A DNA stretch of 36,667 bases from positions 1 to 36,667 of the forward strand of contig WBUQ01000030.1 of NCBI GenBank assembly GCA_008933635.1, read 5' to 3'. Below are positions 1 through 36,667 of this stretch, piece after piece. The position numbers were made by a program, and so were the translations under genes. The notes under the pieces were generated by a model that saw nothing but the letters and a program-made list of their open reading frames with translations, had not been told where the DNA came from and did not search any database. Source of the stretch: Desulfobulbaceae bacterium. Lineage in GTDB: Bacteria > Desulfobacterota > Desulfobulbia > Desulfobulbales > Desulfocapsaceae. Position 1 is the first letter of the stretch, and every line of letters starts with the position of its first letter.

Positions 1-1
1 C

Positions 2-475
2 CCTTCGGCTGGGCACTCAGCCCCTCCTCCGCCCCCACCTGTGCCATCGGCGCATCGTACAGCGACTTCAGCGACAACGGCTGGGCAGCTTGTCCCGCCG
101 GTCTCAGCAACCGAAACCGGTGAACTCGGCACCGAGGAGATTGCCCGCCGGATGATTCAGGTCATGGCGGCAGCCGCCAACGCCGATGGAATGATGGATG
201 AACGGGAGGAACAGGCAATCCTGGACAGGCTGCGGGGGCTTGATATTTCTCAGGAAGAAAGACTGTATCTACTCGATGAGCTGCATCACCCGAAAGAGGT
301 GGCAGCTCTGGTCGCCGGAATAAGCGACCCGGCGACGGCCAGAGCTATGTACACGCTGGCCTGTGCGACCATTGAGATCGATACCGAGGCTGAACGGGCA
401 TGGCTTGATCGCCTGGCAAACGGTCTCGGCTTGAGTCCTGCCGTGCAGAAGTTCATTGAAGAGCAGAACGGTTAA
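2..475 (+). CDS. TerB-like / DUF533 (YebE-type) protein, 5'-truncated by the window edge
   Basis: The reading frame is open from base 2, so the N-terminus lies outside the window; the GTG at 41 is only an internal codon. The visible part begins with a low-complexity Ala/Pro/Thr linker including six consecutive prolines. A compact acidic all-helical domain follows, with segments such as IARRMIQVMAAAANADG and DEREEQAILDRL, typical of TerB-fold domains (the C-terminal domain of DUF533/YebE proteins). In that family a membrane or glycine-rich N-terminus is joined by a Pro-rich linker to the TerB domain, which matches what is seen. The C-terminus IDTEAERAWLDRLANGLGL is also family-like. Function in the family is poorly known. 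It ends 36 bases before the convergent UbiB-like gene. The domain call is recognition from the sequence pattern. Confidence 0.75.
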   Translation, partial: PSAGHSAPPPPPPVPSAHRTATSATTAGQLVPPVSATETGELGTEEIARRMIQVMAAAANADGMMDEREEQAILDRLRGLDISQEERLYLLDELHHPKEVAALVAGISDPATARAMYTLACATIEIDTEAERAWLDRLANGLGLSPAVQKFIEEQNG

Positions 476-511
476 GGCTCCTGCCTGCCGGCCTTACTGG
501 TCACGGCTGGT

Positions 512-2194
512 CTATTTTCTTTTTTTCGGCAGCAGGAAGGAGATGACAAAGCCTGCCGCATAGATGCCGGCGAGGCCGAGGCCAAAGAGCCCCATGGTTC
601 CGAGAAATCCCTGCTGATCTGCAAGCTGGTCAGCAAGGATCAGGATCGATGATCCAACAATCAGTGCGGCGATGATCATCGCGATGCCCATTACCCGGCT
701 GGCCAGATCGATCTTGTCGGCCATGTGTTCAATCCTTCGCATTTCCAGATTGAGGGTGAAGCGGCGATGGCGGACATGGTCGAGAAATCTCTGAACGTCT
801 TTCGGGATGTCCTCAAGGAGCTGAAAATATCCGGCTGCAGTCTTCTCCAGTCGGTCCTTGATGGCATGGATACCGTATCGGTTAACGACGATCTCCTTGA
901 TCTGCGGTTCAACATGGCTGAGAACGTCGAATGTCGGATCAAAGTGAGCGGCGACCCCCTCGATCGTGGTCAGGGCCTTGGTCAACAACAGAAGATCGCC
1001 GGGGCACTGCAGATGGTAGCTCTGCAGCATATCGAAAAATTCTGTCAGCAGTGTGCTGATATCGATATGCTGCAGATCGGCGTTCTGGAAATGACTGATC
1101 AGGTGCTGCAGGTCGGCTCGGAAATCGCGGCGGTCGGTCTTTGCCGGATCGGTGTCGGTCAGTTCGACTACAACCCGGCATAGTCTTTCAATATCGCCCC
1201 GGATGACCCCGGCTACAAGATCGATGAGCTGTTCGGTAGTTTTGCGGTCCAGTTGCCCGGTCATGCCGCAGTCGATAAAACAGATGGAACCGTCCGGCTG
1301 GAGAAAAATATTACCGGGATGGGGATCCGCGTGGAAAAACCCGAAGCGGAGGCATTGCTTGAAAACCGCGTCTGTGCCCTTGGCAACGATCGCTCGGCGC
1401 TCTTGTGCGGTGAGGCTGTCGGGTGAGATGGTCGAGAGAAGCCGACCGTGTATCTCCTCCAATGTGAGAACATTGCGGGTCGTTGCGGTCCAATGGACTT
1501 TCGGGAAGTGGATATTGGGGTCATCCTCGAAGTAGCGTCTGAGCCGGTCTGTCGACTGGCCTTCATAGATCAGGTTGATCTCCTTGGAAAGTTCCCGTGA
1601 GAACTCCTTGACCACCGCAACCGGGCTGTAGCCAAGATTGGAGAAATACTGTTCAACAATCTGTGAAAGACTTTCGAGCAGGGCCATGTCTTCTTCTACG
1701 AGCTGTCTGCTGCCTGGTCGAAGAACCTTGATGACCACGTGTTGTCCATCCTGAAGGGTGGCCCGATGGACCTGAGCCATCGAAGCGGCCGCCAGTGCAT
1801 TCTCTTCAATCGACGAAAACAACAGATCCAGCCGGCCAGGGAAATCGATGCTCAACACGTCGTAGATCTCACTGAAAGGGACGGGTGTGCAGCGATCCTG
1901 CAATTTCTTCAGTTCTTCAGCCCATTCGGCAGGGATCAGGTCGGGCCGGGTTGAGAGGATCTGGCCGCATTTGATGAAGGTTGGGCCTAGTTCTTCGAGA
2001 ACCTTACGGAATCGCACCGGTCGTGGGACGCTGCTGGCCGACCTGTATTCCGGGCTTTCCTCTTCACGGTCGAGCAGGCGATGGATTCCGGTGTCGACCA
2101 GAACCTGCCGGAAGCCATAAGCTGAAAGCACCTTGATGATTTCTGCCAGCCGCTTGGTGCTGCGGATGGTTCGGGTGATGCTGGTTATTTTCAT
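512..2194 (-). CDS. ubiB: ABC1/UbiB-family atypical kinase, membrane anchored
   Basis: This 560-residue protein carries the ABC1/ADCK/UbiB hallmarks: a KxGQ motif (KCGQ, residues 75-78), an Ala-rich loop AAAS near 135 in place of a Gly-rich loop, the VIKVLRPG Lys near 156, the HADPHPGN catalytic loop and the IDCGMTG metal-binding segment. Two hydrophobic helices (about 498-520 and 528-555) form the C-terminal membrane anchor typical of UbiB. Family members support isoprenoid-quinone biosynthesis or lipid handling through an ATPase-like activity. A sulfate reducer would use menaquinone, so the symbol denotes family rather than a proven ubiquinone role. Its ATG overlaps the stop of the HDOD gene as ATGA (2191-2194), so it is translationally coupled as the last gene of a three-gene operon. 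Confidence 0.9.
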   Translation of the reverse strand: MKITSITRTIRSTKRLAEIIKVLSAYGFRQVLVDTGIHRLLDREEESPEYRSASSVPRPVRFRKVLEELGPTFIKCGQILSTRPDLIPAEWAEELKKLQDRCTPVPFSEIYDVLSIDFPGRLDLLFSSIEENALAAASMAQVHRATLQDGQHVVIKVLRPGSRQLVEEDMALLESLSQIVEQYFSNLGYSPVAVVKEFSRELSKEINLIYEGQSTDRLRRYFEDDPNIHFPKVHWTATTRNVLTLEEIHGRLLSTISPDSLTAQERRAIVAKGTDAVFKQCLRFGFFHADPHPGNIFLQPDGSICFIDCGMTGQLDRKTTEQLIDLVAGVIRGDIERLCRVVVELTDTDPAKTDRRDFRADLQHLISHFQNADLQHIDISTLLTEFFDMLQSYHLQCPGDLLLLTKALTTIEGVAAHFDPTFDVLSHVEPQIKEIVVNRYGIHAIKDRLEKTAAGYFQLLEDIPKDVQRFLDHVRHRRFTLNLEMRRIEHMADKIDLASRVMGIAMIIAALIVGSSILILADQLADQQGFLGTMGLFGLGLAGIYAAGFVISFLLPKKRK

Positions 2195-3081
2195 GGAGAA
2201 GTGAGAATATCGATAACCGCGCCATCACGCTGGCGACTATCGATAAGTTCAAGATACCAGGAATAGATATCCTCCAGTTCCCCGGGAAGACTATTCTCCT
2301 TCCAGTTCTGCAGAACATCAGGCAGGAGATCGTGCAATATGGCCCTGACTTCTTCACTGGTCAGTTTCTCCGGGCGGCAGTGGATAAGGGAGAGAATATC
2401 TGCCAACTGAACGATGAGCGGGTATACGGGCTGGTTGGGAGCTGCCTGTGGCTGATGGTGATAGCCGATGGCGACGACCAGTGATTCGGGGAAATGCCAG
2501 CGCTTCAGCAGACGCATGCCGATCTGGTCGTGTGTGATGGCGAAGGTTTCTTTTTCTCTGGAAGTGCTGCCGAATGCCCCTGGTTCCGCAGGTTCGAGAA
2601 AGGAGGCATAGTCCTGGGGGGTGGCTGAGAGCATGGCCAGCTTGCCTATATCGTGGATGAGGCCGGCGACGAACAATTCGCTTTTTGGCTGGCCAAGATG
2701 ACTGGCAATGATCTTGGCGGCGAGGCCGCAGGTGAAGGAGTGCTCCCAGAATATCTTAATGTTATTTCGATTATCCCTGTTCAGCTTTTGAAAAGAAGAG
2801 AAAACCGCCTTGCCGATAACCACATCGCGAATCTCGTCGAATCCGAGAACGACGACGGCCTTTTCAATGGTGCTCACCGAGTTGGGAATACCGAAGAAGG
2901 CTGAATTGGCGATCTTGAGAATCGTTGCACACATCGACTGATCGGGCAGGATGGCCTTCATCAGATCATGGGCGGAACTTTCAGGGTTGCTGGTAACGGC
3001 GATGACCTTGTTGACTGTTGCCGGCAGCGCCGGAAATGAGTCAACCAGCCTGAGCAGTGTTTCGGTATGAAAGTTTGTCAT
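2191..3081 (-). CDS. HDOD-domain signalling protein
   Basis: The protein has 296 residues and is a single HDOD domain over most of its length. Residues 11-100 show the typical start (FPALPATVNKV, a helix ending in LKIANSAFFG, and VSTIEKAVVVLGFDEIRD). Unlike many HDOD proteins, an intact HD dyad is visible in GLIHDIGKLAML (H143-D144), and a later HH pair occurs in IGYHHQPQ, so metal binding cannot be excluded. HDOD proteins act in bacterial signalling, often alongside cyclic-di-GMP enzymes, and usually as non-enzymatic partners. It overlaps the upstream GGDEF/HD-GYP gene by four bases (3078-3081) and the downstream UbiB gene by four bases. The three products are therefore made together. Confidence 0.88.
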   Translation of the reverse strand: MTNFHTETLLRLVDSFPALPATVNKVIAVTSNPESSAHDLMKAILPDQSMCATILKIANSAFFGIPNSVSTIEKAVVVLGFDEIRDVVIGKAVFSSFQKLNRDNRNNIKIFWEHSFTCGLAAKIIASHLGQPKSELFVAGLIHDIGKLAMLSATPQDYASFLEPAEPGAFGSTSREKETFAITHDQIGMRLLKRWHFPESLVVAIGYHHQPQAAPNQPVYPLIVQLADILSLIHCRPEKLTSEEVRAILHDLLPDVLQNWKENSLPGELEDIYSWYLELIDSRQRDGAVIDILTSP

Positions 3082-4694
3082 GGTCCGAGATCGGGGTTTT
3101 TGCTGATCAGGTCAGCTCGGATGCTTTCAATGAAATCTGCGTCGATTTCGAGCAGATTGTTTTCTTGGACGATTTCGATGGTCTTCAGAACAAGAAAGGG
3201 GTCAAACTGCCCTCCTGCCTCTGTAGACAGTTCCTTGAGAATGGCCTTGGGTTCGAGTCTGGAACGGTAAGGGCGGTCGCAGCTCATCGCCGCGAGGGCG
3301 TCGACAATTGTGAATATCCTGGCGCCGAGAGGAATTTCATCGCCCTTCAGTCCCTCCGGGAACCCGCTGCCATCGTAATGCTCGCCGTGATACAGCAGTA
3401 TGGACCGCTCATTGGCAAAATAGTCAAATACATCGGTTATCTCGGCGAGTTTGTAGGGGAAATCGTTCATTTTTTTTCTTTCGTCCGTCGAAAACCGATC
3501 CTGTTTGCTGATGAGATCGTTGTGCAGAAGGAAACGGATACTTGTATTCAGGACAATGGCGTTCTGGAAGGTTCGTATCAGGGTCGCAGGCAAGCCGAGT
3601 TTGTCGCCGAGCAGCGATACATAATACGAGACATTCTGAATATGGTTCTGGTGTTCTGTCCCTGCCATGTCCTTCGCCAGCAGCTGGAGTGAAGCGATGG
3701 CGGAGTTTCTGGTCTTGTCGAGTATCCTTGAGATCGTCACCTTGAGCGAGGCCAGGTTTTTTTCGGCCGAAAACCGGTTGGCTTCCAAGGGCGTGAACTG
3801 ACAGACCCGGTTCCGTCCTTCCGCTTTGGCCATGAACATCGCCGTTTCAGCCATGGTGACAAATTCATCGGGGGTGTCAGGCTGGTTTCGATTGCTGGAG
3901 GCGATGCCAATCGAGACGGTAATGTGTTTTTTTACCCTGCCGTTGTCGAAAATCTTGGACGCACAGGCGATACGCAGTTTTTCGGCGGTATCATGTGCCT
4001 GCTGGACGTCAGCCCCAGGCATCAGGACAACAAAATCCTCGCCGGAGAACCGAAAGCAGGTGTCCTCCTCCCGGGTTGTCCTGGTCAGCCGGGCGGACAT
4101 CTCGTTGAGGACGAAATCGCCGAAACTGTGTCCGTAATTTTTATTCAGCTCCCGGAAATAATCGATATCGAGGATCAGCAGGGACAGATCTCTGCCGGTA
4201 TCTCTTGCCTTGGCCAACTCATCATCGAGGATTTTTGCCAGGTGTCTCCTGTTGTACAATCCGGTCAGTCCATCCCGGGAAGCGAGCCGGTCGAGAAAAT
4301 GGTTATGGGTCTGGAGATTGCGGTGGTGCTCTTCCCCGAGGTTGCGAAGGTGCTCAAGCATGCGCAGCTTGAAGAAAAAGTAACCGGGGGTGAGGGGAAG
4401 CCGGATATAGTCGATGGCCTGGCTGTTCCGAAACCTGAGAAGTTCGTCAAATGAAGCCGTCCCCCTGCCGATGATCAGAATGGGAAGATAGTCCGGGACG
4501 ATATTGCAGGAGAGCAGATCGATGAGGCCGGGGCTGTCTTCGGTGGTGACGATCAGTGAGATTTCAGGCAGGATTTCGACAGGCAGTGCCTTCTTTGGAA
4601 AGTCTGTTCGGCACGTTGTGACATTGGTGTCGCTCAGGAGTTTTTCGATATCGTCGATAGCAGGAACATTAGCTCCTATCAACAGAACCTTCAT
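3078..4694 (-). CDS. GGDEF protein with degenerate HD-GYP domain and receiver-like N-terminus
   Basis: This 538-residue protein has three parts. Residues 1-115 resemble a response-regulator receiver (MKVLLIGANVPAIDDIEKLL) but lack a clear phospho-acceptor Asp. Residues 135-300 form a GGDEF domain (DGLTGLYNRR, LLILDIDYFRELN). Its A-site reads SGEDF (217-221) instead of GGDEF, while the inhibitory I-site RxxD (R208-D211) sits exactly five residues upstream. Residues 320-520 form an HD-GYP-like domain: the HGEHYDGSGFP and VDALAAMSCDRPYR segments remain, but the expected HDxGK dyad is replaced by LNTS near 382. The protein is probably a c-di-GMP sensor or a weak cyclase without phosphodiesterase activity; this is inferred from lost residues. 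It is the first gene of the HDOD-UbiB operon. The GTG-free ATG start is preceded by a promoter-like sequence at 4772-4799. Confidence 0.88.
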   Translation of the reverse strand: MKVLLIGANVPAIDDIEKLLSDTNVTTCRTDFPKKALPVEILPEISLIVTTEDSPGLIDLLSCNIVPDYLPILIIGRGTASFDELLRFRNSQAIDYIRLPLTPGYFFFKLRMLEHLRNLGEEHHRNLQTHNHFLDRLASRDGLTGLYNRRHLAKILDDELAKARDTGRDLSLLILDIDYFRELNKNYGHSFGDFVLNEMSARLTRTTREEDTCFRFSGEDFVVLMPGADVQQAHDTAEKLRIACASKIFDNGRVKKHITVSIGIASSNRNQPDTPDEFVTMAETAMFMAKAEGRNRVCQFTPLEANRFSAEKNLASLKVTISRILDKTRNSAIASLQLLAKDMAGTEHQNHIQNVSYYVSLLGDKLGLPATLIRTFQNAIVLNTSIRFLLHNDLISKQDRFSTDERKKMNDFPYKLAEITDVFDYFANERSILLYHGEHYDGSGFPEGLKGDEIPLGARIFTIVDALAAMSCDRPYRSRLEPKAILKELSTEAGGQFDPFLVLKTIEIVQENNLLEIDADFIESIRADLISKNPDLGP

Positions 4695-4771
4695 GGCCGG
4701 ACGCAGTCGCGCATTGGTTGGAACCCCTGGTGGTGAATGAATCTCAACGGGAATTGGATCGTCTGCTCAAG

Positions 4772-4799
4772 TATATATTTTTTTTTGAAAAAAATGCAA
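4772..4799 (-). promoter_or_regulatory. Candidate sigma-70 promoter for the GGDEF-HDOD-UbiB operon
   Basis: On the minus strand TTGCAT (4794-4799) and TATATA (4772-4777) are separated by 16 bases inside an A/T-rich tract. The ATG at 4694 lies about 70 bases downstream of the expected start. Read by eye from consensus similarity only. Confidence 0.45.
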
Positions 4800-4877
4800 A
4801 TCGATTCTATCTCCCCCATTCCGTATTGAGGCTGAGAAATGCAGAGATCCGGGATCAGGTTGACGGGGGGACGATTT

Positions 4878-5612
4878 TCAGGTGAGCTGGCGGACTTCGT
4901 CGCGCAACCGCCATGTCCTTGGAATCTTGTAGGCTTCGTCGATGATATGCATCAGATCGGAGTGGATTTGTTCGAATGGGGGCAGCGGGGTAATGGTAGG
5001 CAACAAGTCGCAGGCTGGCAATGGCGGATGCAGGCGCATTTTTTCATCGAGCCCGTGCTGGCCTGCATCGATCGCTCCTGATTCGAGGAATTCGCTGTGG
5101 CCTGGGTCGGGATTGTCGAGACGGCGGATAAAGCTCATGATGGTGTCGATATCGTTTTTTCGGTAGAAGAGATTGATCTGTTCCCGAATTGTTTCCTGTT
5201 CTTCCGTCAGATCAGAGAGTGTCCGGTGATACTCTTCGATATGAACTGCCAGGGATTTGTAGATATCAAGAAACATATTTCGAAAACGGGACCTTTTGGT
5301 CCAGCCCTTGAGTTTTCTGCCACTGAAGATTCGTCTTCGGATTGACGGAGACTGGACGAAATAAGGGTCATAGAAAAACTCCTGGGGAAGGCCGACCAGC
5401 CGGATAAACCGGTCGATGATGCCTTTGTCCTGCAGGAGAATGTAAATGCGGATCAGGTCGAAGCCGATGCTGCTCTCAAGTTCGAGTGAAGAGGCGGTAA
5501 GCCGTTGTTCGTAGAGCCCTTTGTCATCCTCTATGCGTTTGCGGAAGCCGAAATAGCGATCGGCAATTTCTTTTTTGACTTCAAAGGAAAGTATCTTTGT
5601 AATGTCATCCAT
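4878..5612 (-). CDS. Unrecognised helical cytoplasmic protein, divergent from dnaG
   Basis: I do not recognise a family. The ORF encodes 244 residues with no signal peptide or membrane segment. It is rich in charged amphipathic helices (for example FEVKKEIADRYFGFRKRIEDD near residues 10-30 and SDLTEEQETIREQINLFYRK near 140-160). A basic stretch RRRIFSGRKLKGWTKRSRFR (about 98-117) might contact nucleic acid or membrane, which is speculation. The C-terminal third contains a Pro-rich segment (PPLPACDLLPTITPLPP). It has the codon use of its neighbours and no competing long ORF, so it is likely a real gene. It is transcribed away from dnaG across a 128-base gap and is separated from the GGDEF gene downstream by about 180 bases. 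Confidence 0.72.
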   Translation of the reverse strand: MDDITKILSFEVKKEIADRYFGFRKRIEDDKGLYEQRLTASSLELESSIGFDLIRIYILLQDKGIIDRFIRLVGLPQEFFYDPYFVQSPSIRRRIFSGRKLKGWTKRSRFRNMFLDIYKSLAVHIEEYHRTLSDLTEEQETIREQINLFYRKNDIDTIMSFIRRLDNPDPGHSEFLESGAIDAGQHGLDEKMRLHPPLPACDLLPTITPLPPFEQIHSDLMHIIDEAYKIPRTWRLRDEVRQLT

Positions 5613-5740
5613 GTTTTAATATTCGCGCGAGCCGGTTCGGCAGGCGGCAGAAAAATGATGGCAGTCTTCCCGGGCTGCCGGGCTAACGCCCAGTATAGTA
5701 TTTTGCCGCCAGAGAAGCATTACCCTTTTGGAAGCGGAAG

Positions 5741-7570
5741 ATGAAATATCAGGAATCCAGCGAAGACATCGTCGCCCGGATCAAGGAGCAGGCAGATATC
5801 GTCAAGGTTGTGAGCGAGTGTGTCGACTTGAAGAAGAGTGGCACACGATTCCTTGGCCTGTGTCCCTTTCACGGCGAGAAAACACCGTCATTCACCGTCC
5901 ACCCCGGTCAGCAATTTTTTCATTGCTTCGGCTGTGGGGAATCCGGAGATGTTTTTTCCTTCCTGATGAAATACCACCATCTCGATTTTCCTTCGGCGCT
6001 GAAGGAACTCGCCCGTCGGTACCAGATCGAGCTCCCAGACAAGCCGCGCTCCGCGGCTGAAGAGAAGATGATGCGACGGCGTCAGGCAATGTTTGCCGTC
6101 AACGAAAAGTGTGCGGGCATTTTCGGCAGATTCCTCGTTGAGGCGCCGGGGGCCGCTGCCGCCCGTGGCTACCTTGAGCGCAGGGGCGTTGGTGAGAGTA
6201 TTCGGGACCTGTTCCGCATAGGATATGCCCCTTCCACCGAGGTCGCCGGGTGGGAATTTCTGGCCCGGCAGCTCGAACCGGGGGAGAAGCAGGTCGCAGA
6301 GGAGCTCGGACTCCTGGTGAGGAAGGATGGCGGTGGCGCGTATGACCGTTTTCGGGACAGAATCGTTTTCCCGATCTTCGATGTACAGGGTCGGGTAGTT
6401 GGTTTCGGCGGCAGAATACTCGGCGAAGGACAGCCGAAGTATATGAATTCACCGGAAAGCCCAGTCTTTAATAAAAGCCGGGCTTTGCTGGGACTATTCC
6501 AGCAGGCGGACGCGATCCGCCGCTTGCGGCAGGCCATAATCGTCGAAGGCAATTTCGATCTCATTTCGCTGGTGGAGCGTGGCTTCGGCAATGTCGTTGC
6601 CCCCCTTGGTACCGCTCTGACGAGAGAACAGTTGCGTCTATTGCATCGTTCTGCCGAGGAAGTGATCCTCCTATTTGATGGAGACACTGCCGGGTTGAAA
6701 GCAGCAATGCGTTCTGCCCCCCTTGTCTTTGCAGAACAGATGGTTGGCCGGGTCGCCCTGCTGCCCTCGGGGCATGATCCGGATACCTTTGTCCGCCACG
6801 AAGGAGTGGAGGCATTGCAGCGCATCATTTCCCAGGCTCAACCCCTGCCGGAATTCATACTTGAAAGCCTTGTCAGGGAGCATGGTCTGGGTCTTGATGG
6901 CAAAATGAAAATCGTACAGGAATTGAGGCCCCTGGTCGAGGCCGCCTCTTCCCCTCTGCAACGGTCTGTTGTCCTGGCGCACTTCAGTGAAAAACTGGGA
7001 ATTCCAGCCGGACAGATGGAAACTTTCTGGGTGATGCCTGATCGGGAGGGAGTGGATGGGCGGCGGCAAAAGGTGCCGCCCCCTGCTGTCGGGAAGCGCA
7101 ACCAGAGCAAAGAGATGGCTATGTCGTCAGCGCAATGTCATCTGGTGAGTTTCATGATACTTCATCCCCCTTTTTTCACACGGCTCGCGGATGCCAGCCT
7201 TCGTGATTACCTTAGTGGTACGGTGGGGGAGGTCCTGTTCCTCCATATGCAGTCGATACTTGCCGAAAAGGATATCGTAGAGCCAGAGGAACTGCTTTCG
7301 CTGCTGCCGGAGGGCGACGAGAGAAATCTTGTTGCAGAAATACTGCTGAAAGCCTCCGGGCAGGCTGCCGGATTGGACGTAACAATTGCTCCCGAAGAAG
7401 AGCTGAAGGAGCTGCTGGACTGGCTGAGGCGACAGATTCTGCAGCGCAGGTCATTGGAACTGCAACAGAAAATTATGGATTTTCAGAGTCAGGGCGACAC
7501 TGCCGGTTTGCACCTTCTGGTCATTGAAAAACAGGAGATTGACCGGCAACTACAGGGGGTTGACGGTTGA
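5741..7570 (+). CDS. dnaG: DNA primase
   Basis: DnaG synthesises RNA primers for replication with the replicative helicase. The 609-residue product starts with a CHC2 zinc-binding domain: C41-P-F-H44 and C62-F-G-C65 are the ligands. The catalytic core follows, with RNAP-basic and TOPRIM elements: VEGNFDLISL (E269) and LFDGDTAG (D313, D315). The usual EGYMDV motif is changed to EGNFDLIS, but the acidic residue is kept. The C-terminal 150 residues are the helical helicase-interaction domain. The length is normal for the family. The ATG at 5741 has a GGAAG-type ribosome site just upstream. The next gene is rpoD, the conserved pairing of the macromolecular-synthesis operon, although rpsU is not seen here. 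Confidence 0.97.
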   Translation: MKYQESSEDIVARIKEQADIVKVVSECVDLKKSGTRFLGLCPFHGEKTPSFTVHPGQQFFHCFGCGESGDVFSFLMKYHHLDFPSALKELARRYQIELPDKPRSAAEEKMMRRRQAMFAVNEKCAGIFGRFLVEAPGAAAARGYLERRGVGESIRDLFRIGYAPSTEVAGWEFLARQLEPGEKQVAEELGLLVRKDGGGAYDRFRDRIVFPIFDVQGRVVGFGGRILGEGQPKYMNSPESPVFNKSRALLGLFQQADAIRRLRQAIIVEGNFDLISLVERGFGNVVAPLGTALTREQLRLLHRSAEEVILLFDGDTAGLKAAMRSAPLVFAEQMVGRVALLPSGHDPDTFVRHEGVEALQRIISQAQPLPEFILESLVREHGLGLDGKMKIVQELRPLVEAASSPLQRSVVLAHFSEKLGIPAGQMETFWVMPDREGVDGRRQKVPPPAVGKRNQSKEMAMSSAQCHLVSFMILHPPFFTRLADASLRDYLSGTVGEVLFLHMQSILAEKDIVEPEELLSLLPEGDERNLVAEILLKASGQAAGLDVTIAPEEELKELLDWLRRQILQRRSLELQQKIMDFQSQGDTAGLHLLVIEKQEIDRQLQGVDG

Positions 7571-7629
7571 TCGGCAGGTTCAGGCTGTCCATCCGGGCGA
7601 TCCTCGGTGGAGATGGTTCGAGAAAAAAC

Positions 7630-7657
7630 TTGACAATTTTCTATATTCCCTTACACA
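7630..7657 (+). promoter_or_regulatory. Possible promoter ahead of rpoD
   Basis: A perfect -35 hexamer TTGACA (7630-7635) lies in the 214-base dnaG-rpoD gap. The best -10 at 16 bases is TACACA (7652-7657), which is weak; a better TACAAT at 7661 is spaced too far. A separate rpoD promoter is therefore plausible but not well supported. Confidence 0.35.
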
Positions 7658-7784
7658 TTTTACAATGTGGTTGAATTAAAAGATATTTTTGTTTAAAAAT
7701 ACGATCTCGGGGGAGGCATGCCGCCGGTCAGCAGGACCCGTAATGCCGGTTTTTCATGGTGTGGACAGTGCAGGGAGAAAATGC

Positions 7785-9431
7785 ATGGCATCAGATGAGC
7801 GAGTATTTGAGGATGCAGAACCGTTCGATGTGGAGGATGATTTTTTTGCCATGGATGACGAAGATGCATCGATATATGAATTGACGGGAATGTTCAAGGC
7901 TGACGATGAGGCGATCCCGGTTGAGCTTCCTGAAGAATTCCCGGAGGAGAGGCAGATAGTCGACGGCGAACATTGCCCCATTGGAGGCCGCAGGAAAGGA
8001 GACCGCCGGCGTACTTCGCGCGGTAGCGGCAAGGATGGCGCACATTCCATCGACCCGATGAATATATATCTGCGTGAGATGGGGTCCTTGACTCTCCTCA
8101 GCCATGAAGAAGAACTGAAGCTCGCCAAGATGATGGAGGAGGGCAAAAGGAGAATCCAGTGTGCCGCCTTCAAAACTCCACTTGCCATACCGGCGTTACT
8201 GGAGATGGCAAAGGATGTTGGCAGAAGCAAGGAGAGGGTCTGCAGTATTGTCACTGGCGTACCGGAAGATCAGCCTGAAGTGGTACTCAGGGAGAGCGCG
8301 GCCTTTCTCGCGCAGGTCGACAGGGCAGTTGAACTGGATAACAGGCGGAATGAACTGTTGGTCAGGATGAGGGCTGCCGGTCCAAATGCCTCCGACTTCA
8401 ATGCCTCGCAGAAGGAGCTGCAGCAGATCGGAGAGGAGATCGCAGGTCTTTTCCAGGACAGAATAGTGTGCTCAGAATGTGTCAACGCTGTTGCGGCAGG
8501 CCTCGAAGACCTCTCCAGGCGATTCCGCAAAGTTTTTGTCGAGATGATGACATCCCGGGATATTGGTGCCGTCTCGTCGAAGACCGACCTGAATTCCCAT
8601 GAAATTGAAAATCTGGTCAATCAGCAGTTGCTTGGTGAATCAGGTATTGATCTGAAGAGTCTGAAACTGATCCTGTATGAGATCGAGGCTGGCCGGGATA
8701 TGGCCAAGTATGCCAAAGAAGCCCTTGTCAGGGCAAATCTGCGATTGGTGATCTCGGTTTCGAAGAAATTTGCCAATCGCGGGCTGCAATTTTCCGATCT
8801 CATCCAGGAAGGCAATATCGGCCTCATGAAGGCGGTCGAAAAATTCGATTATCACCGTGGCTATAAATTCAGCACCTACGCCACGTGGTGGATAAGGCAA
8901 TCCATCACCCGGGGTATCGCTGATCAGGGGAGGACTATCCGCCTGCCTGTGCATATGATAGAGACGATCAATCGTCTGCTCAGGGTTTCAAAGGATTTTC
9001 TTTTGGAAGAGCACCGTGAGCCGACTCCCGAAGAAATGGCCGAGCAGCTTGGCACTGAAGTGTCAAAGGTCAAGTCGGCACTGAAAATTGCCAAGGATGC
9101 GATTTCTCTCGACACCCCGGTTGGTGATGACGGTGAAACGTATCTAGGAGATTTTATTGAGGACAGCGAGCGACCGGGTCCGCATGAGGTATCGATGGTG
9201 TCGAGTTTGAGAGAATGCCTGAGTCAGGTCATGTCTTCCCTCACGCCGCGTGAAGCCAAAGTCCTCAGGATGCGTTATGGAATCAACGCTGATTGCGACC
9301 ATACTCTGGAAGAGGTCGGTCGGTGTTTTGCTGTTACCAGGGAGAGGATACGTCAGATAGAAGCACAGGCAATTGCCAAGCTGAAACATCCGTCGAGGAT
9401 CGAAGAGCTCCGGGTGTTCATGACGGATTGA
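7785..9431 (+). CDS. rpoD: RNA polymerase primary sigma factor RpoD (sigma-70)
   Basis: RpoD directs RNA polymerase to housekeeping promoters. I chose the ATG at 7785 (548 residues) because AGGGAG stands seven bases upstream; the frame is open to a TTG at 7689 and has another ATG at 7743, but these lack such a site. The N-terminus is short and very acidic, like a reduced region 1.1. Region 1.2 begins at [12 protein letters not shown], and a non-conserved insert follows. Region 2 is unmistakable ([49 protein letters not shown]). Region 3 and region 4 follow, with the helix-turn-helix [20 protein letters not shown] that reads the -35 element. It lies downstream of dnaG and 79 bases before dprA. 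Confidence 0.96.
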
Positions 9432-9510
9432 CCGGTTCTCGAGATAACGCTCCAGGGTTTCTCCGATTTCCGACCTCGCTGCAGGCGGCTCAGCCGCAAC
9501 AGGAGAGTTT

Positions 9511-10599
9511 ATGGTTGTTGACTGGATCAGTCTGAGTCTTGCTCCGGGACTGGGGCTTGCTGGGTTCTGGCGTCTCGTCGAATACTTTGGCAGCCCGGAA
9601 CGAGTGCTTGCAGCCTCACATTCGGAGAGGCTCAAAGTGCAGGGTATTCAGCCGCGCCAAGTTGCCTATCTTGCGTCACCGAGTGAATTGCGGGAGCGGG
9701 CAAAGCGGGAGCTCGATTTTCTCCGGCAGAGAAAATGCCTAGCCCTTGATTACACTGACATATCGTATCCAGAGCTGCTTCGGCAGATCCCTGACCCTCC
9801 TCCGGTGCTGTACCTCCGAGGACAAAAGGAGCTCTTGTCGAGCGCCAGCGTCGCCATCGTTGGATCCCGGGCTGCCACCGCCTACGGCCGCAGAACGTGC
9901 CGTTCACTCGCAACCGAAATTGCGCCATTTCTGACCATCGTATCAGGGATGGCGCTTGGTATTGATACAGAGGCGCATGCCGGAGCTCTTGCCGTCGGCG
10001 GAGGAACCATCGCCGTTCTGGGGACTGGCCTTGATGTTGTATATCCTGAACAGAATCGTCGACTCTTCGAACAGATCGGCGAACGAGGATTACTAATCAG
10101 CGAGTATCCTCTGGGGACCAGCCCCGAAGGTTTTCGCTTCCCCGCCAGGAACAGGATCATTGCCGGTCTCTGTCTTGGCGTGCTGGTCGTTGAAGCGGCA
10201 CGGAAATCCGGGTCACTCATTACCGCCCAGATGGCGCTCGACAATGGTCGGGAGGTTTTTGCGGTCCCCGGACAGATCGATTCATTCAAGAGTGAAGGGA
10301 CGCATTGGCTGTTGAAGCAGGGGGCGAAACTGGTGCAGTCAGCCCAGGACGTCTTCGACGAGTTGCGGATTGAGAGGCAAGAGAGCGACACGGACCGGGG
10401 CAGCGATGAGCAATTCCCTCTTCCCATGGAGCCTGACGCCCTGCAGCTGCTGTCGTACATCGAACCCTATCCCCGAAGCAGAGAGCAAATCGGAGTCGCC
10501 GCCGGTCTGCCGCCCGCCAGACTGAGTCAACTCCTGCTTTTGCTCGAGCTTGACGGCCTTGTCGAAATTCTGCCTGGCGATGCTATCCGAAAACTATAG
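9511..10599 (+). CDS. dprA: DNA-processing protein DprA (Smf)
   Basis: DprA binds incoming single-stranded DNA and loads RecA during transformation. It is also widespread in non-transforming bacteria. The 362-residue protein has an N-terminal SAM-like helical region (WISLSLAPGLGLAGFWRL). The Rossmann-like DprA core shows VAIVGSRAATAYGRR, SGMALGIDTEAHAGAL, TIAVLGTGLDVVYP, ISEYPLGTSP, FPARNRIIAGL and ALDNGREVFAVPG. A C-terminal winged-helix-like segment follows (SREQIGVAAGLPPARLSQLLLLLELDGLVE). All signature motifs are intact. AGGAGAG lies just before the ATG. Downstream is a 9-bp hairpin, then rpe. Confidence 0.95.
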   Translation: MVVDWISLSLAPGLGLAGFWRLVEYFGSPERVLAASHSERLKVQGIQPRQVAYLASPSELRERAKRELDFLRQRKCLALDYTDISYPELLRQIPDPPPVLYLRGQKELLSSASVAIVGSRAATAYGRRTCRSLATEIAPFLTIVSGMALGIDTEAHAGALAVGGGTIAVLGTGLDVVYPEQNRRLFEQIGERGLLISEYPLGTSPEGFRFPARNRIIAGLCLGVLVVEAARKSGSLITAQMALDNGREVFAVPGQIDSFKSEGTHWLLKQGAKLVQSAQDVFDELRIERQESDTDRGSDEQFPLPMEPDALQLLSYIEPYPRSREQIGVAAGLPPARLSQLLLLLELDGLVEILPGDAIRKL

Positions 10600-10610
10600 A
10601 TCGAATTTCC

Positions 10611-10635
10611 CAGGATACTGGCGGGGAGTATCCTG
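10611..10635 (+). other. Intergenic hairpin between dprA and rpe
   Basis: CAGGATACT (10611-10619) and AGTATCCTG (10627-10635) form a perfect 9-bp stem with a 7-base G-rich loop. There is no T-tract after it, so it is not a standard intrinsic terminator. It may stabilise or process an mRNA end between dprA and rpe. Confidence 0.55.
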
Positions 10636-10674
10636 CCAGGCGTCTTCCAATTTCAAAGAGAGTAGGAGATATTG

Positions 10675-11343
10675 ATGCAACGACGGATACAGATCGCCCC
10701 GTCGATCCTGTCAGCTGATTTCACCCGTTTGGGAGACGAAATCAGGGCGGTGGATCGGGCCGGTGCCGACATAATCCACGTAGATGTGATGGATGGTCAT
10801 TTTGTTCCGAACATCACGCTTGGGCCACTGGTGGTAAAGGCTGCCAGAGCTGCCACGGACAGGGTTTTGGATGTTCATCTGATGATATCCGACCCAGATG
10901 CGTATATCGATGCCTTCGCCGAGGCTGGGGCTGATTGGATTACGGTCCACGTTGAAACGGGATACCACTTGCACCGAACGATCTCGCGGATCAAGGATCT
11001 TGGCAAGAAAGCGGGGGTGGTGTTGAACCCGGCTACGTCACTGGCGACTCTGGATTATATCCTTGAGGAAGTTGATCTGGTCATGCTGATGTCGGTTAAT
11101 CCGGGATTTGGCGGACAGTCATTTATTCCTTCCAGTCTGGAAAAGATTCGAACGCTTCGTGCTCGTCTTGATAGTCTCGGCCTTGACGTGGACATCGAGG
11201 TTGATGGCGGCATCAGCCTTGCCACCATCCCTCAGGTGGCTGCAGCGGGAGCGTCCATATTTGTAGCTGGATCAGCAGTTTTCGGCAGCAGCGATTATGC
11301 CTCTACCATTGCACAGTTGAGACGACTGGCGGTCTCATGCTGA
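10675..11343 (+). CDS. rpe: Ribulose-phosphate 3-epimerase
   Basis: Rpe interconverts D-ribulose 5-phosphate and D-xylulose 5-phosphate in the pentose phosphate pathway. The ATG at 10675 (222 residues) is preferred over the TTG one codon upstream, because TAGGAG ends six bases before it. The TIM-barrel signature is complete: IAPSILSADF at the N-terminus, HVDVMDGHFVPN with the catalytic Asp and metal ligands, LDVHLMI, VMLMSVNPGFGGQ, and DIEVDGGI with the second catalytic Asp. The C-terminal phosphate-gripping segment is FVAGSAVFG. It is followed 42 bases later by pgi in the same direction, so the two sugar-phosphate isomerase genes are probably cotranscribed. Confidence 0.97.
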   Translation: MQRRIQIAPSILSADFTRLGDEIRAVDRAGADIIHVDVMDGHFVPNITLGPLVVKAARAATDRVLDVHLMISDPDAYIDAFAEAGADWITVHVETGYHLHRTISRIKDLGKKAGVVLNPATSLATLDYILEEVDLVMLMSVNPGFGGQSFIPSSLEKIRTLRARLDSLGLDVDIEVDGGISLATIPQVAAAGASIFVAGSAVFGSSDYASTIAQLRRLAVSC

Positions 11344-11385
11344 GATACTGCTTCAGAATATGAATTCGGTTTGAGAGGGGTGGCC

Positions 11386-12993
11386 ATGGGGAATGGAAAA
11401 TCTGGCATTTTCGATACGGAAGCGGGCAGATGTTTGCAGCAGCTTGCCCGCCAACCCTATGACCTCACAGCACCGGAATCCCTGACGTCAGGCGGTCGAC
11501 TCGAAAAGTATGTCTGCCGATCGGACAGCCTCCGGCTGTTGTATTCGACACAGCGCGTGACGGATCAGGTGATCGACGCTCTGCAGGAATTGGCTGATGA
11601 ATGCTGTCTGGTTGAACAGTTTCGGCAGATGCGGAGGGGGGCGGTGCTGAATCGTATCGATGGCTGGCCGAGCGAAAACAGGCAGGTTTTGCATACTTCA
11701 TGTCGGGATATTTTTTCTTCATCACCGGCGGAACCTTCTGCGGCAGCTCAGGCGAAGGACAACCTGTCGCAGTTGAAAGACTTTTTGGGAGATTTGGAAA
11801 CAGGCCGTATCAGTAATGCCCTGGGCGAGAAGTTCGATACATTGATCCATGTCGGCATAGGCGGATCTGATCTCGGGCCACGGGCAATATACGAAAGCCT
11901 TCGGGCTTTCGGCAGATCTGACAGGAAGGTTTACTTCATTTCGAATGTGGATCCGGATGATGCCGCCGCCGTGCTTGAGCAGGTCAATCTTGCCACGTCG
12001 CTTGTCGTTATCGTGTCCAAAAGTGGTACCACAATGGAAACCCTAGCCAACGAGCAGATTGTTCGTGAGGTGTTGCGCAGAGCAGATCTCGACCCACGGA
12101 ATCATTGTGTCGCGATAACCGGCGAAGGGAGTCCGATGGACAACCTTGCCTGTTATCTTCGTTCGTTTCATATGTATGATTTCATTGGCGGCCGGTTCAG
12201 TATTACCTCCATGGTCGGGATGGTTACTCTGGGTTTCGCTCTTGGCTATGAAAAGATTTTAGACTTCCTGCAAGGAGCAGCCGAAATCGATCTCCTTGCC
12301 GAAGAGCCGGATATCCGCAGCAATCTTCCTCTGCTGCTGGCTATGCTGGGGGTATGGAACCATACTTTTCTGGGTTACCCGACCCTGGCGGTCCTTCCGT
12401 ATTGCCAAGCCCTGCATCGATTCCCTGCGCACCTGCAGCAATGTGACATGGAAAGCAATGGAAAATCAATAGATCGACTTGGGCGGAAGCTGACCCATCA
12501 ATCAGGCCCAATACTCTGGGGTGAGCCTGGAACTAATGGACAGCACGCCTTTTTTCAGCTGCTGCACCAGGGGACGGAGATTGTTCCAGTGGAGTTCATC
12601 GGATTTCTCCAAAGCCAGCGAGGAATTGATGTCGAAGTGTCGGGAACACTGTCGCAGCAGAAGCTGGTTGCCAATCTCCTTGCGCAGTCTGTTGCCCTCG
12701 CTACAGGAAAGCAGGATGAAAATCCGAACCGGCGGTTCCCTGGTAACCGGCCTTCGTTGCTGCTTATCGCAGAGAGGCTGACACCAGCAGTTATGGGTGC
12801 ATTGCTTGCAGTGTATGAAGCGAAGATTGTTTTTCAAGGATTTACATGGAATATCAATTCGTTTGATCAAGAGGGAGTGCAGTTGGGCAAAGTGCTGGCA
12901 ACGCGTTTTCTAATATGTATGACAGAGGGACAAAAACGCCATGACAGCCTTGAATCCAAGCTTCTCCAGATCGTCCTCGAAAAGGGGTGTTAA
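11386..12993 (+). CDS. pgi: Glucose-6-phosphate isomerase
   Basis: Pgi interconverts glucose 6-phosphate and fructose 6-phosphate. I start at the ATG at 11386 (535 residues), which has GAGAGGGG upstream, rather than at the in-frame TTG at 11371. Both SIS subdomains are visible: HVGIGGSDLGPRAIYESL and VVIVSKSGTTMETLAN. Catalytic elements include DFIGGRFSITSMVG, the Glu in QCDMESNGKS, the His in GTNGQHAFFQLLHQGT and the Lys in SFDQEGVQLGK. The length is that of the bacterial long-form enzyme. It follows rpe directly; 271 bases separate it from dsrA, and that gap holds the dsr promoter. Confidence 0.96.
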   Translation: MGNGKSGIFDTEAGRCLQQLARQPYDLTAPESLTSGGRLEKYVCRSDSLRLLYSTQRVTDQVIDALQELADECCLVEQFRQMRRGAVLNRIDGWPSENRQVLHTSCRDIFSSSPAEPSAAAQAKDNLSQLKDFLGDLETGRISNALGEKFDTLIHVGIGGSDLGPRAIYESLRAFGRSDRKVYFISNVDPDDAAAVLEQVNLATSLVVIVSKSGTTMETLANEQIVREVLRRADLDPRNHCVAITGEGSPMDNLACYLRSFHMYDFIGGRFSITSMVGMVTLGFALGYEKILDFLQGAAEIDLLAEEPDIRSNLPLLLAMLGVWNHTFLGYPTLAVLPYCQALHRFPAHLQQCDMESNGKSIDRLGRKLTHQSGPILWGEPGTNGQHAFFQLLHQGTEIVPVEFIGFLQSQRGIDVEVSGTLSQQKLVANLLAQSVALATGKQDENPNRRFPGNRPSLLLIAERLTPAVMGALLAVYEAKIVFQGFTWNINSFDQEGVQLGKVLATRFLICMTEGQKRHDSLESKLLQIVLEKGC

Positions 12994-13051
12994 GCCTTCC
13001 AATTTGCTGAATGGTTGTTCATTCTGGGCGTGTTCAGCCGAGTAATTTTTA

Positions 13052-13080
13052 TTGACAAATGACATGTACAGCGATATTGT
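13052..13080 (+). promoter_or_regulatory. dsrA promoter: Candidate dsrABD promoter
   Basis: TTGACA (13052-13057), a perfect -35, is followed at 17 bases by TATTGT (13075-13080). The predicted transcript would have a leader of about 178 bases before dsrA. A direct repeat GGTTAA at 13085-13090 and 13097-13102, one helical turn apart, lies at the expected start site and could bind a regulator. Identified by eye. Confidence 0.6.
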
Positions 13081-13152
13081 CGACGGTTAACTGATTGGTT
13101 AAAAGCTAAGTTTTCCCTGTCTTCCCGCGGCTTGAAACAGTGCGATGGCAGG

Positions 13153-13192
13153 CCGGGTGATGAGGATTTGCATCATGTGTTCTCATCGCCGG
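13153..13192 (+). promoter_or_regulatory. Imperfect hairpin in the dsrA leader
   Basis: GGTGATGAG (13156-13164) pairs with CTCATCGCC (13182-13190), one pair being G-U. The stem extends through two more C-G pairs after a single bulged G. The loop is 17 bases. It lies between the predicted promoter and the strong AAAGGAGGA ribosome site of dsrA (13252-13260). It may be a 5'-stabilising or regulatory structure. No T-tract follows, so it is not a clear terminator for pgi. Confidence 0.45.
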
Positions 13193-13264
13193 TCAACGAA
13201 AACTGCTGATAGGTTTTAGAGGTCAACATGGTAGTATTCAAACAGAAATTCAAAGGAGGAATTC

Positions 13265-14545
13265 ATGGCAAAGCATGAGACGCCCTTGTTGGATCAACTG
13301 GAGTCTGGCCCTTGGCCAAGCTTCGTTACCGACATCAAGCGGCAGGCCGAGACCAAGCCGGAGTGCTGGGACATTCTTGGTCAGCTCGAGTTGTCGTACA
13401 AAGACAGAATTACCCACTGGAAGCATGGTGGAATCGTCGGCGTTTTTGGTTACGGCGGCGGTATCGTAGGACGGTACTCGGATGTTCCCAAGCAGTTCCC
13501 AGGGGTTGAGCATTTTCATACAGTGCGTGTCGCCCAGCCGGCATCGAAATACTATTCGACCAAGAATCTCCGTCAGTTGATGGATCTGTGGGAGAAGCAC
13601 GGGTCTGCAGTCACCAACTTCCATGGTTCTACCGGTGACATTATCCTTCTCGGTACCCGTACCGAGAACCTTGAGCCTTTCTTCTGGGATCTGACTCATG
13701 ACATGGGACAGGATCTTGGTGGCTCTGGTTCAAATCTCCGCACCCCGGCCAACTGTATTGGTCAGTCCCGTTGCGAATGGTCGTGTTATGACACCGAGGA
13801 ATGCTGTCACCAGTTGACAATGCGCTATCAGGATGAGATCCATCGCCCTGCTTTCCCGTATAAGTTCAAATTCAAATTCTCCGGTTGCCCGAACGACTGC
13901 GTAGCTGCCATCGCTCGCTCAGATATTGCGGTAATCGGTACCTGGCGCGACAATATCCGCATCGACCAGGCCGCCGTCAAAGAATATATTGCAGGGAATT
14001 ATCCGTCCAATGGTGGTGCTCACAGTGGACGTAACTGGGGAAAATTTGACATCCAGAAAGAAGTTGTCGACCTCTGCCCGACTCAGTGCATGTGGATGGA
14101 AGGCGGTGAGTTGAAGATCGACGATAAGGAATGTACCCGTTGCATGCACTGCATCAACGTAATGCCACGGGCTCTCCGTCCTGGTCTTGATACCGGCGCC
14201 TCTGTCTGTGTTGGAGCCAAGGCACCTATTCTGGATGGCGCTCAGTTCGCAACTCTTATCCTGCCGTTCATAAAAGTATCTGCAGAGAATGAATTCGAAG
14301 AATTGACCGAGTTTATTGAGAAGGTGTGGGATTGGTGGATGGAAGTCGGCAAAAACCGCGAGCGTGTTGGTGAGACCATGCAGCGTGTTGGTCTGCCGAC
14401 CTTCCTCAGCGTTATGGGAGTTGAGCCGATACCGCAGCATGTCAAGGAACCGCGGTCGAACCCATATGTTTTCTGGAAGGACGAAGAGGTTCCTGGTGGT
14501 TTTGAGCGTGATGTCGAGGAATTCCGTCGCCGTCATGCTGCATAA
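13265..14545 (+). CDS. dsrA: Dissimilatory sulfite reductase subunit alpha
   Basis: DsrA forms the alpha2beta2 core of dissimilatory sulfite reductase, which reduces sulfite in the cytoplasm as the last step of sulfate respiration. The 426-residue protein has the siroheme/[4Fe-4S] cysteine sets C164-x5-C170 and C208-x3-C212 (FSGCPNDC). It also has an inserted ferredoxin domain with C271, C290, C293 and C296 (CTRCMHC). The spacing parallels the structurally known Desulfovibrio enzyme. AAAGGAGGA lies five bases before the ATG. Codon choice looks biased, as expected for a very highly expressed gene. The flanking genes dsrB and dsrD and the bacterial reductive-type sequence indicate sulfite reduction rather than sulfur oxidation. 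Confidence 0.98.
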   Translation: MAKHETPLLDQLESGPWPSFVTDIKRQAETKPECWDILGQLELSYKDRITHWKHGGIVGVFGYGGGIVGRYSDVPKQFPGVEHFHTVRVAQPASKYYSTKNLRQLMDLWEKHGSAVTNFHGSTGDIILLGTRTENLEPFFWDLTHDMGQDLGGSGSNLRTPANCIGQSRCEWSCYDTEECCHQLTMRYQDEIHRPAFPYKFKFKFSGCPNDCVAAIARSDIAVIGTWRDNIRIDQAAVKEYIAGNYPSNGGAHSGRNWGKFDIQKEVVDLCPTQCMWMEGGELKIDDKECTRCMHCINVMPRALRPGLDTGASVCVGAKAPILDGAQFATLILPFIKVSAENEFEELTEFIEKVWDWWMEVGKNRERVGETMQRVGLPTFLSVMGVEPIPQHVKEPRSNPYVFWKDEEVPGGFERDVEEFRRRHAA

Positions 14546-14596
14546 TGCGGATAGATCTGATACTTGTAACTAATTATTAATATAAGGAGACTTACC

Positions 14597-15724
14597 ATGG
14601 GTTATAATCCCGATAAACCAATGGACGGTCGTATTTCCGATCTCGGCCCTCCCTACTATGAGCAATTCTTTCCACCTGTCATCAAAGAGAACAAAGGCAA
14701 ATGGATGTGGCATGAAATCCTGCAGCCTGGTGTATTGATGCACAAGTCTGAGACCGGAGCCGAGGTCTACACCGTTCGCGTCGGTTGCGCTCGCCTTATC
14801 ACGTGTGAGTTTGTACGAGAGATTTGTGACATCGCAGACAAGCATTGTGATGGTTTCTTGCGTTTCACCACTCGGAATAATATCGAGTTCATGGTTGATT
14901 CGAAAGCAAAGGTCCAGCCTCTGCTTGATGACCTCGCAAGCCGCGGCAACAAATTTCCGGTAGGTGGTACTGGTGCCGGCGTGACGAATATCGTCCACAC
15001 TCAAGGGTGGGTACATTGCCATACTCCGGCTACTGATGCCTCAGGCGTTGTCAAAGCTGTCATGGATGAACTGTTCGATTATTTCACCTCCATGACTCTT
15101 CCCGCACAATGTCGTATCGCGCTGGCCTGTTGCCTGAATATGTGTGGTGCAGTACATGCATCGGACATCGCTATTCTTGGTATACACCGTAAACCGCCAA
15201 TGATCGATCATAGCAGGATCACTGGTGTTTGTGAGTTACCACTAGCAATCGCCTCTTGTCCTCTTGGGGCTGTTAAGCCTGCCAAGGCCGTTGTTGATGG
15301 AAAGGAAATCAAATCAGTACAGGTAAACGTCGAGCGGTGTATGTTCTGCGGTAACTGCTACACAATGTGCCCTGCAATGCCGCTGGCAGATCCTGAAGGC
15401 GACGGTATTGCTATTCTTGTTGGTGGCAAGGTTTCCAACTCTCGGAGTATGCCCAAGTTTTCTAAACTGGTCATCCCATTCCTGCCGAATACCACTCCTC
15501 GGTGGCCTGAAACAGTCGAGGCCATCAAGAAGATTCTGGAAGCATATGCTAATGGCGCCAACAAATATGAGCGTCTGGGCGAGTGGGCAGAGAGGATCGG
15601 ATGGGAAAAATTCTTCGAGGTGTGCGATATTCCGTTCACTGACAAGAGTATCGACGATTATCGCCTGGCATATGATACCTGGCGTACAAGCACTCAGTTC
15701 AAGTACACCAACCATATTAAGTAG
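14597..15724 (+). CDS. dsrB: Dissimilatory sulfite reductase subunit beta
   Basis: DsrB is the beta subunit that binds the catalytically active siroheme. The 375-residue protein shows the coupled siroheme/[4Fe-4S] cysteines C141 ([11 protein letters not shown]), C178, C179 and C183 ([11 protein letters not shown]). The ferredoxin-domain cysteines are C221 (IASCPLGA) and C248, C251 and C254 ([12 protein letters not shown]). These match the known Desulfovibrio positions with a constant ten-residue offset. AAGGAGA precedes the ATG. It starts 51 bases after dsrA and shares its biased codon use. Between dsrB and dsrD are two hairpins, which probably set different mRNA levels for the downstream gene. 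Confidence 0.98.
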
Positions 15725-15738
15725 TGTGATGTAGAAAG

Positions 15739-15789
15739 GGTCTGACCACTGAAAAGCTGGTCAGACCTACTGGTGCTTTTTGAAGTACC
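15739..15789 (+). promoter_or_regulatory. Tandem hairpins between dsrB and dsrD
   Basis: The first is a perfect 10-bp stem, GGTCTGACCA (15739-15748) with TGGTCAGACC (15758-15767), and a 9-base loop. The second is a 7-bp stem, GGTGCTT (15772-15778) with AAGTACC (15783-15789), and a 4-base loop; it ends seven bases before the dsrD ribosome site TAGGAG (15796-15801). A T5 run lies in the second loop rather than right after the first stem. The pair therefore looks more like a processing or attenuation structure than a full terminator. Confidence 0.7.
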
Positions 15790-15808
15790 CTAAAATAGGA
15801 GATTTGCC

Positions 15809-16051
15809 ATGGCCCTTAGTAAAGAAGAACTGAAAGCTGCAATTTTGGAGAAATGTGAAAAATCTCCTAAGCCTCAGCTGTACGTAAAGGACTTCTACGC
15901 TTGTGATCCTGAGGCCAAGCCAAGAGATGTAAAGAATCTTGCCAATGACTTGGTCAAAGAAGGGAAGCTGATGTTCTGGTCATCTGGCTCCACAACGATG
16001 TACGCGTTGAAGAGTCGCATCAAAAATGAGGAAGGAGAGGGCGGTATTTAA
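15809..16051 (+). CDS. dsrD: DsrD, dissimilatory sulfite reductase-associated protein
   Basis: DsrD is a small winged-helix protein encoded beside dsrAB in sulfate and sulfite reducers. Published work describes it as an activator of DsrAB sulfite reduction rather than a DNA-binding regulator. The 80-residue product is close to the usual size of about 78. It has the family pattern: KEELKAAILEKCEKS, KPQLYVKDFYACDPEAKPRDVKNLANDLVKEGKL and a β-wing with FWSSGSTTMYALK. TAGGAG lies seven bases before the ATG. It is the last gene of the operon and is followed by a strong terminator. Its presence supports the reductive direction of this dsr locus. Confidence 0.96.
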   Translation: MALSKEELKAAILEKCEKSPKPQLYVKDFYACDPEAKPRDVKNLANDLVKEGKLMFWSSGSTTMYALKSRIKNEEGEGGI

Positions 16052-16084
16052 TTCCTTTCAAATACAGTCCTTCCGTATTTTCAG

Positions 16085-16120
16085 AATGGGTATTGAGATG
16101 TTTCTCAATACCCATTTTTT
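16085..16120 (+). terminator. Intrinsic terminator of the dsrABD operon
   Basis: A perfect 14-bp stem (16085-16098 with 16103-16116) with a TGTT loop is followed at once by a T run to 16120. It begins 33 bases after the dsrD stop codon. This is the clearest terminator in the window. Confidence 0.95.
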
Positions 16121-16233
16121 ATTTACCTGAATATTTTTAAAGAAATGTGGGTAAAACGCATCACTTAGTTTCAGGATGTGATGAATCATTGAATTGCATT
16201 ATTAATTTTCCTTTGTTTCATGCGAAATACTAT

Positions 16234-16263
16234 TTGACTCCAAATAGTGCAACTGACTAAGAT
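16234..16263 (+). promoter_or_regulatory. Candidate promoter for the 16.3-16.6 kb transcript
   Basis: TTGACT (16234-16239) and TAAGAT (16258-16263) are spaced by 18 bases. They lie well past the dsrD terminator and point into a region without a convincing ORF. A transcript would start near 16270. Confidence 0.4.
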
Positions 16264-16269
16264 TACAAC

Positions 16270-16575
16270 AAGATAATATCGAATTTGGGAGTGTGCGGAA
16301 CTTCTGCATGCCAAGAAGCTTTCAAATATTTGATGGAACATGTTGTAGGATGCTACCCATCCCCGCGCGGGGGATGGGTGGATGATGGCGAAGAGGCTGT
16401 GTGGCGAAACGTAGAAACTGTTCCTCAATGGTTGAAAGAGTGGAACCAATTCTGTGAGGGGTGGCAGGGTGTATCTGCAGCGTTGTTGCAAGCTGCTTTT
16501 CAGCTGTTTGGGAGCAGCCACGCTGTTGGTTTCATGGACTGGTTAAGCATTGACTGTCTATAAAAATAGACTCCA
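16270..16575 (+). ncRNA. Unrecognised, possibly structured RNA in a gene-free stretch
   Basis: The 530 bases between the dsrD terminator and ahcY contain no ORF with a ribosome site; a 92-codon frame opens only with TTG at 16285 and lacks a Shine-Dalgarno sequence. Several helices are visible instead. A 12-bp stem pairs 16353-16364 with 16370-16381 around a GCGCG loop. A nested stem pairs TTCCTCA (16421-16427) with TGAGGGG (16455-16461) and TGGTT (16429-16433) with AACCA (16444-16448). A GCAGC/GCTGC hairpin lies near 16477-16496. A GTCTAT/ATAGAC hairpin at 16556-16571 may mark the end. A promoter-like sequence is upstream. I cannot match it to 6S, RNase P, SRP or tmRNA. Strand and ends are inferred. 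Confidence 0.4.
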
Positions 16576-16587
16576 CTAATCAGAGTA

Positions 16588-17886
16588 TCAGTATCGGTAA
16601 TATTCGGGTTTGTACGGGCCATCCACCTCAACCCCAATGTACTTGGCTTGTTCTTTGGTGAGGCGGGTTAATTGAACGCCAATCTTCTTCAGATGCATGG
16701 AAGCAACCATTTCATCCAGTTTTTTAGGCAGAAAGTAAACCTTGTTTTCATACTTTTCAGAGTTGTTCCACAGTTCTATTTGCGCTAGTACCTGATTCGA
16801 AAAGGAATTGCTCATTACAAAACTAGGATGACCAGTAGCGCATCCGAGGTTAACGAGTCGTCCCTCGGCAAGGATGATAACGCGTTTCCCGTCGGGAAAA
16901 ATAACATGGTCAACCTGCGGTTTGATATTTTCCCAAGGCAGGTCTCGGATACTGGCAATATCGATCTCTGAGTCGAAGTGGCCTATATTGCAGACTATGG
17001 ACTGATTTGGCATCTTCTCCATGTGGGCACGGGTAATAACTTTCAGATTCCCTGTGCAGGTAACGAAGATATTGCCATAGGCACAGGCATCATCCATCGT
17101 TACAACTTTGTATCCTTCCATGGCAGCCTGGAGGGCGCAGATAGGGTCGATTTCGGTGACGAACACTGTCGCACCCATTCCCCTCAATGCTTGAGCGCAT
17201 CCTTTACCAACGTCTCCATAACCAACTACAACAGCGTTTTTTCCGGCAATCATTACGTCTGTTGCGCGTTTGATGCCATCAATCAATGACTCCCGGCAGC
17301 CGTAGAGGTTGTCGAATTTAGACTTGGTTACAGAGTCGTTAACGTTGATGGCAGGACATTTCAATGTGCCGTTTGTTGCCATTTCATTTAGTCTGTGAAC
17401 ACCTGTTGTCGTTTCTTCGCTTATGCCGCGTACGTGAACAATCTCTTCGCAATACTTCTGGTGCATGACCAGAGTAAGGTCACCGCCATCATCAAGAATC
17501 ATGTTCGGCCGCCATCCATCGGGGCCAAAAATCGTCTGATCTATACACCACCAGAATTCTTCTTCTGTCTCACCTTTCCATGCGAAAGTTGGAATCCCTT
17601 CAGCGGCGACTGCAGCGGCTGCATGATCCTGGGTTGAAAAAATATTGCAGCTCGACCACCGTAGCTCTGCGCCCAGGGATTTGAGTGTCTCCATGAGAAC
17701 TGCCGTTTGGATTGTCATATGCAGGCAGCCGGCAATGCGGGCTCCCTTGAGAGGTTGCCTGCTTGAATATTCCTCACGAATTGCCATGAGACCTGGCATT
17801 TCGGTTTCTGCAATAGCGATCTCTTTGCGTCCCCATTCAGCCAGGGAAATATCTGCAACCTTGTAATCATTAAAGCTCTTATTCAT
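16588..17886 (-). CDS. ahcY: Adenosylhomocysteinase
   Basis: AhcY reversibly hydrolyses S-adenosylhomocysteine to adenosine and homocysteine, removing the inhibitory product of methylations. The 432-residue protein has the family's N-terminal substrate domain ([34 protein letters not shown]), the substrate motif [20 protein letters not shown], and the NAD-binding signature [20 protein letters not shown]. It ends in the conserved C-terminal KPEYYRY, with the Lys and Tyr that reach into the neighbouring subunit's NAD site. It starts 33 bases after the end of metK on the same strand, so the two form an operon that makes SAM and clears SAH. Confidence 0.98.
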
Positions 17887-17919
17887 CGATTAACCTCAAC
17901 TTAGCGGAGTAGTATAGTG

Positions 17920-19092
17920 TTAGTTATTTTTGATTTTGGCTGCCTCACGAAGGATTTCGGCTTTGTCCGTACGCTCCCAGGTGAAGTTCAGGCCCTCGCG
18001 ACCAAAATGACCATACGCAGCAGTCTGACGATAAATTGGACGGAGAAGATCTAACTGTTGAATGATGGCCTTGGGTCGAAGGTCAAAGACTTCGAGGATT
18101 AATTCACGGATATGGTCATCAGAGATTTTGCCAGTCCCGAAACTGTTGACATTGACCGATACCGGCTTTGAAATGCCAATGGCATAGGCGATCTGCACTT
18201 CGAGTTCGGAAGCGATTCCGGCTGCAACAATATTTTTTGCTACGTACCTCCCCATGTAGGATGAGGAGCGATCGACTTTCGATGGATCCTTCCCGGAAAA
18301 CGCTCCTCCACCATGCGAACCTTTGCCCCCATATGTATCGACAATAATTTTGCGGCCGGTTACACCGCAGTCGCCGACGGGTCCGCCAATCACAAATCGT
18401 CCTGTCGGGTTGATAAAGAACTTAGTTGCGCCGTCAAGCATATTCTGTGGAAGAACAGGTTTGACTATCTCTTCCATAACAGCTTCGCGCAGGTCTGAAT
18501 AGCTGATCGATTCGTCATGTTGGGTTGACAAAACAACGGCCTCGATCCGTTTGGGGGAACCATCGACATATTCTATGGTGACCTGGCTTTTTGCGTCAGG
18601 CCTGAGCCAGGGGAGTCGACCAGATTTCCGGATATCTGACTGGCGCTTCATGAGGCGATGGGCATAAAAAATTGGCATTGGCATTAAAACATCAGTTTCA
18701 TCGCATGCATAACCGAACATGAGACCTTGGTCGCCTGCTCCCTGGTCCAAATCCAGGCCTTTACCTTCATCGACGCCTTGTGCGATATCTGAGGATTGCT
18801 TGTCTATCGATGTAATAACTGCACATGATTGCCAGTCAAATCCCATGTCAGAGGAATTGTAGCCGATCTCCCGAATGGTTTGTCGCACGACATCGGGCAT
18901 ATCAACCCAGGCAGAGGTGGTAATCTCTCCGGCAATGATTGCCATGCCTGTTGTGACAAGGGTCTCGCAAGCTACTCGAGCTTTCGGATCTTGTGTAAGT
19001 ATGGAATCGAGAATTGCGTCTGAGATCTGGTCGGCTACTTTATCCGGATGCCCTTCCGAAACTGATTCAGATGTAAAAATGTAATTGGACAT
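17920..19092 (-). CDS. metK: S-adenosylmethionine synthetase
   Basis: MetK makes S-adenosylmethionine from methionine and ATP. The frame is open to 19173, but the ATG at 19092 (390 residues) gives the family N-terminus [23 protein letters not shown] and has GGAG eight bases upstream. Signature segments are [12 protein letters not shown], the [16 protein letters not shown] loop and the C-terminal YGHFGR. All catalytic-site elements appear intact. It is the first gene of the metK-ahcY operon. Its leader holds overlapping palindromes (19129-19156) that could regulate expression. Confidence 0.98.
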
Positions 19093-19128
19093 GAGAGACT
19101 CCGATTGAAGAGATGTTAAAGAACCGCA

Positions 19129-19156
19129 ATCGCCTGGGGCGATAGTATCGCGATAC
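19129..19156 (-). promoter_or_regulatory. Overlapping palindromes in the metK leader
   Basis: ATCGCC (19129-19134) pairs with GGCGAT (19138-19143); GCGAT (19139-19143) can instead pair with ATCGC (19147-19151); GTATCGCGATAC (19145-19156) is a perfect 12-base palindrome. The three structures exclude one another. They lie 37-64 bases before the metK ATG. They may be an operator or an RNA switch; I do not recognise a known SAM or SAH riboswitch class. Confidence 0.45.
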
Positions 19157-19349
19157 GATTGGATACATTGCAAGGGAACTGACGGCAGTGTAAATCAAAC
19201 ATGAAATCTTAAACCAAATTTCAAAGAATTGCTTGGCAAAAGAGCAAGGACATCTCTTTGCTGTAATAGATGTTATCGATCATATCTATGATAGGGAAAG
19301 CTGGCAGGGGATTGTTGCAAAAGGACAAGGCAAGAGGGTTTTTCGTAAC

Positions 19350-19377
19350 TTGAACAATCGGAAGAACAATGTAGAAT
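19350..19377 (+). promoter_or_regulatory. Promoter for kdsD
   Basis: TTGAAC (19350-19355) and TAGAAT (19372-19377) are separated by 16 bases, with start expected near 19384. The 375 bases between metK and kdsD otherwise hold only the metK leader palindromes and no supported gene. Confidence 0.55.
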
Positions 19378-19467
19378 AGAGCTCCTTGCAAAATATGCCG
19401 CATCCATTTTTCTGACAGGAATTTCTTGTATCAAATTATTCATTGTTTCATGAGGTTAAGCTTAATA

Positions 19468-20439
19468 ATGTCGATTGAAGAAGCGCGGAATGTATTCGCT
19501 ATTGAAGAGATGGGACTTGCTGCTGTGCGGGAGAGACTAGGCACGGAGTTTTTGCAGGCTGTTGAGTTGATAATGGACTGTCCGACAAGACTGGTTATTA
19601 CCGGGATTGGCAAGTCTGGGCTTGTCGGGCAGAAAATTGCCGCGACACTTAACAGCACAGGCACCCCATCATTTTTCCTTCACCCTGTCGAGGCGATGCA
19701 TGGCGACTTAGGGATGGTCACTCCAACGGATGTTATTCTCGCCATCTCGTATTCGGGAGAGACAATCGAGCTGAACGCTCTTCTTGCCAGCCTTAAAAGT
19801 CGCGGAAACAAAATAATCGCTATGACAGGAGGACAAAACTCCTCTCTCGCTTTAGCTGCCAACGTTGTATTGAATATATCTGTACCGCAGGAAGCTTGTC
19901 CGCTTGGACTGGCTCCAACTGCAAGTACGACTGCAACACTGGCGATGGGAGATGCCCTATCCGTAGTACTCCTGAACAGAAAAAAATTTAAAGTTGAGGA
20001 TTTCCGATTCAACCACCCGGGTGGAAGTCTGGGCGAGCGCTTGAAGGTACGAGTGGAGGAGGTCATGCTGACCGGTGAGAGCATACCAGTTATAAACCAG
20101 CACTCACAGGCTTCGGAAGCAATTCGGGTCCTGAACGAAAAAAACCTTGGGGCGATTCTCGTTGCTGATCAGTCAGGGCAGGTCGTTGGGATCGTAACAG
20201 ACGGGGATGTCAGGAGGCATGTCTTGAAAGGTACTCGGTTCGCGAGCACTGCTGTCGCGGACCTGATGACTGAAAACCCGATTCACATCGACCCGGATAT
20301 GCTGGCTGCTGACGCCCTGAGCATAATGCAGCGTTATGAGATCACAGTCCTTCCGATAGTAGACGCCACAGGCAAAATGCTTGGAATCCTCCATCTGCAC
20401 AATTTGTTAGGGAAAGGGGAGTTTCGGTTCCTGCTCTAG
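19468..20439 (+). CDS. kdsD: Arabinose-5-phosphate isomerase (KpsF/GutQ family)
   Basis: KdsD converts ribulose 5-phosphate to arabinose 5-phosphate, the first committed precursor of Kdo in lipopolysaccharide. I use the ATG at 19468 (323 residues), close to the usual family length; the frame extends upstream to a TTG at 19426 and includes an ATG at 19450. The N-terminal SIS domain shows VITGIGKSGLVGQKIAATL, STGTPSFFLHPVEAMHGDLG and AISYSGETIEL. Two C-terminal CBS domains follow (VEEVMLTGESIPVI and VADLMTENPIHIDPD, each closing with an IVTDGDVRRH- or LPIVDATGKML-type segment). Whether the substrate is arabinose 5-phosphate cannot be proven from sequence. It converges with the E2-like gene 31 bases later. 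Confidence 0.95.
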   Translation: MSIEEARNVFAIEEMGLAAVRERLGTEFLQAVELIMDCPTRLVITGIGKSGLVGQKIAATLNSTGTPSFFLHPVEAMHGDLGMVTPTDVILAISYSGETIELNALLASLKSRGNKIIAMTGGQNSSLALAANVVLNISVPQEACPLGLAPTASTTATLAMGDALSVVLLNRKKFKVEDFRFNHPGGSLGERLKVRVEEVMLTGESIPVINQHSQASEAIRVLNEKNLGAILVADQSGQVVGIVTDGDVRRHVLKGTRFASTAVADLMTENPIHIDPDMLAADALSIMQRYEITVLPIVDATGKMLGILHLHNLLGKGEFRFLL

Positions 20440-20470
20440 GGTGGCCTGGATATTTACTGCGATGATGAAT

Positions 20471-22972
20471 TTACTTGTCTGTACTGCTGTAGAATGACCA
20501 AGTCCCTGTCGTTGTGGAAAAACTATAAAACATGACCAGTGTGAACGGTTTTCCTCTCCCATTTTCAATGCACTGCATTCTGAACAACAGTTTGTCACCA
20601 TCTTTCTTAACAAAAGTGATGACAGGTGATGACAAGCTGTCATGCGAGGAAACTGGATAATTTTGCGCAAAGAGATCCTGGTAATGTTGCTCCAGATAAG
20701 CGATCTTTTCACTGATTTCTTTTTCGTTTTCAACACTTGACAAGGTTTCGCTGGCCTTCTTTCGAAATTCTGCGATTTCCTTTTCCTGCTTCAGCGGGCT
20801 GTTGTCAATGGCCTTGATGATCTGTTGCAGTTGCTTTACCGCTTCGCCGTAATTTTTTTCTGAAATATATTGATCCGCTTCCTGCTGATCCCTGATAATC
20901 GATGCCTGCAACATGATTCTGGAAAGTTTCTGCAGGTTCATGTCCGTATCGACTTTATTGAGCAGTCCTGGATTGTCCATTAGGATCTTGCTGGCATTTG
21001 CATATTTTCTGATGGCTTCATTCCAATCGCTGTTTGCAAAAGCTGTTTTTCCTTCATTGATTGTTGAATATAATCCGGCTCTGGCTGCGTCAGCCTGGAT
21101 TGATGTCAGAGCTGTGCTCTCTTGCTGATCCAGCTTCGTCCCGAGCTGAATGGCCTTTTGAAACAAATCGAATGCTTCAGTCCATTTGGAAGCTGCGAAC
21201 ATCTCTTCGCCTTGTTGTTTAAGGAGAAGAAAGGTGCATTTGTCTATGTTGCTCTGCAGAGAAGATTGATACGTCTTTTGCTCTTCAGGTGGAAAAGATC
21301 TGATTCCGGAAAGAGCTTGCTGAAAATGCTCGCGTGCTTGTTGCCATTTTCCCTTTTCCATCGCTGTATTTCCTTCCTGGATGGAGAGGTTTGCCTGGGC
21401 CCGTTTGATCTTTCTGGAGAGGTCCTCCTGTATGGAGGGATCGATTTTAGGATCCTCCTGAATCGCTTTCATGACGAGATTATATGTTTCGACAGCATTC
21501 TTCCAATCTGCTGACGCTGCTAGCTTGTCTCCCTCTTGGATAAGTTTCTGGGAATTCCTTAATGATTCTGCCACGGATATAGGAATGTATGAGCCATTTA
21601 CAAGGACATTGCCGGCGAGACCCTGCCGCATCTCCTCGGAGTTGATCAAGGCGTCAAGCTTGCCGAGCAGTTCTGTACTTTCCTGCTGTCTGATGAATGT
21701 TACTTCCTTGGCAAGGGTGATTGCAGCTCCACAGGATTGTGATGCCTCCTTGAACTTCGCTGCCCGCATTTGATCGGTGCAATCGTTATACAGTTGTTCA
21801 GCACGCTTATATTGGTTGCTGTTGGCAAAATAAATATATGCAATTGGGGCAATGATAGCAGTAAGGCCAATCAAGATGGCTATAGGTACAATGTTGATTT
21901 GTTTTTTGTGCTTGCCATTGTACATGGTCACCTTGGTTTCGGCCGGTGACGAGGGGGTAGGCTGGGAACGTTCAGTTCTTTTGCCGTTTTTGGTCTGCTG
22001 TTTGCTCTCTTTTTGAGACTGATCGTCTCCCTGGACCCAATCTCCAAGAAGATCCTTGGCCTGCTCTGTACGACGGATGTCCTCCTGAATCTTTGGATAA
22101 TCGCTCACCAACTCTTCGACAGCTCTGTATTTCTCGAGTGCTTTAGCAGGAAGTCCACGATGCTCGAGTTCTTCACCCTCGTTATAGATTGCCCTGGCAT
22201 CTTTGATAGAATTTTTGATCAAGTCAGCGAGTTCACTTTTACCTTCGAAGACTGCATTATCAGAGAGGTTTTTCAGCAGATCTCGTAGATGGAAAAAGCG
22301 CTTTTGTCTTGAGAGCAACCAGATTTTTTCACTGTCGAATTCCGCCGATTCGTTAACCTGAGGACCTGTCTGTGGAACTGATGGAGTCTCTGGTTCTTTT
22401 TCATGATCAATACCAAGAAGATTGAAATCCGAAGTAAAATCATCGTCTTCAAGTGTGTCAATCTCAATAGACTCGGTTAGGTTGTCAGCCTTGGGCGAAA
22501 TGATTGGATTAGCCTCAGGTAGACCTTCGATCTTGGCGAAAGGTAGCTTGTCGGCGTTTTCCCGATACCATAGGGCGGCTTGCTCGTTGAACGTGTTTTC
22601 CTTGGAGTAGAGCTCTCCTGAAATCATTTTCCCTATGAAAAGTATCAGTTCAGAAATGGACCGATCATGTTGCCAGAAATCCCCAAGACATATGGCCGCT
22701 GGATCGAAATCGGGGTGAAAGATAGGGGTTTTTGGCTTACAGCTTGGGGGAAAATGGGGGAATCCGAATGGAATAGTTATTGAGACGATATGATTTGAAG
22801 AGTGTTGTATGCGCCCACTATCATCTTTATATATTCCCTGGATGGCATAGCTTGCCTCGTACTGCTCGGGTGGATTGCCCTTTGTTGGTTTTACCGATAT
22901 ATTCGGATGATTACTAAATACATTTTTTATTTCTTCAGATATTGCAGCTAATTGCTGTGTGTCGGCAACCAT
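20471..22972 (-). CDS. Membrane protein with N-terminal E2/UBC-like domain and helical repeats
   Basis: The ATG at 22972 (833 residues) has AGGAAAGGA upstream and is preferred to the TTG at 23011. Residues 1-145 resemble a ubiquitin-conjugating fold: a first helix, a β-sheet region, then PIFHPDFD (H86-P87-D88), ICLG with C95 at the catalytic position, W100, a helix SISELILFIGKMI, and NEQAALWYREN, like the C-terminal E2 helix. Asp88 replaces the usual Asn of HPN. Residues 150-215 are an acidic linker and 261-295 a TPR-like hairpin. One membrane helix spans about 360-383, preceded by KHKK, suggesting the E2 part is cytoplasmic. Residues 384-760 hold at least five A-x-x-x-x-W/Y-x-x-A repeats (near 484, 536, 591, 643 and 702). 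A small C-terminal β-rich domain ends the protein. No E1, JAB or ubiquitin-like gene is nearby. Function is unknown. Confidence 0.8.
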   Translation of the reverse strand: MVADTQQLAAISEEIKNVFSNHPNISVKPTKGNPPEQYEASYAIQGIYKDDSGRIQHSSNHIVSITIPFGFPHFPPSCKPKTPIFHPDFDPAAICLGDFWQHDRSISELILFIGKMISGELYSKENTFNEQAALWYRENADKLPFAKIEGLPEANPIISPKADNLTESIEIDTLEDDDFTSDFNLLGIDHEKEPETPSVPQTGPQVNESAEFDSEKIWLLSRQKRFFHLRDLLKNLSDNAVFEGKSELADLIKNSIKDARAIYNEGEELEHRGLPAKALEKYRAVEELVSDYPKIQEDIRRTEQAKDLLGDWVQGDDQSQKESKQQTKNGKRTERSQPTPSSPAETKVTMYNGKHKKQINIVPIAILIGLTAIIAPIAYIYFANSNQYKRAEQLYNDCTDQMRAAKFKEASQSCGAAITLAKEVTFIRQQESTELLGKLDALINSEEMRQGLAGNVLVNGSYIPISVAESLRNSQKLIQEGDKLAASADWKNAVETYNLVMKAIQEDPKIDPSIQEDLSRKIKRAQANLSIQEGNTAMEKGKWQQAREHFQQALSGIRSFPPEEQKTYQSSLQSNIDKCTFLLLKQQGEEMFAASKWTEAFDLFQKAIQLGTKLDQQESTALTSIQADAARAGLYSTINEGKTAFANSDWNEAIRKYANASKILMDNPGLLNKVDTDMNLQKLSRIMLQASIIRDQQEADQYISEKNYGEAVKQLQQIIKAIDNSPLKQEKEIAEFRKKASETLSSVENEKEISEKIAYLEQHYQDLFAQNYPVSSHDSLSSPVITFVKKDGDKLLFRMQCIENGRGKPFTLVMFYSFSTTTGTWSFYSSTDK

Positions 22973-23022
22973 GGGGTCCTTTCCTGAGAAGAATTGAATG
23001 TGACCAGACAATTTTACAGCTT

Positions 23023-23050
23023 AGTATATCAGCTAATTTGAGCAACTCAA
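23023..23050 (-). promoter_or_regulatory. Promoter for the E2-like gene
   Basis: On the minus strand TTGAGT (23045-23050) and TATACT (23023-23028) are spaced by 16 bases. A small inverted repeat TTGAG-CAA-CTCAA (23038-23050) covers the -35. It lies in the gap shared with the divergent Cys-rich/DUF4388 gene. Confidence 0.5.
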
Positions 23051-23143
23051 AAAAAAAGCGTGCCTGAGCAGGGTGATAAATACACCTATGGTATATATGT
23101 GCCGAATCGTAGAAACAGGGTATTATCATTCGGGAGCGGTTGT

Positions 23144-23209
23144 ATGAAAATCCAGGGAACAAATGCGGTCAAGGTCCTTTTTTCCTGCCAGTACATGATG
23201 AAGCAATGA
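23144..23209 (+). CDS. Possible 21-residue leader peptide
   Basis: An ATG at 23144 has GGGAG (23132-23136) seven bases upstream. It opens a 21-codon frame beginning MKIQGTNAVKVLF whose TGA stop (23207-23209) overlaps the ATG of the next gene (23206) as ATGA. The arrangement suggests translational coupling. The alternative is that the large gene starts at TTG 23140, using the same ribosome site at shorter spacing. Too short to judge by sequence alone. Confidence 0.3.
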   Translation: MKIQGTNAVKVLFSCQYMMKQ

Positions 23210-24252
23210 TAGTTTTTGAAATTGTCGAACAGAGCAATTGCCCTCTCTATAAGGTTGGAGAGTGCTTTACGCTGACAGAACGGGCTGTTCGCTGCCCGCC
23301 AAAGAAGGAAGCCTGCTTAATACTTGTGCGAGAGATGACGGAACTTCTGTTTGAGTTCCTGCAGCGGAAATCAACAGATCCATCTGATATTACAGTCAGT
23401 ATTTACACATGCAGTGGATGTTCCGGTTTGATCAAATTCCGCCAGCGGACTCAGATTCCTGACGCCAAGAAGAAATCGGGTTTAATCAGGGGAGAGGTGG
23501 TTGACAAGCGCATGAGGAGCTTGATTGAAAACAGTGAATTTTTCCGTGCACTGCCGAAAGAGAGTGCGGAAATTTTCATTGCTTCCTGTAAGGAATTGGA
23601 TCTTGATCCAAAGGGTGTCCTCATACACAAAGGTGAGTATAATCAAAACTTATATCTTATTCTCGAAGGAATTCTGACGGTTGAAAATGACAATGTAATT
23701 GTCGCCGAATGTGGGAGAGGAGATCTCTGTGGTGAAATGAGCTATCTCGGCACTGGCATTGCGACCTCAACTGTCCGGGCGATGACGAAAGTAAAAGTGC
23801 TGGCGATCAGCGGAGAAGAATTCGATAACCTGTTTGGCGAGAATGCCGCTGTTCAGAGTTATATGGCTAAATTGCTCGCCTCACGCTTGCAAAGGGCAAA
23901 TATTGCGAGGTCTCAGGACTTTGCTTCCACAATGAGCGGGCAACTTGGCGAAATTGGTCCGGCTGAATTATTTCAGATTTTCCACATGCATCAGAAGACA
24001 GGTGTCCTCCTGTTCCAACTCCATAAAGGCGAGGCTCGCGTCTCGTTTCGCGAAGGATGCATTATAAATGCGAGCTATGGAGCGCTTGGCAATCAGGACG
24101 CCATCTTCTCCATCCTGGCGGAGAAAAAAGGCCAGTATCGATTTACAGTCGGCTTGACTCCTCAGGAGATGAAAGCGGCGGAAATCGGTGATTTCATGAT
24201 GCTGCTAATGGAAGGGGTGAAGCGTATCGATGAGGAAATCTCCGATGACTAG
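23206..24252 (+). CDS. Cys-rich, cyclic-nucleotide-binding-like and DUF4388 protein
   Basis: From the ATG at 23206 the protein has 348 residues; a TTG at 23140 would add 22. Residues 1-80 contain six cysteines (C12, C20, C30, C37, C69, C72) in a CPLYKVGEC...CPPKKEAC...CSGC pattern, a possible metal or Fe-S site. Residues 106-225 form a cyclic-nucleotide-binding β-barrel (ENSEFFRALP, YLILEGILTVE, GDLCGEMSYLG). The phosphate-binding segment reads GIATSTVRA and lacks the Arg normally found before Ser/Thr-Ala, so the ligand may not be cAMP. Residues 243-316 are a DUF4388 domain (SGQLGEIGPAELFQIFHMHQKTGVLLF, FREGCIINASYG). No DNA-binding domain is visible. It probably acts in regulation or sensing and is divergent from the E2-like gene. 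Confidence 0.8.
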   Translation: MIVFEIVEQSNCPLYKVGECFTLTERAVRCPPKKEACLILVREMTELLFEFLQRKSTDPSDITVSIYTCSGCSGLIKFRQRTQIPDAKKKSGLIRGEVVDKRMRSLIENSEFFRALPKESAEIFIASCKELDLDPKGVLIHKGEYNQNLYLILEGILTVENDNVIVAECGRGDLCGEMSYLGTGIATSTVRAMTKVKVLAISGEEFDNLFGENAAVQSYMAKLLASRLQRANIARSQDFASTMSGQLGEIGPAELFQIFHMHQKTGVLLFQLHKGEARVSFREGCIINASYGALGNQDAIFSILAEKKGQYRFTVGLTPQEMKAAEIGDFMMLLMEGVKRIDEEISDD

Positions 24253-24261
24253 GTTTTCTTC

Positions 24262-24894
24262 TTAACAGGATGAAGCCGCCAACGGTGGAAGTGCAAGTAT
24301 TTCAAGGAAACCATTGACATGGTAATCGGCAGCCAGGGTTGGATTCTTGAAGGCAATAAAGGGTACGGAACACGAATTGGCATGTTCCTGGTCTATGATC
24401 GAATCCCCGATATAGAGACTCTCATCTGGTCCACAGTGATAGTAGGAAAGGATTTCTTCGAGGGCATCAGGTGCAGGTTTCGGACGTTTGGCGTTCTGAG
24501 CGGTCATAACCTTGCCGAAATAATGCCGCAATTGGAATCGTTCAAGCAGAGGCTCCATCGTGTTGGTGCGGTTGGTTGAAATCGCCAGGTGGAAGCGAGG
24601 AAAAACGGCGTCAAGAAAAGGCAGCAAATCCTCCTCCATTTTCAGGAGGCGTAAAAAAGGTGTGTAATCGCTGGTGAGCCTGAAGCGATTGACCTCTTCC
24701 AGGTCCTGATCGGGATAGTGCCTGAAAATATGGGCTATGGCGTCGTGGGTGTTGTGGATATGGACAAAATCGCATTCCTCTTCGGTCATCTGTTGCCTGC
24801 CGAATTGCTGCAGCAGGTAATTGTAAAAATGGCGATTCGATTCTCTCGAGTCGAACAGGACCCCGTCGCAGTCGAAGACGATGAGTTTGAGCAT
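24262..24894 (-). CDS. HAD-superfamily hydrolase (phosphoglycolate phosphatase-like)
   Basis: This 210-residue protein is a class-I HAD hydrolase. Motif I is VFDCDGVLFDS, with nucleophile D8 and acid/base D10. The motif II Ser/Thr is in LAISTNRT, the motif III Lys in KRPKPAPDAL, and motif IV is LYIGDSIIDQEHA. A helical cap lies between residues 20 and 85. The closest functional class is phosphoglycolate phosphatase/β-phosphoglucomutase-like, but the substrate cannot be told. It is the last gene of the minus-strand cluster behind the YkgJ-type gene (27-base gap) and converges with the DUF4388 gene ten bases away. Confidence 0.88.
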   Translation of the reverse strand: MLKLIVFDCDGVLFDSRESNRHFYNYLLQQFGRQQMTEEECDFVHIHNTHDAIAHIFRHYPDQDLEEVNRFRLTSDYTPFLRLLKMEEDLLPFLDAVFPRFHLAISTNRTNTMEPLLERFQLRHYFGKVMTAQNAKRPKPAPDALEEILSYYHCGPDESLYIGDSIIDQEHANSCSVPFIAFKNPTLAADYHVNGFLEILALPPLAASSC

Positions 24895-24921
24895 ACGAGT
24901 AAATAAAAAAAGTCGGGAGGG

Positions 24922-25665
24922 TCAGGAAAATAATCGCTGCTTGAGCCAGTCGACAGCCCAAAGGAGCAGGTCTTCATCGCTTTGCGACAAAAGGTATTGC
25001 GTTGTTATCGGTGTGAGGCCGGTCAACCGATTTCCTGCCAATTCTATCCTTAACCGATCAATATCATACAGCAAGAGCATGAGAAGATCCTTTTCCTCAG
25101 GTTCAAGCGGGCCACGGGCATGGATTCTGGGGTGTTTGAGGAGTGAGGCGATTGTGTCATTGAACTGGTTGTAAATTACCAGCCCCTGGTCAGAGCAGTA
25201 CTGCTCCGCTGTCTGGTGCACCTCTCCAGAAAAACCATGGCAGTGTGGCTCCCTGACAAGAATGAAAGCCTCCTCGGAATATCCAGATGCCAGCTGTTTG
25301 CAGGCCCGACCGAGTGGATAGGCACGGCAGGCACCGGGGCGGTTGGGATAGATGGTGCAACCATTCGGGGAGACAAAGGGACAGCTTGCCCTGCCGTCAT
25401 CAAGCATGGTGAGAAAGAGTTGGGGGAAAAATTCTTCCGCCGAGTCCTCAACGATCACATATTGATGAAGGAATGCTGTCGAACTGAGCCCTGTTGCCCG
25501 GCGTAATCGCAGGATGTCATATGGGGAGAGAGTCAGCTCCAGAAGACGGCAGCATTCGGTGAAACAATCCAGATCCTTATGGCAGGAAAATCTGAAAACA
25601 GTTTCCTTCTCGATTGGCTGGACGCATTCTGGCATGAGCCTGATGTCATCATCGGTCAGGCCCAT
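24922..25665 (-). CDS. YkgJ-family cysteine-cluster protein
   Basis: The 247-residue protein has the UPF0153/YkgJ pattern: a first cysteine group C-H-K-D-L-D-C-F-T-E-CC (near residues 29-40). A second group is spread through RASCPFVSPNGCTIYPNRPGACRAYPLGRAC. These eight cysteines probably bind zinc or an Fe-S cluster. Family function is unknown, with suggested roles in protein modification. The C-terminal 80 residues are helical and not recognisable. It starts one base after the secDF stop codon, so it is probably cotranscribed with secDF and possibly translationally coupled. Confidence 0.85.
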   Translation of the reverse strand: MGLTDDDIRLMPECVQPIEKETVFRFSCHKDLDCFTECCRLLELTLSPYDILRLRRATGLSSTAFLHQYVIVEDSAEEFFPQLFLTMLDDGRASCPFVSPNGCTIYPNRPGACRAYPLGRACKQLASGYSEEAFILVREPHCHGFSGEVHQTAEQYCSDQGLVIYNQFNDTIASLLKHPRIHARGPLEPEEKDLLMLLLYDIDRLRIELAGNRLTGLTPITTQYLLSQSDEDLLLWAVDWLKQRLFS

Positions 25666-25666
25666 A

Positions 25667-28234
25667 TTAAATTTTCTTTTCCGGGAACAGGGTCAGTATC
25701 GGACTGGCGACGAAGATAGAAGAGTACGTGCCTATAAGTATACCGATGATCAGCACCAGCGAAAAATCATGAATAACCGATCCTCCCAGGAAATAGAGGG
25801 ATAACAGGACCAGTATGGTTGTTGTGCCGGTAACGACTGTACGGCTAAGCACTTCATTGATGCTGAGGTTGATCGTGTCGTAAAGTGGATTGCTCTGATT
25901 CTTGTGGATGTTTTCCCGAATACGATCGAACATAACGACAGAGTCGTTGATAGAATAACCGGCAAGGGTCAACAGAGCGGTTACAATCAACAAGTTCATC
26001 TCGATATTGAGCAGCCAGCAGATACCGATGACGCAAAAGACATCGTGCAATGTGGCAAGCATTCCTGCAAGGCCAAATCTGAGATCAAAACGTACTGCGA
26101 GGTAAAGAACTATTCCACACAATGAGAGAAAGATGGCAAGCAGGGCTTTGTCTCTCAGTGTGGAACTGACCGAAGAGCCTATCTCGGATTGACTCTCCAA
26201 CGTGAAATTTTTATCCGGAAGGTCATTGTTCAGGACACGGGTTATCGTGTCACTGATCCCGGAGAGAACTTCTTCACTTTTCTTGACTTTGACAATCAGG
26301 CGAGATTCATTCTCCACTTCTTGAAGATCGATTCCCTCGAGATTGTTATTGGCAAAAACCTCGCGCACCTCAGCAAGTTGAAAAGGCTTGGCTGCCTGGT
26401 AGTTGAGCAGGGAGCCGCCGGCAAAATCAACACCGAGATTTGCGTGGCCTAACACGATCTGGATCATCGCAAAGACACCGATCAGCGCAGTTGCGCCTGA
26501 AATTCCAAACGAGATATTCTTGATCCGCAGATAGTCGAATTTCGGCTTTTCTATGAAATTTAGATAGCGAATTTTTTTAATCGGGCGAAAACGATTGATA
26601 ACCTCAAACATCATCTGGGAACAGGTAAGTGCTGTGTAAAGGTTAAAAAGAATACCGAGCGAGAGAGTGATAGCAAAGCCCTTGATCGGACCTGTTCCGA
26701 ACATGAACAGGACAACTGCTGTGATCAGGGTGGTGACTTGTGAGTCTAGAATTGAATAAAAGGCCTTGTCAAAGCCACCATCAATACTCGATCGTATGGA
26801 TTTCCCTATTGCCAGTTCTTCTCGTATTCGCTCGAAAATGAGCACGTTCGAGTCAACCGCCATCCCGATCGAGAGGACGATGCCGGCAATACCTGGCAGG
26901 GTGAGGGTGGCATTGAGGATGGCAAGACCAGAAAAGAGAAACAAGATGTTAAGGAAGAGCGCGCCATTAGCGATCAATCCAGACGTTCGGTAATAGATCA
27001 GCATAAAACCGACGACCAGGATGGTGCCGAAGACGCCGGAAACGAGACCCTTATTGATTGAATCCTGACCGAGACTTGCGCCAACGGTCATGTTTTGGAT
27101 GATGTTGACCGGAGCGGGCAAAGCGCCGACCCGGAGGACGATGGCCAGATCAGATGCCTCCTCATGGGTGAAACTGCCTGAAATCTGGGCAGATCCGCCG
27201 AGTATTTTCTCACGAATGACCGGGGCGGAACGGACATTTTCGTCAAGGACAATGGCCATTCGCCGTCCGACGTTCTTTTCGGTGATCTGGCCGAAAAGCT
27301 TCCCGCCTCTGCCGGTCAGATCCAGACTGACATACGGTTCATTGAAACTGCCGCCAATCCGGACCTGTGCGTCCTTGACCATGTCGCCGGTCATCAGCAC
27401 CTTGTTTTCCAGGAGGATAGGGGTGACGATCTCCCGCTTGGTTTGTGGCTCGATATTTTTCTCGAAGTATATCGATGTGTCTTCAGGCAACTTGTTCTGC
27501 AAGGCTCGACTCAGTTTCTTCCGGTCTTCTCCTTCCTTCCATTGTCCGGTCTGTTTGACCTGCTCGATGAGTTCTGGAAGATTGATCCCGGCGGGTTCGG
27601 CAACCAGCTTGAATTCGAGCTGAGCCGTGTCGCCAAGCAACTTTATCGCACGCTTTGGATCTCTGACGCCGGGGAGCTGGATAACTATTTCGTCGTCTCC
27701 CTGACGTATGATAACTGGCTCTGCGACACCGAACTGGTCTATCCTGTTGCGGATTATTTCCAGAGATTGTTCAACCGAATGGGTTTTGATGTACTCTCTT
27801 TTTTCGTCACTTAGGGAGAGAAAAATTTTGGGAAAATTTTCTGCTGAACTTTCGACTTTGATGCTGATATCAGGGAAATCATCCTTGATCAGGTTTGTCA
27901 CTTCTTCAACGCTTCCCGTATTGGGAAGGGTGAAGATGACAGTATCGGGAGTTGGGGATGGGGTGCGGATCGCACTGATCGACTGTTCAGAGAGAGTATC
28001 CTTGAGATCATTGGCGGCGAGTTCGAGAGAGTTCTCCTCGGCTTTCTGCAGATCCACTTTCAGAACCAGGTGCATGCCTCCCTGAAGGTCAAGACCCAAT
28101 CGCAGACCTTCAGGTGCCATGTATTTTTTCCACCAATCCGGAGTGGAGGAGTAAAACGACGGCACAACTGTAATTACGGCGAGGGCAAAGAGGAAAAGAA
28201 GCAGGCCCAGTTTGAGTTTGAGTGATGTGTTCAT
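25667..28234 (-). CDS. secDF: Protein translocase subunit SecDF (fused SecD and SecF)
   Basis: SecDF uses the proton gradient to pull exported proteins out of the Sec channel. The 855-residue product joins both subunits. Residues 1-545 are SecD: a first membrane helix (8-27), GLRLGLDLQGGMHLVL, the periplasmic P1 domain, and a five-helix RND block containing GIVLSIGMAVDSNVLIFERIREE. Residues about 570-855 are SecF: GVDFAGGS and ALLTLAGYSINDSVVMFDRIREN, followed by helices. Both conserved RND membrane motifs with Asp are present. E. coli encodes two proteins of 615 and 323 residues, so this is a genuine fusion as in Bacillus. No yajC precedes it. A TTGCAA-16-TATAAT promoter lies upstream. Confidence 0.97.
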   Translation of the reverse strand: MNTSLKLKLGLLLFLFALAVITVVPSFYSSTPDWWKKYMAPEGLRLGLDLQGGMHLVLKVDLQKAEENSLELAANDLKDTLSEQSISAIRTPSPTPDTVIFTLPNTGSVEEVTNLIKDDFPDISIKVESSAENFPKIFLSLSDEKREYIKTHSVEQSLEIIRNRIDQFGVAEPVIIRQGDDEIVIQLPGVRDPKRAIKLLGDTAQLEFKLVAEPAGINLPELIEQVKQTGQWKEGEDRKKLSRALQNKLPEDTSIYFEKNIEPQTKREIVTPILLENKVLMTGDMVKDAQVRIGGSFNEPYVSLDLTGRGGKLFGQITEKNVGRRMAIVLDENVRSAPVIREKILGGSAQISGSFTHEEASDLAIVLRVGALPAPVNIIQNMTVGASLGQDSINKGLVSGVFGTILVVGFMLIYYRTSGLIANGALFLNILFLFSGLAILNATLTLPGIAGIVLSIGMAVDSNVLIFERIREELAIGKSIRSSIDGGFDKAFYSILDSQVTTLITAVVLFMFGTGPIKGFAITLSLGILFNLYTALTCSQMMFEVINRFRPIKKIRYLNFIEKPKFDYLRIKNISFGISGATALIGVFAMIQIVLGHANLGVDFAGGSLLNYQAAKPFQLAEVREVFANNNLEGIDLQEVENESRLIVKVKKSEEVLSGISDTITRVLNNDLPDKNFTLESQSEIGSSVSSTLRDKALLAIFLSLCGIVLYLAVRFDLRFGLAGMLATLHDVFCVIGICWLLNIEMNLLIVTALLTLAGYSINDSVVMFDRIRENIHKNQSNPLYDTINLSINEVLSRTVVTGTTTILVLLSLYFLGGSVIHDFSLVLIIGILIGTYSSIFVASPILTLFPEKKI

Positions 28235-28322
28235 TGATATCTCGAAGAGTTGTTAATCGTTGAGCAGCGTGTTGCGGTTTTGGATATGAGATGCTGCCGG
28301 AGACCAGTCCTAGGACCTCGGG

Positions 28323-28350
28323 ATTATACCCCAATGCATGAATCTTGCAA
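28323..28350 (-). promoter_or_regulatory. Promoter for secDF
   Basis: On the minus strand a TTGCAA -35 (28345-28350) is 16 bases from a perfect TATAAT -10 (28323-28328). The start would be near 28316, giving a leader of about 82 bases to the secDF ATG. The 373-base gap to the next gene holds nothing else convincing, apart from a plus-strand TATGAT at 28560-28565 that could serve the phosphotransferase gene. Confidence 0.7.
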
Positions 28351-28607
28351 GGTTCTGCAAATCGTCAACTGGAAAAGGTGAGGTATCGTTCGAGCTTCTC
28401 CAGGCGATACAGTGGGATGATCTCTGTCAAAGCCTATCGCGTTATCGATACCTGCGGATTCGGAGCTACTTTTGATGTTGTCAGTTGCCAGGTCCGGGGC
28501 ATTTCTCTCTTCCATTGGTGAAGCCGGGAGGGAGATTTTCCTCACCTGTCATTTCGTGGTATGATTCAAGAACCGATGGTAGAGAGTGTTTTTGAGTGGG
28601 GAGATTG

Positions 28608-29627
28608 ATGAATTCGCAAATATTGCCGGATTATATCCAGTTTCTGATGAAAGGGGATGTGTATTCCCCTCCGGTTGATGAGGTCAGGCTGATCCAGACA
28701 CATATATCGTTTGTCGTAGTTGCCGGAGGGTTTGTCTATAAGTGGAAGAAGCCGGTTGACCTCGGCTTCCTGAATTTTTCCACTCTAGCACGCAGGCGCT
28801 ACTACTGCGGTCAGGAATTGATTCTCAATCGCCGACTTTGTCCGGAAGTCTACTTGGCGATGATCAAATTGGTCCAGGATGATGACAATTTTCTCATTGA
28901 GGGGCGGGGCAGGATTGTAGAGTACGGAGTGAAAATGATTCGTCTGCCCGAAGAACGGATGATGAATCGGCTGATTGAGCAAGGTTCTGTGAGCAGGGCA
29001 GATATAGATAGAATAGTGGATCGATTGGTGCCGTTTTACAATCAAAGCGAAAACTCTCGGAGGATTACCCGATATGGCAGTGCCCGGCAGGTCGGGCGGA
29101 GCGTTATCGAAAACTTCATACAGACTCAATCCTTCGTTGGCGAGAGAGGGCTTGGGGCCGACCGATTCAAGAGGATAGTAGCATACTCCACGCAGTTTCT
29201 CGCCAAGGATCGGGTTTTCCGACAAAGGATGATGGATGGTCGGATTCGAGATTGCCATGGCGATCTGCATACAGCAAATATTTGTCTTACAGATGAAGTA
29301 GCCATCTTCGATTGCATTGAGTTCAGTCCCCGATTACGATACACCGATGTCGCCGCTGACGTCGCCTTCCTATCGATGGATCTTGATTTCCATGGCCTGC
29401 ACAATCTTTCTCAGTATTTTGTGGAACGATTCATGCTCGCTTCCGGAGATACCGGGCTTCGCGCGATCCTCAACTTTTACAAGTGCTATCGGGCATATGT
29501 CCGAGGAAAGATCAATCTGCTGACTGCTGCTGATCCTCATGTCGATCGGTCTGTCGCTGAAAAATGTCGAGGGAAGGCGTGGGATTGTTTTGCCCTGGCT
29601 GAGTTGTACGCCGATCAAAAGGACTGA
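28608..29627 (+). CDS. Aminoglycoside phosphotransferase-like kinase (COG2187 type)
   Basis: The ATG at 28608 (339 residues) has GGGGAG four bases upstream; the GTG at 28596 is in frame but has no separate site. The N-terminus shows the family's phosphate-binding region with a conserved Lys in VYKWKKPVDLGFLNFSTL. The catalytic loop is CHGDLHTANICL (H-G-D-L-H-x-x-N), and the metal motif IFDCIEFSPRLRYTDVAADVAFL follows. Substrate is unknown; family members are not proven antibiotic kinases. The next gene, seven bases away, is a P-loop kinase that is fused to this domain in many bacteria. The two products therefore probably work as one enzyme unit. Confidence 0.88.
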   Translation: MNSQILPDYIQFLMKGDVYSPPVDEVRLIQTHISFVVVAGGFVYKWKKPVDLGFLNFSTLARRRYYCGQELILNRRLCPEVYLAMIKLVQDDDNFLIEGRGRIVEYGVKMIRLPEERMMNRLIEQGSVSRADIDRIVDRLVPFYNQSENSRRITRYGSARQVGRSVIENFIQTQSFVGERGLGADRFKRIVAYSTQFLAKDRVFRQRMMDGRIRDCHGDLHTANICLTDEVAIFDCIEFSPRLRYTDVAADVAFLSMDLDFHGLHNLSQYFVERFMLASGDTGLRAILNFYKCYRAYVRGKINLLTAADPHVDRSVAEKCRGKAWDCFALAELYADQKD

Positions 29628-29633
29628 CGAAAA

Positions 29634-30218
29634 ATGGGGGGCAGAATCTATATATTTTTCGGCATGATTGCCACAGGCAAGAGTACTCTGGCTAGAATCT
29701 GGGCCAGCCAGCAAGGGTGTCATTACCTCAATTCCGATGTCGTTCGTAAGGAGTTGGCTGGAGTGAAGAAAGAAAGAAGGGTTCCGGCTGATCCTGATGA
29801 CGGGATCTATGCCCCTGAATTTACCCGGCGGACCTATGACGAGTTGCTGCGTCGTTCAGAAATGGCCCTTGCCAATGACGCCGGCTGTTGTATTGTCCTT
29901 GATGCGTCCTACCAGTTCGTAGAAGAGCGGTTGCGACTTAACCGGTTTTTTGATGGGAGATGCCGATTGCTTTTCATTTACTGTACCTGTTCAGATGAAA
30001 CGGTAAAAGAGCGCCTGGCGCTCAGGGCGCTTGACCAAAATGCCGTTTCAGATGGCAGATGGGAAATCTATCTCCGCCAGAAACAGCGATTCAACTCGCC
30101 GAACGAGTTGCCAGAAGGGCAACTGATATGGATGAATACTGAAAGACCGTTAGAGGAATTGCTTCCGATTTTAAAGATTAAGATGCTGGAAGTGGAGGCG
30201 AAACAGAATCAAAGCTGA
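29634..30218 (+). CDS. P-loop kinase/ATPase (COG0645 type), partner of the upstream kinase
   Basis: The 194-residue protein has a Walker A motif FFGMIATGKST (G10-T18), the following SDVVRKELAG, a Walker B-like CIVLDASYQF, and a lid-like region ERLALRALDQNAVSDG near 125. It resembles the C-terminal half of the bifunctional phosphotransferase/ATP-binding proteins, in which this domain follows an aminoglycoside-phosphotransferase-like domain. Here the halves are separate genes six bases apart in the right order. The phosphate acceptor is unknown. AAGGAC lies weakly before the ATG. Confidence 0.88.
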   Translation: MGGRIYIFFGMIATGKSTLARIWASQQGCHYLNSDVVRKELAGVKKERRVPADPDDGIYAPEFTRRTYDELLRRSEMALANDAGCCIVLDASYQFVEERLRLNRFFDGRCRLLFIYCTCSDETVKERLALRALDQNAVSDGRWEIYLRQKQRFNSPNELPEGQLIWMNTERPLEELLPILKIKMLEVEAKQNQS

Positions 30219-30294
30219 CGAGACAAATTGATTTGTTTGAGAGGTGAGTCGAGACTTCGTCTTGTCATGAAAATATTTAAGCGAGGAAAAACAA

Positions 30295-30741
30295 TTGTTT
30301 ACTCAGATTTATGTGTTACGCTTCCCTAAGGAGACAAGCGATCGGCCATTCATCTATCAGCTGGTTAAGGAATATGATATTGAGTTCAATATCCTCAAGG
30401 CCGACATCCTGCTGCAGAGGGAAGGCGTCATGATCCTTGAGTTGAAGGGGGCTAGTAAACAAAATGTCAATGCTGCTCTCGATTTTCTCAGGGGCTTTGG
30501 TGTTCAAGTTGAGCGCCTTGCAGCGCGGATACATCGTGATGACGAGAAATGCTTTCAATGCGGAGCCTGTACCGGTATTTGCCCGGTCGGCGCCCTGTTT
30601 GTCAAGCGACCGCTGATGGAGGTCCTCTTTGATCCACAGAAATGCACCGGTTGCAGTCTTTGCGTGACGGTGTGTCCGGTGCGGGCGATGGCTGTTTCTC
30701 TGGCGGAGGAATGGGTCCTGCCGGAGGAATTGATTGTGTGA
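30295..30741 (+). CDS. NIL-domain ferredoxin (2x[4Fe-4S])
   Basis: The TTG at 30295 is the only reasonable start and has GAGG (30283-30286) eight bases upstream. Residues 1-75 form a NIL domain, the ACT-like fold also found at the end of the methionine importer ATPase MetN (YVLRFPKETSDRPFIYQLVKEYDI). Residues 80-135 carry two [4Fe-4S] clusters: CFQCGACTGICP and CTGCSLCVTVCP. NIL-ferredoxins of methanogens and sulfate reducers are linked in the literature to a route that builds homocysteine from aspartate semialdehyde and sulfide, together with a COG1900/DUF39 protein. That partner is not in this window. It follows the kinase pair and converges with bamD. Confidence 0.9.
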   Translation: MFTQIYVLRFPKETSDRPFIYQLVKEYDIEFNILKADILLQREGVMILELKGASKQNVNAALDFLRGFGVQVERLAARIHRDDEKCFQCGACTGICPVGALFVKRPLMEVLFDPQKCTGCSLCVTVCPVRAMAVSLAEEWVLPEELIV

Positions 30742-30754
30742 TTAGCGTCTAATG

Positions 30755-30796
30755 AAAAAAGATGAGCGCCGGTAGCAGGATTGTGACCGGCGCTCA
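30755..30796 (-). terminator. Intrinsic terminator of the trxA-trxB-bamD operon
   Basis: TGAGCGCCGGT (30763-30773) and ACCGGCGCTCA (30786-30796) form a perfect 11-bp stem with a 12-base loop. On the minus strand the stem is followed after two bases by six T residues (A run at 30755-30760 on the plus strand). It lies between convergent genes and may also slow plus-strand transcripts. Confidence 0.85.
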
Positions 30797-30833
30797 GGAA
30801 ATTTTGAATTTAAAAAGGTTGAGATGCCCTCCG

Positions 30834-31655
30834 CTATTCTTTACTCGGTGCCTCTTCAACGGTTTTCTCTTGGTCGGAAGAAGAGAATCTGGCCCAATCT
30901 GGCAGGGAGATCTTTGGAAGCCAGGAGGAAAGCGACTGTTTGGGAGGGTTTCCGGATTGAATCTGATTAAGCAGCTTCTGAGCGCGAGGAGCGATCTCGG
31001 TATCAGGATAGTTGGCAAGCAAATATTTCAACCGTGTCTCTGCTTCGGATATTTTGTCTCTTCTGAGATAGAAGTCGACAACGAAGAATTCATGATTGGC
31101 GATAAATTCCCTGGCGGCCTTGATCCGTGCCTTTGCTTCACCGACGTATGGAGAGTCGGGATAGGCCCTGATCAATTGACTGAAAAGCTGAATAGCCTTT
31201 TCCGCACCTGAAGCATCTCTGTCGACCCGATCAATCTGCTTGTAGTTGCACATTGCCTTCTGGAACATCACATACGGCATCGCCTCATTGGTTGGATGCC
31301 TCTCTTCGAAAGCCTCATACAGGACCAGGGCTTCCGCGTAATGTTCAAGGAAGTAGTTGCAATCCGCCGCCTTGAGTTCCGCGAGCGTCGCTTCAGGGGC
31401 AAACGGGAACCTGTCGAGGATTTCTTGGAAATATTCAAGAGATGTAAAATACTTGCCTATGGCATAGTCATCCATTCCTTTTGCCACCAGGGTTTTAACT
31501 GTAAGATCTTTCGGTTCTTCGGTTGTTTTCCTGAAATCGAGAAAATCCTTGACCTTGGCGCAACCGGATAAATTGAGCAGGAGGGCGACAACACAGATCC
31601 TTGCGACAATCTGAATTGCTGCTGAATGTTTCGAGAGCGGTTCGAAGCTGGCCAT
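30834..31655 (-). CDS. bamD: Outer membrane protein assembly lipoprotein BamD
   Basis: BamD is an essential lipoprotein of the BAM complex that inserts β-barrel proteins into the outer membrane. I start at the ATG at 31655 (273 residues), which gives a signal peptide ending in a lipobox LSGC; the frame extends far upstream through trxB without reason. Mature residues show TPR-like repeats typical of BamD/ComL: AIGKYFTSLEYFQEILDRFP, EALVLYEAFEERHPTNEAMP, AIQLFSQLIRAYPDSPYVGEA and EFFVVDFYLRRDKISEAETRLKYLL. The Pro/Ser-rich tail is low complexity. It follows trxB by four bases and ends the operon at a strong terminator. Confidence 0.92.
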   Translation of the reverse strand: MASFEPLSKHSAAIQIVARICVVALLLNLSGCAKVKDFLDFRKTTEEPKDLTVKTLVAKGMDDYAIGKYFTSLEYFQEILDRFPFAPEATLAELKAADCNYFLEHYAEALVLYEAFEERHPTNEAMPYVMFQKAMCNYKQIDRVDRDASGAEKAIQLFSQLIRAYPDSPYVGEAKARIKAAREFIANHEFFVVDFYLRRDKISEAETRLKYLLANYPDTEIAPRAQKLLNQIQSGNPPKQSLSSWLPKISLPDWARFSSSDQEKTVEEAPSKE

Positions 31656-31659
31656 GTTT

Positions 31660-32595
31660 TCACCCTTTGAGGCTTTGCAGATAGGCTTCCGCTGCAAGGA
31701 CGGCGACCGCACCTTCACCGGCAGCATTGATGATCTGTCGGACTGTCTTGCTGCGAATATCACCTGCAGCCATGACGCCCGGGATGACTGTACAGTATTC
31801 GGTGTCAGTTGGGATGAAGCCCCATCGATCGGCCTCCAGGAGGTCAAGAGGCAGGGCGGAGTTGTTAGGTGTTACTCCTATAAGTACAAAGACACCCTCG
31901 ACATCAAGTGCGGATGTTTTTCCATTTTTATCGACGAGGTTCAGTCGCTCCACCCCTTGTGATCCTTCGATGGAGGTGACCTGGGTATTCCAGATGAAAT
32001 CGATTTTATCGTTGGCAAAGGCGATTTCCTGAACGATTTTCGTTGCCCGCAGTTCATTTCGCCGATGAATGACTGTAACCTTGCTGGCGAACTTGGTCAG
32101 GTATTCGGCTTCCTGGATGGCGGTATTGCCGCCTCCGATGACAGCTACGTGCATATTCCGATAGAACGGAGCATCACAGGTCCCACAATAGGAAACCCCT
32201 TTTCCACGAAATTCGTGTTCGCCAGGAATATCAAGAGTGTTCGCTCGGGCGCCGGTGCAGATGATGAGCGTCTCGCAGATGATCTCAGATCCGTCATCCA
32301 GAAAAAGACGTTTCTGACGATGATCGCTGAGGTCGACACGTTCCACTTCTGCAGTCAACGTATTGAGGTTGAATCGTCTTGCATGGGAAGCCATTTTCTC
32401 AACCAGATCAAAGCCTGAAATCCCGTCAGGAAATCCTGGGTAATTATCGACCCAATCAGTAAGAAGAACCTGGCCACCCGGAGCTCCTTTTTCGATCATC
32501 ACGTGATCGAGTCTTGCCCTGGCGGCATAAAGCCCGGCGGAGAGCCCAGCCGGCCCTCCGCCGAGAATGACGAGCTCGTAGTGATTTTTCTGCAT
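31660..32595 (-). CDS. trxB: Thioredoxin-disulfide reductase
   Basis: TrxB uses NADPH to reduce thioredoxin. The 311-residue flavoprotein has the FAD motif VILGGGPAGLSAGLYAARA, the redox-active pair in SYCGTCDAPF (CxxC; E. coli has CATC), the NADPH motif VAVIGGGNTAIQEAEYL and the C-terminal FAD segment GVMAAGDIRS. HRRNELRA near residue 178 follows the nucleotide-binding fold, with arginines as in NADPH-specific enzymes. It sits 91 bases after trxA and four bases before bamD on the same strand. It is therefore in an operon that joins the cytoplasmic thiol-redox system to an outer-membrane assembly factor. Confidence 0.96.
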   Translation of the reverse strand: MQKNHYELVILGGGPAGLSAGLYAARARLDHVMIEKGAPGGQVLLTDWVDNYPGFPDGISGFDLVEKMASHARRFNLNTLTAEVERVDLSDHRQKRLFLDDGSEIICETLIICTGARANTLDIPGEHEFRGKGVSYCGTCDAPFYRNMHVAVIGGGNTAIQEAEYLTKFASKVTVIHRRNELRATKIVQEIAFANDKIDFIWNTQVTSIEGSQGVERLNLVDKNGKTSALDVEGVFVLIGVTPNNSALPLDLLEADRWGFIPTDTEYCTVIPGVMAAGDIRSKTVRQIINAAGEGAVAVLAAEAYLQSLKG

Positions 32596-32686
32596 GAAGG
32601 ATAATTATCGGCGAGGTGAAAGAAGGCGCTGGTCTTTATTGGGGATCGCAGAAGTTGCGCCCAAGAATCAAGCAGCGCCTGAAATA

Positions 32687-33013
32687 TCACAGGGCTTTCT
32701 TGATCAGGTCGACGAGTTGGCTTTTGCCGACAGCGCCGGTAATTTGATCAACAACTTCTCCCTTTTTGAAGAGAATGAGAGTTGGGATAGCGCGAATACC
32801 ATATTTTCCCGGAGTGACAGGATTTTCGTCAACATTCATCTTGGCGATCGTGACTTTGCCGGAATATTCTTCAGCGAGATCTTCAATTACCGGCCCAATG
32901 GCTTTGCAGGGACCGCACCAGGGCGCCCAGAAATCCACAAGCGATGGTTGTTCGGAACTGATCAGTGTATTGAATTCGGTGTCACTTACCTGCTGGACCT
33001 TATCGTTTGCCAT
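32687..33013 (-). CDS. trxA: Thioredoxin
   Basis: This is a 108-residue classical thioredoxin with the WCGPCK active site in LVDFWAPWCGPCKAIGP, the cis-proline in RAIPTLILF and the usual GAVGK end. It reduces protein disulfides in the cytoplasm after reduction by TrxB, encoded directly downstream. GGAG lies just before the ATG on the minus strand. A promoter (TTGTCA-17-TAAACT) lies about 80 bases upstream. Confidence 0.98.
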   Translation of the reverse strand: MANDKVQQVSDTEFNTLISSEQPSLVDFWAPWCGPCKAIGPVIEDLAEEYSGKVTIAKMNVDENPVTPGKYGIRAIPTLILFKKGEVVDQITGAVGKSQLVDLIKKAL

Positions 33014-33095
33014 TGCGAGTTTCTCCTTTCAATCGGAATTGAATGATTCAGCTTGAATATGCTGGATTGGCGAGCAACTGAAGATCGCGCTGTTT

Positions 33096-33124
33096 AGTTT
33101 ACCTGCTGCCGATTTTGCTGACAA
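33096..33124 (-). promoter_or_regulatory. Promoter for trxA-trxB-bamD
   Basis: On the minus strand TTGTCA (33119-33124) and TAAACT (33096-33101) are spaced by 17 bases. It is in the divergent gap with hemL. Confidence 0.5.
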
Positions 33125-33185
33125 GCGAAAATGTCTGCAGGAAAAACGAGCTTCGCTGCGGGAAATTCCATGTATAATGTGCATT

Positions 33186-33204
33186 CCTTGATCGGGGATC
33201 AAGG
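33186..33204. promoter_or_regulatory. Palindrome upstream of the hemL promoter
   Basis: CCTTGATC (33186-33193) and GATCAAGG (33197-33204) form a perfect 8-bp inverted repeat with three bases between. It ends 12 bases before the -35 of the hemL promoter. It is a candidate operator; no regulator is implied by the sequence. Confidence 0.4.
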
Positions 33205-33215
33205 GGGCTTGATAT

Positions 33216-33245
33216 TTGACAGTGTTTGAGGGGACGTGCTATATT
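33216..33245 (+). promoter_or_regulatory. Promoter for hemL
   Basis: A perfect TTGACA (33216-33221) is followed at 18 bases by TATATT (33240-33245). The start would be near 33252, leaving a leader of about 112 bases before hemL. Confidence 0.7.
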
Positions 33246-33363
33246 TCGAGCCGTTTGAAATGGGACCTACAAGGAACCATCAGTTCGCATAGAGAAGGGC
33301 TGGTGGCGACCTGATGAGCAGTGTTGTAAATGGACAAAAAATACGCAGAACCAGAGAGGACGC

Positions 33364-34653
33364 ATGAAAAGAACTACTTCTGATGAGATGTTCGGCAGGG
33401 CCAAGCAGGTAATTCCGGGTGGTGTGAATAGTCCGGTCAGGGCCTGTCGATCGGTCGGATGTGATCCTCTGTTCATAAGGAAAGGGCAGGGGGCGTGTAT
33501 TTATGATGTCGATGGAAACGAGTTCATCGATTTCGTGTGCTCATGGGGACCGATGATTTTGGGACATGCCCACCCTTCGGTCACCAGCGCAATCCAGATG
33601 ACAGGACAGGAAGGCACCAGTTTCGGCGCTCCCACACCTGCTGAAATTGAACTCGCAGCAATGGTGGTCGACGCTGTCCCATCGATAGAAAAGGTCCGGT
33701 TTGTCAATTCAGGGACCGAAGCGACCATGAGTGCGGTACGACTGGCAAGGGGATACACCAAACGCAATATAGTGGTTAAATTCGATGGTTGCTATCATGG
33801 ACATGCGGATTCGTTTCTGGTTAAGGCCGGATCAGGGTTGCTGACGCTCGGTATACCTGGGAGCCCCGGGGTGCCGGAAGATATAGTGAGAAACACGTTG
33901 TCTCTTCCCTACAATGATCTTGTGGCTTTTGAGAGCATTTTGAGGGAGAAAGCGGATGAGATAGCGTGTGTCATTGTCGAACCGGTTGCAGGAAATATGG
34001 GATGTGTGGCGCCAGCCCCAGGTTTTCTTGAAGGTATCCGTAGAATTACGAGAGAATTAGGCATTATTCTCATCTTTGATGAAGTTATTACCGGCTTCCG
34101 TCTGGCATACGGAGGAGCTCAGCAGCGTTACGGAATCATCCCGGATCTGACCTGTCTCGGCAAAATAATAGGTGGTGGCCTGCCTGTTGGTGCATATGGA
34201 GGGAAAAGGGAAATCATGGATTGCATAGCTCCGGATGGACCGGTGTACCAGGCGGGTACACTGTCCGGTAATCCTCTGGCAATGGCCGCCGGGATAGCAA
34301 CGTTGAAAGAATTGCAGGTGGCGAATGTTTATGAAAGGCTGGAACAAAAGGGCATGATGTTCGCTGAGGGGTTGGAGCAACTTATCAGATCGACAGGGAT
34401 TTCAGCCCAGTTGAACAGAGTGGGATCGCTGATGACACTCTTCTTTGCTGCAGGCCCTGTGTATGATTTCGATACGGCGATGAGAGCAGATACCGTGAAA
34501 TATGCACAACATTATAGACAGATGCTGGAGGACGGGATTTATCTGGCGCCCTCCCAGTTCGAGGTTGCCTTCCTGTCGCTTGCTCATTCCGAGGAACATA
34601 TCGATAAAGCACTGAAAATGACTGAATCGTCATTCAAGAAATTGACCGATTAG
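33364..34653 (+). CDS. hemL: Glutamate-1-semialdehyde 2,1-aminomutase
   Basis: HemL makes 5-aminolevulinate from glutamate-1-semialdehyde, the C5 route to heme and siroheme. The 429-residue enzyme shows the class-III PLP transaminase fold: [16 protein letters not shown], the [10 protein letters not shown] segment, [11 protein letters not shown]-type [11 protein letters not shown] with the PLP-ring Asp, and the PLP Lys K267 in [17 protein letters not shown]. The [16 protein letters not shown] motif is also present. GAGAGGAC precedes the ATG. Siroheme made downstream of this step is the cofactor of DsrAB encoded 18 kb away. The next gene in the same direction is atpZ, 89 bases on. Confidence 0.98.
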
Positions 34654-34742
34654 TGAAAAAATCAATTGACTTTGGCATGGAGGCGTGATACCAAAACCGT
34701 TTATATCAGGGCCGAAAGGGCGCGCCTGAAAGGGGGGATCGA

Positions 34743-34973
34743 ATGTCTGATTTGAAGAATGAATGGATCCACCTGCTGGCGAATTACGGTCATATTGGTT
34801 TTACCTTCGTTGCAGCGATATTTATCGGTTTGGGCGGAGGGATACTCCTTGACCAGAAAGTGTTCGACGGTCGAACCTCGCCATGGTTCACTTTTGTTGG
34901 CTTGGCCTTTGGTATAGCTGCTGGTTTCAAAAACCTGTTGGATATTGTCAAGCGTCATCAGGACAAAAAATAG
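34743..34973 (+). CDS. atpZ: AtpZ / ATP synthase-associated small membrane protein
   Basis: This 76-residue protein has two membrane helices (about 14-34 and 47-66) joined by GGGILLDQKVFDGRTSPWF. This is the pattern of the small AtpZ (ATPase gene1) family found at the head of atp operons. It is thought to help assembly or Mg/Ca handling of the Fo sector together with AtpI. AAGGGGGG lies before the ATG. It is followed by atpI, whose start lies 20 bases downstream, and by atpB and atpE. A TTGACT at 34666 could be the -35 of a weak promoter. Confidence 0.85.
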   Translation: MSDLKNEWIHLLANYGHIGFTFVAAIFIGLGGGILLDQKVFDGRTSPWFTFVGLAFGIAAGFKNLLDIVKRHQDKK

Positions 34974-34993
34974 CACGTGTTCAGAAGGCAAGA

Positions 34994-35413
34994 GTGACAG
35001 ACGACGTGATGTCCCTGCGCAAGATGCAGGTCATGAGTTGGTTGTATCTGGCGATATTGACATTAGGTGCATGGGGATTCCACTCAGCGTTTTTCGCATG
35101 GTCAGTATTTGCCGGCGGTCTGATTTCGATATTGAGTTTCTGGATCTCGCATAAGGATATAAGCAGGTTCTTCGGCATGCTGACTGTTGCCGGAGGAGCG
35201 CCCGAGAAAGAAAAGGTTAAAAAGAGCAGGGCCGGGTATATTATAAAATTCTGGGTAAGGATTGTAATTATTGGTATTGTCCTTCTTGTTCTGATCAAGT
35301 ACAAAAAGGTTAATATCTTTGGGCTGATATTGGGGTTGTCAACGGTAGTGTTAACGATTACGTTCACAGCTTTGAATGTAACCAGGCGCTATTTCTACAG
35401 TGGGAGGAGGTAA
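34994..35413 (+). CDS. atpI: ATP synthase subunit I (AtpI-like)
   Basis: I place the start at GTG 34994 because AGAAGG stands about five bases upstream; the next choice is ATG 35009. The result is a 139-residue membrane protein with four hydrophobic helices: near residues 14-30, 34-50, 77-95 and 103-120 (MSWLYLAILTLGAWGF, SVFAGGLISILSFWI, IKFWVRIVIIGIVLLVLI, IFGLILGLSTVVLTITF). A basic C-terminus ends in RRYFYSGRR. AtpI proteins aid assembly of the c-ring; sequence conservation is low, so position between atpZ and atpB is a main part of the evidence. Confidence 0.8.
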   Translation: MTDDVMSLRKMQVMSWLYLAILTLGAWGFHSAFFAWSVFAGGLISILSFWISHKDISRFFGMLTVAGGAPEKEKVKKSRAGYIIKFWVRIVIIGIVLLVLIKYKKVNIFGLILGLSTVVLTITFTALNVTRRYFYSGRR

Positions 35414-35422
35414 GAAGGGATT

Positions 35423-36145
35423 ATGGAACATCCGATACTATTTATTTCGATTATCCTTGAAAAGCTTGGGCTTCCGGTCCCGCATGGGCCTGTCGGCCAT
35501 GGTATTCTTGAGCAGCTGTGCGCCCCATACATGACCTACACCTGGTTGGTCATGGCCTTTCTGGTCATCGTTTCAAAACTGACTCTTGGGAATCTCGAGA
35601 TGATACCTGGGAAGGGGCAGAATTTCTGGGAGATAGTCATCGGCGGCATGGATGAATTCTTTGCCGACAATATGGGCCGGGAGATGACAGACAAATTTTT
35701 TCCGATGATTGCGACGTTCGGCCTGTATATCGCAGTCGCCAATCTTATTGGTCTTATTCCTGGTTTCATGTCGCCAACAGCCAGCATCAATACGACCCTC
35801 GCCTTGACCATCATCGTCTGGATCACTCATCACGTGATTGGCTTCAGGGCCCATGGAGTCGGCTACTATAAGCATTTCATCGGACCGATGTGGTGGCTCA
35901 TTCCACTGATGCTGCCAATCGAGTTGATCAGCAACTTTGCCCGTCTGCTTTCTCTTTCCATACGTCTTTTCGGCAATATCATGGCCAAGGAGACCCTGCT
36001 GGGCATCCTGTTCATGCTGGCCGGAGCCTTCTTCGCTCCGCTGCCGATCATGATCCTCGGCGTCCTTGTCTCGCTTGTACAGGCAATGGTTTTTGTCCTG
36101 CTCACCGTAGTCTACTTCGGGCAGGCCCAGGAACATGCCCATTGA
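35423..36145 (+). CDS. atpB: ATP synthase Fo subunit a
   Basis: Subunit a forms the ion half-channels next to the c-ring. The 240-residue protein has five to six membrane helices. The essential Arg is in SNFARLLSLSIRLFGNIMA, inside the conserved fourth-helix motif, and the last helix shows SLVQAMVFVLLTVVYFG. The N-terminal EHP and FFADN segments are also typical. It begins nine bases after atpI, with GGGAGGAGG (at the end of atpI) as ribosome site. It is 70 bases before atpE. Confidence 0.97.
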   Translation: MEHPILFISIILEKLGLPVPHGPVGHGILEQLCAPYMTYTWLVMAFLVIVSKLTLGNLEMIPGKGQNFWEIVIGGMDEFFADNMGREMTDKFFPMIATFGLYIAVANLIGLIPGFMSPTASINTTLALTIIVWITHHVIGFRAHGVGYYKHFIGPMWWLIPLMLPIELISNFARLLSLSIRLFGNIMAKETLLGILFMLAGAFFAPLPIMILGVLVSLVQAMVFVLLTVVYFGQAQEHAH

Positions 36146-36215
36146 GTCTATGAATATCAAAGGTTGATAGTTTTTTTGGAAGAAGGCCAAACATATAATT
36201 TTAAAGGAGAAAAAA

Positions 36216-36467
36216 ATGGAAGGTAATATTCAGTTGGCATTGATCTGTGTTGGCGCAGCGCTCTCTATCGGACTTGCTGGTCTTGGCGCAGGTATCGGTA
36301 TCGGCTCGGTAGGACAGGGCGCAACCATGGGCCTTGCACGTAACCCGGAAGTTCAGCCGAAATTGATGGTTTTCATGATCCTCGGTATGGCACTTGCTGA
36401 GTCAATCGCGATCTACGGGTTGGTTATCTCTCTGATTCTGCTGTATGCTAATCCTTTGTTGGGATAA
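36216..36467 (+). CDS. atpE: ATP synthase Fo subunit c
   Basis: Subunit c builds the rotating ring. The 83-residue hairpin has two helices: a Gly-rich first helix (GLAGLGAGIGIGSVGQG), the polar loop ARNPE, and a second helix with the ion-binding Glu in GMALAESIAIYGLVISLILLYANP. The E-S-x-x-x-Y part resembles sodium-type rings. However, the Gln expected 13 residues before the loop Arg is Ile here, which favours proton coupling. AAAGGAG lies before the ATG. The gene is followed 40 bases later by a strong terminator, so the remaining Fo-F1 genes must be elsewhere. Confidence 0.97.
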   Translation: MEGNIQLALICVGAALSIGLAGLGAGIGIGSVGQGATMGLARNPEVQPKLMVFMILGMALAESIAIYGLVISLILLYANPLLG

Positions 36468-36505
36468 GTCGCCTGCCAAATCTGGACAAGACGTAAAGGA
36501 AAACG

Positions 36506-36536
36506 AAGGGCCGCAGAGTAATCTGCGGCCCTTTTT
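36506..36536 (+). terminator. Intrinsic terminator after atpE
   Basis: AAGGGCCGCAGA (36506-36517) and its complement (36522-36533) form a 12-bp stem with a GTAA loop, running into a T5 tract to 36536. It closes the atpZ-atpI-atpB-atpE unit. Confidence 0.93.
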
Positions 36537-36564
36537 GCGTTTTCTATAAGATCAGGTTTCCCTC

Positions 36565-36667
36565 ATGTTGATTCCACCTGTTGATTCTCTTGGCAAGGAT
36601 GATGTAATAATTTCCCCTCGACGTGGGAAAAACGAGATACCGCTTCCTCGCACTGGTGTGTTACTCG
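36565..36667 (+). CDS. Possible start of an unidentified gene, cut by the window end
   Basis: An ATG at 36565 opens a frame that stays open to the window end (34 codons beginning MLIPPVDSLGKDDVII). No good ribosome site precedes it and I recognise no family. It may simply be chance; it is recorded because the atp terminator is just upstream and a new plus-strand gene could begin here. Confidence 0.2.
   Translation, partial: MLIPPVDSLGKDDVIISPRRGKNEIPLPRTGVLL

What the first reader, a model, noticed from the sequence alone, without database searches (positions are those of the whole stretch)
20471..22972. Membrane-anchored E2 (ubiquitin-conjugating)-like domain joined to helical repeats
Residues 75-140 keep the E2 core order: P-x-T-P-I-F-H-P-D, nine residues later ICLG with a candidate catalytic Cys (C95), W100, an amphipathic helix, then NEQAALWYREN, as in the last E2 helices. 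The HPN Asn is Asp (D88), and the Cys-Trp spacing is shorter than usual (5, not about 8). Known bacterial E2-like proteins usually stand beside E1 (ThiF), JAB or ubiquitin-like genes. Here the domain is tied instead to one membrane helix and a long repeat region, with no such genes in the window. This may be an undescribed bacterial E2-like architecture, perhaps a scaffold or conjugation enzyme on the cytoplasmic side of the inner membrane.
Basis: partly seen in the sequence, partly recalled or inferred. Interest (0 to 1): 0.88.

Follow-up and report, generated by a model that had tools for sequence, protein, structure and literature searches.

The report
Membrane-tethered, probably non-catalytic E2-fold protein
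A family of inner-membrane scaffold proteins found widely in one order of sulfur bacteria carries a genuine ubiquitin-conjugating (E2) fold whose active-site cysteine is often replaced, so it most likely works as a docking module rather than as a conjugating enzyme.

Summary
The minus-strand gene 22972..20471 encodes 833 aa: an E2 (UBC)-fold domain (1-150), linkers and a helical segment, one membrane helix (about 357-385), a TPR-like array and a small beta domain. The E2 fold is supported by sequence (UQ_con E 8.4e-5, just under the curated cut-off; all 16 relatives tested hit it) and by structure (AlphaFold pLDDT 91.7; best VIA-align Z 14.1, human UBE2S). The domain occurs in 170 of 257 genomes of the order. 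A phylum sample gave two matches outside the order; one, 31% identical without gaps, sits in an E1-JAB-RING-E2 gene cluster. HPN is HPD in 118 of 129. The window's genome shows no dedicated E1, JAB or Prok-RING_1: its ThiF hits look MoeB/ThiF- and TcdA-like, its weak JAB hits are RadC. The most persistent neighbour is a divergent cNMP-binding/DUF4388 gene. Best reading: a UEV-like docking domain, derived from a bacterial conjugation E2, on an inner-membrane scaffold. Its ligand is unknown.

The parts
20471..22972 (-). E2-like / TM / TPR protein gene, 833 aa
   Evidence: ORF and translation; whole protein matched in 178 of 257 genomes of the order
22523..22972 (-). N-terminal E2 (UBC)-fold domain, residues 1-150
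   Evidence: UQ_con, PDB sequence search, AF2 model and fold search
22709..22711 (-). Asp88 codon, the Asn position of HPN
   Evidence: Asp in 118 of 129 distinct domains, Asn in 3
22688..22690 (-). Cys95 codon, aligned with the E2 catalytic Cys
   Evidence: alignment to UBE2C; Cys in 82 of 129
22037..22339 (-). helical segment, about residues 212-312, between two low-confidence linkers (151-210, 312-360); cytoplasmic by inference
   Evidence: full-length AF2 model
21818..21904 (-). membrane helix, about residues 357-385
   Evidence: hydropathy maximum 2.39, only segment over 1.6
20660..21766 (-). TPR-like helical array, about residues 403-771; periplasmic by inference from the charge rule
   Evidence: Pfam TPR hits; AF2 model; flank charges
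20489..20641 (-). C-terminal small beta domain, about residues 778-828
   Evidence: AF2 secondary structure
23206..24252 (+). divergent neighbour: N-terminal Cys-containing segment, cNMP-binding domain, DUF4388 (longest ORF starts at 23140; ATG at 23206 by reading the translation)
   Evidence: Pfam PF00027 and PF14332; divergent partner at 75 of 98 distinct E2-domain rows

Best explanation
It is an inner-membrane scaffold whose cytoplasmic N-terminus is an E2-fold docking domain, used in the manner of UEV/RWD domains rather than as a conjugating enzyme. Shown by computation: E2 fold, one membrane segment, repeat arrays, wide conservation in the order, repeated change at the catalytic Cys with the rest of the core kept, and close sequence kinship to an E2 encoded in a bacterial E1-JAB-RING gene cluster. 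Inferred: the E2 domain came from such a conjugation system, was fused to a pre-existing TPR-membrane helix-TPR scaffold (E2-less homologues exist), lost its catalytic role, and now recruits a cytoplasmic partner to the membrane, passing signal or cargo to the periplasmic array. The leading partner candidate is the divergently encoded cNMP-binding/DUF4388 protein; this step is weak (about 0.3).
For: Fold. Position 95 is Cys in 82 of 129 distinct domains, while W100, P72, P76 and P87 are each kept in 128, H86 and N129 in 127; among 104 rows without the two outgroup loci C95 ranks 55th of 151 columns. At least 7 Cys/non-Cys changes on the tree. HPN is HPD in 118 of 129. First helix mostly acidic (mean net charge -1.8); that E1 binding uses basic residues there is recalled. 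Window genome: two ThiF proteins over cut-off, most like MoeB/ThiF and TcdA models but below those models' cut-offs; two sub-cut-off Prok-JAB hits, both RadC; no Prok-RING_1 over cut-off. E2-less TPR-TM-TPR homologues in three other families. Best match outside the order lies in an E1-JAB-RING cluster. Divergent DUF4388 gene at 75 of 98 distinct rows, including loci where most other neighbours differ.
Against: The window protein itself has the Cys, and so do 71 of 80 named relatives, more than a drifting unused Cys would suggest; C78 is present in all 75 distinct rows of the order that have Cys95. The relative in the E1-JAB-RING cluster shares the short loop and has both HPN and Cys, so it may be active. 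The count of changes cannot tell loss from gain. No partner has been shown: the divergent neighbour is missing from 23 of 98 distinct rows, and its own family is so common (242 of 257 genomes, paralogues included) that joint presence says little.
Confidence: 0.62

Rival explanations
1. Active membrane-tethered E2: in the Cys-bearing lineages C95 still carries a Ub-like protein received from a non-dedicated E1 (for example the MoeB/ThiF-like protein), and the Arg/Lys-bearing lineages are secondary losses.
For: Cys kept in 71 of 80 named relatives and aligned to the E2 Cys; 31% identical, gap-free relative in an E1-JAB-RING cluster; Cys rows and full-length cNMP/DUF4388 neighbours go together, 60 of 69 against 3 of 29.
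Against: No dedicated E1, JAB or Prok-RING_1 found in the window genome, 96% complete; HPN Asn replaced; Arg and Ser inside the window's genus; the link between Cys and full-length neighbour is not significant once kinship is allowed for (median p 0.5).
Confidence: 0.13
2. C95 is a redox, metal or structural thiol rather than an E2 catalytic residue; the E2 fold is a plain protein-interaction domain and the Cys/Arg switch reflects a changed ligand.
For: C78 present in all 75 distinct Cys95 rows of the order; Arg in most family f6 rows, with short DUF4388 partners; the hosts are anaerobes (recalled).
Against: C78 is kept in 9 rows that lack C95, one of them the outgroup locus L062, and L063 has C95 without C78, so there is no strict pair; the distance between the two thiols was not measured.
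Confidence: 0.15
3. Protein-quality-control adaptor: the E2-like domain presents substrates to AAA+ unfoldases and proteases at the membrane.
For: ClpB, an FtsH-like AAA protease, or ClpA (with ClpS in L241 and L245) within about 3 kb of the E2-like gene in 12 of 118 loci, two of them contigs fetched twice, in three different settings; the L063 cluster also has AAA, DnaJ-like and S8 genes.
Against: No such neighbour beside the window gene or in the common kpsF/secDF setting; the class was chosen after the fact and no chance rate was computed.
Confidence: 0.1

Closest known systems
Canonical UBC/E2 enzymes (Pfam UQ_con PF00179; UBE2C, UBE2S)
   Same: fold, motif order P..P....HP(N/D)......ICxx, C-terminal helices
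   Different: HPD for HPN, Cys not required across the family, three residues shorter between Cys and Trp, acidic first helix, joined to a membrane helix and TPR array, no cognate E1 found
UEV and RWD domains; the inactive E2/RWD-like proteins of bacterial polyUbl operons (type 6e of Iyer et al. 2006, PMC1779556, passages seen)
   Same: E2 fold without a required catalytic Cys; proposed binding role
   Different: those bacterial ones lie in operons with Ub-like, JAB and E1 genes; this one stands apart from such genes, is membrane-anchored, and part of the family still has Cys
   Same: E2 domain 31% identical over 143 residues, no gaps, same short Cys loop
   Different: L063 E2 has HPN and Cys and a possible zinc-ribbon tail (sub-cut-off hit), and sits with E1, JAB, FHA and RING genes; the window gene has none
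Bil (BilB) and CBASS E2 proteins
   Same: bacterial E2-like
   Different: window protein matches no PADLOC model at E 0.01
E2-less TPR-TM-TPR homologues in the same order (families f8, f9, f10; a 524-aa ORF in G095; a paralogue in G221)
   Same: membrane helix, TPR array and C-terminal region; in f8-f10 also an N-terminal helical part
   Different: no E2 domain

Membership tests
Canonical E2 (UBC, PF00179) | E2 fold | tested here: met
   pLDDT 91.7, pTM 0.88; VIA Z 14.1 to UBE2S, 128 aligned, rmsd 2.4
Canonical E2 (UBC, PF00179) | profile score over curated cut-off (27 bits) | tested here: not met
   22.6 bits whole protein, 26.4 for residues 1-151; relatives L062 30.4 and L063 29.2 pass, L074 25.5 does not
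Canonical E2 (UBC, PF00179) | HPN motif | tested here: not met
   HPD in the window; Asp 118, Asn 3 of 129
Canonical E2 (UBC, PF00179) | conserved catalytic Cys | tested here: not met
   present in the window protein, but Cys in only 82 of 129 distinct domains of the family
Canonical E2 (UBC, PF00179) | thioester with a Ub-like protein delivered by an E1 | not testable with these tools
   biochemistry; the ThiF proteins over cut-off in the window genome are MoeB/ThiF- and TcdA-like
UEV / RWD (inactive E2 fold) | E2 fold | tested here: met
UEV / RWD (inactive E2 fold) | no catalytic Cys | tested here: inconclusive
   window protein has Cys95; 47 of 129 family domains do not
UEV / RWD (inactive E2 fold) | non-covalent binding of Ub or another ligand | not testable with these tools
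   no ligand known
Bacterial Ub-like conjugation gene clusters (Iyer types, Bil, CBASS, L063 type) | E2-like gene beside E1, JAB and/or Ub-like gene | tested here: not met
   window ORFs read; E1, JAB and RING sought genome-wide; Ub-like genes not searched
Bacterial Ub-like conjugation gene clusters (Iyer types, Bil, CBASS, L063 type) | sequence kinship of the E2 domain to an E2 of such a cluster | tested here: met
   L063 E2, pairwise E 8e-28, 31% identity
PADLOC Bil / CBASS E2 models | model match | tested here: not met
   0 families at E 0.01

The most novel reading that the evidence does not exclude
An order-wide E2 branch left a bacterial E1-JAB-RING conjugation system, was bolted to a trans-inner-membrane TPR scaffold, and in its Cys-bearing lineages still forms a thioester without a dedicated E1, working with a cyclic-nucleotide-binding/DUF4388 partner.
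Probability: 0.08. Interest if true: 0.9.

Novelty: new variant of a known kind. Interest (0 to 1): 0.6.

Why it matters
A 2024 survey reported only single instances of human-E2 catalytic-domain homologues in bacteria, in four phyla that do not include Desulfobacterota (PMC11354881, section 3.6, read). Here an E2-fold family, just below the Pfam cut-off, is present in 170 of 257 genomes of one order, with the active-site residues replaced to different degrees and a relative still inside an E1-JAB-RING gene cluster. That offers a bacterial test case for how an E2 becomes a UEV-like binding module, and a membrane-tethered E2-fold architecture that I did not find in the papers and passages I could see.

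Tried and rejected
Viral contigs: 12 pattern matches, none encoding a relative. Plasmids and phages (tblastn): no match at E 0.01. The BFVD fold search returned mostly viral E2 enzymes, which only restates the fold. The full-length model searched against PDB gave TPR proteins with poor superposition (rmsd about 17-52), so no specific scaffold is named. NCBIfam matched the TPR part to a type IV pilus outer-membrane family (Amuc_1098, E 4.4e-8) at 31.6 bits against a cut-off of 750; not followed.

Link between Cys95 and a full-length divergent partner: 60 of 69 against 3 of 29 (6 rows with short flanks and the two outgroup loci set aside), Fisher p 4.6e-13, but with kinship allowed for only 4 pairs on well-supported branches and median p 0.5; not claimed. 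Presence of the partner family is uninformative, since it matches in 242 of 257 genomes.

Neighbours of E2-less homologues (cytochrome c, ferredoxin and NrfD-like genes, my reading) and of the short E2 paralogues (RecD2; ClpS-ClpA) gave no single common function.

Literature. PMC1779556: passages only. PMC11354881: passages (where 'desulfo' occurs 0 times) and section 3.6. Other papers: search listings only. Searches with bacterial-E2, Desulfo-, RING, RWD/UEV or FHA terms showed nothing on this family in the rows listed (lists of 33 and 89 were cut); a DUF4388/PATAN search showed 20 unrelated rows of 5,526. The 2011 prokaryotic RING paper and the 2008 E2-fold paper of Burroughs and colleagues, recalled, are not held, so an earlier mention there cannot be excluded.

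Limits. Family codes f1, f6, f13 are unnamed; organism names come only from the titles, several of which are vague (Proteobacteria bacterium) and one of which, L139, says Desulfoarculaceae. The 80 named loci are the best-scoring 80 of 144 and lean to near kin. The tree rests on 147 columns for 106 rows, quick method, many open forks, two long outgroup branches joined. In one search repeated domain sequences and rows with a gap at position 95 were dropped (202 rows to 129); the 129 include the outgroup loci L062 and L063. The 104 proteins and the 118 loci hold some genomes twice. No test was made for Ub-like genes.

Full report
WHAT IS THERE. The minus-strand ORF 22972..20471 encodes 833 aa. 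Residues 1-150 match UQ_con (E 8.4e-5, 22.6 bits, cut-off 27); residues 1-151 alone score 26.4 bits, and all 16 members of an orthologue alignment hit UQ_con, while three other families are each hit by one member. It is the only UQ_con match of its genome; of 14 control genomes 2 ring and 0 pass the cut-off. phmmer against PDB finds UBE2C (E 3.7e-4), with C95 aligned to the cysteine of the ICL motif; the 16-row profile improves this to 1.9e-5. The AlphaFold model of the domain has pLDDT 91.7 and pTM 0.88; all 50 Foldseek rows shown are entries that hold an E2 (best E 4.1e-7), and VIA-align gives Z 14.1 to UBE2S (128 aligned, rmsd 2.4). The E2 fold is established as far as computation can.

ARCHITECTURE. 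The full-length model (pLDDT 80.9, pTM 0.45, so domain placement is not reliable) shows low-confidence stretches 151-210 and 312-360, a helical segment 212-312, a long helix over the membrane segment, a TPR-like array to about 771 and a small beta domain at the end. Hydropathy gives one membrane segment at 357-385. Of 104 family proteins of 500 aa or more, 76 have exactly one such segment, and the N-terminal side is the more positive in 85 of 104, which suggests that the E2 domain is cytoplasmic and the array periplasmic.

DISTRIBUTION. The whole protein matches in 178 of 257 genomes of the order, the E2 domain in 170 of 257, 101 of 148 of the better genomes (asked for the class, which returned 257 genomes with the same handles). 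In 395 genomes drawn from the phylum there were 12 matches, ten in the order and two outside, G281 and G585. The 80 named loci include Desulfobulbus, Desulfocapsa, Desulfopila, Desulfofustis, Desulforhopalus and Desulfurivibrio, many of them metagenome bins. The window carries dsrAB-like genes (my reading).

THE CYSTEINE TEST. Among 16 first orthologues, two from the window's own genus have Arg (L002) and Ser (L012). In 80 named loci: Cys 71, Arg 6, Ser 2, Tyr 1. In 129 distinct domains: Cys 82, Arg 31, Lys 3, Pro 3, Ser 3, Ala 2, and one each of Tyr, His, Asp, Gly, Thr. Against that, W100 is kept in 128, H86 in 127, N129 in 127, Y38 in 126. On a tree built without the trait column, Cys/non-Cys changes at least 7 times; the count cannot tell loss from gain. 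C95 ranks 55th of 151 columns in conservation over 104 rows. The Asn of HPN is Asp in 118 of 129. So catalysis through this Cys cannot be the family's shared function. Told against my reading: the window protein and most of its named relatives keep the Cys, and C78 is present in all 75 distinct rows of the order that have it; a role of the thiol in those lineages is not excluded.

WHERE IT CAME FROM. The G585 relative (L063, 361 aa) has HPN and Cys, scores 29.2 bits for UQ_con, and aligns to the window domain over 143 residues without a gap at 31% identity, so the short loop after the Cys is shared. Around it, on the same strand, lie ThiF-type E1 (E 1.3e-54), JAB (E 7.1e-13), AAA and S8 peptidase genes, and FHA, Prok-RING_1 and DnaJ-like genes; a Ub-like gene was not looked for. 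The G281 relative (L062, 1054 aa) has HPN but Asp for Cys and carries an E2 domain, TPR-like hits and a hydrophobic segment near residue 650; only its E2 domain aligns strongly with the window protein, the repeats weakly. The window's genome (96% complete) has two ThiF proteins over cut-off, most similar to MoeB/ThiF and to TcdA models though below those models' cut-offs, and two weak JAB hits that are RadC; no Prok-RING_1 over cut-off. Homologues without the E2 domain but with the same membrane helix and TPR plan occur in families f8-f10, in G095 (a 524-aa ORF), and beside the E2 form in G221. I infer, and have not shown, that the E2 domain was fused to an existing scaffold and then released from catalysis.

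NEIGHBOURS. The most persistent neighbour is the divergent gene 23140..24252 (cNMP_binding E 7.8e-15, DUF4388 E 7.4e-19). It is divergently adjacent to 75 of 98 distinct E2-domain rows with enough flank (63 long, 12 short without a detected cNMP domain; 23 none), including loci where most other neighbours differ. Long partners go with Cys (60 of 69 against 3 of 29), but the test that allows for kinship is not significant. ClpB, an FtsH-like AAA protease or ClpA lie within about 3 kb of the gene in 12 of 118 loci, two of these being contigs fetched twice; none is beside the window gene.

VERDICT. Observation confirmed; 'E2-like, membrane-anchored scaffold' is right, 'conjugation enzyme' is not supported. 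I call it a new variant of the E2-fold kind that probably works like a UEV/RWD docking module. I do not file it as a canonical E2, since HPN, the conserved Cys and the curated score were tested and not met and no cognate E1 or JAB was found; nor as a proven UEV, since the window protein still has the Cys and no ligand is known.

Noticed in passing
L063:1907-15842 (G585:C35): Same-strand bacterial ubiquitin-like gene cluster with E1 (ThiF), JAB, FHA membrane protein, Prok-RING_1, E2, DnaJ/zinc-ribbon protein, AAA ATPase, S8 peptidase, trypsin-like protease and Ser/Thr kinase; a Ub-like gene was not looked for.
   Followed up: partly
L071:1856-4321 and L080:2745-5210: 822-aa protein with a Clp-type AAA_2 domain followed by an FtsH-type AAA and M41 peptidase (Pfam on the L071 copy); an unusual double-AAA protease.
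   Followed up: partly
L241:4071-8615; also L245 and L244: A short (533-553 aa) E2-TM-TPR paralogue with Pro in place of Cys95 lies just beyond clpA (with clpS in L241 and L245) in one genus.
   Followed up: partly
L062:5257-8439: 1054-aa protein in another family: E2 domain with HPN but Asp for the Cys, then repeats and a membrane segment; possibly a parallel E2-scaffold fusion.
   Followed up: partly
window 25667-28234: SecD- and SecF-like parts look joined in one 855-aa ORF (read from the translation, not searched).
   Followed up: no
L093 (G044:C102:2682-3076): E2 domain copy with two stops inside and split over two frames, a likely pseudogene.
   Followed up: no
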